64,000 bases of DNA from Thiosulfatihalobacter marinus (GTDB lineage: Bacteria; Pseudomonadota; Alphaproteobacteria; Rhodobacterales; Rhodobacteraceae): positions 1 through 64,000 of the forward strand of contig NZ_JAECRZ010000008.1 of assembly GCF_016019955.1 (NCBI RefSeq). Reading direction: 5' to 3'. This document shows positions 1-64,000 of this stretch, piece after piece. Made by a program: the position numbers and the translations under genes. The notes below the pieces were generated by a model. The model did no database searches and had not been told where the DNA came from. It saw only the letters and a list, made by a program, of their open reading frames with translations. The stretch's first letter is position 1. Each line of letters opens with the position of its first letter.

Positions 1-153
1 AAATTGGCGGCATGAAAACCAACCCGGATACACCTTAGATCAGCCGCTGAGCTGTCCGAAAAACCGGGACCACTTCATGCATATAGCTTGGGACAAACCG
101 AAACACCCCGCCAAAATTCGACACAAACCCCAAAACCGCCTACCCTCTCCCCC

Positions 154-417
154 ATGCGCCGCGCCGTTTTTTCCCTGTCCCTTGCCTATGTGATCCTCTT
201 CACATGGGCATGGATCGACACGCTCAACGCCTCGATGGATGCGGCGGGGCGGGGCATGGCGCTTGGGTTCATGACCATCGGCCTGGCCATCACCGCGCTG
301 TTCGTCATCCCCGCCCTGATCATGGCGCTCAACAACAAGGCGCTGAAATGGGCGATTGGCCTCGCCCTGGCCCCGGCGGCACTCCTCCTATTTGCCATGA
401 TGTCCGGAGTCGTCTGA
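154..417 (+). CDS. Small two-helix membrane protein, unknown function
   Basis: An 87-residue protein with two hydrophobic segments, at about residues 5-23 and 33-55, and a further hydrophobic C-terminal stretch, so it is probably an inner-membrane protein. The frame stays open upstream to a TTG at 88, but that extension is a Gln/Thr/Pro-rich tail and the ATG at 154 starts directly before the first hydrophobic segment, so 154 is preferred. I recognise no family. The next gene converges from the other strand. Confidence 0.6.
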   Translation: MRRAVFSLSLAYVILFTWAWIDTLNASMDAAGRGMALGFMTIGLAITALFVIPALIMALNNKALKWAIGLALAPAALLLFAMMSGVV

Positions 418-450
418 CGAAAAAGGGCACCTCACCAGCGCCCCTCCCGA

Positions 451-717
451 TCAGAAATCAAAGATGTCTTCCAGAAACCCGCCCATCTTTTTCTTCTTGC
501 GCGGCTTCTGACCATGCCCGCGCCGTTCATCATACCGATCATTCCCGCGATGCTCTCGCGGCGGCGGCGGCGGCGCGCCGTATTCGGCGGACCGTTCAAT
601 GATCTTGTCCAGCTCGCCACGATCCAGCCACACACCCCGGCAATCGGGGCAGTAATCGATCTCCACACCGTTGCGATCCGCGATCACCAGCGTCGCACCG
701 TCCACAGGGCATTTCAT
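451..717 (-). CDS. TFIIB-type zinc-ribbon protein
   Basis: An 88-residue protein whose N-terminal half has the zf-TFIIB ribbon: a CPVDG knuckle at residues 3-7 and a CPDCRGVWLDRGEL knuckle at about 23-36, giving four cysteines for one zinc. The C-terminal half is a proline run followed by a highly charged tail rich in Arg, Lys and Asp. Members of this family are widespread small bacterial proteins with no settled role. A clear ribosome-binding site (aaggagg) precedes the ATG. It is transcribed away from the comDE pair. Confidence 0.75.
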   Translation of the reverse strand: MKCPVDGATLVIADRNGVEIDYCPDCRGVWLDRGELDKIIERSAEYGAPPPPPREHRGNDRYDERRGHGQKPRKKKKMGGFLEDIFDF

Positions 718-798
718 CAGGGTCTCCTCCTTGCTTGTTCAAATACAGACATAGGGGCGCCTGCCCCTATTTCCATCCGCAAAACTGCGTAAAGTACG

Positions 799-1353
799 CT
801 ACTCTGCCACCGCCGCCATGAACCGGTCGCGGATCACCACCGGGTCCATCGCGATCACCGGCATCCTGGCGTTGCCGCTCTCGCATTTGCTCACGATCAC
901 TGTCATCCGGTCCCCCGCCAGCGCCGCCTCCAGCGCCGCGCGCGTTTCCTCGGCTGCACATTCCACCACGTGATCACAGCCACAGCCCCGCGCCACCTCG
1001 GCCAGCGAGGTCTTTTTCCCGGCATAGGTCGGCTGATCCCCGGTCGAGCCATACGACCCGTTATCAACGATCAACAGCACATAATTGCCGCGCGGGTTGT
1101 TGGCGATGGTCGGCAAGCTGCCAAGATTGGTCAGCACCGATCCGTCCCCGTCGATCACCACCACCGTCTTGTCCTGCACCAACGCCAGCCCCAGCCCGAT
1201 CGAACTTGCCAGCCCCATCGTGCCCAGCATATAGAAATTGCCCGGGCGATCCTCCAGCGCGTGCAGCTCCTGCGACGGGATTCCGATATTGCACACCACC
1301 AGCTGATCGCGGATCACCGGCAGGATCTCTTGCAGCATCTCGTAACGGATCAT
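799..1353 (-). CDS. comE: Sulfopyruvate decarboxylase beta subunit (TPP-binding)
   Basis: A 184-residue TPP-binding C-domain protein. It shows the thiamine diphosphate signature: GDG at residues 69-71, then Asn-Gly at 98-99. In the known ComDE enzyme this subunit and ComD together decarboxylate 3-sulfopyruvate to sulfoacetaldehyde, a step in sulfolactate, cysteate and DHPS breakdown in marine roseobacters. It starts 3 nt after the stop of the upstream alpha-subunit gene, so the two are co-translated. The split into about 165 and 184 residues fits ComD/ComE better than single-chain phosphonopyruvate decarboxylase (about 380 residues), although that substrate cannot be excluded. No xsc or slcD gene lies nearby. 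Confidence 0.78.
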   Translation of the reverse strand: MIRYEMLQEILPVIRDQLVVCNIGIPSQELHALEDRPGNFYMLGTMGLASSIGLGLALVQDKTVVVIDGDGSVLTNLGSLPTIANNPRGNYVLLIVDNGSYGSTGDQPTYAGKKTSLAEVARGCGCDHVVECAAEETRAALEAALAGDRMTVIVSKCESGNARMPVIAMDPVVIRDRFMAAVAE

Positions 1354-1356
1354 CTC

Positions 1357-1854
1357 TCAGTACCCCTTCCAGAAACCGGCATCCATCAACACCGCCACCG
1401 GCTTGTTGCACATATAGGTGTACTCCAGGATCTGGCGCAGCTCGCCCGCATCCTCCTCGCGGTGAAAATGATAGGTGGGAATGTTCAACTGCGCCAACAG
1501 CGCCTTGGTATGCACCGCCATTTCCACCTGACAGGCCACCGGCTCGCCCAGTTCCCCGCGATAGGAAATCAGCATCGGCAGCGGCATCCGGTAATACTGG
1601 ATCAGCGTGGCCAACGCGTTGATCGTCACGCCGATCGCCGTGTTCTGCATGATGATCGCCGCCCGCGTGCCCCCCATCCACGCCCCGGCGCACAGCCCCA
1701 TGCCCTCGTCCTCCTTGTTCGACGGCACGTGCAGGATATCCGGGTGCGCGTCCACCTCTGCGATCACCCCGGCCAACTGCTTGCACGGGACCGTGGTGAC
1801 AAACCCCACCTGCGCGCCTATCAGATCGTCCACAATCTTGCGATGAATGCTCAC
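1357..1854 (-). CDS. comD: Sulfopyruvate decarboxylase alpha subunit
   Basis: A 165-residue TPP-enzyme N-domain (pyrimidine-binding) protein. It contains the region VPSNKEDEG, which carries the glutamate expected to activate the cofactor, and a QNTAIG stretch typical of the fold. The GTG at 1854 is chosen because a good ribosome-binding site (aagggag) lies 6 nt upstream; the frame stays open further upstream but that part is unlike the family. It forms an operon with comE immediately downstream. The region before it carries an 11-bp repeat array. Alternative: alpha half of a phosphonopyruvate decarboxylase-like enzyme. Confidence 0.78.
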   Translation of the reverse strand: MSIHRKIVDDLIGAQVGFVTTVPCKQLAGVIAEVDAHPDILHVPSNKEDEGMGLCAGAWMGGTRAAIIMQNTAIGVTINALATLIQYYRMPLPMLISYRGELGEPVACQVEMAVHTKALLAQLNIPTYHFHREEDAGELRQILEYTYMCNKPVAVLMDAGFWKGY

Positions 1855-1954
1855 ACGCCGCTCCCTTCTGTCGCCTGCCCCACGCTGGCCGATCCCGCGC
1901 CCCGGCACAAGCCGGCAACGCACGCGCCAGTAACACCGCCATTCCGGCCTGTTG

Positions 1955-2037
1955 GCACCGACGCAATACCGACATGATACCGACGCGCTGCCGAAACCTG
2001 TTTCCGGCGCAAAATCAGCCTGTTAACCCCTGATTCG
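1955..2037. repeat. ATACCGACRYR repeat array, copy A, with GTTAACCCC block
   Basis: Three units of an 11-bp repeat, the first degenerate (CACCGACGCA, ATACCGACATG, ATACCGACGCG), are followed by CTGCCGAAACC and, about 25 nt on, by GTTAACCCCTGATTCG. The same order of blocks is found in copy B near 33.1 kb. The copy ends 3 nt from the stop of the minus-strand isomerase gene and lies upstream of comD. The period of 11 is close to one helical turn. There are no spacers as in CRISPR. Function unknown. Confidence 0.7.
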
Positions 2038-2039
2038 CG

Positions 2040-2855
2040 CTACTGCGCCAATCCCAGCCTCTCAAGATGCGCCACACTCTCCCGCACCCGATCGAAATCG
2101 TTGATCTCGACAATCAGGTGCGGATTGGCGCGGGTCCGCCCGATCGCCTCGAACACCCCGTGCCAGGCAATCGTGCCGCAACCCAACGGCCAGTGCCTGT
2201 CGGCATAGCCATCCGTATCCTGCAAATGCACATGGCCCAACATCGCGCCCGCCTCGGAAATGAACCGGTCCGGCGCCACCGCCCCGGCCATCACATGCGC
2301 CCAGTTGGCATGTCCGGTATCCACCGAAAGCCGCAGCGCCGCGCTGCCGGCCGCGTCGATCACCGCCGCCCTGTGGGCCGGATCCACGTCCCGGATATTT
2401 TCCAACACCAGCACCACGCCCAGCCCCTCGGCCCGCCGCAGCGCCGGGCCCAGCGTTTCCAACGTATGTGCAACGCGCCTGTCCAAATCCTTGGGACCAT
2501 TGCCAAAATTATGCGCGTCCCACAGATCGAACGGCGAATGGATCACCATCTGCACGGCGCTCAAGGCGGCGCACACATCCAGCGCCTGGTTCAGCCGGGC
2601 CTGCACCACGTCGCGTATCTCGCGGTCCCTGGTATCAATCTCGAACCCGGCAAAAGGCCCGTGAATCCCCAGCCGCCCGTGCCAGCCATCCAGCTTGGCG
2701 CGCGCCATGTCGATGAACGGTTCAGGGGCCCGCAGGATATCGGCCATACAGAATTCCGGCAGTTCCAGATCGCGGTTCTTTTCGAACAGCCAGTCGCGGT
2801 GCTTGTCGATATCCAGAACACTCAGCTGCGCGCCGACAATAGGCAACTCACTCAT
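2040..2855 (-). CDS. Sugar phosphate isomerase/epimerase family TIM-barrel protein
   Basis: A 271-residue protein of the xylose isomerase-like TIM-barrel (AP endonuclease 2) superfamily. Visible metal-site motifs are the ENI stretch after LVLV, the SVDTGHANW segment, GHVHLQD, and a closing IVEIND, which together supply the Glu, Asp and His ligands usual in this superfamily. The substrate cannot be told from sequence. The start at 2855 (MSELPIVG) follows a gaaaggg ribosome-binding site; a longer frame extends upstream without support. It is the first gene before comDE on the same strand, but 185 bp with a repeat array separate them. Confidence 0.7.
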   Translation of the reverse strand: MSELPIVGAQLSVLDIDKHRDWLFEKNRDLELPEFCMADILRAPEPFIDMARAKLDGWHGRLGIHGPFAGFEIDTRDREIRDVVQARLNQALDVCAALSAVQMVIHSPFDLWDAHNFGNGPKDLDRRVAHTLETLGPALRRAEGLGVVLVLENIRDVDPAHRAAVIDAAGSAALRLSVDTGHANWAHVMAGAVAPDRFISEAGAMLGHVHLQDTDGYADRHWPLGCGTIAWHGVFEAIGRTRANPHLIVEINDFDRVRESVAHLERLGLAQ

Positions 2856-3073
2856 CACGCGGGGCCCTTTCCAACCTGGGAACTGGCGCTCAGCATTCCC
2901 CACAGCCACGCCCTTGGCAAGCGCGAAACCATCCGGACAGGTGGCCAGCCCCGGTCAGATCCACAGGCAACAGCCGCCCGGAGCGCCGCCTTGACCGGGA
3001 AAAAACTCATTTACAATCAGCATCTTATAGCAGGTCATCAGGAGTGCGCCTGCACAAGGACGCGCTTGCGTGC

Positions 3074-3574
3074 CTAGTTCAACGCATCGCGCCGCGCGGC
3101 AACCGCTTCCGCGATCGGCTGGAAAAACCGTTTTTCGGCGGCTGATCCATTCTGCAAAACGCCAACCGCCTGATCCACGCTGGCCTGGAACAACGCACGC
3201 GCTTGCGGTATCGCCGCCTGCGTCACCGCCTTGGCCCGCGCGCCGTTGACCTTCAACCGCGAGGCGCCTGAATCCGTGTTCGAACGCACAAAGGTATAGA
3301 GGTTGCGCTTGACCCGTGTCAGCGCAACCTCGGCTTCCCAATAGGCCGATGCCTTGGCAATGCCGCGCGCGGTCTGGCCAAAGACCTGCTGAAAGCAATC
3401 CGCGCGATACTCAACCGGCGCGGCCTCACACCCGTCCGCGCCACTGTTGAAGGTTTCGACCGCCCGTGCCGTCTGGGCATCCGAAAACCCCAGATCCTCG
3501 CCCTGTTCAGCCAACGCCGCGCCAGAGGCAGCCAGACCGATGGCACCCACGATTCCCAGGATTGCCGCCCGCAT
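3074..3574 (-). CDS. Secreted hypothetical protein
   Basis: A 166-residue protein with a clear signal peptide: Met-Arg start, hydrophobic stretch AILGIVGAIGLAASG and an ALA-E cleavage site near residue 23. The mature part is alpha-helical and contains two cysteines (near residues 48 and 60) that could form a disulphide. No enzyme motif is seen. The ATG at 3574 is preferred over one five codons upstream because it begins the signal peptide. It is likely periplasmic; I do not recognise the family. It ends just before the gene for a protein of unrelated function on the same strand, and about 215 bp upstream of it carry nothing I can name. Confidence 0.6.
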   Translation of the reverse strand: MRAAILGIVGAIGLAASGAALAEQGEDLGFSDAQTARAVETFNSGADGCEAAPVEYRADCFQQVFGQTARGIAKASAYWEAEVALTRVKRNLYTFVRSNTDSGASRLKVNGARAKAVTQAAIPQARALFQASVDQAVGVLQNGSAAEKRFFQPIAEAVAARRDALN

Positions 3575-3590
3575 ACAGTCTCCCTTCACC

Positions 3591-3998
3591 TTACCTCAGG
3601 ACATGCACCGCGCATTGCGCATGGCGCACCACACGCGCCGCCGTGCTGCCCAGAAAATAGTCCGTCAGGTCAGGACGATGCGAATTCATGACGACACAGT
3701 CAATCCCCTGTTCCTTGGCAAAATCCAGGATCGTGCGCCCGGCATGGCCCGACACGACCTTGATTTCCACATCATCCGCGCCCGCCATATCCTCGGCCAG
3801 GCCCTTTCGCATCTCTTCGCGATTATGTTCCATCTGCCCGTCGGGCAACTGGGTCATGATGAATTCCGGCACGGCCTCCATCACCGTCAACAGCGTGATC
3901 TTGCCGCCGTCATCCTTCAAAAGCCGCGCCACGGTCAGCGCCCGCTCTGTCTTGGGGTCGTGATCCACGGCCACCGGCACCAGAATATTCTTGTACAT
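3591..3998 (-). CDS. Universal stress protein, UspF/G-like
   Basis: A 135-residue single UspA domain. It starts MYKNILVPV, and the C-terminal half has GHAGRTILDFA, then NSHRPDLTDYFLGSTAARVVRHA, matching the nucleotide-binding loop that ends in Gly-Ser. Members bind ATP or act in stress survival in the cytoplasm. The ATG at 3998 follows a textbook aaggag site. It is the second of two tandem usp genes, 38 bp downstream of the first, sharing the SHRPxxxDYFLGSTAxxVVRHAxCAVHV block, so the pair probably arose by duplication and is co-transcribed. Confidence 0.85.
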   Translation of the reverse strand: MYKNILVPVAVDHDPKTERALTVARLLKDDGGKITLLTVMEAVPEFIMTQLPDGQMEHNREEMRKGLAEDMAGADDVEIKVVSGHAGRTILDFAKEQGIDCVVMNSHRPDLTDYFLGSTAARVVRHAQCAVHVLR

Positions 3999-4036
3999 CT
4001 TGCTACTCCTTGCTTGTCCTGTTCGCCCCGCGCTGC

Positions 4037-4444
4037 TCAGCGCACCACATGCACCGCGCACCGCGCGTGCCTGACAACCTGTGATGCCGTGCTGCCCAGG
4101 AAATAATCCTGCATTCCCGGCCGATGCGACGCGATCACAATGCAATCCACGCCGTTGTCACCGGCCCATTCCAGAATCGACCGCCCCGCATGTCCTTCGA
4201 TCACGCGCCCTTCGGCATTGGGCAGGTCGGCCCCCATTGTCTCCAGGCTTTGCACGATGGCCTTGCGTGCCTCGTCGTGAAAGCCTTTGGGGACATAATT
4301 GATGACATAGCTGGGCACTTGTTCCATCACGTGCATCAGCGTCACCCGACAGCCGGGATCAGCCAGCCTGCGCGCCACAGCCACCGACATATCCGCATTC
4401 CTGTCATCGTCAAACGAGACCGGAACCAAAATGTGCTTGTACAT
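4037..4444 (-). CDS. Universal stress protein, UspF/G-like
   Basis: A 135-residue single UspA domain, paralogous to the gene just downstream. It opens MYKHILVPVSFDDD and ends with ASHRPGMQDYFLGSTASQVVRHARCAVHVVR, holding the ATP-loop Gly-Ser and the preceding GHAGRSILEWA helix. The shared length and C-terminal block with its neighbour point to tandem duplication. A ribosome-binding site (aaggag) precedes the ATG. It is the promoter-proximal gene of the pair. Confidence 0.85.
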   Translation of the reverse strand: MYKHILVPVSFDDDRNADMSVAVARRLADPGCRVTLMHVMEQVPSYVINYVPKGFHDEARKAIVQSLETMGADLPNAEGRVIEGHAGRSILEWAGDNGVDCIVIASHRPGMQDYFLGSTASQVVRHARCAVHVVR

Positions 4445-4521
4445 GTACCCTCTCCTTGTCGCGCAAGATTACCCTAGCCGCACCGCGGCAATCCAACATT
4501 GATTCAAGTCAGGTCCGGGCC

Positions 4522-4842
4522 TCAGTCAAAGGCGGCAACCACGTCATACATCACCGGTTCGAAACTGCGGCACAGCAGGTTGATCTGGCGGTTGCGCTCG
4601 CGCATTTCGTCGGTACGCAACATCGCCTGGAAATCTTCACGCCGCTCCCACTGGGAATAATTCGCGATTCGCGTCTGCGCGTCATTCACATGCAATCCCG
4701 CGGCAATGAACCCGGGCTGCCGGGAGATGAAATTCTCGTAGGCATCGGTCAGGGCATCCATCAGGTCCTGGCAGGTGCCCGGAGTCATCTCGAAGGTTGT
4801 GATCACGGTCTGCAATCGCGAGTCTTTTGAAATCTTGGGCAT
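4522..4842 (-). CDS. Antibiotic biosynthesis monooxygenase (ABM)-type small protein
   Basis: A 106-residue ferredoxin-like-fold protein of the ABM superfamily. The pattern is a beta strand (VITTFEMTPG), a long helix (DLMDALTDAYENFISRQPGFI), a strand (GLHVNDAQTRIANYSQWER) and another helix (EDFQAMLRTDEM), as in small dimeric monooxygenases and haem-degrading relatives. No cofactor motif is conserved in this family, so the substrate is unknown. The ATG is preceded by caaggagg. It stands alone; the next upstream gene is divergent and the 265 bp between them show nothing else I can name. Confidence 0.65.
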   Translation of the reverse strand: MPKISKDSRLQTVITTFEMTPGTCQDLMDALTDAYENFISRQPGFIAAGLHVNDAQTRIANYSQWERREDFQAMLRTDEMRERNRQINLLCRSFEPVMYDVVAAFD

Positions 4843-5107
4843 TGGCTCCTCCTTGTCGGTTTCAGCTTAGACCACGGTTTCGGGCGCTGGCTACCGCTTT
4901 CCCGGCATGGGCCGCGCGCGGCGGCCCCAAGGGCGTGACCGATAACCAAATCGTTACGCCAATTTCCCTCAAATTCGACAGAACCATGCCGGATCAGGGG
5001 CTGGGACGATTGAAAAACCCCGGCGGAATCCGCATACTGGCGCTCAGTGACGGCACATGACATCGTGAAAACACGGGCGGCGCCGATCGGGTACGACGAG
5101 GCAGATC

Positions 5108-5431
5108 ATGACGGCAAGATCCTTTCTGGCGGCAGCCATTGCCGCCCTCCTGTTTCCCCTTGTGGCCGCATCGGCGGAGGCCGGTGTCATCAACCGCGCC
5201 TGCCTCAATTCCAACCGGGACGCGGCCTCGCGCGGGATGTGCAAATGCCTTCAGCAGGTCGCCAATCAGAACCTGTCGCGCGCGGATCAAAGGCTGGCAG
5301 CCAGCTTTTTCAAGAATCCGCACAAGGCCCAGGAAATTCGCCAATCCGACCGCCCCGCGCACGAAAGGTTCTGGCTGCGGTACAAGGAATTTGGCGTGAT
5401 CGCGGCGGCCTCTTGCAGCCAGCAGCGCTGA
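5108..5431 (+). CDS. Small secreted Rhodobacteraceae protein
   Basis: A 107-residue protein with a signal peptide (hydrophobic core FLAAAIAALLFPLVAASA, cleavage near residue 25). The mature part has four cysteines, in the segments RACLN, MCKCLQQ and AASCSQ, suggesting disulphides in the periplasm. Homologues are common in Rhodobacteraceae, where I recall them being labelled 'arginine transporter' without mechanistic support; nothing in this sequence shows transport. It starts with ATG after the gacgaggcag stretch and lies just upstream of a LysR gene in the same direction. Confidence 0.65.
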   Translation: MTARSFLAAAIAALLFPLVAASAEAGVINRACLNSNRDAASRGMCKCLQQVANQNLSRADQRLAASFFKNPHKAQEIRQSDRPAHERFWLRYKEFGVIAAASCSQQR

Positions 5432-5513
5432 TCCTTTTCACACTTTGGCAAATCCCGCCTTGACCTGACCACCCCGCCAGTTTCACTAAAGGTAAATCTG
5501 GCGGAGTTGACCC

Positions 5514-6464
5514 ATGCTGATGAAAGGCATCACCCTGCGCGGCCTCGAGGTATTCGAGGCCCTGGCGGAAACCGGTTCTGTGGCGCGCGCCGCCGACACC
5601 ACCGGCCTGTCACAACCCGCCGTGTCGCAACAGATCCGCAATCTGGAAACCGCCCTGGGCACCGACCTGCTGGATCATGGCAAACGCCCCATGCAGCTCA
5701 CCCCGGCAGGGCGGGCCTATCTGGCGCGCGCGGCAGGGGTTCTCGCACAGCTGCGCCTTGCCCAAAGCGAACTCTCGGTGATGGACCTGACGCACCTGAC
5801 CCAGCTTGGCATGGGCGTGATCGACGATTTCGACAACGATCTCACACCACGGCTCGTGACCCGGCTGGCCGAATCAATGTCGGGCTGCCGCTTTCGCCTG
5901 ATCACCGCCCCCAGCCACGAGATCACCCGCGCCGTTCAGGCCGGTGACCTGCATCTTGGCGTGTCGGCCTCTACCGGCGAAGCCATTCAAAACGTGACTG
6001 AATATCGGTTGGCGCGCGATCCGTTCATTCTGGCCGCACCGGCCGGGATGACCGCAGAGCAGGCCATCGAAACCCTGCCCTTGCTGCGATACACGCAGGA
6101 ACAGCTCATCGCCCGCCAGATCGAATCCCATTTCGCGCGGCATGACCTGCGCTTTGCCAAGAGGTTCGAGATCGGCTCGAACCCAACGCTGATCTCCATG
6201 GTGTCGCGTGGCATTGGATGGGCCGTGACCACCCCGCTCAGCTATCTGCGGGCCGAGCGGTTTCACGAACGGGTCAGCGTGCATCCACTCCCCTTTCCCG
6301 CCTTCGCACGCACCATCTCGCTTTACGCCGGCACGGATTGGGCCGATACGCTGCCGCGCGACGTGGCTCAGACATTGCGAAGCCTTATCGGTCAGTTGAT
6401 GATCGCCCCCGCCGTCGAACGGTTCCCCTGGATCCGAGAGGATTTCCGTCTGCTGGAAGACTGA
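5514..6464 (+). CDS. LysR-family transcriptional regulator
   Basis: A 316-residue LysR-type regulator. The N-terminal winged helix-turn-helix is clear (TLRGLEVFEALAETGSVARAA, then LSQPAVSQQIRNLE at about residues 33-46), followed by a linker helix and a periplasmic-binding-like effector domain that uses phrases typical of the family such as RLITAPSHEITRAV and VSRGIGWAVTTPLSYL. A second ATG two codons in is an equal start candidate. Its target is not evident: the gene before it runs in the same direction and the gene after it converges. It could act on unlinked genes. Confidence 0.85.
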   Translation: MLMKGITLRGLEVFEALAETGSVARAADTTGLSQPAVSQQIRNLETALGTDLLDHGKRPMQLTPAGRAYLARAAGVLAQLRLAQSELSVMDLTHLTQLGMGVIDDFDNDLTPRLVTRLAESMSGCRFRLITAPSHEITRAVQAGDLHLGVSASTGEAIQNVTEYRLARDPFILAAPAGMTAEQAIETLPLLRYTQEQLIARQIESHFARHDLRFAKRFEIGSNPTLISMVSRGIGWAVTTPLSYLRAERFHERVSVHPLPFPAFARTISLYAGTDWADTLPRDVAQTLRSLIGQLMIAPAVERFPWIREDFRLLED

Positions 6465-6488
6465 TCGCCGCATTCGCCAAAGGCAAAT

Positions 6489-6932
6489 CTAGCGCGCGCC
6501 ATTCAGCGCGGCGCCCAGCCCCCGGACGCACGCCTCGATCAGGGTCAGCGTGCCGTCGAAATCGCGGGTGTAATAGGGGTCAGGCACCTCGGAAACGCCG
6601 CTTTCAGGGGCATAATCCGTGAACAATCGCACCGGCGTCTCGTCACCCGCCGGGCGCAGCCTTTCGATATTGGCGACATTGTCGGCATCCATGGCAATGA
6701 TCAGATCGAAACTTGCGAAATCCGCGCCCGTGAACTGGCGGACCCGCAAGGGCGCCAGATCATACCCACGCGCCTCGGCCGCGCGCTGCATCGGCGCATA
6801 GGGCGGCTCCCCCACGTGCCAGTTGCCGGTTCCGGCGCTGTCGGCCGCAACATCCGGCGCCATGGCACGGAACACGGCCTCGGCGGCCGGCGACCGGCAA
6901 ATGTTTCCCAGACAGACAAACAGAACCCGCAT
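6489..6932 (-). CDS. Low molecular weight protein-tyrosine phosphatase
   Basis: A 147-residue phosphatase. The catalytic P-loop CX5R is present as C7 L G N I C R13 followed by Ser-Pro, and the general acid loop is DPYY at residues 118-121. The fold and length match the LMW-PTP family, which hydrolyses phosphotyrosine and, in bacteria, often controls BY-kinases for exopolysaccharide export or acts on small phosphoesters. No kinase gene is adjacent. It converges with the upstream LysR gene, with 24 bp between the stops. Confidence 0.9.
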   Translation of the reverse strand: MRVLFVCLGNICRSPAAEAVFRAMAPDVAADSAGTGNWHVGEPPYAPMQRAAEARGYDLAPLRVRQFTGADFASFDLIIAMDADNVANIERLRPAGDETPVRLFTDYAPESGVSEVPDPYYTRDFDGTLTLIEACVRGLGAALNGAR

Positions 6933-7078
6933 TCCGGCTCTCCTCCCGGCTCTCCTCTTGGTGCGCCCCCTTCATCGTCGCCGGGCCCGATTGGGTCAAC
7001 CCGCCTTGCCGACAGCACCATCCCCTGCAAGACTGTCCCCGGACAAGGCTGCGGGCAGGAACCAGGACAGGGGGCGCC

Positions 7079-7780
7079 ATGACCGGCAAGATCGTCATCC
7101 TCACCGGCGCTGGCATCAGCGCCGAAAGCGGGCTGGGCACGTTTCGCGATGCCGGCGGGCTGTGGACACAATACCCGCCCGAAGATGTCGCAACCCCGGA
7201 AGGGTTCCATCGCAACCCGGATCTTGTGCACGAATTCTACAACGCCCGACGCGCCAATGCCGCCGCCGCGCAGCCCAACCCGGCACACCACGCGCTGGCC
7301 CGCCTCGAACGGGACCACCCCGGCGAGGTGGTGATACTGACACAGAATGTCGATGCGCTGCATGAACGGGCCGGGTCACACAACGTGCTGCACATGCACG
7401 GCACCCTGGCCGGGGCGCTCTGTTCCGCGTGCGGCGCGCGTTGGGACGCCCCCGAAACCATGCGCACGGCCGATCCCTGCCCTGCCTGCGGCGCCCCCGC
7501 CACCCGGCCCGATGTGGTGTGGTTCGGCGAGGTGCCCTATTTCATGGATGCCATCTGGGACCACCTCGCCACCGCTGATCTCTTTGCCGCCATCGGCACC
7601 TCGGGCGAGGTCTATCCCGCCGCCGCCTTCGTGCAAGAGGCCGCGCGGGTGGGCGCGCATACCATCGAAATCAATCTCGCCCCCTCGGCCACGGTATCGG
7701 ATTTTGCGGAAACCTGTTTTGGCCCGGCCTCTGAAACCGTGCCGCAATGGGTGGCCGCCGAACTGGCGCGTCACGGCTGA
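7079..7780 (+). CDS. cobB: NAD-dependent protein deacylase, CobB-type sirtuin
   Basis: A 233-residue sirtuin. NAD-binding GAGISAESGLGTFRD spans residues 10-24, TQNVD is at 88-92, the catalytic His is H107 in HMHGTL, and a zinc ribbon is formed by C115, C118, C134 and C137. The segment FYNARR holds Tyr54 and Arg57, the pair that marks class III sirtuins, so removal of succinyl and other acidic acyl groups is likely in addition to deacetylation. It removes acyl groups from lysines using NAD in the cytoplasm. The next gene converges, with a bidirectional terminator between. Confidence 0.92.
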   Translation: MTGKIVILTGAGISAESGLGTFRDAGGLWTQYPPEDVATPEGFHRNPDLVHEFYNARRANAAAAQPNPAHHALARLERDHPGEVVILTQNVDALHERAGSHNVLHMHGTLAGALCSACGARWDAPETMRTADPCPACGAPATRPDVVWFGEVPYFMDAIWDHLATADLFAAIGTSGEVYPAAAFVQEAARVGAHTIEINLAPSATVSDFAETCFGPASETVPQWVAAELARHG

Positions 7781-7796
7781 GGCACCATCGCAAAAA

Positions 7797-7819
7797 CGGG
7801 CCGCTCCGGCCCGCTTTTT
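7797..7819. terminator. Bidirectional intrinsic terminator after cobB
   Basis: A GC-rich hairpin with perfect 7-bp arms (cgggccg, loop ctc, cggcccg) is flanked by an A run on the left and a T run on the right, so it can terminate transcription in both directions. It lies 16 nt after the cobB stop and between cobB and the convergent copper chaperone gene. Confidence 0.85.
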
Positions 7820-7901
7820 CGCGTTTCGCCGAAGGCCACCCCTTTCGAATGGAAGGGGCGGCCCGAGGCGGATCGCCCTCTGCCAGCCGGGCGCGCGCCG
7901 G

Positions 7902-8393
7902 TTATCCTCCGGTATTCATCTGGCCCTGCATGGATTTCATGCCGTGGACAGGCTTGCGCTCCAGATCCACCGGCACCTCCAGATCAATCGCGCCGGCCTG
8001 CTCGAACACAAGCGTCATGCGCAGGATGTCTCCGTGATTCAAAGGCCCTGTCAGCCCCATCATCATCACGTGATCACCGCCGCGCTTCAATACATGCGCG
8101 CCGTTTGCCGGAACCACAAAGCCACCTTCGACCTTGCGCATCGACATATTGCCGTTGCCATCGTCGATATGCGTGTGCAGTTCCGCTTTTCGGGCGATGT
8201 CGGTCCTTACGCCGATCAGCCGATCGGCCTCGTCGCCGGAATTGTTGATCACCATGAAGGCCGCCCCCGATTTGGCAATCGGGCTGGACGCGCGCGCATA
8301 GGCATCCTCAACCGAGATCACGCTCTGGGCAAGGCCGGGCAGGGCAAAGGCAACCGCGCCAATGGCGGCAATGGCAAGTGTTTTCAGGGACAT
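7902..8393 (-). CDS. PCu(A)C-type periplasmic copper chaperone
   Basis: A 163-residue protein with a signal peptide (hydrophobic core LAIAAIGAVAFALPGLA, cleavage near residue 23) and a cupredoxin-like PCuAC domain. Likely Cu(I) ligands are H73, M85, H108 and M110, matching the family pattern of two His and two Met; spacing differs by one residue from the canonical motif. Such proteins deliver copper to the CuA/CuB centres of cytochrome oxidase in the periplasm. The C-terminal tail adds extra Met and His residues (HGMKSMQGQM). The start at 8393 begins the signal peptide. It follows a small secreted Cys-containing gene, likely in one operon. Confidence 0.88.
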   Translation of the reverse strand: MSLKTLAIAAIGAVAFALPGLAQSVISVEDAYARASSPIAKSGAAFMVINNSGDEADRLIGVRTDIARKAELHTHIDDGNGNMSMRKVEGGFVVPANGAHVLKRGGDHVMMMGLTGPLNHGDILRMTLVFEQAGAIDLEVPVDLERKPVHGMKSMQGQMNTGG

Positions 8394-8444
8394 GGTTTTC
8401 TCCCGTCCATATCTGTCGTCAGTCAAGATGGTTCTGGTGTGGGG

Positions 8445-8801
8445 TCACAACAGGACGGGCGGGGCACGGGCCGTGGCAACCACCGGGCGAATCACATGCG
8501 CGCCAAGGTCATGATGCGCGCCGATCTTCGAAACCGACCCTTGCACAGCCCATGGCCCGGGCGTGGTGACGGCAACATGGTTGAACAGGCACAGGCTTGC
8601 GTCAGGGCAGAATTGCGACGGGTCCGTGGGGTTGCCTTCGGCATCGACCGGCACCATGACCGGATTTTGTGAGATACAGTATTCCGCGTATCCCACGGGC
8701 ATGGGCATTCCGCGCGCAATCGCCATGCTCTGCCCGGTCAGGATCAGGGCCAGAACCAGAAAGCCGGAAATATATCTGCGCAAATATGCCATTTGACGCA
8801 T
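8445..8801 (-). CDS. Small exported protein, possibly DUF2946-like
   Basis: A 118-residue protein with an N-terminal hydrophobic segment (YISGFLVLALILTGQSMAIA) that may be a signal peptide or anchor. The mature part has cysteines in YCIS, QFCPDASLC and histidine pairs, and the C-terminus reads ARAPP, reminiscent of DUF2946 proteins, which often sit beside copper genes. It is 51 bp upstream of the PCuAC chaperone on the same strand, so a role in copper handling is plausible but inferred from context only. An internal Met at residue 4 is an alternative start. Confidence 0.55.
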   Translation of the reverse strand: MRQMAYLRRYISGFLVLALILTGQSMAIARGMPMPVGYAEYCISQNPVMVPVDAEGNPTDPSQFCPDASLCLFNHVAVTTPGPWAVQGSVSKIGAHHDLGAHVIRPVVATARAPPVLL

Positions 8802-8833
8802 GTAACCACGCGCGCCGGATATTGTCTTGCGAC

Positions 8834-8865
8834 AAAAAGAAACAGCCCCGCCGGATTGGCAGGGC
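8834..8865 (-). terminator. Intrinsic terminator after rpmB
   Basis: On the minus strand, gccctgcc, a 5-nt loop and ggcggggc form an 8-bp stem (one G-T pair), followed by a T-rich tract (tgtttctttttg). It begins about 29 nt after the rpmB stop codon and before the promoter of the next minus-strand operon. Confidence 0.8.
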
Positions 8866-8893
8866 CGTCAAAAATTCTGAAAGATCAGAGGGA

Positions 8894-9184
8894 TCAGGCC
8901 TCGGCGGTCTGGGCCTTGGCGATCTCTTTCTTGACCTTCAGCGCATTGGCGGACAATTCGGTGTCCTTGGCTTTGGACAGGAACGCGTCCAGCCCGCCAC
9001 GGTGATCCACCGAGCGCAGCGCCGCTGCCGAGATGCGCAGCTTCACGCCACGGCCCAGAGCTTCGGATTGCAGCGTCACGTCATTCAGGTTGGGCAGGAA
9101 ACGACGTTTGGTTTTGTTGTTGGCGTGGCTGACATTGTTGCCAGACATCGGGCCTTTTCCGGTCAGTTCGCAACGGCGCGACAT
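8894..9184 (-). CDS. rpmB: 50S ribosomal protein L28
   Basis: A 96-residue bL28, a structural protein of the large ribosomal subunit. It begins [33 protein letters not shown], the usual alphaproteobacterial N-terminus, with the basic rRNA-binding block following. The ATG at 9184 is chosen by family alignment; the open frame extends 31 codons further upstream. It is a single-gene unit followed by a strong terminator. Confidence 0.95.
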
Positions 9185-9329
9185 GGGTTCATCCTCGTTT
9201 TTCAGACAGCGGGGAAAGGCCCCGTCAAAGCAGATGGGCGCCGCCAAGGCCGCGCCCGGAAATTCGTTGGGCGTCATTAGGCCGAATTCGAGGGGGCGTC
9301 AAGTGATTCAGGTCCGGATTCGTGGCTCG

Positions 9330-9399
9330 GGCCCGTGGGGCGCTGCCCCGCCGCGAGCAAGCTCGCGACTCCCCGGGATATTTGAGGCCAAAAGAAGGG
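9330..9399. repeat. GC-rich intergenic repeat ending CCCCGGGATATTTGAGG
   Basis: The stretch between rpmB and the meaB stop contains a perfect hairpin (cgcgagc-aa-gctcgcg, 9352-9367) followed by ccccgggatatttgaggcc and aaaagaag. From memory, closely similar strings recur in intergenic regions across Rhodobacteraceae genomes; only one copy is seen in this window. On the minus strand it lies directly after meaB, so it could serve as a 3' end structure. Confidence 0.45.
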
Positions 9400-10383
9400 T
9401 CAGGCCGGGGTGATCTCCAGAAGCGCAAGCACCTGATCCGCAGCGGCCGAGGGTGTCTTGTCGCCACGCGCCACCTCTGCGCCAAGCCGGTCCAGCGCGG
9501 CGCGCGCGGCGCCGGTTTCCAGCCTTGCCAGAAGCCCGTGGCGCACTTCCTCGTGGAACCAGTAGGTGGATTGCGCCCTGCGCCGCGCATCCCAATGACC
9601 GTTCTTGCGCCGCCAGCCGGTCAGCGCCGTCATTTCTTCCCAGGCGGTTTCCAGCCCGTTTTCCTCGAGCGCCGAAACCGTCATCGCCTTGGGAAAGCCC
9701 TGCGGATCCTGTGGGCGTTTGCGCAGCAGCCGCAGCGCCCCCGCGTAATCCGCACAGGTGCGCATCGCGGTCGCTTTCAGATCGCCATCGGCCTTGTTGA
9801 CCAGGATGATGTCGGCCATTTCCATGATGCCGCGTTTGACCCCCTGCAATTCGTCCCCGCCCGCCGGGGCCAGCAGCAGCAGGAACAGGTCCGACATTTC
9901 CGCCACCACGGTTTCCGACTGGCCGACACCGACGGTTTCGATCAGCACAACGTCAAATCCGAACGCCTCGCACAGCGAGACCGCCTCGCGGGTGCGCCGC
10001 GCCACGCCGCCCAGATGCGTCTGACTGGGCGAGGGGCGGATAAAGGCGTTGGGATCGCGGCTCAGCCGTTCCATGCGGGTCTTGTCACCCAGGATCGATC
10101 CACCCGAGCGTGCCGAGGACGGATCCACCGCCAGCACCGCGACCTTCATGCCCCGCGCCGTCAGCATCATGCCGAAGCTTTCGATGAATGTGGACTTGCC
10201 CACCCCCGGCGTGCCCGACAGCCCGATCCGCAGCGCCTGCTGCCCGGCGCCGCGCAGCGACTCCAGCAGGTCCGCGGCCTGCGCCCGATGGTCCGTGCGC
10301 GCGCTTTCGACAAGGGTAATGGCCCGGGCCAGCGCGCGGCGGTCCTGTTTCAATATCCTGTCGCGCAATTCTGCGATATCCAT
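9400..10383 (-). CDS. meaB: Methylmalonyl-CoA mutase-associated GTPase MeaB
   Basis: A 327-residue G3E-family GTPase. The Walker A motif is GTPGVGKST at about residues 57-65, a switch region ETVGVGQSE follows near 135, and the guanine-specificity motif NKAD lies near 197. MeaB loads and protects the adenosylcobalamin cofactor of methylmalonyl-CoA (or ethylmalonyl-CoA) mutase in the cytoplasm. No mutase gene is in the window. It is divergent from the DUF3108 gene with 33 bp between the starts. Confidence 0.92.
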   Translation of the reverse strand: MDIAELRDRILKQDRRALARAITLVESARTDHRAQAADLLESLRGAGQQALRIGLSGTPGVGKSTFIESFGMMLTARGMKVAVLAVDPSSARSGGSILGDKTRMERLSRDPNAFIRPSPSQTHLGGVARRTREAVSLCEAFGFDVVLIETVGVGQSETVVAEMSDLFLLLLAPAGGDELQGVKRGIMEMADIILVNKADGDLKATAMRTCADYAGALRLLRKRPQDPQGFPKAMTVSALEENGLETAWEEMTALTGWRRKNGHWDARRRAQSTYWFHEEVRHGLLARLETGAARAALDRLGAEVARGDKTPSAAADQVLALLEITPA

Positions 10384-10416
10384 GGCGCACCTGTCTGTTG
10401 CCGTTGGAGAGCGTTG

Positions 10417-11178
10417 ATGCCGCGACCACCCCGCCTTTGTCCAGCCCGCGTATGGCGCCTGCGCCGGTTTCTGCCCCGGACGCTTCGCTGTGCCGCAGCC
10501 CTGACCGGGATCCTGACCGGGGCCACTCCGGCGCTGGCCGAGCCCCAGGCGTGGTCGGTTTATGCCTTTGGCCTGCCGGTGGGCGAGCTGCGCCTCGCCG
10601 TGTCGGAGGCCGCCGGCCGCTACACAGGCACCGGCGCGTTCCAGACAACCGGGCTGGCCGGGGTGCTCAAACGCATCCGCTTTACCGTATCGGCGCGCGG
10701 GCGCGTTGGTGAAGATGGTTATGCGCCGTCAGTCTATGAAGGCTTCATCGACACCGGGCGGCGCCTGTCCGAAACCCGGCTGGAATTCGCCGCGGGCCTG
10801 CCCGTCAAGACGGCGGGGGCTCAGGCCCCCGCAACCCCGATCGCGGTGTCCGACATGCGTGGCGCACAGGATCCGATGACCGTGATGTGGCAGGTGCTGC
10901 GCGATCAGAGCGACCAGACCCTGTGCCGGTTTTCGCAAAACCAGTTTGACGGCACGCGGCTGGTGCGGATTTCACTCACCACGCGCGAACAGACCGGCGA
11001 CAGCGTCACCTGTTCGGGCACCTATGACCGGATCGGCGGGTATTCCCCCGAGGAACTGGCCGAGATGGCGATCTCGCCACTCTCTGTCACCTACACCCGC
11101 ACGGGCGACGCGTGGCGCGCCACCGGCATCCGCGTCAGGACGCGCCATGGGGCGGCCCGGTTGCGCCGACAGGACTGA
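10417..11178 (+). CDS. DUF3108-containing exported protein
   Basis: A 253-residue protein with an Arg-rich N-terminus and a hydrophobic segment ending in PALA-E near residue 42, fitting an export signal. The remainder matches the DUF3108 type: a beta-rich domain starting AWSVYAFGLPVGELRLAVSE, with TTGLAGVLKRIRFTVSARG and YTRTGDAWRATGIRV. Family members are periplasmic and of unknown role. The ATG at 10417 with a ggaga site is used; the frame runs open far upstream, but that part is antisense to meaB. hrpB follows 36 bp downstream. Confidence 0.75.
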   Translation: MPRPPRLCPARVWRLRRFLPRTLRCAAALTGILTGATPALAEPQAWSVYAFGLPVGELRLAVSEAAGRYTGTGAFQTTGLAGVLKRIRFTVSARGRVGEDGYAPSVYEGFIDTGRRLSETRLEFAAGLPVKTAGAQAPATPIAVSDMRGAQDPMTVMWQVLRDQSDQTLCRFSQNQFDGTRLVRISLTTREQTGDSVTCSGTYDRIGGYSPEELAEMAISPLSVTYTRTGDAWRATGIRVRTRHGAARLRRQD

Positions 11179-11214
11179 CTGGACCTTGCCACGCGCTTGC
11201 CGGATAACGTGCAC

Positions 11215-13656
11215 ATGACCGCCCTGCCGATCCAAGATGCCCTCGCGCCCCTGCTCGATGCCCTGCGCGAGCGGGGCCGCGCCGTGCTGCAAGCGCCCCC
11301 CGGCGCGGGCAAGACCACACTGGTACCTCTGGCAATGCGACAGGCGGGGCTTGTGCAGGGTCGCATCGTCATGCTGGAGCCGCGCCGACTGGCGGCGCGC
11401 GCCGCCGCCGAGCGCATGGCGCAGACACTGGACGAACCGGTGGGCCAGACGGTGGGGTACCGGGTGCGCGGCGACAGCAAGGTCACGAAATCCACCCGGA
11501 TCGAGGTCGTCACCGAAGGCATCCTGACGCGTATGATCCAGTCCGACGCTGGGCTTTCGGGGATCGGCGCGGTGATTTTCGATGAGTTTCACGAACGCTC
11601 CCTGAATGGCGATCTGGGGCTGGCCCTGTGCCTTGAGATCGCCGAGGTTCTGCGCGACGATCTGATCCTGCTGGCCATGTCGGCCACGCTGGATGCCGGT
11701 CCCGTGGCCGCCCTCATGGGCGACGTGCCGGTAATCACGTCCGAGGGGCGCAGCTATCCGGTCAGCACAAGCTGGCTGGACAAGCCACTGGCCAGGGGCG
11801 AGCGGCTGGAGGTGGCCACGGCGCGGCTGATCACGCAGGCTGTCAAGGAAACCCGGGGCGGTGTGCTGGTCTTTCTGCCCGGCGAAGGCGAAATCCGGCG
11901 CACTCAATCCCTGCTGAACCTGCCGGCCGAATGTCAGGTGCGCCCGCTGTTCGGGGCCATGCCGTTCAAGGATCAGCAGGCCGCCATCCGCCCCGTCGAT
12001 ACCGGGCGCAAGGTGGTGCTGGCCACGTCCATCGCCGAGACCTCGCTGACCATTCAGGACATCCGCGTTGTGGTTGACGCAGGACGCGCCCGGCGGGCCC
12101 GGTTCGATCCCGGCTCGGGCATGTCGCGGCTGGTGACAGAGCGCGTCACCCGCGCCGAGGCCACCCAGCGGCAGGGCCGCGCGGGCCGGGTGGCGCCGGG
12201 GGTCTGTTACCGGCTCTGGACAAAGGGAGAAGACGGCAGCCTGCTGCCCTTCCCCCCCGCCGAGATCGAGGCCGCCGACCTGACCGGGCTGGCGCTGGAA
12301 CTGGCCCTATGGGGCGCCAGGCCCGACGATCTGGCGTTCCTGACACCCCCCAACCCCGGCGTGTTTGCCGAGGCCCAGGCGGTGCTGCGCATGTTGGGCG
12401 CCCTGGGCGCGGACAACCGCATCACCGCCCATGGCCGTCAGCTGGCCGCCCTGCCGCTGCACCCGCGTCTGGGCCATATGCTGGCCCTGGCCGGCGAACC
12501 CGCCGCGCCGCTGGCCGCGCTTCTGGCCGCGCGCGATCCGCTGGCGCGCGGCGCGCCCGTGGATCTGTCGCTTCGGCTTGAAGCCCTGCGCGACCTCAAG
12601 GCCTTCACCGAACGCCGCCCCTATTCGGTGAACCGCGCCGCGCTGCACACGATCCGCGACGAGGCCAAACGGCTTGCGCGGGCCACAAAGCCACCGGTGC
12701 GAACCGGTCTGAGCGCCGCTGAAATGGCCGCGCTGGCCTATCCCGACCGGATCGGCCTGCATCGCAAGGGCGATGCGCCGCGTTTCGTACTCTCTGGCGG
12801 CAAGGGCGCGGTGATGGACGAGGGCGACCCGCTGGCCGGCACCCGCCTGATTGTTGTCACCGATACCGACGGCAACCCGCGCGAGGCCCGCATCCGGCAG
12901 GCGATCGCCATTTCCGAGACCGAGTTGCGCTCCCTGTTCGCGGATCAGATCGCCTGGCACGACCATTGCGAATGGTCCAGGCGGGAACGCCGCGTTGTCG
13001 CCCGCCGCCAGGAGCGGCTGGGCGCCATCATCCTGGATGATCGGATCTGGAAAGACGCCCCCGACGATGCGGTGGCGCGGGCCATGCTGGACGGGGTGCG
13101 TGATCTGGGGCTGGTGCTGTCCGATGCCGCGCGCCGGTTCGTTGCGCGGGTGGAATTGCTGCGTGACGCGGGGCATGACCTGCCCGATATGAGCGACTCT
13201 GCCCTCATGGATACGCGCAAAGACTGGCTGCTGGCCCATCTTGCCGGCATCCGCACCGCTGATCAGTGGAAGAGGTTCGATCTGCTGGACCCGCTGCGCG
13301 CCCGGCTGGACTGGGGCCAGATGCAATCGCTGGACCGCGAGGCACCGGCCCATTTCACCACCCCGCTGGGGCGGCGGATTCCCATTGATTATTCCGGCGA
13401 GGCGCCGGAAATTGCGCTGCGACTTCAGGAAATGTTCGGACAGACAACGCATCCCCGCGTCGGGCGCACGCCGTTGCGTGTCACGCTGCTGTCTCCGGCG
13501 GGGCGGCCCGTGCAAACCACGATGGATCTGCCCGGATTCTGGGCCGGATCCTACAGTGACGTGCGCAAGGACATGCGTGCCCGCTATCCGCGCCACCCCT
13601 GGCCCGACGACCCCACCCAGGCCGATCCAACCCTGCGCGCAAAACGCAGGCAATAA
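11215..13656 (+). CDS. hrpB: ATP-dependent RNA helicase HrpB
   Basis: An 813-residue DEAH-box helicase. Motif I is APPGAGKTT near residue 28, motif II is DEFH (FDEFHERSL) near 123, motif III is SAT near 161, and motif VI is QRQGRAGR near 320, followed by the helicase-associated and HrpB C-terminal domains that end with a conserved PVQTTMDLPGFWAGSY-type segment. Length matches the family. HrpB unwinds RNA with ATP in the cytoplasm; its physiological target is poorly known. The ATG at 11215 is favoured over a TTG six codons upstream. Confidence 0.93.
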   Translation: MTALPIQDALAPLLDALRERGRAVLQAPPGAGKTTLVPLAMRQAGLVQGRIVMLEPRRLAARAAAERMAQTLDEPVGQTVGYRVRGDSKVTKSTRIEVVTEGILTRMIQSDAGLSGIGAVIFDEFHERSLNGDLGLALCLEIAEVLRDDLILLAMSATLDAGPVAALMGDVPVITSEGRSYPVSTSWLDKPLARGERLEVATARLITQAVKETRGGVLVFLPGEGEIRRTQSLLNLPAECQVRPLFGAMPFKDQQAAIRPVDTGRKVVLATSIAETSLTIQDIRVVVDAGRARRARFDPGSGMSRLVTERVTRAEATQRQGRAGRVAPGVCYRLWTKGEDGSLLPFPPAEIEAADLTGLALELALWGARPDDLAFLTPPNPGVFAEAQAVLRMLGALGADNRITAHGRQLAALPLHPRLGHMLALAGEPAAPLAALLAARDPLARGAPVDLSLRLEALRDLKAFTERRPYSVNRAALHTIRDEAKRLARATKPPVRTGLSAAEMAALAYPDRIGLHRKGDAPRFVLSGGKGAVMDEGDPLAGTRLIVVTDTDGNPREARIRQAIAISETELRSLFADQIAWHDHCEWSRRERRVVARRQERLGAIILDDRIWKDAPDDAVARAMLDGVRDLGLVLSDAARRFVARVELLRDAGHDLPDMSDSALMDTRKDWLLAHLAGIRTADQWKRFDLLDPLRARLDWGQMQSLDREAPAHFTTPLGRRIPIDYSGEAPEIALRLQEMFGQTTHPRVGRTPLRVTLLSPAGRPVQTTMDLPGFWAGSYSDVRKDMRARYPRHPWPDDPTQADPTLRAKRRQ

Positions 13657-13753
13657 CACAAAAACAGGCAATTTCAGTCAGGCCGCTTGCATGCTGGCGC
13701 GAAAACGTATATACAAAGCACAGACAAAAACGCATGAGCAGAGCATTTAGACC

Positions 13754-14212
13754 ATGACGGATACATTGATGAACGCGCTGTCCAGCGTGGTGGGCCCCTT
13801 GCTGCGACGCCCCAAACGGTTGCAGGTCGCCGCGCTGTGCCTGAAGGGTGAAGGCTCCGGCAAGCAGGTGCTGATGATCACCTCACGTGATACCGGCCGC
13901 TGGGTGTTGCCCAAGGGCTGGCCGATCGACGGTTACGACGCCCCCGGCAGCGCGCTTCAGGAAGCGTGGGAAGAGGCCGGCGTCAAAGAGGCCGAAATCG
14001 ACCCCGACATGATCGGCACCTATGAATATGCCAAACGGCTGACAGGCGGCGCCGCGGTGGATGTCGAGGTGCAGGTTTATTCGGCCAAGGTGGACAAGCT
14101 GGTCGATCAGTTCCCCGAATCCGACGAACGCAGCCGCAAATGGGTCTCTCCCATGGACGCGGCCAACATGGTGCAAGAGCCCGGATTGCAGGAACTGCTG
14201 CGGCAAATATGA
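13754..14212 (+). CDS. NUDIX hydrolase
   Basis: A 152-residue NUDIX protein. The Nudix box is visible as GWPIDGYDAPGSALQEAWEEAG, with the metal-binding glutamates in the EAWEEAG helix near residues 71-77; the lead Gly and REUXEE helix are slightly degenerate (Ala-Trp in place of Arg-Glu), as in diphosphoinositol/diadenosine polyphosphate-type members. It probably hydrolyses a nucleoside or inositol diphosphate-linked compound. The ATG is at the head of an unbroken domain. It is followed after 85 bp by the phosphate transporter gene in the same direction. Confidence 0.85.
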   Translation: MTDTLMNALSSVVGPLLRRPKRLQVAALCLKGEGSGKQVLMITSRDTGRWVLPKGWPIDGYDAPGSALQEAWEEAGVKEAEIDPDMIGTYEYAKRLTGGAAVDVEVQVYSAKVDKLVDQFPESDERSRKWVSPMDAANMVQEPGLQELLRQI

Positions 14213-14297
14213 CCGTTTCCTGACGCTTGCGTAACACAACCGTTGAAAACCGCGCCAAACCCGGCTAGCCCCGCGCAAAAGCACTGTGGGGAATGAC

Positions 14298-15779
14298 ATG
14301 GCCAATTCCGGTGGCGACAAAATCTGGTCCACGCTCGACAAGGACCTCAACCGCATTTCGCATGTCGAATATGCAACCAATTATGTGTCGCGCCCGCTGA
14401 TCGGGCTGGGCATTGCGCTGGCCTTCATCGTGCTGGCAGCAGTCGTTGCCAGCGTGTTTTTCGGCTCATTCCCCTCCAATCTTGTTGTGGTCGCCGCCGC
14501 CGGTTTCGGCGCCTATATGGCACTGAATATCGGCGCCAACGATGTTGCCAACAACATGGGCCCCGCCGTGGGCGCCAACGCGCTTACCATGGGCGGCGCC
14601 ATCGTGATCGCCGCGCTTTTCGAAAGTGCCGGTGCGCTGTTGGCCGGGGGCGACGTGGTGTCGACCATCTCCAAGGGCATCATTGATCCGTCCGGTTTCG
14701 CGAATGCGCGGGTGTTCATGTGGGCGATGATGGCGGCGCTGATCTCTTCGGCCCTGTGGGTCAACATCGCCACAATATTTGGCGCGCCGGTCTCCACCAC
14801 CCATTCGGTGGTGGGTGGCGTCATGGGGGCGGGCATCGCCGCGGCGGGGTTCACCGCCGTCAGTTGGCCAACCATGGGCACGATTGCCGCCAGCTGGGTG
14901 ATATCCCCGCTGCTGGGCGGCATCATCGCCGCGGCCTTCCTGGCCTTCATCAAGGCCAAGATCATCTATCAGGACGACAAGATCGCCGCCGCGCGCCGCT
15001 GGGTGCCGGTGCTGGTCGCCATCATGGCCGCCGCCTTTGCCTCCTATCTGGCGCTCAAGGGGCTGAAGCGCGTGGTCAAGATCGACATTTCCACCGCCCT
15101 GCTGATCGGGGTCGTGATTGGCGCGCTGACCTATGTGATCACCGCCCCGCTGATCCGCAAGCAATCCGAGGGCATGGAGAACCGCAACAAATCGCTCAAG
15201 ATCCTGTTCGGGCTGCCGCTGGTGTTTTCCGCCGCGCTTTTGTCCTTTGCCCACGGCGCCAATGACGTGGCCAACGCCGTCGGTCCGTTGGCGGCAATTG
15301 TCCACGCCTCGGAATTCGGCAATTTCGCCGCCAAGGTTGCCATCCCGCTATGGGTCATGGTGATCGGCGCTCTGGGCATCTCCTTTGGCCTGTTCCTGTT
15401 CGGACCCAAGCTGATCCGCATGGTCGGCGAACAGATCACCAAGCTGAACCCGATGCGCGCCTATTGCGTGGCGCTGTCCGCCGCGATCACCGTGATCGTC
15501 GCCTCGTGGCTGGGCCTGCCGGTCTCTTCGACCCATATCGCCGTGGGCGGTGTGTTCGGGGTGGGGTTCTTTCGCGAATGGCACGCCGAACGCCGCCTGC
15601 GCAAAAGCGCCGCCGCCCGCCCCCAGACCAAGCGTATCGCGCCCGAAGAACGCCGCCGGCGCAAGCTGGTGCGCCGCTCGCATTTCATGACAATCGTCGC
15701 GGCCTGGGTCATTACGGTACCAGCGGCCGCCACCATGTCGGCGATCATCTTCCTGATCCTGAACGCGATCGTTTCCTGA
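14298..15779 (+). CDS. Inorganic phosphate transporter, PiT family
   Basis: A 493-residue membrane protein with about ten to twelve hydrophobic segments and the two inverted PiT signature repeats: GANDVANNMGPAVGANALT near residue 78 and HGANDVANAVGPLAAI near 317, plus the GAPVSTTHSVVGG and GLPVSSTHIAVGG motifs. It imports phosphate (with metal) using the proton gradient across the inner membrane. The ATG at 14298 with a gggga site is preferred over a GTG four codons upstream. It is convergent with the next gene. Confidence 0.93.
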   Translation: MANSGGDKIWSTLDKDLNRISHVEYATNYVSRPLIGLGIALAFIVLAAVVASVFFGSFPSNLVVVAAAGFGAYMALNIGANDVANNMGPAVGANALTMGGAIVIAALFESAGALLAGGDVVSTISKGIIDPSGFANARVFMWAMMAALISSALWVNIATIFGAPVSTTHSVVGGVMGAGIAAAGFTAVSWPTMGTIAASWVISPLLGGIIAAAFLAFIKAKIIYQDDKIAAARRWVPVLVAIMAAAFASYLALKGLKRVVKIDISTALLIGVVIGALTYVITAPLIRKQSEGMENRNKSLKILFGLPLVFSAALLSFAHGANDVANAVGPLAAIVHASEFGNFAAKVAIPLWVMVIGALGISFGLFLFGPKLIRMVGEQITKLNPMRAYCVALSAAITVIVASWLGLPVSSTHIAVGGVFGVGFFREWHAERRLRKSAAARPQTKRIAPEERRRRKLVRRSHFMTIVAAWVITVPAAATMSAIIFLILNAIVS

Positions 15780-15795
15780 CCCGCCGGGCGGTTCG

Positions 15796-16827
15796 TTACC
15801 GCCCGCGCACCTCTTTGGGCTTCAGCTTCGGCGATCCCGTGCCCACTCGCTCCGCCTGACGCACCAGATCCGCCACGCGCTGATTGATCGGCGCGGGCAC
15901 GCCGTTGTCCTGGGCCATGCGCACGATCTGGCCCTGCAACTCCTCGATCTCGGTCCTGCGGCCCTTGTTCAGATCTTCCCACATCGAGCTGCGCGCGGTC
16001 GGATCGATCGTCAGCATTGCGCGCGCCACGAACCGGAACAGCACCGTCGGCAGGCGCAGCACCCTGGGCACATGGCGCATCGGCAGCGGCCCCGGCACCG
16101 GGCTGAGCGGCTCGATCCCCGCCGCATCCAGCACCCGCAGCGCCTCGGCCATCTGGTCCGCCATCAGGCGGCGCCAGCGCATGTCGCCAATCTGTTTCCT
16201 CAACGGCAGCCCGGACAGCGCATTCAGCGCATTGTTGAGGTTGATCAACAACTTGCCCCATTGCAACGCAGGCATCTTGCGGCGTTCGTGAAACTCCAGA
16301 TCCCCCACCGTCAGCGTGCGCGCCAGGTGGCCCGCGCCCCGTTCGATCAGGATGTCGCCGCTGGTCCCACGATGAAACCGCCCGCCGCCCATGGCCACGA
16401 TGTTGCACATCACAATCCCGGCGCGCACATCCCGCCCCGGCAGTTTTTCGCGCAACAGGCCCACATTGGAAATGCCGTTTTGCAGGCTGACCACCACCGC
16501 CGTTTTCGGCGCGAACCGCGCAATCTGGCGCGCCATCTCGGCGGTCGCGCCGCTCTTGACCGTGACCAGGATGATGTCGGCCCCTTTCAGGCACACCGGA
16601 TCGGCTGTCATCGACACCACGTCGGGCGGCAGTTCCTCGTCCAGCCCGGCATAATCCGTCAGCGTCAGCCCCTGCCGCGAAATCTCTTCCGCCATGCGCG
16701 GGCGCAACAATAGCGTCACGTCATACATGCCCCGCGCCAGCATACCGCCCACGAAACAGCCCACGCTGCCCGCTCCGGCCACCACGATCCGCGGGGAATT
16801 TCCGTGTCGTTTCGCGCTTTCAGCCAT
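15796..16827 (-). CDS. 2-dehydropantoate 2-reductase family oxidoreductase
   Basis: A 343-residue protein with the ketopantoate reductase layout: Rossmann motif GAGSVGCFVGG near residue 18, the conserved QNGISNV segment near 106, and the catalytic-Lys helix in ALQWGKLLINLNNALNAL near 185, with the C-terminal all-helical domain. It reduces ketopantoate to pantoate with NADPH in pantothenate synthesis, or a related 2-keto acid. It is somewhat longer than E. coli PanE (303 residues), so a related substrate is possible. The start at 16827 follows gggtgagtgg. It is convergent with the phosphate transporter. Confidence 0.8.
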   Translation of the reverse strand: MAESAKRHGNSPRIVVAGAGSVGCFVGGMLARGMYDVTLLLRPRMAEEISRQGLTLTDYAGLDEELPPDVVSMTADPVCLKGADIILVTVKSGATAEMARQIARFAPKTAVVVSLQNGISNVGLLREKLPGRDVRAGIVMCNIVAMGGGRFHRGTSGDILIERGAGHLARTLTVGDLEFHERRKMPALQWGKLLINLNNALNALSGLPLRKQIGDMRWRRLMADQMAEALRVLDAAGIEPLSPVPGPLPMRHVPRVLRLPTVLFRFVARAMLTIDPTARSSMWEDLNKGRRTEIEELQGQIVRMAQDNGVPAPINQRVADLVRQAERVGTGSPKLKPKEVRGR

Positions 16828-16980
16828 CCACTCACCCACAACGCCCGCGCGATTCCCGCGCCCCGTCTTGTCGCATTATGCGGGATTTGGGGCAAATTTG
16901 CGGCACCAAAGCTGTATCCCCAACGCAAAAGGCGCCCGGATTGCCCCGAACGCCCCTTGTTTGCGCGATCCGAAACCGGC

Positions 16981-17907
16981 CTACGGCGTCAGACACCAGC
17001 GCATGATCGCCTTCTGGGCGTGCAGACGGTTTTCGGCCTCGTCGAAAATAACCGAATTCGGCCCGTCCATCACCCCGTTTGTGGCCTCTTCGTTCCGGTG
17101 CGCCGGCAGGCAATGCATGAACAGCGCATCCGGGTTGGCATGGCGCATCAGCTCTTCGTTCACCTGATAGGGGCGCAGCTGGTTGTGCCGCCGCTCGCGG
17201 GCCGACGGCGCGTCATGCATACTCACCCAGGTATCCGTCACCACAAGATCCGCCCCTGCAACCGCGCGGGCCGGGTCGCGGTCGATCTCGACCGAGACCC
17301 CCTTGGCGCGGGCCTGCTCGACAAAACCCATTTCCGGGTCCAGCGGTTCCGGCCCGGAAAAAACCAGGTCGAACCCGAATTGCCCGGCAGCATGGGCAAA
17401 GCTGGCAAACACGTTGTTGCCATCACCACACCACACCACCTTCTTGCCCGCGATCGGGCCGCGATGCTCCTCGAATGTCAGGATATCGGCCATGATCTGG
17501 CACGGATGGGTGCGATTGGTCAGCCCGTTGATCACCGGCACCGTGGCATGTTCCGCCATTTCCAGAAGCGTCGCCTCCTCGAAGGTACGGATCATGATCA
17601 GGTCCACATAGCGGCTCAGCACGCGCGCCGTGTCGGCCACGGTCTCGCCATGGCCCAGCTGCATCTCGCTGCCCGACAGAACCATGGTCTGCCCGCCCAT
17701 CTGACGCACGCCCACGTCAAAGGAAACCCGTGTCCGGGTGGACGGTTTTTCAAAGATCAGCGCCACCATGTTGTCCTTCAGTGGCAGATCATCATCGGGC
17801 GCCCCCCGGGGGCGGCCATTGCGGGCATTCTTGATCGCCTTGGCGTCGGCAATCATGCCGTGCAGCTCGGCAACGCTGGTCTTGTCGATATCCAGAAAGT
17901 GCTTCAT
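16981..17907 (-). CDS. argF: Ornithine carbamoyltransferase
   Basis: A 308-residue enzyme that makes citrulline from ornithine and carbamoyl phosphate in arginine synthesis. The carbamoyl-phosphate loop is [10 protein letters not shown] near residue 52, and the ornithine-binding/catalytic motif is [10 protein letters not shown] near 268, with the FxGDGNNV-type segment ([14 protein letters not shown]) between. It is 4 bp downstream of argD, in one transcript for two consecutive arginine steps. Confidence 0.95.
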
Positions 17908-17911
17908 CGTC

Positions 17912-19096
17912 TCAATCCTTGTCAGCCGCGCTCACCTGCGACGCCGCCGCGTCCAGCCGGGCCACCGCCTCTGCGATCTCATCCTCGGAAATGGTCAGCG
18001 GCGGCAACAGGCGCACCACGTTGTCGGCGGCGGGCACGGTAATGACCTCGTTGTCATAGCCCGCCCTGACCACATCGGCATTCACCGCCTTGCATTTCAG
18101 CCCCAGCATCAGCCCGGCACCGCGCACCCCCTCGAACACGTCGGGATGCGCCGCGACCAGCCCCTCCAGCTTCTGACGCAGCATCCCGGCCTTGCGGTTC
18201 ACCGCATCCAGAAACTCCGGCGTGCTCACCACATCCATCACCGCGCAGCCCACGGCACAGGCCAGCGGATTGCCGCCATAGGTGCTGCCATGGGTGCCCG
18301 CCGTCATGCCGCCGGCGGCCTCTTCGGTGGCCAGAACCGCACCCAGCGGGAATCCCCCGCCAATGCCCTTGGCCACCATCATGATATCCGGCGTGATCCC
18401 GGCCCACTCATGCGCAAAAAGCCGCCCCGTTCGGCCAACCCCACATTGCACCTCGTCCAGGATCAACAGCACCCCGGCCGCGTCACAAATTTCGCGCAAC
18501 GCCTTCAATTCCGCGTCGCCCATCGGACGGATACCGCCTTCGCCCTGAATCGGTTCAACGATCACCGCAGCCGTCTGCGCGCCGATGGCGGCCTGCACGG
18601 CCTCTGGATCACCCCAGGGCACATGCAGAAAACCAGGCAGCAAGGGGCCAAAGCCCTTGGTCATCTTCTCGCTGCCCGCCGCCGCGATCCCGGCGCTTGA
18701 ACGGCCATGGAACGCGCCCTGGAAACCGATGATCTCCACCTTCTCGGGCTGGCCCTTTTCATACCAGTATTTGCGCGCCATCTTCACGGCCAGTTCACAG
18801 GCTTCGGTGCCGGAATTGGTGAAAAACACCGTATCGGCAAAGGTTTGCTCCACCAGCTTGTCCGCCAGCGCCTGCTGCTGCTCGATATTGTACAGGTTCG
18901 ACACATGCCACAGCTTGCCCGCCTGTTCGGTCAGCGCCGCCACCAGAACCGGGTTGGCATGGCCCAGCGCATTCACCGCGATCCCGGCCCCCAGGTCCAG
19001 GAAACGTCGGCCATCCGCCTCGATCATCCAGCTGCCTTCACCTTTGACAAAGGTCAAAGGCGCACGCGAATAGGTCGGAAGTACGGACGGGATCAT
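17912..19096 (-). CDS. argD: Acetylornithine aminotransferase
   Basis: A 394-residue class III PLP aminotransferase. Visible landmarks are the substrate-side [18 protein letters not shown] segment, the cofactor-phosphate contact GAFHGRS, the Asp of [14 protein letters not shown], and the PLP lysine in [15 protein letters not shown]. It transaminates N-acetylglutamate semialdehyde in arginine synthesis (and may serve in lysine synthesis). The ATG at 19096 is the family start. The 267 bp upstream to the next, divergent gene carry the promoter; a TGCGCC/GGCGCA inverted repeat lies near 19170. Confidence 0.93.
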
Positions 19097-19363
19097 GGGA
19101 TCATCCTTCTTGATGTCTGAGCCCCAGTGACTGCACCACATGAGGCAACAAGGTCAACGATATTGGAAAAGACTGCGCCGATTTGTGGCGCAAAGATCAA
19201 ACGGGCCGATTACACGCGGGCGTGTCGGCGTCGCAGCTTGCGGATATATGTGCGTTTGATCATGGAGTCAGGCCATACTGTATCGCCGCGGATTTGCAAC
19301 CACAAAATCACCCCGGCGGAAATCGCGCTTGCACATGGCGCGGCCACGCGGCACTGATCGGGA

Positions 19364-20257
19364 ATGATGCGCGCGCCCACCCCCAACGCCGGCCTGGCCG
19401 CGGCCCTGACGCTGGTTGCCTCGGCCTTCGCGGCGGGAACCACCCTGCTGGCCAAGGCGCTTGGCAGCGGCGCGCTGGGGCCGGCACTGCACCCTTTGCA
19501 AATCAGCCAGGGCCGTTTTCTCTTTGCCTTCCTGATTTTCTCCACGGCGGCGCTGGTCCTGCGCCCGCGCATCACGCGCCCGGCGCTGGCCCTGCACCTG
19601 GGGCGCTCGGCACTGGGCTGGGCCGGGGTAACGCTGATGTTCGCCGCCGCATCCTTTATCCCGCTCTCGGATGCCACGGCCATCAGCTTTCTGAACCCGG
19701 TCTTCGGCATGTTGCTGGCGATCGTCTTTCTGGGCGAGCGTATCGGCCCCTGGCGCTGGCTCTCCGCCGCCATTGCCTTTGGCGGCGCACTCATCCTGTT
19801 GCGCCCCGGCTCGGGCACATTGCAGACCGGCGCGCTGCTGGCGCTCTTTGCGGCCATGGCCATAGGCGCCGAGCTGATCTTCATCAAGCTGCTGTCAGGC
19901 CGCGAGCGCCCGTTCCAGATATTGCTGATCAACAACGCCATTGGCCTCACCCTCGCCACCGCCGCCGCGCTGTTCGTCTGGCAACAGCCCAACGCCCAGC
20001 AATGGGCCGCGCTGGCGGGCATCGGCCTGCTGATGGCCGCCGCGCAAACCTGTTTTGTCAATGCCATGGCGCGCGCCGATGCCAGCTTTGTGTCGCCATT
20101 CTTCTACGCCACACTAGCCTTTGCCGCGCTTTATGACGCGCTGGTCTTCGCCGTTCTACCCGATGTCGTGTCCTGGATCGGTGCCGGGCTGATCCTGACC
20201 GCCGCCGCCATCCTTGTCTGGCGCGAAACCGGCCCACGCCGCCGCCGGACCCCCTGA
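19364..20257 (+). CDS. EamA/DMT-family permease
   Basis: A 297-residue inner-membrane protein with about ten hydrophobic segments in two EamA repeats (the first around TLMFAAASFIPLSDATAISFLNP, the second around ATAAALFVWQQPNAQQ to the end). This drug/metabolite transporter superfamily exports or imports small metabolites; the substrate cannot be told. It starts with ATG after a cggga sequence. It is followed by a convergent gene, with a terminator in the 63-bp gap. Confidence 0.85.
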   Translation: MMRAPTPNAGLAAALTLVASAFAAGTTLLAKALGSGALGPALHPLQISQGRFLFAFLIFSTAALVLRPRITRPALALHLGRSALGWAGVTLMFAAASFIPLSDATAISFLNPVFGMLLAIVFLGERIGPWRWLSAAIAFGGALILLRPGSGTLQTGALLALFAAMAIGAELIFIKLLSGRERPFQILLINNAIGLTLATAAALFVWQQPNAQQWAALAGIGLLMAAAQTCFVNAMARADASFVSPFFYATLAFAALYDALVFAVLPDVVSWIGAGLILTAAAILVWRETGPRRRRTP

Positions 20258-20267
20258 CCACGCCACG

Positions 20268-20298
20268 AAAAAGGGGGCCGCACCACGGCGCCGCCCCC
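20268..20298 (-). terminator. Intrinsic terminator after the beta-helix gene
   Basis: Read on the minus strand, gggggc and gcccccttttt form a hairpin with a T tract; the loop holds a further ggcgcc palindrome. It begins 23 nt after the stop of the 760-residue beta-helix gene and also lies just past the convergent permease gene. Confidence 0.75.
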
Positions 20299-20320
20299 TC
20301 GTCTTGCCTGTACCTCGGCC

Positions 20321-22603
20321 TCAATCCATCCGCAGCGTCACCGAAACATCCCCCGTAACCGGCGTTTCCCAGTTCAGCACCACCTGATCGCCATTCGCCC
20401 CCTGCTCCAGGCTGACAAAGGGCGTGCTGTACACAGTCTGGTTCGATCCGTCCCGAATGCGCGAGGTCGCCACCACGGCCTCCACCCTGCGCGTACGCCC
20501 GCCAAAGGGCAACTCGCCATCCGTATCGATGGTCCAGGTCGCACTCGCCGTTTTCTGGCCATGCTCCACCACCAGCGGGTTGTAGATCGGCGTTCCGATA
20601 CTGTGGAACGTATTGCCCGCCACCACCACGTTCTTGCCGCGCGTCATGTCAAGATCGGCAAAGCTGGTGTCCACCCGATCCACCCGGTCTATCGAACCGT
20701 TGATCGAGCGGAACTTGTTACCGCTCACATTCAGCCCGGTGATGGAATGACCCGTTCCAAAGGGCTTGATCACCAGATAGGCGAACCATGGCGCCACGTC
20801 TCCCGACAGGAACACGTTGTCCGTCACCGACAAGGCGCCAAAGCTGAACCCGCCGGTGAAATCCGGCTCGCTGTCATACTCGTTGGTCCATTCGATCGTG
20901 CAATTGTCCACGTAATTGCCGTCAATCGTGGTCGAGGTATAGCCCTGCGCCAGCACGATCCCCCCGGTGCGCACCCCGTCGGACTGGCCGTCACCCTGGA
21001 AAAAATGGTTGCCCGTGATCGTCGAATTGGTGCCGCCAATCACCGCGAAATGCCGAAACTGGCTGGCCCGGTTGTTGCGCAGCTTGACGTCATTGGCATT
21101 GCAGTTGATCGCCACCGAGGTGCGATCCTGCGCGCGCAAATCGCCCTCGCCGGTCAGGAACTGGCAGCGGTCGATCAACATTCCCTGACAGCCTTCGCCA
21201 ATCGATGTAATGCCCCGGTCGCGCGGCCGCGTGATGAAACTGTCCCGCAGATGAAACACCACCCCGTTGGGCGCCAGCATGATCCCGCTGGCCAGCCCGT
21301 TGCACAGCAGTTCGACATTGGCCAGCTGGAATTGCGAAATCTTGGTGAAGCCGCTGAAATCCAACAGATACCTGAACCGGGTGAAGGTGAAATTCTGCGT
21401 GCCGTCAGCATCGTACAGCGGCTGGCTCAGCGTCACCTCCTGGGCCCCGATACTCTTGGAATGCACATAGACCTCGCGCCCCACTCCGTTGCCGGTCACA
21501 AGCGCGCCCACCGGGATATTGGCCACGTTCGTGACATTGCGCAACGTGCGCCCGTCGCTGGGTGAATAGGTCGCCTGGCTTGTCACCACCTCCGGCTCCC
21601 AGGCGGTGTCGCCGCTGACATAGAACTGCCCGTTCGCAATCACCCGGCGCTGCGCATATTGCGTGCGGTTGGGCACCGCGGCCTGAAGATCGATCGGCCC
21701 GGTGATCACGATACGCCGTCCGCCCATGTCCAGGCTCTCATGGTCTGCATTGTTCAGCAGCGACTGGAACGCCTTGCGAAACGCCAGTTCCTCGTCGCCA
21801 AACGCATCGATATAGGCCGGCAGATCGAAATTGCGCGTCAGCGACAGGATCGAGTCGGTCCCCATCGTCACCGTACCCTCGAATGTCACCCGGCTGTCAA
21901 AGGTCACGCTGCTGCCCAGGAAAAACGTCCCCTCCGACACCAGAACATGGCGCCCGCCGGCCGCCGCGTCGGCCGCTTCAAAAGCCGCCGCATCGTCGGT
22001 GACGCCATCGCCCACCGCGCCGTAATCCTTCACATCCACCCAGCTCATCATCTCGCGCAGATAGGCAGAGGTGACATCCTCGATCACGATGTCGTCTATG
22101 CGCACCACACCGCCATTGGCGCCCAGCAGATCCAGCCCGAAATGCCCGTATTCCGGCGTTCCGCCCCAGACCATGTCAACCCCGCCGCGCGCACCGGTCC
22201 CGACAATGGCCGACACCTCGACCACCTCGCCATAGCTGTCCAGCGTGACGGTTTCCCCCACCTCGGTCAGCCCGCTGACATAGGTGTCATTGCCCTGCCC
22301 GGCCCATCCGGCAATCCGTACCGAAGGCAGGTTGCCGCTCACCGCCTTCACCCGCGCCGTGATGCGCAAATAGCACCCGGGCAGGATCGGGGTTTCGCCC
22401 ATGTAACGCAGCTTCTGCGTCGAGGCGGTTTTCAGAAGCTCAAGACAGCCGCCGAAATCCTGATCCGCCGGCACAATGGCGGCATTGACCGCGTTCTCAT
22501 AGGTGTCCTGCCCCGGCCGTCCATCCTGGCTCGACCAGACATCCAGCCCATCCCCGAACTCGGGCGGCATAAACAGCACGCCATCCGTAATCGCCTTGTT
22601 CAT
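20321..22603 (-). CDS. Right-handed parallel beta-helix (pectate-lyase-like) protein
   Basis: A 760-residue protein with no signal peptide. The first 180 residues form a beta-rich module (DGLDVWSSQDGRPGQDTY onward) that resembles a carbohydrate-binding fold. At about 190 a pectate lyase/GH28-type start follows (VDVKDYGAVGDGVTDDAAAFEAA), then many beta-helix turns rich in Asn, Gly, Ser and Val (for example NSTITGNHFFQGDG, STTIDGNYVDNCTI, GLNVSGNKF). Such folds bind or cleave acidic polysaccharides; phage tailspikes use the same layout. I recall close homologues in Rhodobacteraceae of unknown role. Start at 22603 is the ATG before the conserved N-terminus. Enzyme activity is not shown. Confidence 0.7.
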   Translation of the reverse strand: MNKAITDGVLFMPPEFGDGLDVWSSQDGRPGQDTYENAVNAAIVPADQDFGGCLELLKTASTQKLRYMGETPILPGCYLRITARVKAVSGNLPSVRIAGWAGQGNDTYVSGLTEVGETVTLDSYGEVVEVSAIVGTGARGGVDMVWGGTPEYGHFGLDLLGANGGVVRIDDIVIEDVTSAYLREMMSWVDVKDYGAVGDGVTDDAAAFEAADAAAGGRHVLVSEGTFFLGSSVTFDSRVTFEGTVTMGTDSILSLTRNFDLPAYIDAFGDEELAFRKAFQSLLNNADHESLDMGGRRIVITGPIDLQAAVPNRTQYAQRRVIANGQFYVSGDTAWEPEVVTSQATYSPSDGRTLRNVTNVANIPVGALVTGNGVGREVYVHSKSIGAQEVTLSQPLYDADGTQNFTFTRFRYLLDFSGFTKISQFQLANVELLCNGLASGIMLAPNGVVFHLRDSFITRPRDRGITSIGEGCQGMLIDRCQFLTGEGDLRAQDRTSVAINCNANDVKLRNNRASQFRHFAVIGGTNSTITGNHFFQGDGQSDGVRTGGIVLAQGYTSTTIDGNYVDNCTIEWTNEYDSEPDFTGGFSFGALSVTDNVFLSGDVAPWFAYLVIKPFGTGHSITGLNVSGNKFRSINGSIDRVDRVDTSFADLDMTRGKNVVVAGNTFHSIGTPIYNPLVVEHGQKTASATWTIDTDGELPFGGRTRRVEAVVATSRIRDGSNQTVYSTPFVSLEQGANGDQVVLNWETPVTGDVSVTLRMD

Positions 22604-22872
22604 CAATTCCCTTTCCGCACCCGCATTGCACGCGGTGCCGTTTGCTGCTGCTTTACACAAAGCCCGGCAGACACGCCGGCGCAGCACGGGAATATCAAAA
22701 CCGGCGTTAGCCCCGGCTTAGGCAACCGTGACGGTGCCCTGCCGATCCGCGCAACACCCCGCCCGGATCACGCCCGGATCCCCCCTGGCCACGGGCGGAA
22801 CGGCAATACCGCCTTGTCGGCCAGGGCCGGCAAGGCGCGTACCTGCGTGCGCCGCAGGCGCACCCGATCGGA

Positions 22873-24447
22873 TCAGGCCAGTTCGCCCGCCAGTCCCCTG
22901 TCGATCAGGGCGATGGTCTCCTCCACGCCGTAAAGCGCGATGAACCCGCCAAACCGCGGCCCCTGGCTGGCGCCAAGCAACACCTCATAAAGCGCCTTGA
23001 ACCAGTCGCGCATCGGGTCGAACCGCTCACGCCCGACCGAAAAGACCAGCGATTGCAGCGCGTCGCCATCCAGCCCGCCATCCCAGGCTTTCAGCTTGTC
23101 GCGCAGGTCTTCCAACGCCTCGCGCTCGGGCGCGGTGGGCGCGCGATAGGTCTTGGCCGGTTTCACGAAATCATTGTAATAGCGCACCGCGAACCCGGCC
23201 GCCGCGTCCAGATCGGGATGGGTCTCGGCCCGCGCCTGTGGCGCATAGCGCCGGATGAACCCCCACAGCTGATCCTTCTCCTCGGCCCCCGCCACCGAGG
23301 CCAGGTTCAGCAGCATCGCGAAAGGCACCACCAGGTTGCTCTCGGGCACGTCGCCACCGTGAATGTGATACACCGGATTGTTCAGCTGCGCCTTCGGATC
23401 CTGCCCCGGATAGGCGCGCAGCTGCTGGTGATATTCATCCACCGCCTTGGGGATGACATCGAAATACAGCCGCTTGGCCGTCTTCGGCTTCTGGTACATG
23501 AAATATTGCAGGCTCTCGGGCGCGGCATAGGTCAGCCACTCCTCCATCGACAGGCCATTGCCCTTCGACTTGGAAATCTTCTGCCCCTGCTCGTCATTGA
23601 ACAGCTCATAGCTCAGGCTCTCCGGCGGGCGCTGGCCCAGCGCGCGGCAAATCCTGCCCGATTGCGTCACACTGTCGATCAGATCCTTGCCCGACATCTC
23701 GTAATCCACGCCCAGCGCCGCCCAGCGCAGCGCCCAGTCCGGCTTCCACTGCATCTTCACATGGCCGCCCGTGACCGGCACTTCCATGCGCTCGCCATCC
23801 GGCTCTTCATATACGATGGTGCCCCTGGCGACATTGCGCTCCAGCGTGGGCACCTGCAACACATGCCCGGTCCGGGGCGATACCGGCAGGAAGGGCGAAT
23901 AGGTCGCCTGCCGTTCGGCCCCCAGCGTCGGCAGCATGATTTCCATGATCTTGTCGAACCGCTCCAGCGCAACCAGCAGCATCTCGTCGAACCGGCCCGA
24001 CCGGTAATACTCGGTCGCGCTGGCGAACTCGTACTCAAAGCCAAAGGAATCCAGAAAGGCGCACAGCCGCGCGTTGTTATGCTGGGCAAAGCCGTCATGG
24101 GTGCCGAACGGGTCGCGCACCCTGGTCAGCGGCAGGTGCAGATCCTGCTTCAGCTCTTCCTGCATCGGCAGGTTGGTCGGCACCTTGCGGAATCCGTCCA
24201 TGTCATCGGAAAAACAGATCAACCGCGTGGGTATATCGCTGATCTGTTCAAACGCGTGGCGCACCATCGACGTGCGCGCCACTTCGCCAAACGTGCCGAT
24301 ATGGGGCAGCCCGCTCGGGCCATAACCCGTCTGGAACAGCACGTATCCCTTTTCCGGCGCCTTGTCCTTGTAGCGTTTGAGCAGCCGGCGCGCCTCTTCA
24401 AAGGGCCAGGCTTTCGAAACAAGGGCTGCGTCACGCAGGTCAGACAT
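22873..24447 (-). CDS. lysS: Lysyl-tRNA synthetase, class I
   Basis: A 524-residue class I LysRS, the archaeal-type enzyme used by alphaproteobacteria in place of the class II form. The HIGH-like motif is [10 protein letters not shown] near residue 49, and the KMSKS motif is KISKSKGNG near 288. It charges tRNA-Lys with lysine in the cytoplasm. It is transcribed alone and is divergent from the TerB-like gene; its downstream 269 bp hold only a small GTGCGCC/GGCGCAC hairpin without a T tract at 22847-22863. Confidence 0.95.
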
Positions 24448-24581
24448 GGGAGTCTCCGGTTCAGGTGGGAATCAACACGCCGGGGCGCGATATCGCCACG
24501 GCAATGCGCTGCATTCCTATTGCCCCTGACGGCGCCAGTCAATATTCTGCACTGCAACACCGTTTTCACAAGGACATCATC

Positions 24582-25004
24582 GTGCCCAACGACATCTTTA
24601 CCCCACTGACCCCTCAGGATTGTCTGGTGGCCGTGATGGTCGCCGTCTCCGCCAGCGACGAAAACATCCGCACCGCCGAACTGGTCAAGATCCAGACCGC
24701 CGTGAACAACCTGCCGATTTTCGCACAATACGATATCGACCGGATGAAAACCGTCAGCCAGATCGTGTTCGACCTGTTCGAACAGGAAGACGGGCTGTCG
24801 GCCCTGTTCGGCCTGGTGCGCGACAACCTGCCCGAACGGCTTTTCGAAACCGCCTATGCGCTGGCCTGCGACGTGGCCGCCGCCGACGGGGCGCTGGCCG
24901 AACCGGAATTGCGCCTGCTCGAGGAAATCCGCTACGAGCTGGACATCGATCGCCTGCATGCCGCCGGCATCGAGCGCGGCGCCCGCGCCCGCCACATGAC
25001 CTGA
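24582..25004 (+). CDS. TerB-family protein
   Basis: A 140-residue alpha-helical protein of the TerB/DjlA-N type. The repeated pattern of acidic helices (LVAVMVAVSASDENIRTAEL and ALACDVAAADGALAEPELRLL) matches the metal-binding helical bundle of this family, linked loosely to tellurite resistance and stress. The GTG at 24582 is chosen because aagga lies 7 nt upstream and the domain starts there; an ATG-led frame extends 39 codons further upstream but resembles no known protein. Its stop abuts the stop of the convergent next gene with no gap. Confidence 0.7.
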   Translation: MPNDIFTPLTPQDCLVAVMVAVSASDENIRTAELVKIQTAVNNLPIFAQYDIDRMKTVSQIVFDLFEQEDGLSALFGLVRDNLPERLFETAYALACDVAAADGALAEPELRLLEEIRYELDIDRLHAAGIERGARARHMT

Positions 25005-26030
25005 TCACGCGCCGTTCAGGATTTCGGGCAGCGCCGGGCGCACGCCCAGCCCCAACAGGTATTCCACCGTTGCGCGAACATCGCGCGACGACCGGGCCGG
25101 TCCCTCCGCCAGACGGCCCCGGGGCGCGATGCCATGCCCGGCTGCGGCCAGCCACAAATCGTCCGTGCCCGGCACATTCCAGCGATGCTGCCGCCAGCCA
25201 TCGCCGCTGCCCCGCGCGTGATCCGCCGTGATCAACAGCGTCACCCGCCGCCCCGTTGCCGCCTGCCGCGCCAGCTCCGTTGCCAGGGCGCGGATATAGC
25301 CGTCATACTCGCGCAGCAAACGCAGATAGGCCGGGTAGTTTCCCACATGCGCCGCCGGGTCTGTCTCTTCCAGGGCGATATACAAAAACCGTGGCGGCGC
25401 GGCGCGCAGCCGTTGCAGGGCGGCGTCGATGATCGCGGCGTCGCGCGCGCCCCATTCCGGTGCCGTCTGCCTGGGCGCCCCCGCATAGCCGCGCCGCAAC
25501 CCCGCCGAACAGCGCGGCTGCGCCTCTGGCGGCACCCGCAATGCCGGGCATAACGCGCCATAGCTGGTGAATACCCCAAGCGCCCCGGCGCCAAACCGGT
25601 CCACAACCGATGTGATCAGCGTACCGCCGCGCACCGGCGGGCATTCATTGCGCAAACACGCCGTCACCCGCCCGGCAAACAGCGCCTGGTAATTGGGCAT
25701 GCTCACGCCCACGGGATGCCCCAGCCCAAACCGGCTGCCCCGCGCCGGATCGCCCAGAAACACCCCCTCGGGAACCAGCGCGCCCATCAGGAACGGCATC
25801 AACGTGCCGCGGGGGTCGCCGCCCGCGCCCGACAGGCCGGGATCCGCGCCCAGCAACAATTCACGCATCCGCACGCCATCCAGCGTCAGCAACACAACCG
25901 TGTCCGCAGGCACGGCCAGCGGCGCGCGGCGCGCATCGCGCGTGCCCGACCACGCCACCAGCGCCACGGCCAGCCACAACGCCAACACGCCGCCGAACAA
26001 TACCGCCAACCGGCCGGCCTTACGCGTCAT
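25005..26030 (-). CDS. Membrane-anchored alkaline-phosphatase-superfamily protein
   Basis: A 341-residue protein with one N-terminal hydrophobic segment (LAVLFGGVLALWLAVALVAW, residues 8-27) and an external domain of the alkaline phosphatase/phosphodiesterase superfamily. Candidate metal ligands are the Asp in VVLLTLDGVR, the Asp/His in EETDPAAHVGNY, the Asp-His in LITADHARG, and a late His. It resembles sulfatase-like or type I phosphodiesterase enzymes, but the nucleophile is not certain and the substrate is unknown. It overlaps the dacB gene upstream by 11 bp, so the two are co-translated envelope proteins. Confidence 0.65.
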   Translation of the reverse strand: MTRKAGRLAVLFGGVLALWLAVALVAWSGTRDARRAPLAVPADTVVLLTLDGVRMRELLLGADPGLSGAGGDPRGTLMPFLMGALVPEGVFLGDPARGSRFGLGHPVGVSMPNYQALFAGRVTACLRNECPPVRGGTLITSVVDRFGAGALGVFTSYGALCPALRVPPEAQPRCSAGLRRGYAGAPRQTAPEWGARDAAIIDAALQRLRAAPPRFLYIALEETDPAAHVGNYPAYLRLLREYDGYIRALATELARQAATGRRVTLLITADHARGSGDGWRQHRWNVPGTDDLWLAAAGHGIAPRGRLAEGPARSSRDVRATVEYLLGLGVRPALPEILNGA

Positions 26031-27510
26031 ACACGATGCTCCACCGTTCCAGCAGGGCCTGCTGCAACCCTTTTGCCTTGCGATTCCATGTGCGTGCCCC
26101 CTTGGGGCGTTCGCGGTCCGGGCCGATCAGACGCTCCCGCGCGCCGGTGTCGGACACGAAAATCGCAAAGGCCATCTCCCGCCCGCCCGGCGCCTTTACA
26201 TAGCCCGCCAATCCGCTCACGAAATGCAAAGTCCCGGTCTTGGCAAACACTTTCAGCGGGTGGTTCCTGTCCACCCTGCCGTCGCGCCCCCGCAGGAACA
26301 CCGGTTTGAGAATCGGCTCCAGCTCCTGCCGTTCGCGCGCCCGGCTCAACACCCGCACCAAACCGTCCGCCTGCATCCGCGAGGCTTCGCCCAGCCCGGA
26401 ATGATCCACCAATGCCGCACCGGCCATGCCCAGCGCCTCGCCCGCCCAGGCATTCATTGCCGCCGCCGACGATCGTGGCCCGGTCAGCCCGGCCCCGCGG
26501 GCGCGGCTGGCGGCCATGCCCACCATCTCGGCGGTGATGTTGGTGGAATATTTCAGCATGGCCCGCAGGATGTCGCGCAACGGAGCGCTTGACACGCGCG
26601 CCACCGCGGTGCCGCGCGGCGCCACCTGCGTGCGCCGGGGCGCCTTCAGCACGATCCCATGCGCCCGCGCCAATGTCTGGAACACTTCTCCGGCATAAAT
26701 CTCGGGCGCGCGCACCGGCAGCCACCGCGCCCCGCCCTTGCCCAACGCGCCGCGCGCCACGGTCCATTGATCCACGCCATTGACCTGCCGGTAGGTGTAA
26801 ACCGGCGTCTTGCGGTCGACGACCTTCATCCTGGCCACGCTGACCTCGGGGCGATACCGGTCCGACCGCGCGTCCATCGTTACCTGATACTTACCCACAC
26901 CGGGTTTCCACTCGAAATATACCCGGTTGAAATTCAGCGACAGACCGGACAGCGACGGGTTGTAAGCGGCGTGAACGGGTTGCCTGTTGTCAATCCGCGC
27001 CACATCCGGCAACGCCCCGCCCCAGACAAGAAACCGCCCCGTCACCTCGCGGATACCGGCGGCCTTGACCTGCCGCGCCAGTTCGGCCAGCGCGGTCGTG
27101 TCCAGCGTCGGATCGCCGCCACCCCGCAGCACCAGATCGCCCCGCAATCGCCCGTTGGAAACCTCGCCCACCGCGATCACGCTGGTGACAAACCGGTGTT
27201 CGCCCCCCAAAGTGTCCAGCGCATACAGCGCCGTCAGCGCCTTGGTCACGCTGGCCGGGGGCTGGGCGCTTTGGGCCTCATGCCCCTCCAGCATCTCGCC
27301 GGTTGCCGCATCCGCGACCGCGAAACTGACCTTGCCACTTACCCCGGCGGCATCGATCAGCGTACCCACATCGGGCGCCGCACGTGGCCCCGGGCCAAAC
27401 GGCCGCACAACAGGGCGCAGCGAAACCGTCGGCGGGCCGGCCCATAGCGGCACCGCAGAACTGCTCAGCAGCCCCGCCAGAAAAACACGTCGGGAAAGGG
27501 TCTTGGCCAT
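26020..27510 (-). CDS. dacB: D-alanyl-D-alanine carboxypeptidase/endopeptidase (PBP4 type)
   Basis: A 496-residue penicillin-binding protein of class C (PBP4/DacB, MEROPS S13). A signal peptide (FLAGLLSSSAVPLWA) is followed by the catalytic SXXK as SVTK near residue 83, SXN as STN near 320, and KTG (FAKTGTLHF) near 426. It trims D-Ala or cleaves cross-links of peptidoglycan in the periplasm. The N-terminal Met is used. It overlaps the downstream phosphatase-like gene. Confidence 0.9.
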   Translation of the reverse strand: MAKTLSRRVFLAGLLSSSAVPLWAGPPTVSLRPVVRPFGPGPRAAPDVGTLIDAAGVSGKVSFAVADAATGEMLEGHEAQSAQPPASVTKALTALYALDTLGGEHRFVTSVIAVGEVSNGRLRGDLVLRGGGDPTLDTTALAELARQVKAAGIREVTGRFLVWGGALPDVARIDNRQPVHAAYNPSLSGLSLNFNRVYFEWKPGVGKYQVTMDARSDRYRPEVSVARMKVVDRKTPVYTYRQVNGVDQWTVARGALGKGGARWLPVRAPEIYAGEVFQTLARAHGIVLKAPRRTQVAPRGTAVARVSSAPLRDILRAMLKYSTNITAEMVGMAASRARGAGLTGPRSSAAAMNAWAGEALGMAGAALVDHSGLGEASRMQADGLVRVLSRARERQELEPILKPVFLRGRDGRVDRNHPLKVFAKTGTLHFVSGLAGYVKAPGGREMAFAIFVSDTGARERLIGPDRERPKGARTWNRKAKGLQQALLERWSIVYDA

Positions 27511-27596
27511 GGGCCGACACTAACCCCGCCGCGCCGCGCCTTACAAGCGGCTACATCTCGCTTTTGGCCCGCCGGTCCACGTGCTAAGCCCGACGC

Positions 27597-28472
27597 ATGT
27601 GGAAACTTGCGGCGCTGATGTTCCTGGCCATGTCGATGATCCCCGCGGGCGATACCGCGGGCAAACTTCTGTCGTCCGAACATGGTGTCAGCCCGTTTTT
27701 CGTGGCCTGGTCCCGCTTTGTGATCGGCAGCCTTGTCGCGCTGCCGCTGGTGCGCCCCGATACGCTGCGCATCCTGCGCGACGGGCGTATCTGGCTGCGC
27801 GCGGCGCTGTTGGCGGGGGGTATCCTGTCAATCCAGATGGCGCTGCAACGCGCGCCCGTGGCCGATGTCTTTGCCGCCTTCTTCATCGGTCCGATCTTCA
27901 GCTATCTTCTGTCCGTCCTGCTGCTGGGAGAGCGCGTCACGCGCTTGCGCAGCGCGCTCATGCTGCTGGGCTTTGCCGGTGTTCTGCTGGTCGTGCGCCC
28001 CGGTCTGGGCCCCAGTCTGGGCCCCGGTCCGGGCACCGGCTCCGGCATCGGCTTTGCCCTGCTCGCTGGCCTGTTCTACGGCGCCTTCCTGACCGCCTCG
28101 CGCTGGCTCTCCCCGGTGGCGCGCCCGGCCAGCCTGCTGTTTTCCCAGCTTTTCCTCAGCGCCCTCATGCTGACGCCGTTCAGCTTGCAAACCGTGCCCG
28201 AATTGACACCCACCCTGATCGGGCTCACATTTACCAGCGCCCTGTTTTCGCTGGGCGGCAACTTTCTTCTGCTGTTCGCCTATGCCCGCGCGCCCGCCGC
28301 CACGCTGGCACCCTTTGTCTATTTCCAGCTGATCGGCGCGGTGCTGCTGGGCTGGGTCGTGTTCCGCGATCTGCCCGACGCCGCCACCTGGGCCGGGCTC
28401 GCGCTGATCATCGGCGCGGGCATCGCCAGCGCCAACCTACCGCCAGTCGCCTCGCGCGCGAATGCGGGTTGA
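27597..28472 (+). CDS. EamA/DMT-family permease
   Basis: A 291-residue inner-membrane protein with about ten hydrophobic segments and two EamA repeats; it opens [23 protein letters not shown] and contains the typical [19 protein letters not shown] second-half start. A Gly-Pro-rich insert ([15 protein letters not shown]) links the halves. The substrate is unknown. Its last 36 bp overlap the end of the convergent nadD gene, so its C-terminus is coded on both strands. Confidence 0.83.
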
Positions 28473-29036
28473 ACTGGCATCCACCATCGGCACATTGACA
28501 AAACACCAGTGCGGCGCGTCCAGCCGCCCCAACAGCTTGCTGGCACGCGGCGCCAGCCGCGCATGGCGAAACACCTGCGCCGCCTTGGCCGTGCGCGCCT
28601 CGACCCGGTCGCCGGGCCGCGCCAATACACCAACCGGCACGCTGTGCATGATCTCCTGCCAATCTTTCCACCGGTGAAACTGCGCCAGATTGTCAGCCCC
28701 CATCAGCCAGACAAACCGCGCCTGCGGCCAGGTCGCCTGTAACGCCGCGATGGTCTCTGCCGTATAGCGGGTGCCCGCGCGTGCCTCGAAATCCGTCACC
28801 GCCACCCGGGGATGCCGCATCATCGCCCGCGCCCGCGCCAGCCGCCGCTCCAGCGCCGCCGGCCCGCGCGGCTTCAGCGGATTGCCGGGGCTGACCAGCC
28901 ACCACACCCGATCCAGCCCGAACCGTTTCATCGCCTCAAGCGTGATATGCACATGCCCCTGATGGGCCGGGTCGAAAGACCCCCCCAACAGCCCGATCAC
29001 CTGACCGGGCGCGGCATATGGCAACCCTGCGCGCAT
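28437..29036 (-). CDS. nadD: Nicotinate-nucleotide adenylyltransferase
   Basis: A 199-residue nucleotidyltransferase that makes deamido-NAD from nicotinate mononucleotide and ATP. The substrate-binding motif [13 protein letters not shown] sits at residues 17-29 and a C-terminal STRIRARG segment (the ISSTxIR equivalent) closes the active site. The ATG at 29036 is chosen because it follows gaggaagg; a frame extends 12 codons upstream. It converges with the permease and overlaps it by 36 bp. Confidence 0.92.
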
Positions 29037-29138
29037 CTTCGCCTTCCTCGCTGCCCTGCGCGGGGCTGTCAAGCCGGGTTGACCACATGGCCCATCCCGC
29101 TAATGTCCCGGCGCACCCCGAAACTTCAAGCACCTGCC

Positions 29139-29612
29139 ATGACCGATACCCCCACCGTCACCTTCCAGACCGTCGACCCGCGCAGCCCCGACGCCGTCGC
29201 CTGCCTCCAGGACTATTACGACGAGCTGGCCCGCCGCTTTGACACCGGGTTTGACGTGAACCTGTCCGCCGATCCCGACGCCACAGATATGCTCGCCCCG
29301 CGCGGCGCCTTTCTTGTGGCCTATGCCGGGACGCAGGTGCGGGGGTGTGTCGGCGTGAAGGGCACCGACAAGGGCTATGGCGAGATCAAACGCCTCTGGG
29401 TGTCGCCCGAGGCGCGTGGCCTGGGGCTGTCAAAACGCCTGATGGATCAGGCCGAAAAGACCGCCCGCACTCTTGGCATCGCCACGCTGCGCCTTGACAC
29501 CAACGCCGCCCTGCCCGAGGCGATCCGGCTTTACCAAACCACCGGCTGGACCGAGATCGACCGCTTCAACGACGATCCCTACCCGGATTTCTTTTTTGAA
29601 AAAAACCTCTGA
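29139..29612 (+). CDS. GNAT-family N-acetyltransferase
   Basis: A 157-residue GNAT enzyme. The acetyl-CoA-binding motif A is present as IKRLWVSPEARGLGLSKRLMDQAE, with the Q/RxxGxG/A equivalent EARGLGLS, and the C-terminal part has the usual AIRLYQTTGWTEI segment. It transfers an acetyl group to an unknown amine. The ATG at 29139 is used. ettA follows about 80 bp downstream in the same direction. Confidence 0.85.
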   Translation: MTDTPTVTFQTVDPRSPDAVACLQDYYDELARRFDTGFDVNLSADPDATDMLAPRGAFLVAYAGTQVRGCVGVKGTDKGYGEIKRLWVSPEARGLGLSKRLMDQAEKTARTLGIATLRLDTNAALPEAIRLYQTTGWTEIDRFNDDPYPDFFFEKNL

Positions 29613-29693
29613 GCGCGCGACCACATTGCCCCCGCCCCCGGCCTCCGCTATCACACCCGCCAACATGACATTTGGCGAACGGAGTCGACACCC

Positions 29694-31349
29694 ATGGCAT
29701 CCTATCAATACGTCTACCACATGCAGGGGGTCTCAAAGACCTATCCGGGCGGCAAGAAATGCTTTGAAAACATCCACCTGAGCTTTCTTCCCGGTGTGAA
29801 AATCGGTGTCGTCGGCGTCAACGGCGCCGGTAAGTCCACGCTGATGAAAATCATGGCCGGGCTGGATACGGATTTCACCGGCGAAGCCTGGGCCGCCGAG
29901 GGCGCCAAGGTCGGCTATCTGCCCCAGGAACCGCAGCTCGACGAAACGCTTACCGTGCGCGAAAACGTCATGCTGGGCGTGGCCGGCAAAAAGGCCATCC
30001 TCGATCGCTACAACGAGCTGGCGATGAACTACTCGGACGAAACCGCCGAGGAAATGGCCGCCCTGCAAGACCAGATCGATGCCGAAAACCTCTGGGATCT
30101 GGACAGCCAGATCGACGTGTCGATGGAGGCCCTGCGCTGCCCCCCCGATGACGCCGATGTCGCATCCCTTTCGGGCGGTGAACGCCGCCGCGTGGCGCTG
30201 TGCAAACTGCTGCTCGAAGCGCCCGACATGCTGCTGCTGGATGAACCGACCAACCACCTTGACGCCGAAACCATCGCCTGGCTGCAACAGCACCTGATCG
30301 ACTACAAGGGCACGATCCTGATCGTCACCCATGACCGCTATTTCCTGGATGACATCACCGGCTGGATCCTGGAACTCGACCGCGGCCGCGGCATCCCTTA
30401 CGAGGGCAACTATTCCGCGTGGCTGGAACAAAAAGCCAAGCGTCTGGAACAGGAAGCCCGCGAGGACAAATCCAAACAGAAGACGCTGGAGCGCGAACTG
30501 GAATGGATGCGGCAGGGCCAAAAGGCCCGTCAGGCCAAATCCAAGGCCCGTATCCAGGCCTATAACGAGATGGCGAACCAGTCCGAGCGCGAGAAAATCT
30601 CACGCGCCCAGATCGTTATCCCGAACGGCCCTCGCCTTGGCTCCAAGGTGATCGAGGTGGAAAACCTCGCCAAACACATGGGCGACAAGCAACTGATCGA
30701 AGACCTGTCGTTCAGCCTGCCGCCCGGCGGCATCGTCGGCGTGATCGGCCCCAACGGCGCGGGTAAATCGACCCTGTTCAAGATGCTCACCGGACAGGAA
30801 GCGCCCGACAGCGGCACGATCGAACTTGGCGACACGGTACAGCTTTCCTATGTCGACCAGTCGCGCGACGATCTCAACCCCAAAGACACGGTCTGGGAGT
30901 CGATCTCGGGCGGTGCCGAAATCATCGAACTGGGTGACGCACAGGTCAATTCCCGCGCCTATTGCTCGTCCTTCAACTTCAAGGGCGGCGATCAGCAGAA
31001 ACCGCTGAACCTGCTTTCAGGCGGCGAACGCAACCGCGTGCACATGGCGCGGCTTCTGAAAGAGGGCGGCAACGTCCTCCTCCTCGACGAACCGACCAAC
31101 GACCTCGACGTCGAAACCCTGCGTGCCTTGGAAGACGCGCTCGTCGATTTCGCAGGCTGCGCCGTGGTCATCTCCCACGACCGCTTCTTCCTCGACCGGA
31201 TCTGTACGCATATCTTGGCGTTCGAGGGCGAAGCCCACGTGGAATGGTTCGAAGGCAACTTCGAGGATTACGAAGAAGACAAGAAACGCCGTCTGGGGGC
31301 CGATGCGCTTGAGCCGAAACGGCTGAAGCATAAGAAGTTTACGCGGTGA
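29694..31349 (+). CDS. ettA: Energy-dependent translational throttle protein EttA (ABC-F)
   Basis: A 551-residue soluble ABC-F protein with two ATPase domains. The first has Walker A GVNGAGKST near residue 42, signature LSGGERRRVALCKLL and Walker B LLLDEPTNHLD; the second has GPNGAGKST, LSGGERNRVHMARLL and LLLDEPTNDLD. The interdomain charged linker (KQKTLERELEWMRQGQKARQ) is the P-site tRNA-interaction motif. EttA binds the ribosomal E site and controls the first elongation steps according to the ATP/ADP ratio. Length matches the family (about 555 residues). A GTTTGAC-ctc-GTCAAAC hairpin follows the stop. Confidence 0.93.
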   Translation: MASYQYVYHMQGVSKTYPGGKKCFENIHLSFLPGVKIGVVGVNGAGKSTLMKIMAGLDTDFTGEAWAAEGAKVGYLPQEPQLDETLTVRENVMLGVAGKKAILDRYNELAMNYSDETAEEMAALQDQIDAENLWDLDSQIDVSMEALRCPPDDADVASLSGGERRRVALCKLLLEAPDMLLLDEPTNHLDAETIAWLQQHLIDYKGTILIVTHDRYFLDDITGWILELDRGRGIPYEGNYSAWLEQKAKRLEQEAREDKSKQKTLERELEWMRQGQKARQAKSKARIQAYNEMANQSEREKISRAQIVIPNGPRLGSKVIEVENLAKHMGDKQLIEDLSFSLPPGGIVGVIGPNGAGKSTLFKMLTGQEAPDSGTIELGDTVQLSYVDQSRDDLNPKDTVWESISGGAEIIELGDAQVNSRAYCSSFNFKGGDQQKPLNLLSGGERNRVHMARLLKEGGNVLLLDEPTNDLDVETLRALEDALVDFAGCAVVISHDRFFLDRICTHILAFEGEAHVEWFEGNFEDYEEDKKRRLGADALEPKRLKHKKFTR

Positions 31350-31351
31350 GT

Positions 31352-31368
31352 GTTTGACCTCGTCAAAC
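31352..31368. terminator. Hairpin after ettA
   Basis: A perfect 7-bp stem (gtttgac, loop ctc, gtcaaac) begins 3 nt after the ettA stop codon. No T tract follows, so it may be a weak terminator or a 3'-end stabiliser. It also marks the boundary between native DNA and the AT-rich segment downstream. Confidence 0.5.
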
Positions 31369-31543
31369 GCTCATAGTGCGCGGCAGCGTCTTTTGGCACA
31401 AAAGGCGCGTGCGCGCACCGTTGGGATGGTGTGAGGCGGAAAATGCCGACATGGTTGAAGTATAGGAAAAAGTATTCGGTAGACTGAATGGAAACAGGTT
31501 TACTAACGTCACTGGCTTCCATCAATGAGAAGGAGCTGTCCGG

Positions 31544-32218
31544 GTGACACTGCCTATATCTTTTCAAACAAAACTACGCAGAATAGAAAAAGACATCGAC
31601 GAAGCGGAGCGAGAATTTGAAGCTTCGAAAAACGTCGATGCGCTTGCCAGTGACATCACTGACGTAATTGTCAAACTACACTTGCTCCTAGATCGGGCGA
31701 TGAATCAGATATGGGAAAAGTACAACTCGCGAAAAGCGGGAAGCGGTAAGCCAAATATCTATTTTCCTGTCACAACGTCAAGTGAGAGGTTTTTGTCGCG
31801 ACTCCAAAAAGATCAGCTCCACGAACTACATCAAAAGAATGCCTTATTGTTTCAGCTTCTGGAGCAAATCCAGCCTTTTCATAGTGAAAATAGATGGCTT
31901 GAGAAGTTGTACTTTATCTCCTCTAATCGCCATGAAAGGGATGCTGCGGTATCAGAACGAAAAGAAATCACTGGGATAGGAATCGGCAAAGGTCAAAATC
32001 TTTACATCCGCCATATGACTGTTTCTAACGGACAGATATTCTTTGATGGCGATGCCACAAACCAAACTACTGGGAAAAAGGAACCTGTGCGTATCGAGCC
32101 CACGACCGTGGACCGCTATTTATTGGAAGACTTGAGTATCGAGGCAATCCCATTCGCAAGAACGTCATTCAGACTAACGAAAACTAACCTGAGCAAGATT
32201 TTTGGAAGTATGAAGTAA
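31544..32218 (+). CDS. Low-GC orphan protein, unknown function
   Basis: A 224-residue soluble protein. The N-terminal half is helical and charged (RRIEKDIDEAEREFEASKNVDAL, then VKLHLLLDRAMNQIWEKYNS), likely a coiled coil or helical bundle; the C-terminal part is mixed, ending RTSFRLTKTNLSKIFGSMK. No membrane segment, signal peptide or known motif is seen. GTG is the start, after gagaaggag. The gene and its 190-bp upstream region are far more AT-rich than the window, with codons such as aaa, ata and tta that neighbours avoid, which indicates recent acquisition. No integrase or tRNA is nearby. Confidence 0.6.
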   Translation: MTLPISFQTKLRRIEKDIDEAEREFEASKNVDALASDITDVIVKLHLLLDRAMNQIWEKYNSRKAGSGKPNIYFPVTTSSERFLSRLQKDQLHELHQKNALLFQLLEQIQPFHSENRWLEKLYFISSNRHERDAAVSERKEITGIGIGKGQNLYIRHMTVSNGQIFFDGDATNQTTGKKEPVRIEPTTVDRYLLEDLSIEAIPFARTSFRLTKTNLSKIFGSMK

Positions 32219-32262
32219 ATTTTCATCACACCAACCCGGAATCAAGGCTTGCAAAGCAAGCC

Positions 32263-32401
32263 GCCGGGCATCGCCCGACCGCCCCATGGGCGGGCGATTT
32301 TGCACCTTCTCCACTCCGCACAACCGTCTGCAGCACTTGGCACCATAAACCACCCGGCCAAAACTGAAGGCTCGCCCACCCTCGGTCGGGCGCTACCCGG
32401 C
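32263..32401. repeat. Small element with imperfect inverted ends (139 bp)
   Basis: GCCGGGCATCGCCCGACCG at 32263-32281 is matched in inverse orientation at 32383-32401 with two mismatches in 19 bp. A perfect hairpin (ggcttgc-aaa-gcaagcc) immediately precedes it and a second GC-rich hairpin (cgcccgaccgccc/gggcgggcg) followed by tttt lies inside the left end. It fills most of the gap between the low-GC orphan gene and the DUF2892 gene. It may be a non-autonomous element or a strong bidirectional transcription barrier. Confidence 0.45.
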
Positions 32402-32414
32402 TCCTCCCCAAACG

Positions 32415-32442
32415 CAAAAAGCCCCGCCAAACCGGCGGGGCT
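32415..32442 (-). terminator. Intrinsic terminator after the DUF2892 gene
   Basis: On the minus strand, agccccgcc, loop ggttt and ggcggggct form a perfect 9-bp stem followed by ttttt. It starts 26 nt after the DUF2892 stop codon. It is immediately next to the end of the inverted-repeat element. Confidence 0.88.
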
Positions 32443-32467
32443 TGTTTCACTGCAACCTGTCAGTGTC

Positions 32468-32668
32468 TCAGAAAGCGTTCCCGGGCTTGAACCCGATCGC
32501 CTTGAAGATCATCGCGGCGGGGCAAAAGCCGGTAAAGGCCGATTGCAGCATGTTCGCTCCAACGAACACGGTGAACCACACCCACATCGGATGCACGAAC
32601 ACGGTCAGAAGCACGCTCAAAAGAACCATCACGCCGGCAAAGGCCAGTACGGCACGGTCAAGGGTCAT
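32468..32668 (-). CDS. YgaP-type transmembrane protein (DUF2892)
   Basis: A 66-residue protein with two hydrophobic segments ([20 protein letters not shown] and [18 protein letters not shown]) and the conserved [14 protein letters not shown] tail, matching the DUF2892/YgaP transmembrane family, often fused to or near rhodanese domains. Its role is thought to be in sulfur handling but is not proven. The ATG at 32668 follows gaggag; an upstream in-frame ATG overlaps that site and is rejected. Confidence 0.82.
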
Positions 32669-32801
32669 CTCATTTCTCCTCATGGTCGGGCCACGCGGCC
32701 CGGGTCTGGAGGAGATATAGCACCACTACGAATAGTATTCAATATATGGAATGTTAAATTCACCCACCCGGCCGGGCGGCATCCTGCCCGCGCCGCAAGC
32801 C

Positions 32802-32978
32802 TCACTTCCCGTCGCGGGCGGCTTTCTCTTCCTTGGTCAGCTTGGCATTCCAGGCGTTCTTGCTCAGGCCCAGTTCGGGCTTGGGCGGTTTGGTTTCGCC
32901 GACGGTCACTTTACCGCCCTTGTCCAGAAATTCCTGGATCAGCGCATCATCGGTGGTTTTCTTGGGAACTTGTTTCAT
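32802..32978 (-). CDS. Small charged protein, unknown function
   Basis: A 58-residue protein (from the Met at MKQVPKK) rich in Lys, Glu and Asp, with the segments DDALIQEFLDKGGKVTVGETKPPKPELG and a helical basic tail NAWNAKLTKEEKAARDGK. I recall similar small proteins in roseobacters of unknown role; the tail suggests nucleic acid or ribosome contact, but this is a guess. The longer frame from 33020 lacks support. The 230 bp upstream contain repeat copy B. Confidence 0.5.
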   Translation of the reverse strand: MKQVPKKTTDDALIQEFLDKGGKVTVGETKPPKPELGLSKNAWNAKLTKEEKAARDGK

Positions 32979-33080
32979 GCTGCACGCTACCGCGCCGCGC
33001 CCGTCCTTGTCACGCGGCAATCGTTAGCAAACCCTTGCGCCCCCCCGGTTAACACCGCCCATGCTCCAAAATGCGCCAAA

Positions 33081-33166
33081 CCATACCGACGCAATACCGA
33101 CATAATACCGACGTGTTACCGACTGCCGAAACCCGACAAAACAAGGCGTTAACCCCCGATTCGGTG
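33081..33166. repeat. ATACCGACRYR repeat array, copy B, with GTTAACCCC block
   Basis: Four consecutive 11-bp units (ATACCGACGCA, ATACCGACATA, ATACCGACGTG, TTACCGAC) are followed by TGCCGAAACC, then after about 16 nt by GTTAACCCCCGATTCG. The layout matches copy A near 1.95 kb. It lies 43 bp after the stop of the minus-strand 2-oxoacid oxidoreductase beta gene. Confidence 0.75.
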
Positions 33167-33208
33167 GCGCGGACATCCGCCCCGCCGTTCGGTGCGGTGC
33201 AACTCTGT

Positions 33209-34258
33209 TTACCGAAGCCCCTCATTGATCGACTTCAACACCTTCGATCCGGGGCAAAGCTCGTCCTTGCCCAACTCGTTCAGCGGGCGTGTCGCCAGGT
33301 TCAGGCTCTGGTTCAGATCCTGCGAATCCGGGTCAAGGAACAAAAGCCCGGTCAGAATCCGACCGTCCTCATCCGCCTGCTGGACCGAGTCCATCGCCGC
33401 ACGGCGATCATCCGTCCTGTAACTGGAATCCGCCTTGTGCAGATGGATCACCGAACCGTCATGCAGCGTCACGTTCTGCGTGGTGCCTTCGGCATATTGC
33501 GTCGTGATTTCGTCGCGCATGGGCACAAAATCCAGCGGCATTGCATCCAGATGCTCGCGCGTTTCCGTATAGCTCTTGGTCGATCCCACGTGGTTGTTGA
33601 ACGTCACGCAGGGGCTTACCACGTCGATGAATGCAAATCCCTTATGCGCCATCGCCGCCCGGATCAGCGGCTCCAGCTGCCCCTTGTCGCCCGAAAACGA
33701 CCGTGCCACAAAACTCGCGCCTTGCAGGATCGCCAGGGACGCCAGATCGATCCCCTCGAACGGGTTCACCGCGCCGCCCTTGGCCACCGAACCCAGATCC
33801 GCCGTCGCGCTGTCCTGCCCCTTGGTCAGCCCGTAACAGCCATTGTTGGCCACGATATAGGTCATGTTCACATTGCGCCGGATCAGATGGATGAACTGCC
33901 CCATCCCGATGGACGCGGTGTCCCCATCGCCCGACACGCCTATATAGGTCAGGTCGCGATTGGCCAGGCTCGCACCCGTCGCCACTGACGGCATCCGCCC
34001 ATGTACCGAGTTGAAACCATGCGATTTTCCAAGGAAGTAGGTCGGCATCTTGGACGAACAGCCAATGCCGCTGACCTTGGCAATCCGATGCGGCGGGATC
34101 GAGGATTCGAAACACGCATTGCGGATCGCGGCGGAAATGCTGTCATGCCCGCAGCCCGCGCACAGCGTCGAAATCGCGCCGTCATAATCGGCCACGGTGA
34201 ATCCCAGCCGATTGGCCGGCAGGCGCGGATGGCGGAATTTCGGTTTGATATAAGACAT
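33209..34258 (-). CDS. 2-oxoacid:ferredoxin oxidoreductase, beta subunit
   Basis: A 349-residue TPP-binding subunit. It has LCAGCGHDSI near residue 32, IGCSSK near 66, the TPP signature GDGDTASIGMGQF near 110 and NNGCYGLTKGQ near 138, as in KorB/PorB proteins. With the alpha subunit it oxidatively decarboxylates a 2-oxoacid (2-oxoglutarate or similar) to the acyl-CoA and passes electrons to a low-potential acceptor. Its ATG shares one base with the alpha-subunit stop (TGATG), so translation is coupled. It is last in a three-gene operon. Confidence 0.87.
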   Translation of the reverse strand: MSYIKPKFRHPRLPANRLGFTVADYDGAISTLCAGCGHDSISAAIRNACFESSIPPHRIAKVSGIGCSSKMPTYFLGKSHGFNSVHGRMPSVATGASLANRDLTYIGVSGDGDTASIGMGQFIHLIRRNVNMTYIVANNGCYGLTKGQDSATADLGSVAKGGAVNPFEGIDLASLAILQGASFVARSFSGDKGQLEPLIRAAMAHKGFAFIDVVSPCVTFNNHVGSTKSYTETREHLDAMPLDFVPMRDEITTQYAEGTTQNVTLHDGSVIHLHKADSSYRTDDRRAAMDSVQQADEDGRILTGLLFLDPDSQDLNQSLNLATRPLNELGKDELCPGSKVLKSINEGLR

Positions 34259-36141
34259 CAGGCAGTCTCCCGTTTCAGGGGCACGATCTCGGCGCTCTTG
34301 GTTTTGAGCGCCTGTCGGATCTGGTGGGCAATGGTGCGCGCCGTGATCGGCGTGCCGGAATAATTCAGCACCGAGGTCAGCCGATCCGGCGCAATCTCGC
34401 ATTCGTTCATGATCAACTGGCGCATCTGCCCGTCCCGGTTCTGCTCGATCACGAACACCATGTCGTGGTCATGGATGAACCGGTCCAGGCTTTCATGGAA
34501 CGGAAACGCCCGAATACGCATCGTATCAATGGGATAGCCTTCGGGCGCCAACATCTCCACCGCCTCATAGGCCGGCGATGCCGAGGTGCCAAAGAACAGC
34601 GCCCCCAGCTTCAGATCGGTCTTGGGTTTCTTCACCTTGATCGGCGGGTGGGTCTTGGGCTTGGGCACATAGGATTTGGCGGTTTCGAACTTGCGCAGCA
34701 ACCGGTCCACGTTTTGCACGTAATCCTCGCCACTTTCGGAATAGACCGCCATCTCGTTCTTGGAAGAACCGCGTGTGAAATACGCGCCCTTGTCCGGATG
34801 GGTGCCCGGCAGGGTGCGATAACAGATGCCATCGCCGTCCACGTCCAGATACCGGCCCCATTTTTCGACACTGTCCAGCCCTTCGGCATCCAGCACCTTG
34901 CCCCGGTCCATCTCGTAATTGTCGTCCCATTCCAGCGGCGGCGACATCCAGTCATTCATGCCCAGGTCCAGATCGGTCATCATGATCACCGGGGTCTGCA
35001 ACCGCTCGGCCAGGTCAAACGCCTGCACCGTCATGTCGAAACATTCGCGCGGCGTAGCCGGAAACAGCAGCACCTGCTTGGTGTCGCCATGGCTGGCATA
35101 GGCCGCGGCCAGGATGTCGGATTGCTGGCTGCGCGTCGGCATCCCCGTCGACGGGCCCGACCGCTGCACATCGATCAGCACCACCGGCACCTCGGCGAAA
35201 TAGGCCAGCCCCAGAAACTCGCTCATCAGGCTCAGACCGGGGCCGGATGTCGCGGTAAAGGCCCGCGCCCCGTTCCAGCTTGCGCCCACAACCATGCCCA
35301 TCGCCGCCAGTTCGTCCTCGGCCTGCACGATGGCGAAATTCTTCTTGCCGCTGCCCGCATCTATCCGCATCCGCTCGGCATATTTTGCAAAGGCATCCAC
35401 GACGCTGGTCGAGGGCGTGATCGGATACCACGCCGCCACCGTCGCCCCGCCATAGATCGCGCCCAGCGCGGCAGCGGTGTTGCCGTTCATCAGGATATGC
35501 GGTTTTTCCAGGATATGCGGCGCCACGTTGCCGCCCTTGCGCTCCAGCCGGATCGGCAGCGGGCACTGAAAGTTTTCCTTGGCGAACTGATAGCCCATCT
35601 CCAGCGCGTGCACGTTCGAGCTGATCAGCTTTTCCTTGCCCTTGAACTGGTCGTTCAGCAGGTCTTTCAGCACCCGGAAATCAATATCCAGCAACGCCGC
35701 CATCGCGCCCACATAGACCACGTTCTTGAGAAGCTGTTGCAGGCGCGGAACCGTGTATTCGCGCATACACATCTCGGTCAGCGGCACGCCCAGAATGGTG
35801 ATGTCGTCGCGCTTCATGTGGTTGGCCAGCGGCTTGGTGCTGTCATACAGGAAATAGCCGCCCGGCTCGACGCTGGCGATGTCCTTTTCCATGCTCTGCG
35901 GGTTGACACATACCATCATGTCCACCCCGCCCCGGCGGCCCAGATAGCCCTTTTTGCTCACGCGCACCTCGTACCACGTGGGCAGGCCCTGGATATTGGA
36001 CGGAAAGATATTGCGCGGGCTCACCGGAATGCCCATGCGGAAAATCGCCTTGGCAAACAAATGGTTGGCGCTGGCCGATCCGGTGCCGTTCACATTGGCG
36101 AACTTGACGACAAAATCGTTGATGCCCTTGATCTGTTTCAT
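34258..36141 (-). CDS. 2-oxoacid:acceptor oxidoreductase, fused gamma-alpha subunit
   Basis: A 627-residue KorA-type protein. The N-terminal 190 residues are the gamma (CoA-side) domain, starting GINDFVVKFANVNGTGSASAN; the remainder is the alpha pyrimidine-binding domain, with GAIYGGATVAAWYPITPSTSVVDAF, the RSGPSTGMPTRSQQSD segment and a C-terminal IEQNRDGQM block. Start at 36141 is the ATG that overlaps the upstream FAD gene by four bases (ATGA). Substrate specificity (2-oxoglutarate, pyruvate or branched-chain acids) cannot be set by eye. Confidence 0.87.
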   Translation of the reverse strand: MKQIKGINDFVVKFANVNGTGSASANHLFAKAIFRMGIPVSPRNIFPSNIQGLPTWYEVRVSKKGYLGRRGGVDMMVCVNPQSMEKDIASVEPGGYFLYDSTKPLANHMKRDDITILGVPLTEMCMREYTVPRLQQLLKNVVYVGAMAALLDIDFRVLKDLLNDQFKGKEKLISSNVHALEMGYQFAKENFQCPLPIRLERKGGNVAPHILEKPHILMNGNTAAALGAIYGGATVAAWYPITPSTSVVDAFAKYAERMRIDAGSGKKNFAIVQAEDELAAMGMVVGASWNGARAFTATSGPGLSLMSEFLGLAYFAEVPVVLIDVQRSGPSTGMPTRSQQSDILAAAYASHGDTKQVLLFPATPRECFDMTVQAFDLAERLQTPVIMMTDLDLGMNDWMSPPLEWDDNYEMDRGKVLDAEGLDSVEKWGRYLDVDGDGICYRTLPGTHPDKGAYFTRGSSKNEMAVYSESGEDYVQNVDRLLRKFETAKSYVPKPKTHPPIKVKKPKTDLKLGALFFGTSASPAYEAVEMLAPEGYPIDTMRIRAFPFHESLDRFIHDHDMVFVIEQNRDGQMRQLIMNECEIAPDRLTSVLNYSGTPITARTIAHQIRQALKTKSAEIVPLKRETA

Positions 36142-37949
36142 TCTGCCGCCTCCACCAGAACCGGGGCCGCCTTGGCCATTGTGTAATAGAATTTCTGCAT
36201 GTCCCAGGCCGCCGTCGGACAGCGTTCGGCGCACAGGCCGCAATGCAGGCACACGTCTTCGTCCTTGACCATCACCTTGCCGGTGGGCAATTCGCCCGAC
36301 ACGTAAAGATCCTGTTCCGCGTTGTCGGCCGGCACCAACAGGTTCTGGCGCAGCTCCGGCTCTTCGGCATTCTCGACAAAGCTGATACAGCTGGTCGGAC
36401 AGATATCGGTGCAGGCGTCGCACTCGATACAGGCGGACTCGGTGAACACGGTCTGCGCATCACAGTTCAAACAGCGTTCCGCCTGTACAAAGGCTGTCTC
36501 GGCGTCAAAGCCCAGCTCCACCTCCAGCGTCTTGCTTTTCAGCGCCTGCTCCAGATCCACCAGAGGTACGGCTTCACGCTTGTCCGTCACCGGGATGCTG
36601 TCATAGCTCCATTCGTGAATGCCCATCTTCTGGCTTACCAGCGTGACATGCGGATCGGGGCGGCCAACCTCTGGGTCAAGCCCCCGGCAATACATGTCGA
36701 TCGATACCGCCGCCTTGTGGCCATGCGCCACCGCGGTGATGATATTGGCCGGGCCAAAGGCGGCATCGCCGCCAAAGAACACCTTCTTGTTGGTCGACTG
36801 GAACGTTTCATCGTCATTGATGATCGGCGTGCCCCAGCTGGTAAACCGCACCCCTGTCGATTTCTCGATCCAGGGAAAGGAGTTTTCCTGCCCGATGGCG
36901 ATCAGAACGTCATCACAGGCGACATGAACCAGGTCTTCACCGGTCGGTACCAGGCTGCGCTTGCCGTCCTTGTCATACTGGGCCTCGACCTTTTCAAAGG
37001 TCATGCCAACCAGCTTGCCGTCCTTGTGCACGAATTCCTTGGGCACGTGATTGTCGAGAATCGGAATGCCTTCGTGGATGGCATCCTCCTTTTCCCAGGG
37101 GCTGGCCTTCATGTCCTCGAACGGGGAGCGCACGATCACCTTCACGTCCTCGCCGCCCAGCCGGCGCGACGTGCGGCAGCAATCCATCGCCGTATTGCCC
37201 CCGCCCAGCACAATCACCCGCTTGCCGATGCTCTTGATATGGTCAAAGGCAACGCTGGCCAGCCAGTCCAGCCCGATATGGATATTGGCCCCGGCCTCGG
37301 TGCGGCCCGGCAGGTTCGGCAAATCCCGCCCGCGCGGCGCGCCGCAACCCACGAAAACCGCGTCATAATCCTTGTCCAGAACGCTTTGCAGACTGTCGAC
37401 ATAGGTGTTGAAATGCGCATGAACCCCCATGTCCAGCACATAGTTCACTTCCTCGTCCAACACTTCGACCGGCAGGCGGAACGTGGGGATCTCGGAGCGC
37501 ATGAACCCGCCGCCCTTTTCCTGGGCATCAAAAAGGTGCATCTCATAGCCCAGCGGCGCCAGGTCCCGCGCCACCGTCAACGAGGCCGGTCCGCCCCCGA
37601 TCAGCGCGATCTTCTTGCCGTTCTTCGGACCTGCCCCGGGCATCAGCCCCTTCACGTCGCCCTTGAAATCCGCCGCCACCCGTTTCAGCCGGCAGATCGC
37701 CACCGGCTCTTCCTCGACCCGCCCGCGTCGGCAGGCCGGCTCGCAGGGCCGGTCACAGGTGCGTCCCAGCACGCCGGGAAAGACGTTGCTTTCCCAGTTG
37801 ATCATGTAGGCGTCGGTATATCGTTCCTGAGCGATCAGCCGGATATATTCCGGCACCGGCGTATGCGCCGGGCAGGCAAACTGGCAATCGACGACTTTGT
37901 GGAAATATTCAGGGTCGTTGGTGTCGGTCGGCTTCAACGGGTCCTCCAT
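36138..37949 (-). CDS. GltD-like FAD oxidoreductase with C-terminal 2[4Fe-4S] domain
   Basis: A 603-residue flavoprotein. The N-terminal Fe-S domain of the GltD/DPD type has CQFACPAHTPV near residue 23 and CDRPCEPACRRG near 64. An FAD Rossmann motif (ALIGGGPASLT) follows near 115 and an NAD(P)H motif (VIVLGGGNTAMDCC) near 250. The C-terminus carries CIECDACTDICPTSC and CLHCGLCAERCP, ligands for two [4Fe-4S] clusters. It probably moves electrons between the 2-oxoacid oxidoreductase and NAD(P)H, replacing free ferredoxin. It is first in the operon, and a CGTCG/CGACG inverted repeat lies upstream at 37995-38010, perhaps an operator. Confidence 0.82.
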   Translation of the reverse strand: MEDPLKPTDTNDPEYFHKVVDCQFACPAHTPVPEYIRLIAQERYTDAYMINWESNVFPGVLGRTCDRPCEPACRRGRVEEEPVAICRLKRVAADFKGDVKGLMPGAGPKNGKKIALIGGGPASLTVARDLAPLGYEMHLFDAQEKGGGFMRSEIPTFRLPVEVLDEEVNYVLDMGVHAHFNTYVDSLQSVLDKDYDAVFVGCGAPRGRDLPNLPGRTEAGANIHIGLDWLASVAFDHIKSIGKRVIVLGGGNTAMDCCRTSRRLGGEDVKVIVRSPFEDMKASPWEKEDAIHEGIPILDNHVPKEFVHKDGKLVGMTFEKVEAQYDKDGKRSLVPTGEDLVHVACDDVLIAIGQENSFPWIEKSTGVRFTSWGTPIINDDETFQSTNKKVFFGGDAAFGPANIITAVAHGHKAAVSIDMYCRGLDPEVGRPDPHVTLVSQKMGIHEWSYDSIPVTDKREAVPLVDLEQALKSKTLEVELGFDAETAFVQAERCLNCDAQTVFTESACIECDACTDICPTSCISFVENAEEPELRQNLLVPADNAEQDLYVSGELPTGKVMVKDEDVCLHCGLCAERCPTAAWDMQKFYYTMAKAAPVLVEAAE

Positions 37950-38140
37950 CGCTGGACCTGACTAAGGTCTGGCTGGGCAAATCGCAGGGCGTATCGTCGC
38001 GTACACGACGGTACACCCAACAAAAGCGACCATATGACAGGAGTGTAAAGCCCCGAATTCGCAATCTGTCGAGAAATCGGGCAACTGCGACACTAAATTG
38101 CGCCAAAGCCCGCCCATCCCCCTGAAAATGCCGATCCGTA

Positions 38141-39001
38141 CTACAAGATAACCGCCGGTTCCGCCTGCCCTCGGGTGACGTTCTCACACACAAAGGTCAT
38201 CCCGTTCTGTGGCTCCGCCGCCACCACCTCGGGCGACAGGTGCTCCAGCGCCGTGGTGCAGAACAGCGATGTCATTTCCGCGCCGCCAAAGGCCGGGCAG
38301 GACGAATGCCGCCCGCCCACCCCGACCGCGCGCAGGAATGTCCCGTCCGGGGCATAGGCCGCCACGCGCGATGCCCCCCATTGCGCGATCCACACATTGC
38401 CCTCGGCATCCGTCACCGCGCCATCCGGGTTCAGCCCCTCCGCGCGCTGGTCCACGAAAACCTCCGCCGCGCCGATCGGCCAGCCGGTGTCCCGGTCCAG
38501 CGCCCAGCGCATCACCCGCCCGCTCAGCGTATCGGTGTAATAGCCAAGCCCGCCCCCCGGCGCGAAACAGATCGCATTGGAAATCGACACGTCCGGCACC
38601 AGCTTGCGCAACTCGCCCCTGTAATATCGGTATATCGCGCCCGCCTTCGGCTCGGCGCCCTTGCCCATCGTCCCGATCCAGAACCCGCCCTGCGGGTCGG
38701 CCCGCCCGTCATTGCTGCGCGTCGCCATGTTGTCCGCCTCCAGCGGCACCAGCAAATCCCGCTGCCCGCTGCCCGGATCGAACCGCCACAACCCGGTTTC
38801 CGAGGCCAGAATCAGCGTTTCGCGATCCACCCAGCCAGCCGCCGAAACATACTCGTCAAACGCCCATTCCAACGGCGCCTCACCCTCCCGGCTCAGCAAC
38901 CGCTTTCCCAAAATATCAAACCAGAACAACTGTTTGCGAAGCGGATGCCACAACGGCCCCTCCCCCAACGCACAGACCCGTTCGTCATAAACCCGACTCA
39001 T
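38141..39001 (-). CDS. SMP-30/gluconolactonase-like lactonase
   Basis: A 286-residue six-bladed beta-propeller of the SMP-30/LRE family. It opens with [10 protein letters not shown] (metal-binding Glu), then has the [23 protein letters not shown] segment with the Asn-Asp metal ligands, [11 protein letters not shown] and [17 protein letters not shown]. It hydrolyses a sugar lactone, presumably galactonolactone or arabinonolactone, given the neighbours. Its ATG overlaps the dgoA stop by four bases, making it the last gene of the dgoK-dgoA-lactonase operon. Confidence 0.85.
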
Positions 39002-39603
39002 GTCATTACCTCGTCATAGGCGCGTACCAGCGCAACAGCGCGTTCGCGCACATCCTCCACGGTCATGCCCGGCCTGTACAGGGCCGACCCGATGCCGAAC
39101 CCATCCGCGCTGGCCGCCCGCCATTGCGCGAAATTCGCCGGTCCCGCGCCGCCCACCGCAAAAACCTGCGTTCCCGCCGGCAGCACCGCGCGCAGCGCCG
39201 CCAGCCCGCCCGGCCCGGCCATATTGCCCGGAAACAGCTTCAGCCCGGTCGCCCCGGCGCCCAGCGCGGCAAAGGCTTCGCTGGGGGTGAATATCCCCGG
39301 CCAGCTTTCCAGCCCAAGCGCCCGTGTATGCGCGATCACCGCGCCGTCGCAATTGGGCGACACGATCAGCCGGCCACCAACCCCGGCCACCGCATCCACC
39401 TGCGCCACACTCAGCACCGTGCCTGCCCCGATCAACGCCCGGTCGCCGCAGGCCACCACCATGGCCCCGATGCTCTTCAGCGGATCGGGCGAATTCAACG
39501 GCACCTCGATCCTCTTTATCCCCGCATCGATCAGCGCCGCGCAAACCGGCACGGCCTCGTCCGGCGTGACGCCCCGCAAAATAGCGATCAAGGCCCTGCT
39601 CAT
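38998..39603 (-). CDS. dgoA: 2-dehydro-3-deoxy-6-phosphogalactonate aldolase
   Basis: A 201-residue class I KDPG/KDPGal aldolase. The catalytic Glu lies in [10 protein letters not shown] (residue near 33), and the Schiff-base Lys is in [12 protein letters not shown] near 120. It cleaves KDPGal to pyruvate and glyceraldehyde 3-phosphate. The ATG at 39603 overlaps the kinase stop by four bases; the longer frame upstream is antisense or shared coding. Together with the adjacent kinase this points to the DeLey-Doudoroff route for galactose or galactonate; the dehydratase is not in the window. Confidence 0.92.
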
Positions 39604-40499
39604 ATCCCGGTCTCCACCATGTTGCGCGCCGCCACCAGCCCGGCCAGCGTCATCGCATTGCAATCCTGTATCTCAACCGGCACGCCCTGCGCCCTCAGCG
39701 CATCGCCATAGATGCCCGCCATCGCCCCGGCGCCGATCACCGCCACGCGCTGGCCCAGCCAATAGGGCCGCGCCGCGCGCATCTCTGCCCCGATCAGCAA
39801 CCCCGAAAGCCGTGCCCGCGCCGCGCCGCCATCGATCCCGTCCAGCAGATCGGACGCACGGATGCCGAACAACCGCCCGGCCAGTTGCTCGGGTTGCGAC
39901 AGGGTGATGTCCAGCCCCGCGTCAAAGGCCGCCCTGTCCCATCCCGCCCCCACCGAATGGCGCAGCACCGATTTTCCCGACAACAGGTCAAACATCTCGC
40001 CCGTCATGAAGGTCTGGAAACTCACCACTTCCCCGGCGCTGACATGGGCCCATTTCGTATGCGTGCCCGGCAGGCAGATCACCCCGTCCCAGCCAGGGTT
40101 TTGCGCAAGAAATCCCGCGATCTGGGTCTCTTCGCCGCGCATCACATCGGCGGGCCGCGCCTGTTTCAGCCCTGCCACCAGATAGACCCGCAGCCGCGTA
40201 TCCGTGTCCGGCACGCGCATTGGCCGGTCTGGCAGCGGCCTCGCCGGGACCGCCGCATAGGGCGCCTCGGCCCATCCCTGACGGGCGCCCACCATGCCAC
40301 AGGCGATCACATCCGTCGCCCCGTCGCCCAGCCAGGGCGCGATCATTTCCAGCAAGGCGGGCTCGAACCGATCGCGCGCCAGCCGCCCCATCCCCTGATC
40401 GCCGCTGACTTCGGCCAATGCCGTTTCGCCCCGCATCGCAAAGGCCCGCAACCGGGATGTGCCCCAGTCCACCGCAATCCATTCCGCCGTTACGCTCAT
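39600..40499 (-). CDS. dgoK: 2-dehydro-3-deoxygalactonokinase
   Basis: A 299-residue kinase of the DgoK family (ASKHA-type fold). Landmarks are [13 protein letters not shown] at the N-terminus, the [14 protein letters not shown] segment near 70, and [11 protein letters not shown] near 145, followed by a late [13 protein letters not shown] phosphate-binding turn. It phosphorylates 2-keto-3-deoxygalactonate for the aldolase that follows. The ATG at 40499 is the family start. It is the first gene of the sugar acid operon, divergent from the iclR-type gene. Confidence 0.92.
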
Positions 40500-40562
40500 C
40501 ACCCGCTCCAGACTCTCCGCGCGCCGCATCGTCCGCCGGTCACGCCCCTTGCGGTTCCACAT

Positions 40563-40594
40563 ATTGAAACCTAATATTACATAATGAAACCTTA
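40563..40594. promoter_or_regulatory. Candidate IclR operator in the dgoK-iclR divergent region
   Basis: Direct repeats ATTGAAACCTAA (40563-40574) and AATGAAACCTTA (40583-40594) lie 20 bp apart, two helical turns, around a TAATATTA palindrome in an AT-rich patch of otherwise GC-rich DNA. The half-site ATGAAAC resembles half of the KdgR (IclR family) box. It lies between the start codons of dgoK and the regulator, so it could control both. Confidence 0.5.
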
Positions 40595-40661
40595 CACCGC
40601 ACGCGCGGCGGGTTTGTCAACACAAACCGCCCGGACACGGGCCGCAAGAGGGATAGGATAC

Positions 40662-41477
40662 ATGGCCGAGAATGGAACCGTGGGCAAAGCCTGCGATGTG
40701 CTGACGCTTGTGGCCGATTTCGGCCACCCTGTACGTTTTGCCCGGATTCAGGCGCGCAGCACCTTGCCCAAGGCGACGCTCTATCGCCTTCTGCAATCCC
40801 TCACCAATCAGCGTATGCTGGCCTATGATGGCGCGGCCCAAACCTATGCGCCGGGGATGCGGCTGGTGCGGCTGGCCCACGCGGCCTGGGCGCAAAACGC
40901 GCTGGCCCCGGCGGCCCGCCCCTTCCTCGATCGCCTGTCCCGCGACATTCCCGAAACCGTGCACCTGGCACAACTGGATGCCGGTCAGGTGCTGTATGTC
41001 GACAAGCGCGAGGCGAACAAGCCGGTCGACATGTATTCGCAGGCCGGAAAGGTGGCCCCGGCCTATTGCACCGGCGTGGGCAAGGCGATGCTGGCCTTCC
41101 TGCCCGAACCGGACCTGTCGCGCGCATTGGCGCTGCAAAGCTATCACCGGTTCACCGATCATACCTTGTGCAGCGAACGGGCACTGCGCGCCGCGCTGGA
41201 AGACATTCGCCTGCACGGCGTTGCCTATGACCGGGAAGAGCACGAACCCGGTATCATCTGCATCGCGGCCCCGGTGCTGAACCGGGCCGGGCGCGTGCTT
41301 GGCGCGCTGTCGATCACCGGGCCGACGCACCGCACCGGATTTGATCAGCTGGGCGCCTGGGCCACGCGACTTGTCGACACCGCCAACCGCATCGGGCAAG
41401 AGGTCGAACTGTGGCAATTCCCCGAATTTCCCCCGCCCGCGCCGCGCCCGATCGGCACCGGTGCAATACCGACGTGA
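40662..41477 (+). CDS. IclR-family transcriptional regulator
   Basis: A 271-residue IclR-type protein: an N-terminal winged helix-turn-helix (RIQARSTLPKATLYRLLQSLTNQRML) and a C-terminal effector domain with the conserved PAYCTGVGKAMLAFLP stretch and CIAAPVLNRAGRVLGALSITGP. The ATG at 40662 follows gagggatagg and fits the domain start better than the upstream frame. It probably represses the divergent sugar acid operon until a pathway keto-sugar acid is bound. Its last codons (IGTGAIPT) are formed by repeat copy C. Confidence 0.88.
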   Translation: MAENGTVGKACDVLTLVADFGHPVRFARIQARSTLPKATLYRLLQSLTNQRMLAYDGAAQTYAPGMRLVRLAHAAWAQNALAPAARPFLDRLSRDIPETVHLAQLDAGQVLYVDKREANKPVDMYSQAGKVAPAYCTGVGKAMLAFLPEPDLSRALALQSYHRFTDHTLCSERALRAALEDIRLHGVAYDREEHEPGIICIAAPVLNRAGRVLGALSITGPTHRTGFDQLGAWATRLVDTANRIGQEVELWQFPEFPPPAPRPIGTGAIPT

Positions 41478-41494
41478 TACCGACGCGATACCGA
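41455..41494. repeat. ATACCGACRYR repeat array, copy C
   Basis: Three exact-length 11-bp units (ATACCGACGTG, ATACCGACGCG, ATACCGACACG) lie between the iclR and aminotransferase stops, preceded by a degenerate unit (CACCGGTGCA). The first units encode the C-terminus of the IclR protein. The array lies about 9 nt past the stop of the minus-strand aminotransferase gene. The GTTAACCCC block of copies A and B is absent. Confidence 0.72.
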
Positions 41495-41502
41495 CACGGG
41501 TT

Positions 41503-42444
41503 TTACCGGCCCCGCGCCGCCTTTTGCGCCGCCACGTTATCGGCGATCGCCTGCTTGTACAGCGCCCGGAGTCGCGTTGTTACGGGCCGTTCCCCGGTGC
41601 CGATAATCCGCCCGTCGATCTCGGCCACCGGCGTCTGGGCGCCAAAGGTGCCGGTCAGAAATGCCTCGTCCGCGCCATAGGCTACATACAGCGAATAGTT
41701 CTTTTCTTTTAGGGGGATACCGTTTTCGTGACACAGGTCGATCACCTTTTGCCGCGTCACCCCGTTCATGCAGTAATCCCCCGTCGAGGTCCAAACCTCG
41801 CCCCGGCGCACGATGAAGAAATTGCAGGCATTGGTGGTGTTCACGAATCCATGCGGGTCCAGCATCAGCGCCTCATCCGCCCCGGCCTGTTCGGCCTGTA
41901 GACAGGCAATCACGCAAGTCAGCTTGGAATGGCTGTTGAACTTGGCATCCTGACTATGCGGCAAGCCCCGCACCTGCGGCACACTTGCCAGCTTAATACC
42001 TTGTTTTTGAGTGCTTTGCGCCGGCCTGGAATGCTCGACAATGGCCACGATTGTCGGCCCGAACCGCGACAGGCCGGGGTGCTGAAACGGCTTGGCCTTG
42101 CGTCCCCGCGTGATCATCAGGCGGCAATGGGCATCGCCCGTCATCCCGTTCGCCGCCGCTGTCCGGTCCAGAATGTCCCGGATATCCTGTGGCCCTTCCT
42201 CGATCGACAGCGCCACCGCCTTGAGCGCGCCGAACAGCCGGTCCATGTGTTCCTCGAAAAACGCCCATTCGCCGTCGTAAAGCCGCATCCCCTCCCACAT
42301 GCCGTCACCCAGCATGAAGCCGCTGTCGTAAACCGACACAACCGCCTGATCTTTTGGCACAATATGCCCGTTCACATAGATCCTGATGTGATCGTTCCGC
42401 CTGTCGGCCTCGGCGTCATGTGTCGAATGGCGCTGGGTGCTCAT
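41503..42444 (-). CDS. Class IV PLP aminotransferase (D-amino acid or branched-chain type)
   Basis: A 313-residue fold-type IV aminotransferase. It has the N-terminal IYVNGHIVPKDQAVVSVYDSGFMLGDGMWEGMR, the PLP lysine in NSHSKLTCVIA near residue 180, the EALMLDPHGFVNTTNACNFFIV segment and GVTRQKVIDLC. Family members transaminate D-amino acids, branched-chain amino acids or 4-amino-4-deoxychorismate; the TTNACNFF phrase resembles D-amino acid and BCAT-like proteins. The specificity is open. It is a single gene ending by repeat copy C. Confidence 0.78.
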   Translation of the reverse strand: MSTQRHSTHDAEADRRNDHIRIYVNGHIVPKDQAVVSVYDSGFMLGDGMWEGMRLYDGEWAFFEEHMDRLFGALKAVALSIEEGPQDIRDILDRTAAANGMTGDAHCRLMITRGRKAKPFQHPGLSRFGPTIVAIVEHSRPAQSTQKQGIKLASVPQVRGLPHSQDAKFNSHSKLTCVIACLQAEQAGADEALMLDPHGFVNTTNACNFFIVRRGEVWTSTGDYCMNGVTRQKVIDLCHENGIPLKEKNYSLYVAYGADEAFLTGTFGAQTPVAEIDGRIIGTGERPVTTRLRALYKQAIADNVAAQKAARGR

Positions 42445-42511
42445 GCCTCTCCCTTCCAGGCTTGTCCGTGCACCACCCTAGGCCCTGTCGCACACCTTTC
42501 CAACCACCGCG

Positions 42512-42916
42512 TCACCGCTCTCTCGGCTCGGGAAAAACCACCGGCCCACCGTGTTTTTCCCATGTTGAAAACCCCTCTTTCAGATGCGCCGCTTCAAACC
42601 CCATATCCTGCAAAAGCGCCACCGAAAGCGCCGAACGCCACCCCGAGGCGCAATGAAAGACAAACTTGCGATCTTCCGCGAAAACTTCTTTGAAATAAGG
42701 GCTTTCCGGGTCCACCCAGAATTCCAGCATCCCGCGCGGGCAATGGAAACTGCCCGGAATGTACCCCAGCCTCTGGCGTTCGCGCACGTCGCGCAAATCC
42801 ACGATCTGCACCTCCGGGTCATCCATCATCGCGATCAGATCCGGCGTTTCGATCTCCTCGATCCGGGCGCGCGCGGTGGCCACCATCTCTTTCACCGATG
42901 TCTTCAGTTTCGCCAT
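42512..42916 (-). CDS. Rhodanese-domain protein
   Basis: A 134-residue single rhodanese domain. The active-site loop is CASGWR (FHCASGWRSALSVALL, Cys near residue 93), preceded by IVDLRDVRERQRLGYIPGSFHCPRG. Such enzymes transfer sulfane sulfur, for example from thiosulfate, through a cysteine persulfide. The start at 42916 (MAKLKTS) is chosen because the longer frame upstream is antisense to the region before the divergent flavoenzyme gene. Confidence 0.85.
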   Translation of the reverse strand: MAKLKTSVKEMVATARARIEEIETPDLIAMMDDPEVQIVDLRDVRERQRLGYIPGSFHCPRGMLEFWVDPESPYFKEVFAEDRKFVFHCASGWRSALSVALLQDMGFEAAHLKEGFSTWEKHGGPVVFPEPRER

Positions 42917-43034
42917 TGGCCCCACTCCTCGAAATCTGGCAACCTGCCTCATTTCCCACTTTCCCAGCTTGCCGCCAATCCCTACTGTCCTCAAGTGCCC
43001 CGCGCCCACCCCGTACCCAAAACGTTTCACCCTG

Positions 43035-44312
43035 ATGACAGACCCCGATACATCGCCGATCTCCCACTGGGATCACTCCGGCGCCGAGCCCGATCACTCC
43101 GCCCCGCTTGACGGGGACACCGCCTGCGATCTCTGCATTGTCGGGGGCGGCTATACCGGGCTGTCCACCGCCCTGCACGGCGCCGCGCGCGGGCTGGACT
43201 GCCACGTGATCGAGGCCAAGGGCATCGGCCATGGCGGGTCGGGCCGCAATGTCGGGCTGGTCAATGCGGGCCTGTGGCTGCCGCCGCGCGAGGTGCGCAA
43301 CAAGCTGGGCGACACGCTTGGCACATCGCTCGTGACAACCCTGGGCGAGATGCCCTCTTACGTATTCTCGCTGATCGAAACGCACCAGATCCGCTGCGAC
43401 CCCCGGCGCAACGGCACCATTCACGCCGCCCATTCGCCGCGCGGCCTTGCCGATCTCACCCGGCGCGCCAGCCAGTGGCAGGCCCTGGGCGCTCCGGTGG
43501 ACCTGCTCACGCCCGCACAGACCGCCGAAATGACCGGCACCCGGCGGTTTCATGGCGGCCTGCTGGACCGGCGCGCCGGAACCATAAACCCCATGGGATA
43601 CGCGCGCGGCCTTGCCCGGGCCGCGCGTGGCGCCGGGGCGCGCATATCCACCCACACCGACGCGCAGCGCCTGCGCCGCGAGAACGGCCATTGGCTGGTG
43701 CATACCGATCGCGGCACGGTCCGCGCGCGCAACGTGGTCCTGGCCACCAACGCCTATTCCGGCACGCTTTGGCCCGGCCTGGAAAAGCTCTTTACCACCA
43801 TCCACTTCTTTCAGGTCGCCACCGAACCGCTTGGCGCGCGGGCCGATGCGATCCTGAAGGGCGGGCAGGGTCTGTGGGACACCGCGCCGATCATGTTCTC
43901 GCTGCGCCGCGACGGCGACGGGCGGCTGATCATCGGGTCGATGGGCGCGGTTCATGGCCCCGATGGCGCCCTGTCGCGCCGCTGGGCCCGCAAGCAACTG
44001 GCCCGCCTGTTCCCCGATCTCGGGCCGGTCGATCCGGGCACACCCTGGCACGGCCGGATCGCCATGACGCCCGATCACGTTTTCCGCATGCATCGGCTGG
44101 AAGACGGGCTATTTGCACCGATCGGCTATAACGGGCGCGGCATCACAACGGGCACATTGTTCGGCAAGGCGCTGGCCGATCTGCTCTCGGGCGCCGATCC
44201 CGACAGCCTGCCAATCCCGGTGAGCCCGCCCAGGCCCATCCGCGCCCGACGGCTGCAAACCGGATTCTATCACGCCGCCTTTGCCGCCAATCAACTCTGG
44301 AAAAGCCTTTAG
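43035..44312 (+). CDS. DAO-family FAD-dependent oxidoreductase
   Basis: A 425-residue flavoenzyme of the D-amino acid oxidase/GlpO family. The FAD motif is CIVGGGYTGLSTALHGAARG near residue 34, the GSGRNVGLVNAGLW segment near 70 is typical of the PuuB/OrdL group (gamma-glutamylputrescine oxidase-like), and GYNGRGITTGTLFG near 375 closes the FAD site. It oxidises a secondary amine or amino acid derivative; the substrate is unknown. Its stop codon is the TAG whose T-A is the target duplication of the MITE that follows. Confidence 0.82.
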   Translation: MTDPDTSPISHWDHSGAEPDHSAPLDGDTACDLCIVGGGYTGLSTALHGAARGLDCHVIEAKGIGHGGSGRNVGLVNAGLWLPPREVRNKLGDTLGTSLVTTLGEMPSYVFSLIETHQIRCDPRRNGTIHAAHSPRGLADLTRRASQWQALGAPVDLLTPAQTAEMTGTRRFHGGLLDRRAGTINPMGYARGLARAARGAGARISTHTDAQRLRRENGHWLVHTDRGTVRARNVVLATNAYSGTLWPGLEKLFTTIHFFQVATEPLGARADAILKGGQGLWDTAPIMFSLRRDGDGRLIIGSMGAVHGPDGALSRRWARKQLARLFPDLGPVDPGTPWHGRIAMTPDHVFRMHRLEDGLFAPIGYNGRGITTGTLFGKALADLLSGADPDSLPIPVSPPRPIRARRLQTGFYHAAFAANQLWKSL

Positions 44313-44575
44313 GGTCAGGACCCATTAATCCTGCACCACTGGTTTAACAGATTTGCTGTCTGACTACGTACAATGCCGCAGGAATAGTGGTTCTATTTCA
44401 AGGCATTGAAAGGACGTCAGGCGGCAAATCCGTCAAATCCGCAGGACGCCAAATCCACTTCATCCCAGCGGCTTGGCACGCTTGGAAATAGAGCCACTAT
44501 GTCCGGCGCGCGTCAAACCCCCGATATTTCGCGGATTTGGCGCCAGTGGTGCAGGATTAATGGGTCCTGACCCTA
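44310..44575. mobile_element. MITE with perfect 33-bp terminal inverted repeats
   Basis: The ends (TAGGGTCAGGACCCATTAAT... at 44310-44342 and its exact complement at 44543-44575) match over 33 bp. Inside lies a second inverted pair (ATAGTGGTTCTATTTCAAG at 44384-44402 against 44481-44500, one mismatch and one gap). There is no ORF. The outer TA on each side looks like a target duplication, giving an element of 262 bp. It sits in the overlapping stop codons of two convergent genes. A TA duplication suggests mobilisation by an IS630/Tc1 or IS5 (IS427)-like transposase, not present here. Confidence 0.85.
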
Positions 44576-45079
44576 GGCACATGCCTTTGCGCACCAGGCC
44601 CGCAACGCCTCGGCATCGGCGGGCAACGGCGTCGCCATCTCGCCGGCGAAATCGACAAATTCGGGCAGGATGCCGCGCCCAACACCCACCAGCACCGGCA
44701 CACCCTGGTCCAGCGCCGCCGCGATCACATCGCGAAACCCGCGCCCGGCGGCTTCCTCGGGGCCAAACTTGTTAAGAATGAACAGCTCGGCACCGTGCAA
44801 TCCCCGCCCCTCGACCAAAGCCACGGAACGCGCAATTGCCTCCGGGTCCAGCCGACAGGCCCCCGACCCGGCGCCCAGCTCCTGAGTGATCGCGATAACC
44901 GGGCCGTCGGGCAACACCCGAACCTTCATATCGCACCCATTTTCGAACCGGCTGGCATGGCCCTGATCCCTGACGATCCCGGCCACCTGCCGCCCGCCAG
45001 CGCGCAACGCGTCGGCAAGGCTGGACAGCACCGCGTCGGTCTCGCCCTTTTTCGTCGAACTGACATACCCGATCTTCAT
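44573..45079 (-). CDS. DUF2478 protein
   Basis: A 168-residue protein of the DUF2478 type, starting MKIGYVSSTKKGETDAVLSSLADAL and carrying the conserved LNKFGPEEAAGRGFRDVI segment near residue 107. The family is described as P-loop NTPase-like (THEP1-related), but the Gly-rich loop is not canonical here, so NTP binding is uncertain. Its stop TAG is completed by the MITE end; the empty site would have read TAA. It is the last gene on the minus-strand ubiTUV transcript, 12 bp after ubiV, so a role in anaerobic ubiquinone synthesis or a related Fe-S/Mo process is possible. Confidence 0.65.
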   Translation of the reverse strand: MKIGYVSSTKKGETDAVLSSLADALRAGGRQVAGIVRDQGHASRFENGCDMKVRVLPDGPVIAITQELGAGSGACRLDPEAIARSVALVEGRGLHGAELFILNKFGPEEAAGRGFRDVIAAALDQGVPVLVGVGRGILPEFVDFAGEMATPLPADAEALRAWCAKACA

Positions 45080-45091
45080 CGCACCCTCCCG

Positions 45092-45997
45092 TCAGGCCGC
45101 GCCCCGCGCGCCCGACCACGCCACGCCCCGTTCCCCGGTCAGGAACCCGTCGGACAAGCGCACATCCGGTTGCGCCGCCTGCACCGCCGCCACCAGCGCC
45201 CCGGCCGACATGCGGCCCTCAAGCAAATCCCGATACCATCCGCACAACGCCGCAAACCCATGCGATTGCGGCGACAGGCGCAGCGCCGTCACCCCGGCAT
45301 CGCGCAGCGCCGCCACCTGATGGGCCATGCAGGCAAAACTGTCCGAAAGCGTCTGCACACCGTTCATCGCCAGAAACGGCTGATCCTCCAGAGTGCGCAC
45401 ATCCAACCCGTCCGGATCGTCCTCGCAGGCAAACTGGCAATTGTCCTTGGTCCGCCCGTGCAGCCGCGCATGATAACACCGCCCCGAGATTGCCAGCGGC
45501 ACGCGGCCATGCCCCCAAACTTCGATCTCCACCCCCAGATCGCGCCCCTTGCGGGCCAGCGTTTCCACCGATTGCAGCGGCAATTCCGGCGGCAGGCACA
45601 CCCGCGTCGCACCCCGCCCGGCCAGCCAGCCCAGCGTGCCCTCGTTATAGGCATTCACCAGCGGCCCCACCGAAAACGCCGCGCCTTCGGGCAGATAGGC
45701 CAGCGCGGTCAGATCGTTGACTTCCACCTCCACGCCCATTTCAGCCAGTTCCGCCATCGCCTTGCGCTCACGCTTGAGAGTGATCAGCGCGAGGCTGGTC
45801 AGCGCGACGGCCTTGCCCGCGCCCTGCAATCGCTCCACCGCGCCGGGAATGCAGTCCTGATAAAACGGCATCCGCTTTGAACACACCAACTCGCCCAGCA
45901 CCACGCGCTCAGCCGGCGACGCCGCCACGTCGTCATAAAAGTCGCGCCACCGGGCAGCGGGCCAGAAAAACTGGTTGGGTCCAACGGTCAGCTGCAT
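45092..45997 (-). CDS. ubiV: UbiV, O2-independent ubiquinone hydroxylation protein
   Basis: A 301-residue U32 peptidase-like protein. The four [4Fe-4S] ligands of UbiV are at C39 (ELVCSKR), C174, C187 and C191, with the same spacing as the known E. coli protein (13 and 4). UbiV and UbiU form a complex that hydroxylates ubiquinone precursors without oxygen. It follows ubiU by 3 bp in the ubiT-ubiU-ubiV order usual for this pathway. Confidence 0.93.
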   Translation of the reverse strand: MQLTVGPNQFFWPAARWRDFYDDVAASPAERVVLGELVCSKRMPFYQDCIPGAVERLQGAGKAVALTSLALITLKRERKAMAELAEMGVEVEVNDLTALAYLPEGAAFSVGPLVNAYNEGTLGWLAGRGATRVCLPPELPLQSVETLARKGRDLGVEIEVWGHGRVPLAISGRCYHARLHGRTKDNCQFACEDDPDGLDVRTLEDQPFLAMNGVQTLSDSFACMAHQVAALRDAGVTALRLSPQSHGFAALCGWYRDLLEGRMSAGALVAAVQAAQPDVRLSDGFLTGERGVAWSGARGAA

Positions 45998-46000
45998 GTC

Positions 46001-46984
46001 TTATCTCCAGGTCTTCTTGTAGGCACCGGTTGTCATGGCCTGCCCTTCGCTCAGCCCCGCCAACATGCCCTCGGGCAGGGGCCGGCCATCCTCCAGCGCG
46101 TCCACCGCGGCGCGGAAATTGCGCACCACCTGCGCCACATAGGATCGCGACCGCTGCCGCCCCTCGATCTTGAGCGCGGTGACACCGGCCTTGTGCAACT
46201 GCGGGATCAGCTTTTCCGCGTTCAGGCTCACCGGGTCTTCAAACAGATGCCCTGCCTTCTCCCCGGCGCCGAAACAGCCTTTGCACAAGGTCGGATAGGG
46301 CGCGCTTTCGCCATTGCCGGTGCGGTGAATCGTGTAACCGCCCAGCCGCGCATCCAGCACGCCGTTTTCCTCGTGATAATCCACATGGCTGGCCGGGGAA
46401 CATACCCCGTTCATGTTGGGGGACCGCCCCGTGACATAGGACGACAGCGAACAGCGCCCTTCAGCCATCACGCACAGCCCGCCAAACACGAAGACCTCTG
46501 TTTCCACCCCGGTCTCGGCATTGATCGCGGCGATTTCCGGCACCGACAGCACGCGCGGCAGCACCACGCGCTTTACGCCGAACGTGCCGGCGTAGAAATT
46601 GATCATGTCGGCATTGGCCGCCGCCGCCTGCACCGACAAATGCCGCCGCTGGCCGGGATGGTGGCGCGCGGCGTAATCCAGCAACCCGATATCGGCCAGA
46701 ATGATCGCATCCGCGCCGCAGGCCTCGGCATCCGCCACCGCGCGGTGCCACAGTGCCTCGTTGCCCGCACTCGGAAAGGTGTTGATCGCCACCAGCACTT
46801 TCGCGCCATGCGCATGGGCAAAGCGGATGCCCTCGCGCATTTCCGAGCGGTCGAAATTCAGCCCCGGAAAGTTGCGCGCGTTGGTTTCATCGTTAAAGCC
46901 GCAATAGACGGTATGCGCCCCGGCCTTCACCGCCGCGCGCAGGGCCGCCGGGGTGCCTGCCGGGCAAACGATTTCCATCACCAT
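46001..46984 (-). CDS. ubiU: UbiU, O2-independent ubiquinone hydroxylation protein
   Basis: A 327-residue U32 peptidase-like protein. The cluster ligands C171, C178, C195 and C234 match the known UbiU set (169, 176, 193, 232 in E. coli) with a constant offset of two. Start at 46984 has gaggagg 7 nt upstream; an alternative ATG two codons later overlaps the ubiT stop as TGATG. It acts in the cytoplasm with UbiV, using prephenate-derived oxygen in the E. coli model. Confidence 0.93.
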   Translation of the reverse strand: MVMEIVCPAGTPAALRAAVKAGAHTVYCGFNDETNARNFPGLNFDRSEMREGIRFAHAHGAKVLVAINTFPSAGNEALWHRAVADAEACGADAIILADIGLLDYAARHHPGQRRHLSVQAAAANADMINFYAGTFGVKRVVLPRVLSVPEIAAINAETGVETEVFVFGGLCVMAEGRCSLSSYVTGRSPNMNGVCSPASHVDYHEENGVLDARLGGYTIHRTGNGESAPYPTLCKGCFGAGEKAGHLFEDPVSLNAEKLIPQLHKAGVTALKIEGRQRSRSYVAQVVRNFRAAVDALEDGRPLPEGMLAGLSEGQAMTTGAYKKTWR

Positions 46985-47532
46985 GTCCCCGCCTCCTCGG
47001 GCCGGGTCAGCGCCACACCGGTGCGCCGCTCGGCCATGGCGAAGATGCGCCGCATCGGCGCTGCCAGCGGGCCGGTCATGGCGGAGAATTCCTCGGCCAG
47101 ATCCAGCTCGGCGTCATCCACCGCGTTGCGCAGCGCCAGCGCCGCGCCGGTATCGCCCGAAATCACCAGATCGCGCGAGAAAAACAGCGCGTCGCCATCA
47201 AACGCCCCGTGAACCAGCCCGATCAGCGCCGCCAGCGGGCCGGAAATGCGCGCATCGCTCGCAACCTCGCCGCGCATCACGCGCAGCCTGGGCACACCGC
47301 CGTTCGGCTCCAGCAACAGCACCACCGGCAGGTCGGTCGGGTCCAGCGCAAAGGCACAGTGGTCATGCTCTCCCAGCCGGCGGATCAGCCCCGGATGCGC
47401 GCGCGATATCCGGCGGCAGGCGGCGGTCAGGGCCAGCGACAGGGGCGCCAGGGGCATGGCGCGCAGCGGTATCGCGGCGGTGGGCGGGAATATCGGGATC
47501 GGCTGAGTGGCAACAGACACGCAGGACTCCAT
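46978..47532 (-). CDS. ubiT: UbiT, SCP2-domain accessory protein for anaerobic ubiquinone synthesis
   Basis: A 184-residue protein with an SCP2 lipid-binding domain. The N-terminal part is Pro-rich, then LGEHDHCAFALDPTDLPVVLLLEPNGG starts the SCP2 fold, with ARISGPLAALIGLVHGAFDGDALFFSRDLVISGDTGAALALRNAVDDAELD ending it, typical of UbiT/UbiJ. It binds hydrophobic ubiquinone intermediates. The ATG at 47532 is used; a GTG five codons upstream is possible. An FNR-like box 47 to 60 nt upstream suggests anaerobic activation. Confidence 0.88.
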   Translation of the reverse strand: MESCVSVATQPIPIFPPTAAIPLRAMPLAPLSLALTAACRRISRAHPGLIRRLGEHDHCAFALDPTDLPVVLLLEPNGGVPRLRVMRGEVASDARISGPLAALIGLVHGAFDGDALFFSRDLVISGDTGAALALRNAVDDAELDLAEEFSAMTGPLAAPMRRIFAMAERRTGVALTRPEEAGTW

Positions 47533-47578
47533 TTTCTGTGGTCGCACCCCTCGCTATGCCATCCCCGACGCCCCCGAA

Positions 47579-47592
47579 TTGATCAATGTCAA
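47579..47592. promoter_or_regulatory. FNR/FnrL-like box between ubiT and ubiD
   Basis: TTGATCAATGTCAA matches the FNR consensus TTGAT-N4-ATCAA at nine of ten positions. Its centre is about 53 nt before the ubiT ATG and 56 nt before the ubiD ATG, so it could serve both divergent genes. It fits the oxygen-independent role of ubiTUV. Confidence 0.75.
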
Positions 47593-47641
47593 TTCCGTGC
47601 GCGCCCGGCGCTGATAAGGGCTGAAAACCTGAACCGAGGAC

Positions 47642-49156
47642 ATGCCGATCCGCTCCCTGCCGCCATATCCCGATCTGCGCGCCTTTCTGGATCACTGCCG
47701 CTCCACCGGCGCCTTGACCGAGATCGCCGAGCCGGTGGCGCTGCGCCACCAGATGACGGCCGTGCACCGCACCGTGCTGGAAGCGGGCGGGCCGGTGCTG
47801 AAATTCACCGCCCCGCGCGATGCGCGGGACCGCACGCTTGACATCCCGGTTGTCACCAACCTGTTCGGCACCGGCGAACGCGTGGCCGCCGGCCTTGGCA
47901 TTACGCCGGATGCGCTTGACGAACTTGGCAGCTTTCTCGCCGCCTTGCGGGCGCCAACCCCGCCGGACGGGCTGCGCGATGCGCTGTCGCGCTGGCCCAT
48001 GCTGCGGGCGGCACTGGCGGCGCGGCCCAAGACCGTGTCGCGCGCACCGGTTCACCAGGAGATGCAATCAGGCGACGACGTTGATCTGGGCACCATCCCG
48101 GTCCAGACCCACTGGCCCGGCGATGCCGGTCCGCTGATCACCTGGCCGGTGGTTGTGACCCGCCCGCATGACAGCGCCGCCCAGGCCGCGCAAACCTATA
48201 ACGCGGGCGTCTACCGCGCCCAGGTGCTGGACAGGACCCGCCTGATCCTGCGCTGGCTGCCGCATCGGGGCGGTGCCAGGCATCACGCCACATGGATCGC
48301 GGCAAACGAACCGATGCCCGTCGCCGTGGTGCTGGGCGCCGATCCGGCAACGCTTCTCTCTGCCGCGCTGCCCTTGCCCGAAACCGTGTCGGAACTTACC
48401 TTCGCGGGCGCTCTGAACGGCGCGCGGACCCGGCTCGTGCCCGCGAAAACGGTGCCTCTGCTGGTCCCCGCCGAGGCCGAGATCGTGCTGGAAGGCTGGG
48501 TCCATCCCGGCGAAAGCGCGCCCGAAGGCCCGTTTGGCGATCATACCGGGTATTACAACCCGGCCGATCCTTTTCCGGTGATGCGCGTCAGCGCCATAAC
48601 CCACCGGCGCGATCCGCTTTACCTGTCCACCTATACCGGGCGCCCGCCCGACGAACCGGCCATTATCGGAGAGGTGTTCAACCGCCTCGCCCTGCCGACG
48701 ATCCGCGCCCAGATCCCCGAGATCCGCGATGTCTGGCTGCCCCCGGCGGCCTGTTCCTATCGCATTGCTGTCGTGTCCATCGCCAAACGCTATCCCGGCC
48801 AGGCCCGGCGGGTGATGATGGCGCTTTGGGGGATGCTGCCGCAATTCAGCTATACCAAGATGGTCATCGTCGTGGATGACGATATCGACGTGCGCAACTG
48901 GGACGATATCGCCTGGGCGCTGGCCACCCGCATGGATCCGTCGCGCGATCTTCTCACATTGGACAACACACCCATGGACTACCTCGATTTCGCCTCGCCC
49001 CGGCCGGGGCTGGCCGGCAAGATCGGCCTGGATGCCACCAACAAGATCGGCAGCGAGACCCAACGTGACTGGGGCACTGTCATGGCCACCGCACCCGCGG
49101 ATCTGGACTTTGCCCAGGCCCTTGTGGCGCGCGTGTTGCCAGGGCTGTCGTCATGA
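47642..49156 (+). CDS. ubiD: UbiD-family prFMN-dependent decarboxylase
   Basis: A 504-residue decarboxylase of the UbiD family. The prFMN-binding block GVYRAQVLDRTRLILRW is near residue 190, and the segment EIVLEGWVHPGESAPEGPFGDHTGYY near 280 supplies catalytic Glu and metal-binding residues. It decarboxylates the 4-hydroxybenzoate-derived ubiquinone precursor using the flavin made by UbiX. The downstream ubiX start overlaps its stop by four bases (ATGA). Divergence from ubiTUV supports the ubiquinone role over other UbiD substrates. Confidence 0.92.
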   Translation: MPIRSLPPYPDLRAFLDHCRSTGALTEIAEPVALRHQMTAVHRTVLEAGGPVLKFTAPRDARDRTLDIPVVTNLFGTGERVAAGLGITPDALDELGSFLAALRAPTPPDGLRDALSRWPMLRAALAARPKTVSRAPVHQEMQSGDDVDLGTIPVQTHWPGDAGPLITWPVVVTRPHDSAAQAAQTYNAGVYRAQVLDRTRLILRWLPHRGGARHHATWIAANEPMPVAVVLGADPATLLSAALPLPETVSELTFAGALNGARTRLVPAKTVPLLVPAEAEIVLEGWVHPGESAPEGPFGDHTGYYNPADPFPVMRVSAITHRRDPLYLSTYTGRPPDEPAIIGEVFNRLALPTIRAQIPEIRDVWLPPAACSYRIAVVSIAKRYPGQARRVMMALWGMLPQFSYTKMVIVVDDDIDVRNWDDIAWALATRMDPSRDLLTLDNTPMDYLDFASPRPGLAGKIGLDATNKIGSETQRDWGTVMATAPADLDFAQALVARVLPGLSS

Positions 49157-49719
49157 GCGCGCCGCGCGTGATCCTGGGCGTTTCCGGCGCCTCGGGCGCC
49201 GCGCTGGCACTGGCCGCCGCCCAGCGCCTTGCCGCGCTCGGGGCCGGGATCGACCTGGTGATCTCGCGCGCCGCGCGTCTTACCCTGGCCGAAGAGATCG
49301 GCAAGGGTGCGGTGGACGAGTTGCACGCGCGCGCCACCCATATCCACAATATCGACAATATGGGCGCCGCCATCGCCTCGGGCTCGGTGCCGGTCCAGGG
49401 CATGATCGTCGCGCCCTGCTCCATGCGTTCGCTCGCCGCCATCGCGCACGGGCTGGACGACACGCTGCTGACCCGCGCCGCCGGGGTACAGCTCAAGGAA
49501 CGCCGCCGGGTTGTCCTGCTCACCCGCGAAGCCCCGCTGACGCTTGCGCACCTGCGCAACATGAGCGCGGCCACCGAAATGGGCGCGATCCTGCTGCCGC
49601 CGGTCCCGGCCTTCTATCTCAAACCACAAAGCCTTCAGGACGTGATCGACCAGATCGCCGCCCGCGCCGTCGATCTTCTGCAACTGGGCGCGCCGGGCGC
49701 GCGGCAATGGCACGGCTGA
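49153..49719 (+). CDS. ubiX: Flavin prenyltransferase UbiX
   Basis: A 188-residue flavoprotein that attaches a dimethylallyl unit to FMN to make prFMN for UbiD. It opens LGVSGASGAALALAAAQRL, has the GSVPVQGMIVAPCSMRSLAAIAHG segment near 78, and ends with the GAILLPPVPAFY phrase typical of the family. The start overlaps ubiD. The next gene converges with 6 bp between the stops. Confidence 0.94.
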   Translation: MSAPRVILGVSGASGAALALAAAQRLAALGAGIDLVISRAARLTLAEEIGKGAVDELHARATHIHNIDNMGAAIASGSVPVQGMIVAPCSMRSLAAIAHGLDDTLLTRAAGVQLKERRRVVLLTREAPLTLAHLRNMSAATEMGAILLPPVPAFYLKPQSLQDVIDQIAARAVDLLQLGAPGARQWHG

Positions 49720-49725
49720 GCGGCG

Positions 49726-50235
49726 TCAGTCCACCGCCACCCAGCCATCCCCGTCGCGCAGCCTGTGGGTTATCGTGTTTCCCTGCCCCAGCGTCTGCTC
49801 GATGAAACAGCCCTTGCGCGCCGCCGCCACCAGCGCCAGCTGATCCTGCCGTGGCGCGTCGCTGTCGATCCATATGTCGATCTCAAAGGATTTCGGCGCG
49901 GTTTCATACACCCGCCCCTTCGCCGCCCAGTCCCAGCACACGCGGGTCTCCACCCGCAGATCGGCAAGCCCCACGCCCAACCGTTTCGCAAAGGCCCGGA
50001 TCTGGGTCATGATACAGCCGGTCAGCCCGCCGACGAACAACGCCAGCGGCGGCGGCGCGCTGGCGTCACCGCCGTGAAACGGCCCCTCATCCGTGGCCAG
50101 TTCGAACCGTTCCTCCATCGGCTGCACCATGCGCACGTCCAACTCGTTGCGCATCTTGCCCACAGCCCTGCCCGTGCAGGTGAACTGCACGACCGCACGC
50201 GGCGGCGCGTTGTCCAACGTGATATGATCCGTCAT
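49726..50235 (-). CDS. OsmC-family protein
   Basis: A 169-residue OsmC/Ohr-fold protein. It has PPPLALFVGGLTGCIMTQIRAFAKRLGV, with the Cys of the first redox position in the GLTGC segment; a second Cys in KGCFIEQTL might complete the pair. Family members reduce organic hydroperoxides or have unknown thiol roles. It is 11 bp after the BKACE gene on the same strand and may belong to that catabolic operon. The start at 50235 is the ATG of the family N-terminus. Confidence 0.75.
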   Translation of the reverse strand: MTDHITLDNAPPRAVVQFTCTGRAVGKMRNELDVRMVQPMEERFELATDEGPFHGGDASAPPPLALFVGGLTGCIMTQIRAFAKRLGVGLADLRVETRVCWDWAAKGRVYETAPKSFEIDIWIDSDAPRQDQLALVAAARKGCFIEQTLGQGNTITHRLRDGDGWVAVD

Positions 50236-50246
50236 GTCCGCCCCTT

Positions 50247-51176
50247 TCAGAATCCAACCTTGTCGCGCCCCTTCAGGCCCAGCATTGCGCGCGCCTCGTC
50301 CGGCGTCGCGATCCGGTTGCCCTGGGCGCGCAACAGGCCCACCGCCTTTTCCACCTGCTGCGCATTGGATTGCGCCATCACCCCGCGTTCGATGAACAGC
50401 GAATCCTCCAGCCCCACACGCACATGCCCGCCCATCTGGGCCGAAACCGACGCCATCTTCATCTGCGCCGCCCCCGCGCCAATGACAGACCACTGATACC
50501 CGTCGCCAAACAGCCGGTCCGCCGTGCGTTTCATATGCACAAGATGGTCGATATCCGCCGGAATCCCGCCCAGAATCCCCATCACGAACTGCACAAAGAC
50601 CGGCGCCCGGAACATGCCCTGCTTCAGGCAGAACGCCAGGTTGTGCAGATGCCCCACATCATAGCATTCATGCTCGAACCTGACATTATGCGGCGCGCCC
50701 CCCATCCGGTCGGCCACCATCTTGATATCGGCAAAGGTGTTGCGGAAAATGCCGCCTTCGGTGGCCCGGACATATGGCTCTTCCCAGTCGAATTTCCACT
50801 CTGCATAGCGATCCGCGATGGGATGGATCGAGAAATTCAGCGATCCCATGTTCATCGAACACATCTCTGGCGAAAAGGCCGCGGCCGGGGCCAGCCGCTC
50901 GTCAATTCCCATGGTGATGCTGCCCCCGGTCGAGATGTTCACGATGGCATCGGTCTCGGCCTTCAGCCGCGCCAGCACATGCCTCATGTGATCGGGGTTG
51001 ATCGACGGTGCGCCGTTTTCGGGGTGGCGCGCGTGCAGATGGATGATCGCCGCCCCCGCACGTGCCGCGCCCACCGCCTGCGTTGCAATGTCCCCGGGCG
51101 TCCATGGCAGCGCATCCGACATGGTGGGCGTATGAATCGCCCCGGTGATCGCACAGGTGATGATGGTCCCGGACAT
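50247..51176 (-). CDS. BKACE-type beta-keto acid cleavage enzyme
   Basis: A 309-residue enzyme of the BKACE (DUF849) family, originally known as 3-keto-5-aminohexanoate cleavage enzyme. It has the TIM-barrel metal site motifs AAIIHLHARHP near residue 45 and a late HVRVGLEDSLF segment, with ITCAITGAIHTP at the start. Members cleave a beta-keto acid with acetyl-CoA to acetoacetate and an acyl-CoA. The specific substrate here is unknown. It is followed 11 bp later by the OsmC-like gene and preceded by the cyclase, so it belongs to a TRAP-linked catabolic operon. Confidence 0.85.
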   Translation of the reverse strand: MSGTIITCAITGAIHTPTMSDALPWTPGDIATQAVGAARAGAAIIHLHARHPENGAPSINPDHMRHVLARLKAETDAIVNISTGGSITMGIDERLAPAAAFSPEMCSMNMGSLNFSIHPIADRYAEWKFDWEEPYVRATEGGIFRNTFADIKMVADRMGGAPHNVRFEHECYDVGHLHNLAFCLKQGMFRAPVFVQFVMGILGGIPADIDHLVHMKRTADRLFGDGYQWSVIGAGAAQMKMASVSAQMGGHVRVGLEDSLFIERGVMAQSNAQQVEKAVGLLRAQGNRIATPDEARAMLGLKGRDKVGF

Positions 51177-51181
51177 TGCGC

Positions 51182-51958
51182 TTACTCCTTGAAAATGGCC
51201 ACGGCGCGGGTGAACCCGGCGCTGGCGCCCTTGATCTTGTAGGGGAAACAGGAAATCTCGAACCCGGTGGGCGGCAAACTGTCCAGATTGGTCAGCTTCT
51301 CCATGTGGCAATAGCCGATCTCCATCGAGGCCCTGTGCCCCTCCCAGATGATCGACGCGTCGCCCGTCTTCGCATATTCCTGCGCCGTCAGCGCAAAAGG
51401 CGCATCCCAGCTCCAGGCATCGGTGCCCGTCACCCGCACACCGCGCTCCAGCAGGTACATCGTCGCCGCGCGCCCCATGCCACAGCCCTTCATCAGGTAA
51501 TCCGCGTCGCCATAACGCGCCCCCGCCGAGGTGTTCACCACCACGATATCCAGCGGACTCAGCTCATGCCCGATCCGCGTCAGTTCGGCCTCCACATCCG
51601 CTGCACTGACGACATAGCCGTCGTCGAAATGCCGGAAATCGAGCTTTACCCCGGGATTGAAACACCACTCCAGCGGCACCTCGTCGATGGTGATCGCCCG
51701 CTCGCCGTTGTTCATCGTCGAATGGTGATGATAGGGCGCGTCCAGATGGGTGCCGTTGTGGGTCGCGATCTGCAACATCTCCACCGCCCAGCCCTCGCCC
51801 CCCGGCAGGTCTTCTTTCTTCAGCCCCGGAAAGAACGACATCACCTGCCCGGCGGTCTCTTCATGACTCATATAGGTGATTTCCGGCAGCATGATCGGCG
51901 GATCGCTGACTATCCCCGCCTCCAGTGGCACGGACAGATCGACATAACGGCGGGACAT
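51182..51958 (-). CDS. Cyclase/kynurenine formamidase-like metal hydrolase
   Basis: A 258-residue cyclase-family (PF04199) hydrolase. The metal-binding motif HNGTHLDAPYHHH lies near residue 67, and the DAWSWDAP segment near 180 is also conserved. Family members hydrolyse formylkynurenine or isatin-type amides/lactams, or act on other small ring compounds. Start at 51958 gives MSRRYVDLSVPL, the family N-terminus. It lies 14 bp after the TRAP large permease gene in the same operon. Confidence 0.82.
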   Translation of the reverse strand: MSRRYVDLSVPLEAGIVSDPPIMLPEITYMSHEETAGQVMSFFPGLKKEDLPGGEGWAVEMLQIATHNGTHLDAPYHHHSTMNNGERAITIDEVPLEWCFNPGVKLDFRHFDDGYVVSAADVEAELTRIGHELSPLDIVVVNTSAGARYGDADYLMKGCGMGRAATMYLLERGVRVTGTDAWSWDAPFALTAQEYAKTGDASIIWEGHRASMEIGYCHMEKLTNLDSLPPTGFEISCFPYKIKGASAGFTRAVAIFKE

Positions 51959-51972
51959 CGGCAAACCTCCTT

Positions 51973-53280
51973 CTAGATCAGCGCAGTCGCAAGCTGCGGG
52001 AAAACAAGCACCAGCGCCAACAGCACCAGCATCAAGAACGCGAACGGCGCGGCGCCGCGGAAAATGTCGCCCAGCGTGACATCGGGATCGTCCAGCGCCG
52101 ACTTGATCACGAAAACCGAGATTCCGAAGGGCGGGGTCAACAGCCCGATCTCGACGGCGATGATGGTGACGATCCCGAACCAGATCAGATCCACCTGCAT
52201 CGTGCTCAGCACCGGCAACATCAGCGGCACCAGGATCAGCATGATCGACGAACTGTCCAGGATCGTGCCCATCACGATCACCAGCCCCACATAGGCCAGG
52301 ATCACCCCCCAGAAACCGATATCCGCGGTCGCGACGAAGCTGCCGAACCCGGCCGGCACGCCGGACAGGGCCAGCATCCGCGAATACATCTGTGCCGCGA
52401 TGATCAGGAAACAGATCGACGCGGTCACAAGCCCGGTGTCGTTCAGCACCTGCCAGAAATCGCGCCAGTTCAGCGACCGCCGCGCCAGCCCGATCAGGAT
52501 CGCGCCAAGGCACCCCACGGCCCCCGCCTCGATCGGCGTGAAGAACCCGGCATAAAGCCCCCCCAGCACCAGCCCGATCAACAGCGCCAGCGGCAGCCCC
52601 TTGACGATCACGTCGCGCCGGCTCAGCACCGGCATGTCATCCACGTCCCGCACCGAACCCAAAGCGCCGGGCCGCAGATGCGCGGTCATCCAGATGCCGC
52701 CCCCGAACAGCACCGCCAGCACAATCCCCGGCAGCACTCCGGCCATGAACAGATCGCCCACCGACTGTTCCGTCAGCAACCCGTACAGGATCAGAAGCAG
52801 CGAGGGCGGGATCAGCATCCCCAACACCGAAGATCCGGCCACCACCCCCACCGAAAACCGCGCCGAATAGCCGTGGCGCATCATTTCGGGCACGGCGATC
52901 CGGGTGAACACCGCCGCCGACGCGATGGATATGCCTGTAATCGCGGCAAAAATCGCGTTGGCGCCCACCGTGCCGATCCCCAGCCCCCCCTTGAGGCGCC
53001 GAAAAAGATGATTGGCCACATCAAACGCATCCCGCCCCATGCCGGACACCGACACGATATATCCCATCAACACAAACAGCGGCACGACGCCAAAGAAATA
53101 GCTGGCAATCGTCTGGCTCGCCGCCAGCGCCAGCAACTTGCCCGCCAGCACCGGCGACCCCTTGATCATCCACACCCCGACATAGGATGACAGCATCAGC
53201 GCAAAAGGCACCCACAGGCCCAGATAAACCATCACGATCATCGCGCCGAACGACATCAGGCCAATCTCGAACGGGCTCAT
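51973..53280 (-). CDS. TRAP transporter large permease (DctM type)
   Basis: A 435-residue inner-membrane protein with about twelve hydrophobic segments and the DctM signature (for example MIPPSLLLILYGLLTEQSVGDLFMAGVLPG and LPVLSTMQVDLIWFGIVTIIAVEIGLLTPPFG). With the small permease and the binding protein it imports an organic acid using the sodium gradient. The ATG at 53280 overlaps the small permease stop by four bases (ATGA). Confidence 0.93.
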   Translation of the reverse strand: MSPFEIGLMSFGAMIVMVYLGLWVPFALMLSSYVGVWMIKGSPVLAGKLLALAASQTIASYFFGVVPLFVLMGYIVSVSGMGRDAFDVANHLFRRLKGGLGIGTVGANAIFAAITGISIASAAVFTRIAVPEMMRHGYSARFSVGVVAGSSVLGMLIPPSLLLILYGLLTEQSVGDLFMAGVLPGIVLAVLFGGGIWMTAHLRPGALGSVRDVDDMPVLSRRDVIVKGLPLALLIGLVLGGLYAGFFTPIEAGAVGCLGAILIGLARRSLNWRDFWQVLNDTGLVTASICFLIIAAQMYSRMLALSGVPAGFGSFVATADIGFWGVILAYVGLVIVMGTILDSSSIMLILVPLMLPVLSTMQVDLIWFGIVTIIAVEIGLLTPPFGISVFVIKSALDDPDVTLGDIFRGAAPFAFLMLVLLALVLVFPQLATALI

Positions 53281-53825
53281 GATGCCCCCGCCCCGCCGCG
53301 CAGCAAACGCAGCCCCGCCGCCAGCGCAAACATCACCAGTTGGACCAGCAATGCCGCACATCCGACCAGTATGATCAGCTTGACCGGCCAGACCGGCGCC
53401 GTGAAATCGCCCACCGTGCCCTGGAATGTCCCCCTGACCCACGCCTTGACGAACAGGGGTTGCGAGGCGGCGTATAGCTGCCAGATCAACAGCGCCGAAG
53501 CGAGCGCAAAGACAATATCCACCGCACAGCGCAATCGCGGCGCGCGCCGCTCCACCCATCCCAGCACCGCTTCGGTGCGGGTCAGGCGCCCCTTGCGAAA
53601 GGCCTGGGCGATTTGCAGGAAGACGATGGCGACAATGGACATCGATACCAGCTCGGGCACCCCGGAAATCGGACTGGCAAGGAAATTGCGCCCGATCACG
53701 TCGAAATTGACCAACAGCATGACCAGGAAAATCAACACGGTCCCGGCCACGTTCAGCCCGGTGGTGATCCCGTCAACCCATCTTTGCAGCGCCAAGAACC
53801 AGCGCGGCAGCGCCCCCTGCTCCAT
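53277..53825 (-). CDS. TRAP transporter small permease (DctQ type)
   Basis: A 182-residue protein with four hydrophobic segments (VLIFLVMLLVNFDVIGRN, VSMSIVAIVFLQIAQAF, CAVDIVFALASALLIWQL, LIILVGCAALLVQLVMFAL), matching DctQ. It bridges the binding protein to the large permease. It is separated from the upstream binding-protein gene by 138 bp that hold three hairpins, and overlaps the large permease gene. Confidence 0.9.
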   Translation of the reverse strand: MEQGALPRWFLALQRWVDGITTGLNVAGTVLIFLVMLLVNFDVIGRNFLASPISGVPELVSMSIVAIVFLQIAQAFRKGRLTRTEAVLGWVERRAPRLRCAVDIVFALASALLIWQLYAASQPLFVKAWVRGTFQGTVGDFTAPVWPVKLIILVGCAALLVQLVMFALAAGLRLLRGGAGAS

Positions 53826-53853
53826 AGCCCACCCTTTCCGGCTGTTCCGGCAA

Positions 53854-53960
53854 CCGAAGTCCTGCAAGGACTTCGGCCCGTTTTTCCAACACGAAAAACA
53901 GGCGCACCCGAAATCCGTGTCGGATTTCAGGGCGTATTCCGCGCCGGAATACGCCCTGAA
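53854..53960 (-). promoter_or_regulatory. Three hairpins between dctP-like and dctQ-like genes
   Basis: In mRNA order: a perfect 16-bp stem (53926-53941 with 53945-53960, loop of 3) starts 3 nt after the binding-protein stop; a gaaatccg/cggatttc stem (53910-53928) overlaps its 3' arm; and a 9-bp ccgaagtcc/ggacttcgg stem (53854-53876) follows a run of T's. The first lacks a T tract. The set probably ends or protects the binding-protein message so that it outnumbers the permease message. Confidence 0.65.
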
Positions 53961-53963
53961 AGA

Positions 53964-55037
53964 TCACTCCATATCCCAGTTGCGCACCGGGGTCGCCCCG
54001 GCGGCGCGCATGGTTTCCATGTAATCCTTCAGCACGGCGGTTCCGTTCACGCCCGATGCGTCCAGCTTCTCGGCCCAGAGCTTGGCGACATTGTCCATGC
54101 CCGCCGCCCATTGCTGGCGAAACGCATCATCCACTTCGGTCACGGTCGCGCCCTGCGATGTCATGATCTCAAGGAATTTTGTCACCGACGCATCCAGATC
54201 GGCATGATAGGCGATCCGATCCGCCTCGGCCGCGTCGCGCAGCGCCTGCTGAACAACCGGATCCAGCCCGTCGAACCAATCCTTGTTCGCGGCAAACCCG
54301 CCCGCATATTGCGCGCCGAACCCCACCTTGGTGATATAGGGCGCCACTTCGTGCAGCTTGCCCGGCAGCGCCGCGCTGGCAAACACGATCACCCCGTCAT
54401 ACACGCCGGTCTTGATCTCGTTGTAATAGGTGGTCAGGTTGCCCGACACCCCCACGGCCCCGGTGCCCGCCAGCCAGTTCACCGCCGGCCCCGGCGCCCC
54501 GATCTTGCGCCCCTCCAGATCGGCAATCGAATTGACCGGAAAATTGGTCATCAACAGGTAGTCGTCAATGCCGATGGCACCGCCCAGATATTCCAGCCCA
54601 TTGGCCTCCCACGCGGCCTTCATGTCGGCATTGTCCATCTGCAACCTGTCCATCCATTCGCTGACCAGCGTCGAATCCGACACAACGAACGGGGTGAAAT
54701 AGGTCACGTTCTGCGGCGCCAGCTTGGCCGGATCAAACAGCGACGACACCAGCCCGATCTCGGCCAGCCCCTCCTCGACCGCCTCCAGTTCCTCGCCCAC
54801 CTTGGCCAGCGACCCGCCATATTGCTCGGACCACTCGATGGTTGTTCCCGTGCCTTCCAGCGCCTTGTTGACCGCCGGAATGAAGGTCTGGCTGGCGTGT
54901 TTTACCCAGCGAAACACCGGCGGGTGCCCGGCCACAATGGTTACGTTCAGCGTCTGCGCCAACGCAGCTCCGTTTCCGGCCAGGCCCGAGACAGCCAGCG
55001 CCGCGGCCAGAAGGCCGGTTCTCACGATATGTTTCAT
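53964..55037 (-). CDS. TRAP transporter substrate-binding protein (DctP type)
   Basis: A 357-residue periplasmic binding protein with a signal peptide (GLLAAALAVSGLAGNGAALA, cleavage near residue 27). The mature part has the DctP pattern with the family Arg region DLEGRKIGAPGPAVNWLAG and a long C-terminal helix. It captures a small carboxylate for the permease. Ligand unknown; the neighbouring BKACE and cyclase genes point to a keto acid or its precursor. It is first in the operon. Confidence 0.9.
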   Translation of the reverse strand: MKHIVRTGLLAAALAVSGLAGNGAALAQTLNVTIVAGHPPVFRWVKHASQTFIPAVNKALEGTGTTIEWSEQYGGSLAKVGEELEAVEEGLAEIGLVSSLFDPAKLAPQNVTYFTPFVVSDSTLVSEWMDRLQMDNADMKAAWEANGLEYLGGAIGIDDYLLMTNFPVNSIADLEGRKIGAPGPAVNWLAGTGAVGVSGNLTTYYNEIKTGVYDGVIVFASAALPGKLHEVAPYITKVGFGAQYAGGFAANKDWFDGLDPVVQQALRDAAEADRIAYHADLDASVTKFLEIMTSQGATVTEVDDAFRQQWAAGMDNVAKLWAEKLDASGVNGTAVLKDYMETMRAAGATPVRNWDME

Positions 55038-55098
55038 GTCTTTCCTCCCAAAATGACATCCCAAAAATGATATCCTGCGTCCACGTCGCGCCGCCGCC

Positions 55099-55749
55099 TC
55101 ACGCCAGCGCCCGAATTCCCGCACAGACAAACGGCACGATCCGCGCCAGCATCTCCTCGGCGTTCCCGTCGTCACAAATCCCGTCCGACAACCGCCTGGG
55201 CCGCCCGGTCTTGGCCATCATCGTCACGCCCACACCGATCGCGAACAGATAGGCCCAGACGGCATCGGCCCGGCTCAGCCCCGGCAATACCCGCTGCAAG
55301 GCGTCGATATAGGCGCGGGCAATCGGATCGTAATAGCGCTCGGCCAGCGCCTGATCCCGCGCATCCGCCGAACTTGCGACCGACGCCAGGATCCGCGCAT
55401 ACGCCCCCGCATCGTCCCCATCGCCGCGCCCCACCTCGATGGTGGGACGAAACAGCGAGTCCACGATCGCCTCCAGCGCCGGTGCCGCCTCGCCCGCCAT
55501 CAGCGCCTCCAGCCGCGCGGCCCGATTGTCGTTGATCGCGGCGCTGCGCCGCGCAACCATCGCCTCGAACAACTGCGCCTTGTTCTTGAAGTGATAGTGG
55601 ATCAGCGCCTGCGCCACCTGCGCCCGCTCGGCGATCACCCGCAACGACGCGCCGTCATAACCGCGCGCGGCAAACACCCCTTCGGCGGCGTCCAGAATGG
55701 CGTCGAAACGGCTCTCGCCCGGCTTTTCCTGCTGCGCTGCGGCGTCCAA
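55099..55749 (-). CDS. TetR/AcrR-family regulator
   Basis: A 216-residue TetR-type repressor. The N-terminal helix-turn-helix is ILDAAEGVFAARGYDGASLRVIAERAQVAQALIHYHFKNKAQLF; the C-terminal ligand domain is variable. The start is a TTG, preceded by gcgaggagaag at good spacing; no ATG lies nearby in frame. A perfect palindrome is 20 nt upstream, likely its own operator. It probably controls the adjacent TRAP catabolic operon, which starts just downstream of it on the same strand. Confidence 0.88.
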   Translation of the reverse strand: MDAAAQQEKPGESRFDAILDAAEGVFAARGYDGASLRVIAERAQVAQALIHYHFKNKAQLFEAMVARRSAAINDNRAARLEALMAGEAAPALEAIVDSLFRPTIEVGRGDGDDAGAYARILASVASSADARDQALAERYYDPIARAYIDALQRVLPGLSRADAVWAYLFAIGVGVTMMAKTGRPRRLSDGICDDGNAEEMLARIVPFVCAGIRALA

Positions 55750-55768
55750 AACTTCTCCTCGCTCTACT

Positions 55769-55786
55769 TGACTGATCGCTCAGTCA
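55769..55786. promoter_or_regulatory. Palindromic operator upstream of the tetR-type gene
   Basis: TGACTGATCGCTCAGTCA is a perfect inverted repeat of 7-bp arms around TCGC, the usual form of a TetR-family operator. It lies between the TetR start (20 nt) and the divergent ABC binding-protein gene (204 nt), so it may repress the first and perhaps the second. Confidence 0.75.
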
Positions 55787-55989
55787 GCCTGCGCCACGCC
55801 CTGCCCTCCTGTCAATCCACATCCCCCGAACCCCGCGCCCCGCACGCCCGCAACAGCAAAAAAACAGACCACAAGTTACATGGGGTCACTCTCTGAGAAG
55901 GGCATACCCGCCCGCATGGCGCAGGCTTTCAGGGTCTGCCGCGCGGGTTTCGCGCCAAGGGCCAATTCAAACGTCGCAGGGAGGAAAAC

Positions 55990-57243
55990 ATGCGATTGAC
56001 ATACCTGACTACCATTTCCGCAGCAGCCTTGATGGCCGCCGGCGTGGCGCAGGCCGAACCGCTCAAGATCGGCTTCCTGGCCACACTCGAAGGCACCTAC
56101 ACCGTGCTGGGCGAAGACGGTCTGCGCGGCTTCAAGGTGGCGCTCGACGAACTTGGCAACATGGCAGGAGGGCGCGAGATCGAGGTGATCATCGCCGCGA
56201 CCGACGCCAGCCCCGACAGCGCCGTACGCGCCGCCCGCAAGGTGGTCGAACAAGACAAGGTCGACATCCTGATCGGCCCCCTGTCCGGCTCCGAGGGCAT
56301 CGCGCTGCGCGACTATTCCAAGACCCAGCCCCAGGTGACGTTCATCAACGGCATCTCGGGCGCACAGGAAACCACCTGGGTCGATCCGTCGGAAAACTTC
56401 TTCCGCTTCAACATGGACGGCGCGCAATGGTCGGCCGGTCTGGGCGACTACGTGTTCAATGAGAAAGGCTATGAGACCGTCGCCACCATCGGCGAGGACT
56501 ACTCCTTCATCTATACGCAGGTCTTCGGCTTTGCGCTGGAATACTGTCAGGCCGGGGGCGAGATCACCGATCGTTTCTGGGTGCCGCTGGGCACCAAGGA
56601 CTTCGGCTCGATCATCGCGGCCCTGCCCGATGACGTGGACGCGATCTATCTGGGCCTCGGGGGCGGCGACGCCGTCAACTTCCTGAACCAGTACCAGCAG
56701 GCCGGCGGTGACGCCAACCTGATCGGCGGCACCATCATGGTCGACGGCACCGTGCTGAACTCCAAAGGGTCCGCCAAGGAGGCGCTGATCGGCGTGCCTT
56801 CCTCCGGACCGCAGGCGGATGACTGGGACAACCCGAACTGGCAGAAATTCGTCAAGGCCTACCAGGACCTGTTCGAACCGGATCAGCGTTTCCCGTCCCC
56901 GTCGCTCATGGCGACCGGCTACTATAACGGCACCATGGCCATGGCCAGCTGCATGGAGCAGGTCGGCGGCGACCTGTCCGACGGACAGGCGGCGTTCCGC
57001 GACTGTCTGTCCTCCATCGTTCTGGAAGATGCGCCCAACGGCTCGATCAAGCTGGACGGCAACCGTCAGGCCATCGGCACCAACTTCCTGACCGAAGTGG
57101 TCGAGAACGCGGACGGCACCCTGTCCAACAAGCTCATCAAGGTGATCGAGAACGTGAACCAGACAATGGGCATCGACGAAGCGGCCTTCCGTGCCATCGG
57201 ATTGCCAAGCCGCGACGTGCCCGAGTGTAAATCCTCCTACTGA
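55990..57243 (+). CDS. ABC transporter substrate-binding protein, branched-chain amino acid type
   Basis: A 417-residue periplasmic binding protein (LivJ-like, type I fold) with a signal peptide (TTISAAALMAAGVAQA, cleavage near residue 22). It opens LKIGFLATLEGTYTVLGEDGLRGFKVAL and has the family ligand-binding loop IGPLSGSEG near 98. The ligand may be an amino acid, amide or aromatic acid. A strong aggga ribosome-binding site precedes the ATG. It heads a cluster whose permease and ATPase genes lie 4 kb downstream, beyond two enzymes and a regulator. Confidence 0.88.
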   Translation: MRLTYLTTISAAALMAAGVAQAEPLKIGFLATLEGTYTVLGEDGLRGFKVALDELGNMAGGREIEVIIAATDASPDSAVRAARKVVEQDKVDILIGPLSGSEGIALRDYSKTQPQVTFINGISGAQETTWVDPSENFFRFNMDGAQWSAGLGDYVFNEKGYETVATIGEDYSFIYTQVFGFALEYCQAGGEITDRFWVPLGTKDFGSIIAALPDDVDAIYLGLGGGDAVNFLNQYQQAGGDANLIGGTIMVDGTVLNSKGSAKEALIGVPSSGPQADDWDNPNWQKFVKAYQDLFEPDQRFPSPSLMATGYYNGTMAMASCMEQVGGDLSDGQAAFRDCLSSIVLEDAPNGSIKLDGNRQAIGTNFLTEVVENADGTLSNKLIKVIENVNQTMGIDEAAFRAIGLPSRDVPECKSSY

Positions 57244-57258
57244 TCCCTTGGGATCCAC

Positions 57259-57281
57259 GGTTCGGGCCATCGGCCCGAACC
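57259..57281 (+). terminator. Strong hairpin after the ABC binding-protein gene
   Basis: A perfect 10-bp stem (ggttcgggcc, loop atc, ggcccgaacc) lies 15 nt after the stop codon and is followed by tctttcatt. It is a weak terminator or mRNA 3'-stabiliser and would make the binding-protein message more abundant than the downstream genes. Confidence 0.7.
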
Positions 57282-57334
57282 TCTTTCATTGAGCGTCTGA
57301 AACCTTTTCCAAACCCGGAGAGGGAGGGACCAGT

Positions 57335-58465
57335 GTGACTCTGATCAACTATCTCAACCGGGTGCATTTCGCCGAAAACGTGCTGGAAGAGGCCCTCTGG
57401 GCCGAACTCGACCGTCGCACCGGTCAAACCGCCTTTCTTCTGTCCACCACCAACGGGTTCGATTCCGATCTGGGCGAACGGCTCAAGGCCGGGCTGCCCA
57501 AGAAGATGCGCATCGTCACCTGCAATGTCAGCGGCGACATCCCCAGCGAAGCCGAGGCCAGACAGGTCGCCAGCAGGTTCGCGGGTCAGGGAGGCGGCGT
57601 TCTTGTCGCCTTTGGCCGGGGCTATGTCATCAACCTGGCCAAGGCGGCCCGGCTTCTCGCCAGCCACGACACCCGCCTCGCCCGGTTCGCGGAATCCGAA
57701 GGCGGCGCGGCCCGGATCACCCGCCCCCTGCCCGACCTGATTGCCGTGCCCACCCTTCAGGGCTTTGTCGCCGGATTCAACGGGCTTGCCGCGATCCGGC
57801 TTGATGACGGCACAATGATCGATCTGGCCAGCCCCGTTCTGGCCCCCACCGTCACCATCGGCGACCCCATTGTCGCGTTGAGCGAACCGGTCTCGGTCCA
57901 GGCCGGGTCCGGGGTCGAGGCGGTCACACTCTGTATCGAGGCATTGCTGTCGCCCAATTACAACCCGCCCGCCAACGGCATCGCACTGGACGGGCTGAAT
58001 CGCGGGTTACAGGCGCTTTCGTCCCTGTCCAACCGTCCCGATCCCGCGGCACGCCGCGAATTGATGGCCGCCTGCATGAATGCCGCGCTGGTTCAGCAAA
58101 AGGGGCTGGGCCTGGCCCATGCGATCACCAGCAGTCTGTGCGCCGAAAGCGAGATGCCGCTGAACAAACCCGCGATCAAGCGTCTGCTGCTGCCCCGGCT
58201 CCTCGACTTTTACGCATTGAACGGTGCCCTTGCGCGCTCGCCATTGATGGATGCGATGGGGTTCACCAATCCCTGCGACACGGTCAAGGCAATCAGCCGC
58301 ACGCTGCGCGACCTGCCCTTGCCCGCCACGCTCTCGGACCTGGGGATTACCGCTGACCTGGTTGCCCGCGCCAGCGCGCGCGCAGCCCGGCACCGTGTGC
58401 TGTCCAACAGTCCCTGCCGCCCCGTGCTTGCCGATATCCAGACCCTGCTGACCGCCATCCTTTAG
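57335..58465 (+). CDS. Iron-ADH family homologue lacking metal ligands
   Basis: A 376-residue protein of the iron-containing alcohol dehydrogenase fold. Aligned by its motifs with E. coli FucO, all four metal ligands are replaced: the Asp of GVDALTH is E195, its His is L199, the HxMAH His is S266 and the PHG His is L276. The NAD-loop GGGS is GRGY (94-97). The fold core (GLGLAHAI, PPAN) remains, so this is a pseudoenzyme or has a new function, not a plain alcohol dehydrogenase. Start is GTG. It precedes an aldehyde dehydrogenase by 11 bp. Confidence 0.8.
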   Translation: MTLINYLNRVHFAENVLEEALWAELDRRTGQTAFLLSTTNGFDSDLGERLKAGLPKKMRIVTCNVSGDIPSEAEARQVASRFAGQGGGVLVAFGRGYVINLAKAARLLASHDTRLARFAESEGGAARITRPLPDLIAVPTLQGFVAGFNGLAAIRLDDGTMIDLASPVLAPTVTIGDPIVALSEPVSVQAGSGVEAVTLCIEALLSPNYNPPANGIALDGLNRGLQALSSLSNRPDPAARRELMAACMNAALVQQKGLGLAHAITSSLCAESEMPLNKPAIKRLLLPRLLDFYALNGALARSPLMDAMGFTNPCDTVKAISRTLRDLPLPATLSDLGITADLVARASARAARHRVLSNSPCRPVLADIQTLLTAIL

Positions 58466-58476
58466 GACCAATCCCG

Positions 58477-59907
58477 ATGAAACCGCTCCTGATCAACGGT
58501 GAACACATCACCACGTCCAACGCGCTGGAAAACCGAAACCCCTCGGACGAAAACGACGTGATCGATACCCATGCCCAGGCCGGCATTGCCGAAACCCAAA
58601 CGGCCATCGCCGCCGCCCGCGCCGCCTTTCCGGCCTGGTCCCGCTCCGGCCCGCAGGCCCGGCACGATCTGCTCAGGGCCGTGTCCGACGAGATCCTCGC
58701 CCGGCGCGCGGAACTGGGCGAATTGCTGGCCCGCGAAGAGGGCAAGACCCTGCCCGAGGCCATCGGCGAAACCGTCCGGGCGGCCCGGATATTCGACTTT
58801 TTCGCCGGCGAGGCGCTCCGCCTTACTGGCGATATCGTGCCCTCGGTGCGCCCCGGTGTCGGCGTGGAGATCACCCGCGAGCCGGTGGGCGTTGTGGGTG
58901 TGATCTCGCCCTGGAATTTCCCCATCGCCATCCCGGCATGGAAAATCGCGCCGGCCCTGTGCTACGGCAATACCGTCGTGTTCAAACCGGCCGAACTGGT
59001 GCCCGGCTGCGCCTGGGCGCTGATCGACATCATCCAGCGCGCCGGAGCACCCGCCGGGGTGATCAACCTGGTTACCGGACCGGGCGGCGTCGTTGGCCAG
59101 GCCATGCTCGATGCCCCCGAGGTCGACGCCATAAGCTTTACCGGCTCGGTGGACACCGGGCGCAAGGTGGCCGCCGCCAGCGTGGCGCGGATGCGCAAGT
59201 TCCAGCTGGAAATGGGTGGCAAGAACCCCCTCGTCGTGCTGGACGACGCCGATCTTGACACCGCGCTGGACTGCGCCATCAACGGCGCGTTTTATTCCAC
59301 CGGCCAGCGCTGCACCGCCTCGTCCCGTCTGATCGTGACCGAAGCCATCCATAACCGGTTCGTCGAGGAACTGGCCAGCCGCACCCGCGCCCTGCGCGTA
59401 GGCCATGCCCTGCACAACGATACCCAGATCGGGCCCGTGGTGGACGCCACCCAGCTGCGGCAGGATCTCGACTATATCCGGATCGGCCGGTCGCAGGGCG
59501 GCAATCTGCGCGCCGGCGGCGATCTGGTCCGGCGCGACACGCCCGGACATTTCCTGCAACCCGCGCTGTTCACCGACACCACCAACGACATGCGCATCAA
59601 CCGTGAAGAGGTGTTCGGCCCGGTCGCCGCCGTCATTCGCGTGCGCGACTATGACGAGGCATTGCAGGTCGCCAACGACACCGAATTCGGTCTCTCGGCC
59701 GGCATCTGCACCACATCGCTCAAACACGCCTCCCACTTCAAACGCAACGCCCGCGCCGGCATGGTCATGGTCAACCTGCCCACCGCCGGCGTGGATTATC
59801 ACGTGCCCTTCGGCGGCACCAAGGGGTCCAGCTATGGCGCGCGCGAACAGGGCCGCCATGCCGCCGAATTCTTTACCACGGTCAAGACCGCCTACACCCT
59901 GCCATGA
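58477..59907 (+). CDS. NAD(P)-dependent aldehyde dehydrogenase
   Basis: A 476-residue ALDH. The nucleotide-binding segment is SPWNFPIAIPAWKIAPAL, followed by SFTGSVDTGRKV; the catalytic Glu is in FQLEMGGKNP near residue 247 and the catalytic Cys in GQRCTASSR near 281. It resembles alpha-ketoglutaric semialdehyde or succinate semialdehyde dehydrogenases, but the substrate is not fixed by sequence. With the neighbouring ABC system it probably oxidises an aldehyde derived from the imported compound. It is 11 bp after the iron-ADH homologue. Confidence 0.87.
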   Translation: MKPLLINGEHITTSNALENRNPSDENDVIDTHAQAGIAETQTAIAAARAAFPAWSRSGPQARHDLLRAVSDEILARRAELGELLAREEGKTLPEAIGETVRAARIFDFFAGEALRLTGDIVPSVRPGVGVEITREPVGVVGVISPWNFPIAIPAWKIAPALCYGNTVVFKPAELVPGCAWALIDIIQRAGAPAGVINLVTGPGGVVGQAMLDAPEVDAISFTGSVDTGRKVAAASVARMRKFQLEMGGKNPLVVLDDADLDTALDCAINGAFYSTGQRCTASSRLIVTEAIHNRFVEELASRTRALRVGHALHNDTQIGPVVDATQLRQDLDYIRIGRSQGGNLRAGGDLVRRDTPGHFLQPALFTDTTNDMRINREEVFGPVAAVIRVRDYDEALQVANDTEFGLSAGICTTSLKHASHFKRNARAGMVMVNLPTAGVDYHVPFGGTKGSSYGAREQGRHAAEFFTTVKTAYTLP

Positions 59908-59930
59908 CCGCCCCCTGGCAGTGCCGAAAT

Positions 59931-59944
59931 TAATGTACACATTA
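59931..59944. promoter_or_regulatory. Palindrome TAATGTACACATTA
   Basis: A 14-bp palindrome with 6-bp arms and a 2-bp centre lies 24 nt after the aldehyde dehydrogenase stop and 119 nt before the AraC-family gene, in a small AT-rich island. It could be an operator for the AraC-type protein or another regulator. Confidence 0.45.
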
Positions 59945-60062
59945 CCGACAGTCTCTTTCTTGACGCCACAGTCTTGCTTTTTGCGCGCGCGCCTGCCGAT
60001 ACTTGACCTCGCGGAAGCGTGAACCGGGAGAGTCACGCACCGTGGTCTAGGGAGGAATAACC

Positions 60063-60887
60063 ATGAGTGAGGCCGTCGCGGTCCACCATGGTGCGTTTGG
60101 CCGAACCGCGCTATATGAGCTCGATAGGCCCTTTGTGACCCATGCGCACCGTGAGGGGCATCTGATCTTTTATGTGAATGGCGGCCCGTCCGCCGTGGAC
60201 GTGGGCGGCACCAATGTCGCCCTTGGCGAAACCCGCGCCGCCGCGGTCAGCCCGTGGGAGCCGCATAATTTCGCCAAGTCCGAAGGCGATGCCACCCTTT
60301 GCCTTGTCATGTATATCAAGCCGATCTGGTTTCTCGAAAACAGCCAGTCCGCCAACAGCGTGCTTGATTTCGGCCGCCCTCGCATCCGCGTGACCGACGA
60401 AATCCGCCACTGGATTTTGCGGTTGACATCGGTCCTGCTCGATCCGCAGGACGATGCAGCCATGGATGGCTACATGTTTGAAATGACACGGATTTGCTAT
60501 GATCAAAGCTGGGCGCGCACCAAGGAGCGTTCGCCACTGGGGCGCATGAAATCCCGGTTCAGCGATTTCCGGGTGCGCCGCAGCCTGCGCCTGATGCAGG
60601 AAAAATACGCCGAAGAACTCCAGATGGACGAACTTGCCCGCCAGGTCGGGCTGTCGCGCCCGCATTTCTTCAAACTGTTCAAGAAACAGATGGGCATTAC
60701 CCCCAACCTCTATCTCAACACGCTGCGCGCCGAACACGCCATCACCGAACTGATGACGACCGAGAAAACCATCACCGATATCGGCCATGATCTCGGCTTT
60801 TCCTCTCAGGCCAGCTTTACCCGCTTCTTTGCCTCCAATGTCGGCATTCCCCCCAGCGAATACCGCCGGGTCGCGCACGAGACCTGA
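60063..60887 (+). CDS. AraC-family transcriptional regulator
   Basis: A 274-residue regulator: an N-terminal cupin-type sensor domain and a C-terminal AraC double helix-turn-helix (EELQMDELARQVGLSRPHFFKLFKKQMGITPNLYLNTLRAEHAI, then ITDIGHDLGFSSQASFTRFFASNVGIPPSEYRR). A strong gggagg site precedes the ATG. It lies inside the ABC cluster and probably controls it in response to the transported compound. Confidence 0.88.
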   Translation: MSEAVAVHHGAFGRTALYELDRPFVTHAHREGHLIFYVNGGPSAVDVGGTNVALGETRAAAVSPWEPHNFAKSEGDATLCLVMYIKPIWFLENSQSANSVLDFGRPRIRVTDEIRHWILRLTSVLLDPQDDAAMDGYMFEMTRICYDQSWARTKERSPLGRMKSRFSDFRVRRSLRLMQEKYAEELQMDELARQVGLSRPHFFKLFKKQMGITPNLYLNTLRAEHAITELMTTEKTITDIGHDLGFSSQASFTRFFASNVGIPPSEYRRVAHET

Positions 60888-60975
60888 CCGCGTTTTCCCG
60901 ATGCCCGGTCAAGGGAGAAGACTGAGAGGTATGCCGATTCGTGCGGCCCTCTTCTAGCCTTTCCCTTGTGCACAA

Positions 60976-60994
60976 CCGGCCGAAAACAGGCCGG
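60976..60994 (+). promoter_or_regulatory. Leader hairpin before the livH uORF
   Basis: CCGGCC-gaaaaca-GGCCGG forms a 6-bp stem 9 nt before the AGGGAGGA ribosome-binding site of a short leader ORF. It may influence initiation of that ORF or end the AraC message; no T tract follows. Confidence 0.45.
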
Positions 60995-61018
60995 ACGCCA
61001 TCAGGGAGGACCGCGATC

Positions 61019-61075
61019 ATGGCTCGATGCCGTTGCCGAAACGGTCGCGCCGCACAACAGGTGTCGGCTTCATGA
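61019..61075 (+). CDS. 18-residue leader ORF overlapping livH
   Basis: The strongest ribosome-binding site in this gap (AGGGAGGA at 61003-61010) is 8 nt before the ATG of a short ORF: MARCRCRNGRAAQQVSAS. Its TGA overlaps the livH ATG as ATGA, so livH translation may depend on it by coupling. The peptide is Arg- and Cys-rich. It is too short to be in usual gene lists. Confidence 0.55.
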   Translation: MARCRCRNGRAAQQVSAS

Positions 61076-62082
61076 GACGGTTTGTCGACCGTCATCCGCT
61101 CTGGTCCGTGATCATCTTTGCGGTCGTGGCCGTGCTGTTATGGATGATCTTCGCGGTCTGGCCCGACTGGCTCACGGACGCGATCGGGCGCAAGAAGGTG
61201 TTTCTGAACGCCCTGTTCAACGGCATCACCCTGGGCGGGCTGTATTTCCTTGTCGCCAGCGGTTTCACCCTGATCTTCGGGCTGATGCGCAACGTCAATC
61301 TGGCGCATGGCTCGCTGTACCTGCTGGGCGGCTATGTCGGCTATCTCACCGCCGACGCAACCGGGATGTGGCTCCTGGCCTTTCCGGCGGCCTTCATCGT
61401 GGTTGGCGCCTTTGGCGTGTTGCTGCAAATCTTCGTCTTCCGCCGGATGGAAGGCGAAGACCTGCGACAAACTCTTGTGACGATCGGCATCTCCATTGTC
61501 ATGGCCGATCTGATGCTCTGGGCCTGGGGCGGCGATTTCTACAACATCTCGCCCCCCGAATGGCTGTCTGGCCCGATGCAAACCTTCTTTGTCACGTCCG
61601 TCAAACGCTCGGGCGAACTGGTCTACATGAAATACCCGATGGTGCGGCTGGTGATCTTTGCGGCGTCGATCGTCGTGGGCGTGGGCATGTGGCTGCTGCT
61701 CAATCGCACCCGTATCGGGATGCTGATCCGCGCCGGGGTGGACGACCGCGACATGCTTTCGGCCACCGGAGCGCGTATCCAGCTTGTCTTCGTGGCCGTC
61801 TTTGCCTTTGGCGCCGGGCTGGCCGGGGTGGCCGGCGTGGTTGGCGGCACCTTCCAGTCCGTCGCGCCGGGCGAGGATGTGCGCTTTCTGCTGGCCTCTC
61901 TCGTGGTGGTGATCGTGGGCGGCATGGGCTCGATCCCCGGCGCCGCGCTGGGCGCGCTGCTGATCGGGCTGGCCGAACAGTTCGGCTCGGTCTACTTCCC
62001 CACCTATGCCGTGGTGCTGACCTTCCTGATCATGGTGGTCGTGCTCGCCTTCCGCCCGCAAGGGCTGATGGGAAGGAACTGA
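61072..62082 (+). CDS. livH: Branched-chain-type ABC transporter permease (LivH family)
   Basis: A 336-residue inner-membrane permease with about eight hydrophobic segments and the LivH pattern: NGITLGGLYFLVASGFTLIFGLMRNVNLAHGSLYLLGGYVGYL near residue 35 and FGAGLAGVAGVVGGTFQSVAPGEDVRFLLASLVVVIVGGMGSIPGA near 245. It forms the membrane channel with LivM. The ATG at 61072, overlapping the leader ORF, is used; an in-frame ATG at 61027 is a second option. livM follows after 3 bp. Confidence 0.9.
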   Translation: MRRFVDRHPLWSVIIFAVVAVLLWMIFAVWPDWLTDAIGRKKVFLNALFNGITLGGLYFLVASGFTLIFGLMRNVNLAHGSLYLLGGYVGYLTADATGMWLLAFPAAFIVVGAFGVLLQIFVFRRMEGEDLRQTLVTIGISIVMADLMLWAWGGDFYNISPPEWLSGPMQTFFVTSVKRSGELVYMKYPMVRLVIFAASIVVGVGMWLLLNRTRIGMLIRAGVDDRDMLSATGARIQLVFVAVFAFGAGLAGVAGVVGGTFQSVAPGEDVRFLLASLVVVIVGGMGSIPGAALGALLIGLAEQFGSVYFPTYAVVLTFLIMVVVLAFRPQGLMGRN

Positions 62083-62085
62083 CGC

Positions 62086-63150
62086 ATGGCCCTGATCGAG
62101 AACACCCCCGCCGCCATCGACGCTGTCGAACGCCGTTCGCTGTTCGAGCGCATCCCGGCGGCTTATTGGCTTGTGGGCTTCGTGCTGCTGGTCATGCCGA
62201 CATTCGCCTCTCCCTTTGTTCTGTTCCAGATCTTCGGCTGGACCTTCATCCTGGGCATCATCGCCCTGTCGCTGATGTTCCTGGGCGGCTACGGCGGCAT
62301 GGTCAGCCTTGCCCAGATGACGTTCGCGGGCAGCGCCGGGTACATGCTGGCGATCTTCGGTCCCAGCGCAATCACCGACATTTCGATGAACTGGCCCTGG
62401 TATATCGCCATTCCGCTCGCGCTTGCGCTGGCGGTGCTGTTCGGCACGCTCACCGGCTGGCTGGCGGTGCGCACGGCGGGCATCTATACCATCATGATCA
62501 CCCTCGCCATCGCGGCGGCCTTTTTCTATTTCACCCGCCAGAATTATACGATTTTCAACGGTTTCTCCGGCTTCAACGGCGTCCTGCCGCCAAAGCTTTT
62601 CGGAGTCGACTGGCGCGGGTCGACGGCGTTCTATTATCTCACCCTGTTCTGGGCCACCCTGTGCTATTTCGCGGTGCTCTACCTGTCGCGCTCGCCGTTC
62701 GGGCTGGCGCTTCAGGGTGTGCGCGACAATCAGCGCCGCATGTCGGCACTTGGCTACAACGCCAACGCTCACCGGGTTGCGGCCTATGCCTTTGCCGCGC
62801 TGCTGGCCGGGATCGGGGGCATTCTTCTTACCTGGCAATCGGCCCAGATATCGCCCGGCACGGCGGGCATCGGTCCGGCCATCGACATTCTGGTGATTGC
62901 CGTCATCGGCGGGCTGCGCCACCCGGTCGGCGCCTTCATCGGTGCGTTCATCTACGTGATCCTGAAAACCTTTGCACTGGATGCGCTGGTCGCCGTCGGC
63001 CTGTCGGGCGAACGCTTTCAGCTGCTGATCGGCCTCGGTTTCCTGGTGATCGTGTTCTGGTCGCCCGACGGCATCCTGGGTCTCTGGGCCAAATGGCGTG
63101 ACAGCCGCGGCAAGGATCCGCTGCGCGACCGCGGGGGGGACACGCCATGA
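62086..63150 (+). CDS. livM: Branched-chain-type ABC transporter permease (LivM family)
   Basis: A 354-residue inner-membrane permease with about ten hydrophobic segments and the LivM pattern (FLGGYGGMVSLAQMTFAGSAGYML near residue 65, SPFGLALQGVRDNQRRMSALGYNANAHRVAAYAFAALLAGIGGIL near 205). The last residues are charged (RGKDPLRDRGGDTP). It pairs with LivH. Its stop overlaps the ATPase start by four bases (ATGA). Confidence 0.91.
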   Translation: MALIENTPAAIDAVERRSLFERIPAAYWLVGFVLLVMPTFASPFVLFQIFGWTFILGIIALSLMFLGGYGGMVSLAQMTFAGSAGYMLAIFGPSAITDISMNWPWYIAIPLALALAVLFGTLTGWLAVRTAGIYTIMITLAIAAAFFYFTRQNYTIFNGFSGFNGVLPPKLFGVDWRGSTAFYYLTLFWATLCYFAVLYLSRSPFGLALQGVRDNQRRMSALGYNANAHRVAAYAFAALLAGIGGILLTWQSAQISPGTAGIGPAIDILVIAVIGGLRHPVGAFIGAFIYVILKTFALDALVAVGLSGERFQLLIGLGFLVIVFWSPDGILGLWAKWRDSRGKDPLRDRGGDTP

Positions 63151-63938
63151 ACGCGCCTGCCAAAGTGTCCGACCGACTGAGCGCCACCGGCACCGCCAAC
63201 GCGCTCGAATTGCGCAACGTGTCCAAATATTTCGGCGCCCTCGCCGCGCTTGAAGACATCAACATCACCGTGCGGCCGGGCGAACGCCGCGCCGTGCTGG
63301 GCTCGAACGGGGCGGGCAAGACCACCCTGTTCAACTGTGTCACCGGCGATTTCCTTGCCACAACCGGCAATATCCGCTTCTTTGGCGAGGACATCTCCGA
63401 ATTTCCCCCGCATGAACGTATCCGCCGGGGCCTGCGCCGCACGTACCAGATTTCGCTCCTGTTCACCGGGCTCAGCGTCCGCGACAACATTTACCTGTCC
63501 TGTGTCGGGGTCTCGCGCCGCCGGTTCTCGTTCCTGCGCCCGCGCCGCGACGACGCGCTGATGGCGGCCGCCGACAACCTTGTCGATGTGGTCCACCTGA
63601 CCGACGACCGCGACACGCTTGTCTCCAATCTCAGCTATGGCCAACAGCGCCAGCTGGAAATCGCCATGGCACTGGCCGGGGCGCCGCGCTTCATCCTGTT
63701 TGACGAACCCGCCGCGGGGCTGTCGCCCACCGAGCGCCGCGAACTGGTGGACATCCTCAACGGTCTGCCCGGCCATATGGGCTATATCATCATCGAACAC
63801 GACATGGACGTGGCCCTGCGCGTCGCCGAAAGCGTCACCATGATGCATAACGGGCGCATCTTCAAAGAGGGCAAACCCGCCGAGATCGAAGAAGACCCCG
63901 AGGTCCAGGCCCTGTACCTGGGGGGCGACGATGGCTGA
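63147..63938 (+). CDS. livG: Branched-chain-type ABC transporter ATP-binding protein (LivG family)
   Basis: A 263-residue ATPase. Walker A is GSNGAGKTT near residue 53, signature LSYGQQRQLEIAMALAG near 157, Walker B ILFDEPAAGLSP near 178, and the switch His in IIIEHDMDV near 212. It drives import with a second ATPase. The downstream livF start lies 8 bp before its end. Confidence 0.93.
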   Translation: MNAPAKVSDRLSATGTANALELRNVSKYFGALAALEDINITVRPGERRAVLGSNGAGKTTLFNCVTGDFLATTGNIRFFGEDISEFPPHERIRRGLRRTYQISLLFTGLSVRDNIYLSCVGVSRRRFSFLRPRRDDALMAAADNLVDVVHLTDDRDTLVSNLSYGQQRQLEIAMALAGAPRFILFDEPAAGLSPTERRELVDILNGLPGHMGYIIIEHDMDVALRVAESVTMMHNGRIFKEGKPAEIEEDPEVQALYLGGDDG

Positions 63939-64000
63939 GCGCTCTGCCACCCCCGCCCTCGAGGTCCGCGACCTCAATGTCTATTACGGACGCTCCCACG
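63931..64000 (+). CDS. livF: ABC transporter ATP-binding protein (LivF family), partial
   Basis: Only the first 23 codons are in the window: MAERSATPALEVRDLNVYYG then RSH, the usual N-terminus of LivF with the A-loop Tyr pair. It is the second ATPase of the ABC system and overlaps livG by 8 bp. The rest lies beyond the window edge. Confidence 0.88.
   Translation, partial: MAERSATPALEVRDLNVYYGRSH

Follow-up and report, generated by a model that had tools for sequence, protein, structure and literature searches.

We wanted to understand how a palindromic element could come to lie exactly between two convergent genes of Thiosulfatihalobacter marinus without apparent damage to either of them, and what its folded interior may be for. 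The window is the whole stretch of 64,000 nucleotides that was analysed (contig NZ_JAECRZ010000008.1, positions 1 to 64,000), and its relevant features are collected in Table 1. A preliminary description had placed here a miniature inverted-repeat transposable element (MITE), inserted in stop codons shared by the two genes. We found the 33-bp inverted ends to be perfect and to carry TA at both outer ends, as described there. The present flanks read cctt-TA on the left and TA-ggca on the right. The reconstructed empty site reads ctt-TAG-gc on the plus strand and gcc-TAA-ag on the minus strand, which agrees with insertion into two shared stops. Both flanking genes now end with TAG contributed by the element's own ends; relative to the reconstructed site the DUF2478 stop was shifted from TAA to TAG, and its protein was unchanged. 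The DUF2478 protein covers profile positions 2-159 of 159. The flavoenzyme covers positions 1-353 of 353 of the DAO profile, and it matches its best NCBIfam model, L-pipecolate oxidase, at positions 7-413 of 425 (469 bits, below the cut-off of 600). With profile matches near full length both proteins look complete, and the earlier view that neither had been altered can be kept. Two ORFs of at least 60 aa begin inside the element and exit through the neighbour genes. A flavoenzyme gene adjoined the DUF2478 gene in none of 29 DUF2478 loci of relatives (best matches only, approximately 1.5 kb of flank); the proposed search for strains lacking the element at this site therefore gave no orthologous empty site, and we infer the pre-insertion state from the present flanks.

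Table 1. Position and strand of the element, its parts and its neighbours in the window.
Feature	Position	Strand	Remarks
Whole element	44310..44575	.	262 bp plus duplicated TA at either side (266 bp in all)
Left terminal inverted repeat	44310..44342	+	starts with TAG, the stop codon of the plus-strand gene
Arm 1	44343..44437	+ (motif strand)	long stem, internal loops, apical hairpin
Apical hairpin of arm 1	44371..44408	+	stem, GCA/AA internal loop, GGAA...TTTC stem, conserved G.U at second pair
Mini-hairpin TCC-GCA-GGA	44438..44446	.	between the arms, centre of two-fold symmetry
Arm 2	44447..44542	- (motif strand)	inverted counterpart of arm 1
Right terminal inverted repeat	44543..44575	-	starts with TAG on the minus strand, the DUF2478 stop codon
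FAD-dependent oxidoreductase (DAO; pipecolate-oxidase-like)	42759..44312	+	ORF limits; true start possibly further downstream
DUF2478 gene	44573..45079	-	
ORF	44473..44775	+	starts inside element, leaves through neighbour gene
ORF	44143..44325	-	starts inside element, leaves through neighbour gene

Copies were searched for in the same genome, a 4.16 Mb draft of 66 contigs. There were 21 full copies with identities of 95-100%, located at different, unrelated sites. Besides these there were shorter pieces: one copy reduced to 156 bp by an internal deletion, a pair of 59-bp copies, a remnant of 30 bp, one end standing alone and, at a contig edge, a fragment. When at most 3 mismatches were allowed, a 20-base end had 51 matches in the genome, all of them explained by these copies and fragments. 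TA was found on both sides of 20 of the 21 full copies, the right TA having been lost in copy L020. The target was YTAR at all 24 tabulated sites (CTAG at 15; the right base of L020 is uncertain), and at 22 of 24 sites of copies in other genomes, where one locus, L032, was read one base off. The two 59-bp copies (L084 1361-1419 on contig C11 and L085 1501-1559 on contig C60) are palindromes of the ends only, with an identical junction; they sit in stop codons at two sites, adjoining a MarR-domain ORF and a DHDPS-family gene. An IlvD/Edd dehydratase gene takes its stop codon from the 30-bp remnant (L082 4466-4495; C11:28965-28994). Contig C13 (L083 1-76) starts within a copy, and further copies or an autonomous partner may hide in such assembly gaps.

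The element is short, has terminal inverted repeats, has no coding capacity of its own and is dispersed in copies with target duplication. Its identity as a MITE is, on these sequence features, well supported, as is its mobility; in this respect it is a further member of an already known kind. The near identity of the copies agrees with recent amplification, which the preliminary description had suspected from the perfect ends. That no other copy exists, or that the sequence is a fixed structural terminator between the two genes, as its position between convergent genes and its strong fold might suggest, has a negligible chance of being true and is refuted by 21 dispersed copies at unrelated sites with YTAR targets, and a terminator scan scarcely exceeded chance (one terminator-like site, 0.7 expected).

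The position of the window element raised the question of how often the copies lie in stop codons. The same criterion was applied to all sites: a gene-like frame of 300 bases has to reach the target TA, and the TA has to open the next codon. We scored 25 insertions in the genome (21 full and 4 small). A gene-like frame ended in phase at the target TA in 20 of them, on both sides at 4. Among the full copies 16 of 21 passed, the exceptions being L012, L014, L016, L018 and L020. Control YTAR sites in the same DNA passed in 6 cases out of 65 (Fisher p = 1.5e-10), and controls restricted to CTAG in 4 out of 17 (p = 4e-4); any TA passed at 590 of 1626 sites, mostly as in-frame TA within genes. On 29 gene sides the frame was open over 300 nt or more, and the empty codon was TAA or TAG at each, as an in-phase YTAR must give. 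A Pfam match was found at 22 of these 29 sides, the two of the window included. These sides belong to 19 of the 25 sites, L018 being one of the 19, and at 3 sites both sides had a match. Some domains reach the very end of the gene: a zinc dehydrogenase domain extends to residue 335 of 338, a histidine-kinase ATPase to 497 of 500, and that of a transthyretin/HIU-hydrolase-family protein, which ends ...YRGS at the target TA, to 123 of 124.

A cruder test based on the frame only gave 17 of 24 insertions against 5 of 19 controls in the own genome (p = 0.004). In other genomes it gave 12 of 24 against 26 of 166 (p = 4e-4) for elements of the 266-bp type, 8 of 10 against 12 of 139 (p = 1e-6) for distant elements, three of these ten coming from one Chelatococcus and two from one bin, and 4 of 12 against 24 of 220 (p = 0.04) for full insertion sequences. 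Five annotated plasmid copies (out of 66 records with a match) were inspected as well; none of the five lay exactly in an annotated stop, the nearest annotated gene end being 5-58 bp away in four and none being close in the fifth. Landing in stop codons is the rule in the own genome, and it is biased beyond what the target preference alone would give. The bias may arise by a landing preference or by later selection, and both fit the present data. The element enters YTAR sites, in its own genome mostly TAA or TAG stops of genes pointing inward. A gene entered in this manner keeps its protein and gains a new TAG stop, because both ends of the element begin with TAG.

The preliminary description had proposed a search of related genomes for the 33-bp end and for a full-length insertion sequence with the same ends, and both were found. 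A match of some length to the element was present in 8 of 60 genomes of relatives, the own included; within the family the strict two-ended pattern occurred in 11 of 394 genomes, and within the class in 2 of 385, again with the own included. A species-level genome collection contained at least 117 stretches with the end pattern, mostly titled alphaproteobacteria, and among the matches listed 14 of 117 loci, in other genomes, carried two-ended elements of 830-868 bp. Most of these have readable IS5-type ORFs. In one such element, L196, the two ORFs matched DUF4096 and DDE_Tnp_1 in Pfam and scored 104.5 and 158.3 bits with NF033580, for which the cut-off is 110. Judged by sequence, the ends of the MITE are those of IS5-family insertion sequences of approximately 840 bp. 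The name IS427-like group rests on the TA target, ends GGGTCAGGAC..., the size of approximately 840 bp, split transposase ORFs and 2-bp repeats; the element shares the target and the ends, and its relatives of that size have the split ORFs. The size class of the relatives and the 2-bp repeats match the IS427-group elements of Paracoccus, which have 832-865 bp, mostly 2-bp repeats and two overlapping ORFs (PMC3281130).

Unlike the IS427-like insertion sequences, the element has no transposase, has conserved arms, and has most of its own-genome copies in stop codons. Its interior showed no relation to theirs by BLAST and inspection, in an unsystematic comparison. The family profile of the transposase matched 29 of the 60 genomes searched; neither this profile nor an insertion sequence protein used as query (134 aa, L161) found a matching transposase in the 66-contig draft of the own genome. 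The ends, the size of the relatives and the TA duplication point to movement in trans by an IS427-like transposase of the IS5 family, which would be foreign or lost.

A second inverted repeat had been noticed inside the element, and it proved to be part of a larger conserved fold with two arms. The 266 bases folded alone as RNA gave -149 kcal/mol (z = -14.3), and as DNA the fold was likewise strong (z = -12.5); with the ends removed, z was -5.5 on the plus strand and -7.5 on the minus strand. For the structure alignment we used 22 diverse copies, leaving out near-duplicates (L006, L018, L193, L270, L272), L197, the remaining 18 copies of the own genome, the longer elements L125 and L199, partial matches of genome G027 and all distant elements. 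The two longer versions, both from Sulfitobacter records (L199 372-823, 452 bp; L125 5976-6282, 307 bp), seem to have gained additional GC-rich hairpins within the arms. RNAalifold returned a single structure of 98 pairs, consisting of end stem, arm 1, mini-hairpin and arm 2. Compensatory changes on both sides were seen in 68 of the 98 pairs. Paired cells made up 93.8%, compared with 79.0% in shuffled alignments, and double-change cells numbered 301, compared with 83 after shuffling and 48-62 after sliding by 1-3 columns. None of 500 shuffles attained any of five measures; the aligned sequences are related, so these figures are not probabilities.

The core of an arm consists of a stem, a GCA / AA internal loop, a GGAA...UUUC stem and a lower loop with (G/A)ACG. 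Loop letters and lengths are conserved in the arms besides the pairing. The second apical pair was G.U in 27 of 32 arms, in an alignment that was fitted to the model and into which L324, L322 and L314 had entered via a pattern fixing these letters. It is well supported by the aligned sequences that the interior is a two-fold symmetric pair of arms around a mini-hairpin, maintained by compensatory changes.

We then built a covariance model from arm 1 and the mini-hairpin and searched 51 loci, 13 of which had a two-ended candidate. The model matched 12 of the 13 two-ended elements (L203 was missed) and also two one-ended loci, L140 and L166, the best E-value of each matched element lying between 9e-16 and 3e-5. 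Among the matches are records of Magnetovibrio, Chelatococcus, Aquisalinus and Erythrobacter. In BLAST, the best alignments between the window element and ten of the matched elements extend over the ends only. Both arms were matched, inverted, in L201, L140 and L125; in L201 and L140 the matches meet at the mini-hairpin, and these elements are therefore two-fold symmetric. In a lossy search of 289 genomes of the class, with at most 13 candidates scored in each, 6 had an arm match (own included), four of them outside the family.

One 1.5-Mb genome of the class (G253) gave seven arm matches (L276, L280, L283, L285, L287, L289 and L291). A TAGAGC end is present on one or both sides in six of them, and L291 carries a different repeat; L276 adjoins a tRNA gene. 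Two contigs of a viral catalogue (L324 12089-12192 and L330 2818-2921) carry one and the same element, with an arm between repeats of the AGGGGGTG or AGGGGGTGTTTTGAAAC type. The apical pattern had 19 matches in viral contigs, and the arm model supports five of them (L324, L330, L313, L322 and L314). No arm was matched in eight viral contigs that carry the end pattern, and annotated phages gave no match to arm 1. The arm occurs with several different terminal repeats and is therefore a module independent of any one repeat. The exact apical pattern was present in three of 386 genomes of the class: the own, G253 and G217, the last of which has no arm fold and was taken as chance. In the own genome the pattern had 21 matches, equal to the number of copies carrying it by our own count, so that these matches gave no arm outside a copy. 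A known Rfam family as the identity of the arm was rejected: among 14 sources no match covering an arm reached its gathering score, while the tRNA beside L276 reached its own.

Is the arm an RNA or a DNA structure? Over all pairs of the whole element there was no strand bias (GU 52, AC 55), and a single-strand RNA across the whole element was given up in favour of a reading per arm. Read on the plus strand, with pairs common to both strands, arm 1 had 27 GU and 14 AC, and arm 2 had 14 GU and 30 AC (p = 0.06 and 0.02, the cells being dependent on each other); the end stem, with 9 G.U and 11 A.C, had no bias of the kind in the arms. On weak to moderate statistics, each arm seems to prefer G.U on the strand that leads from its own end into the element. 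This fits an RNA transcribed inward from either flank. Each arm, we propose, functions as RNA. Transcription from either flanking gene into the element would pass first TAG, then the end repeat, and after it one arm in working orientation. The element would thus be a ready-made structured 3' UTR for one or both neighbours, which would make its insertion tolerable, possibly by protection of the mRNA end, by processing or by binding of a factor.

That the arms are instead a DNA hairpin or cruciform required for excision, replication or transposition is, in our opinion, unlikely. It would agree with the structure being kept in mobile copies across genera, with the cancelling of G.U and A.C over the whole element and with the strong DNA fold. 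It is opposed by the conserved G.U pair and the per-arm strand bias, and by arms with different terminal repeats (TAGAGC... in G253, AGGGGGTG... in L324), which presumably belong to different transposases. The two arm-less 59-bp copies also speak against it: they share one junction at two sites, so that the arms may be dispensable for movement.

Still less probable is the absence of any function, with the MITE as filler between ends, template switching correcting quasi-palindromes and mutation bias keeping the pairing. The 21 young copies had three two-sided changes, as expected from such correction, all of them in the terminal repeats; against these stand 52 changes at paired sites that affect one side only, and the arms contain no double change. 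One-sided changes thus dominate, and the pairing of the arms is not kept by instant self-correction, which speaks against it as the sole cause. The loop letters and lengths conserved beyond pairing, and the presence of the structure in elements that BLAST aligned at the ends only, also disagree with the absence of function.

We regard as very improbable that the arms are REP/BIME palindromes moved by RAYT (Y1) transposases and enclosed by IS5-type ends. CGTC-tagged REPs are, like the element, alphaproteobacterial hairpins that form head-to-head dimers mostly downstream of genes (PMC3733652). The two arms face each other in the same manner, and the opposite strand has CGT(C/T) before the arm stem. 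CGTC REPs are 20-40 bp long and have one stem of 8-9 bp, almost always starting with A and T, and they differ from the element in having a single stem and no terminal repeats of its type (PMC3733652). Of the GTAG/CGTC tag that marks REPs moved by RAYT, the arm has tag-like CGTC/T letters on one strand; its stem does not start with A and T, and it contains internal loops. Y1_Tnp (PF01797) was found in none of the 18 element-bearing genomes searched (own included) and in one of 20 others; in one of these others, G025, a stretch of 33 bases matches the element. In control genomes the search was positive in 5 of 14. Within the scope of these tests RAYT mobilisation was rejected on the missing Y1 transposase and the stem features.

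Taken together, we give roughly even prospects to the reading in which a MITE moved by an IS427-like transposase equips genes entering from either side with a TAG stop and a structured 3' UTR. Mobility and structure are its well-supported parts, and the RNA function is an inference. The preservation of the arm shape across distant bacteria where the sequence differs suggests a still unnamed structured RNA. The wider proposal is more tentative, and we hold it somewhat less probable than its opposite: the arm would be an RNA family absent from Rfam 15, carried by more than one MITE family with different repeats and occurring in several alphaproteobacterial families as well as in viral-catalogued contigs. 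Placed head-to-head in a MITE that seeks stop codons, it would provide any gene entering from either side with a stop codon and a functional 3' end, as a mobile bidirectional 3'-UTR module.

YPAL elements of enterobacteria lie close to stop codons. YPAL and ERIC resemble the element as MITEs of 127-168 bp with TA duplication and stable stem-loops, and differ from it in their hosts (PMC2759123). MITEPye1 of Paracoccus yeei is likewise an alphaproteobacterial MITE with a predicted RNA fold, whereas it has 159 bp, IS1182-type ends and 4-bp repeats (PMC11578231). Among open PMC papers, searched by full-text word matches only, no title was recognised as describing the present element.

The usual view of bacterial MITEs is that of decayed insertion sequences. 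In the present element the non-coding interior is conserved in shape and common to elements with different ends, and landing is biased to stop codons. The end-independent conserved arm and the stop-codon bias set the element apart from known MITEs as a variant. If the arms act as DNA, movement relies on a folded centre. If they act as RNA, mobile elements spread ready-made 3' UTRs; should the arm prove to be an RNA, it would constitute a new RNA family and could be proposed to Rfam.
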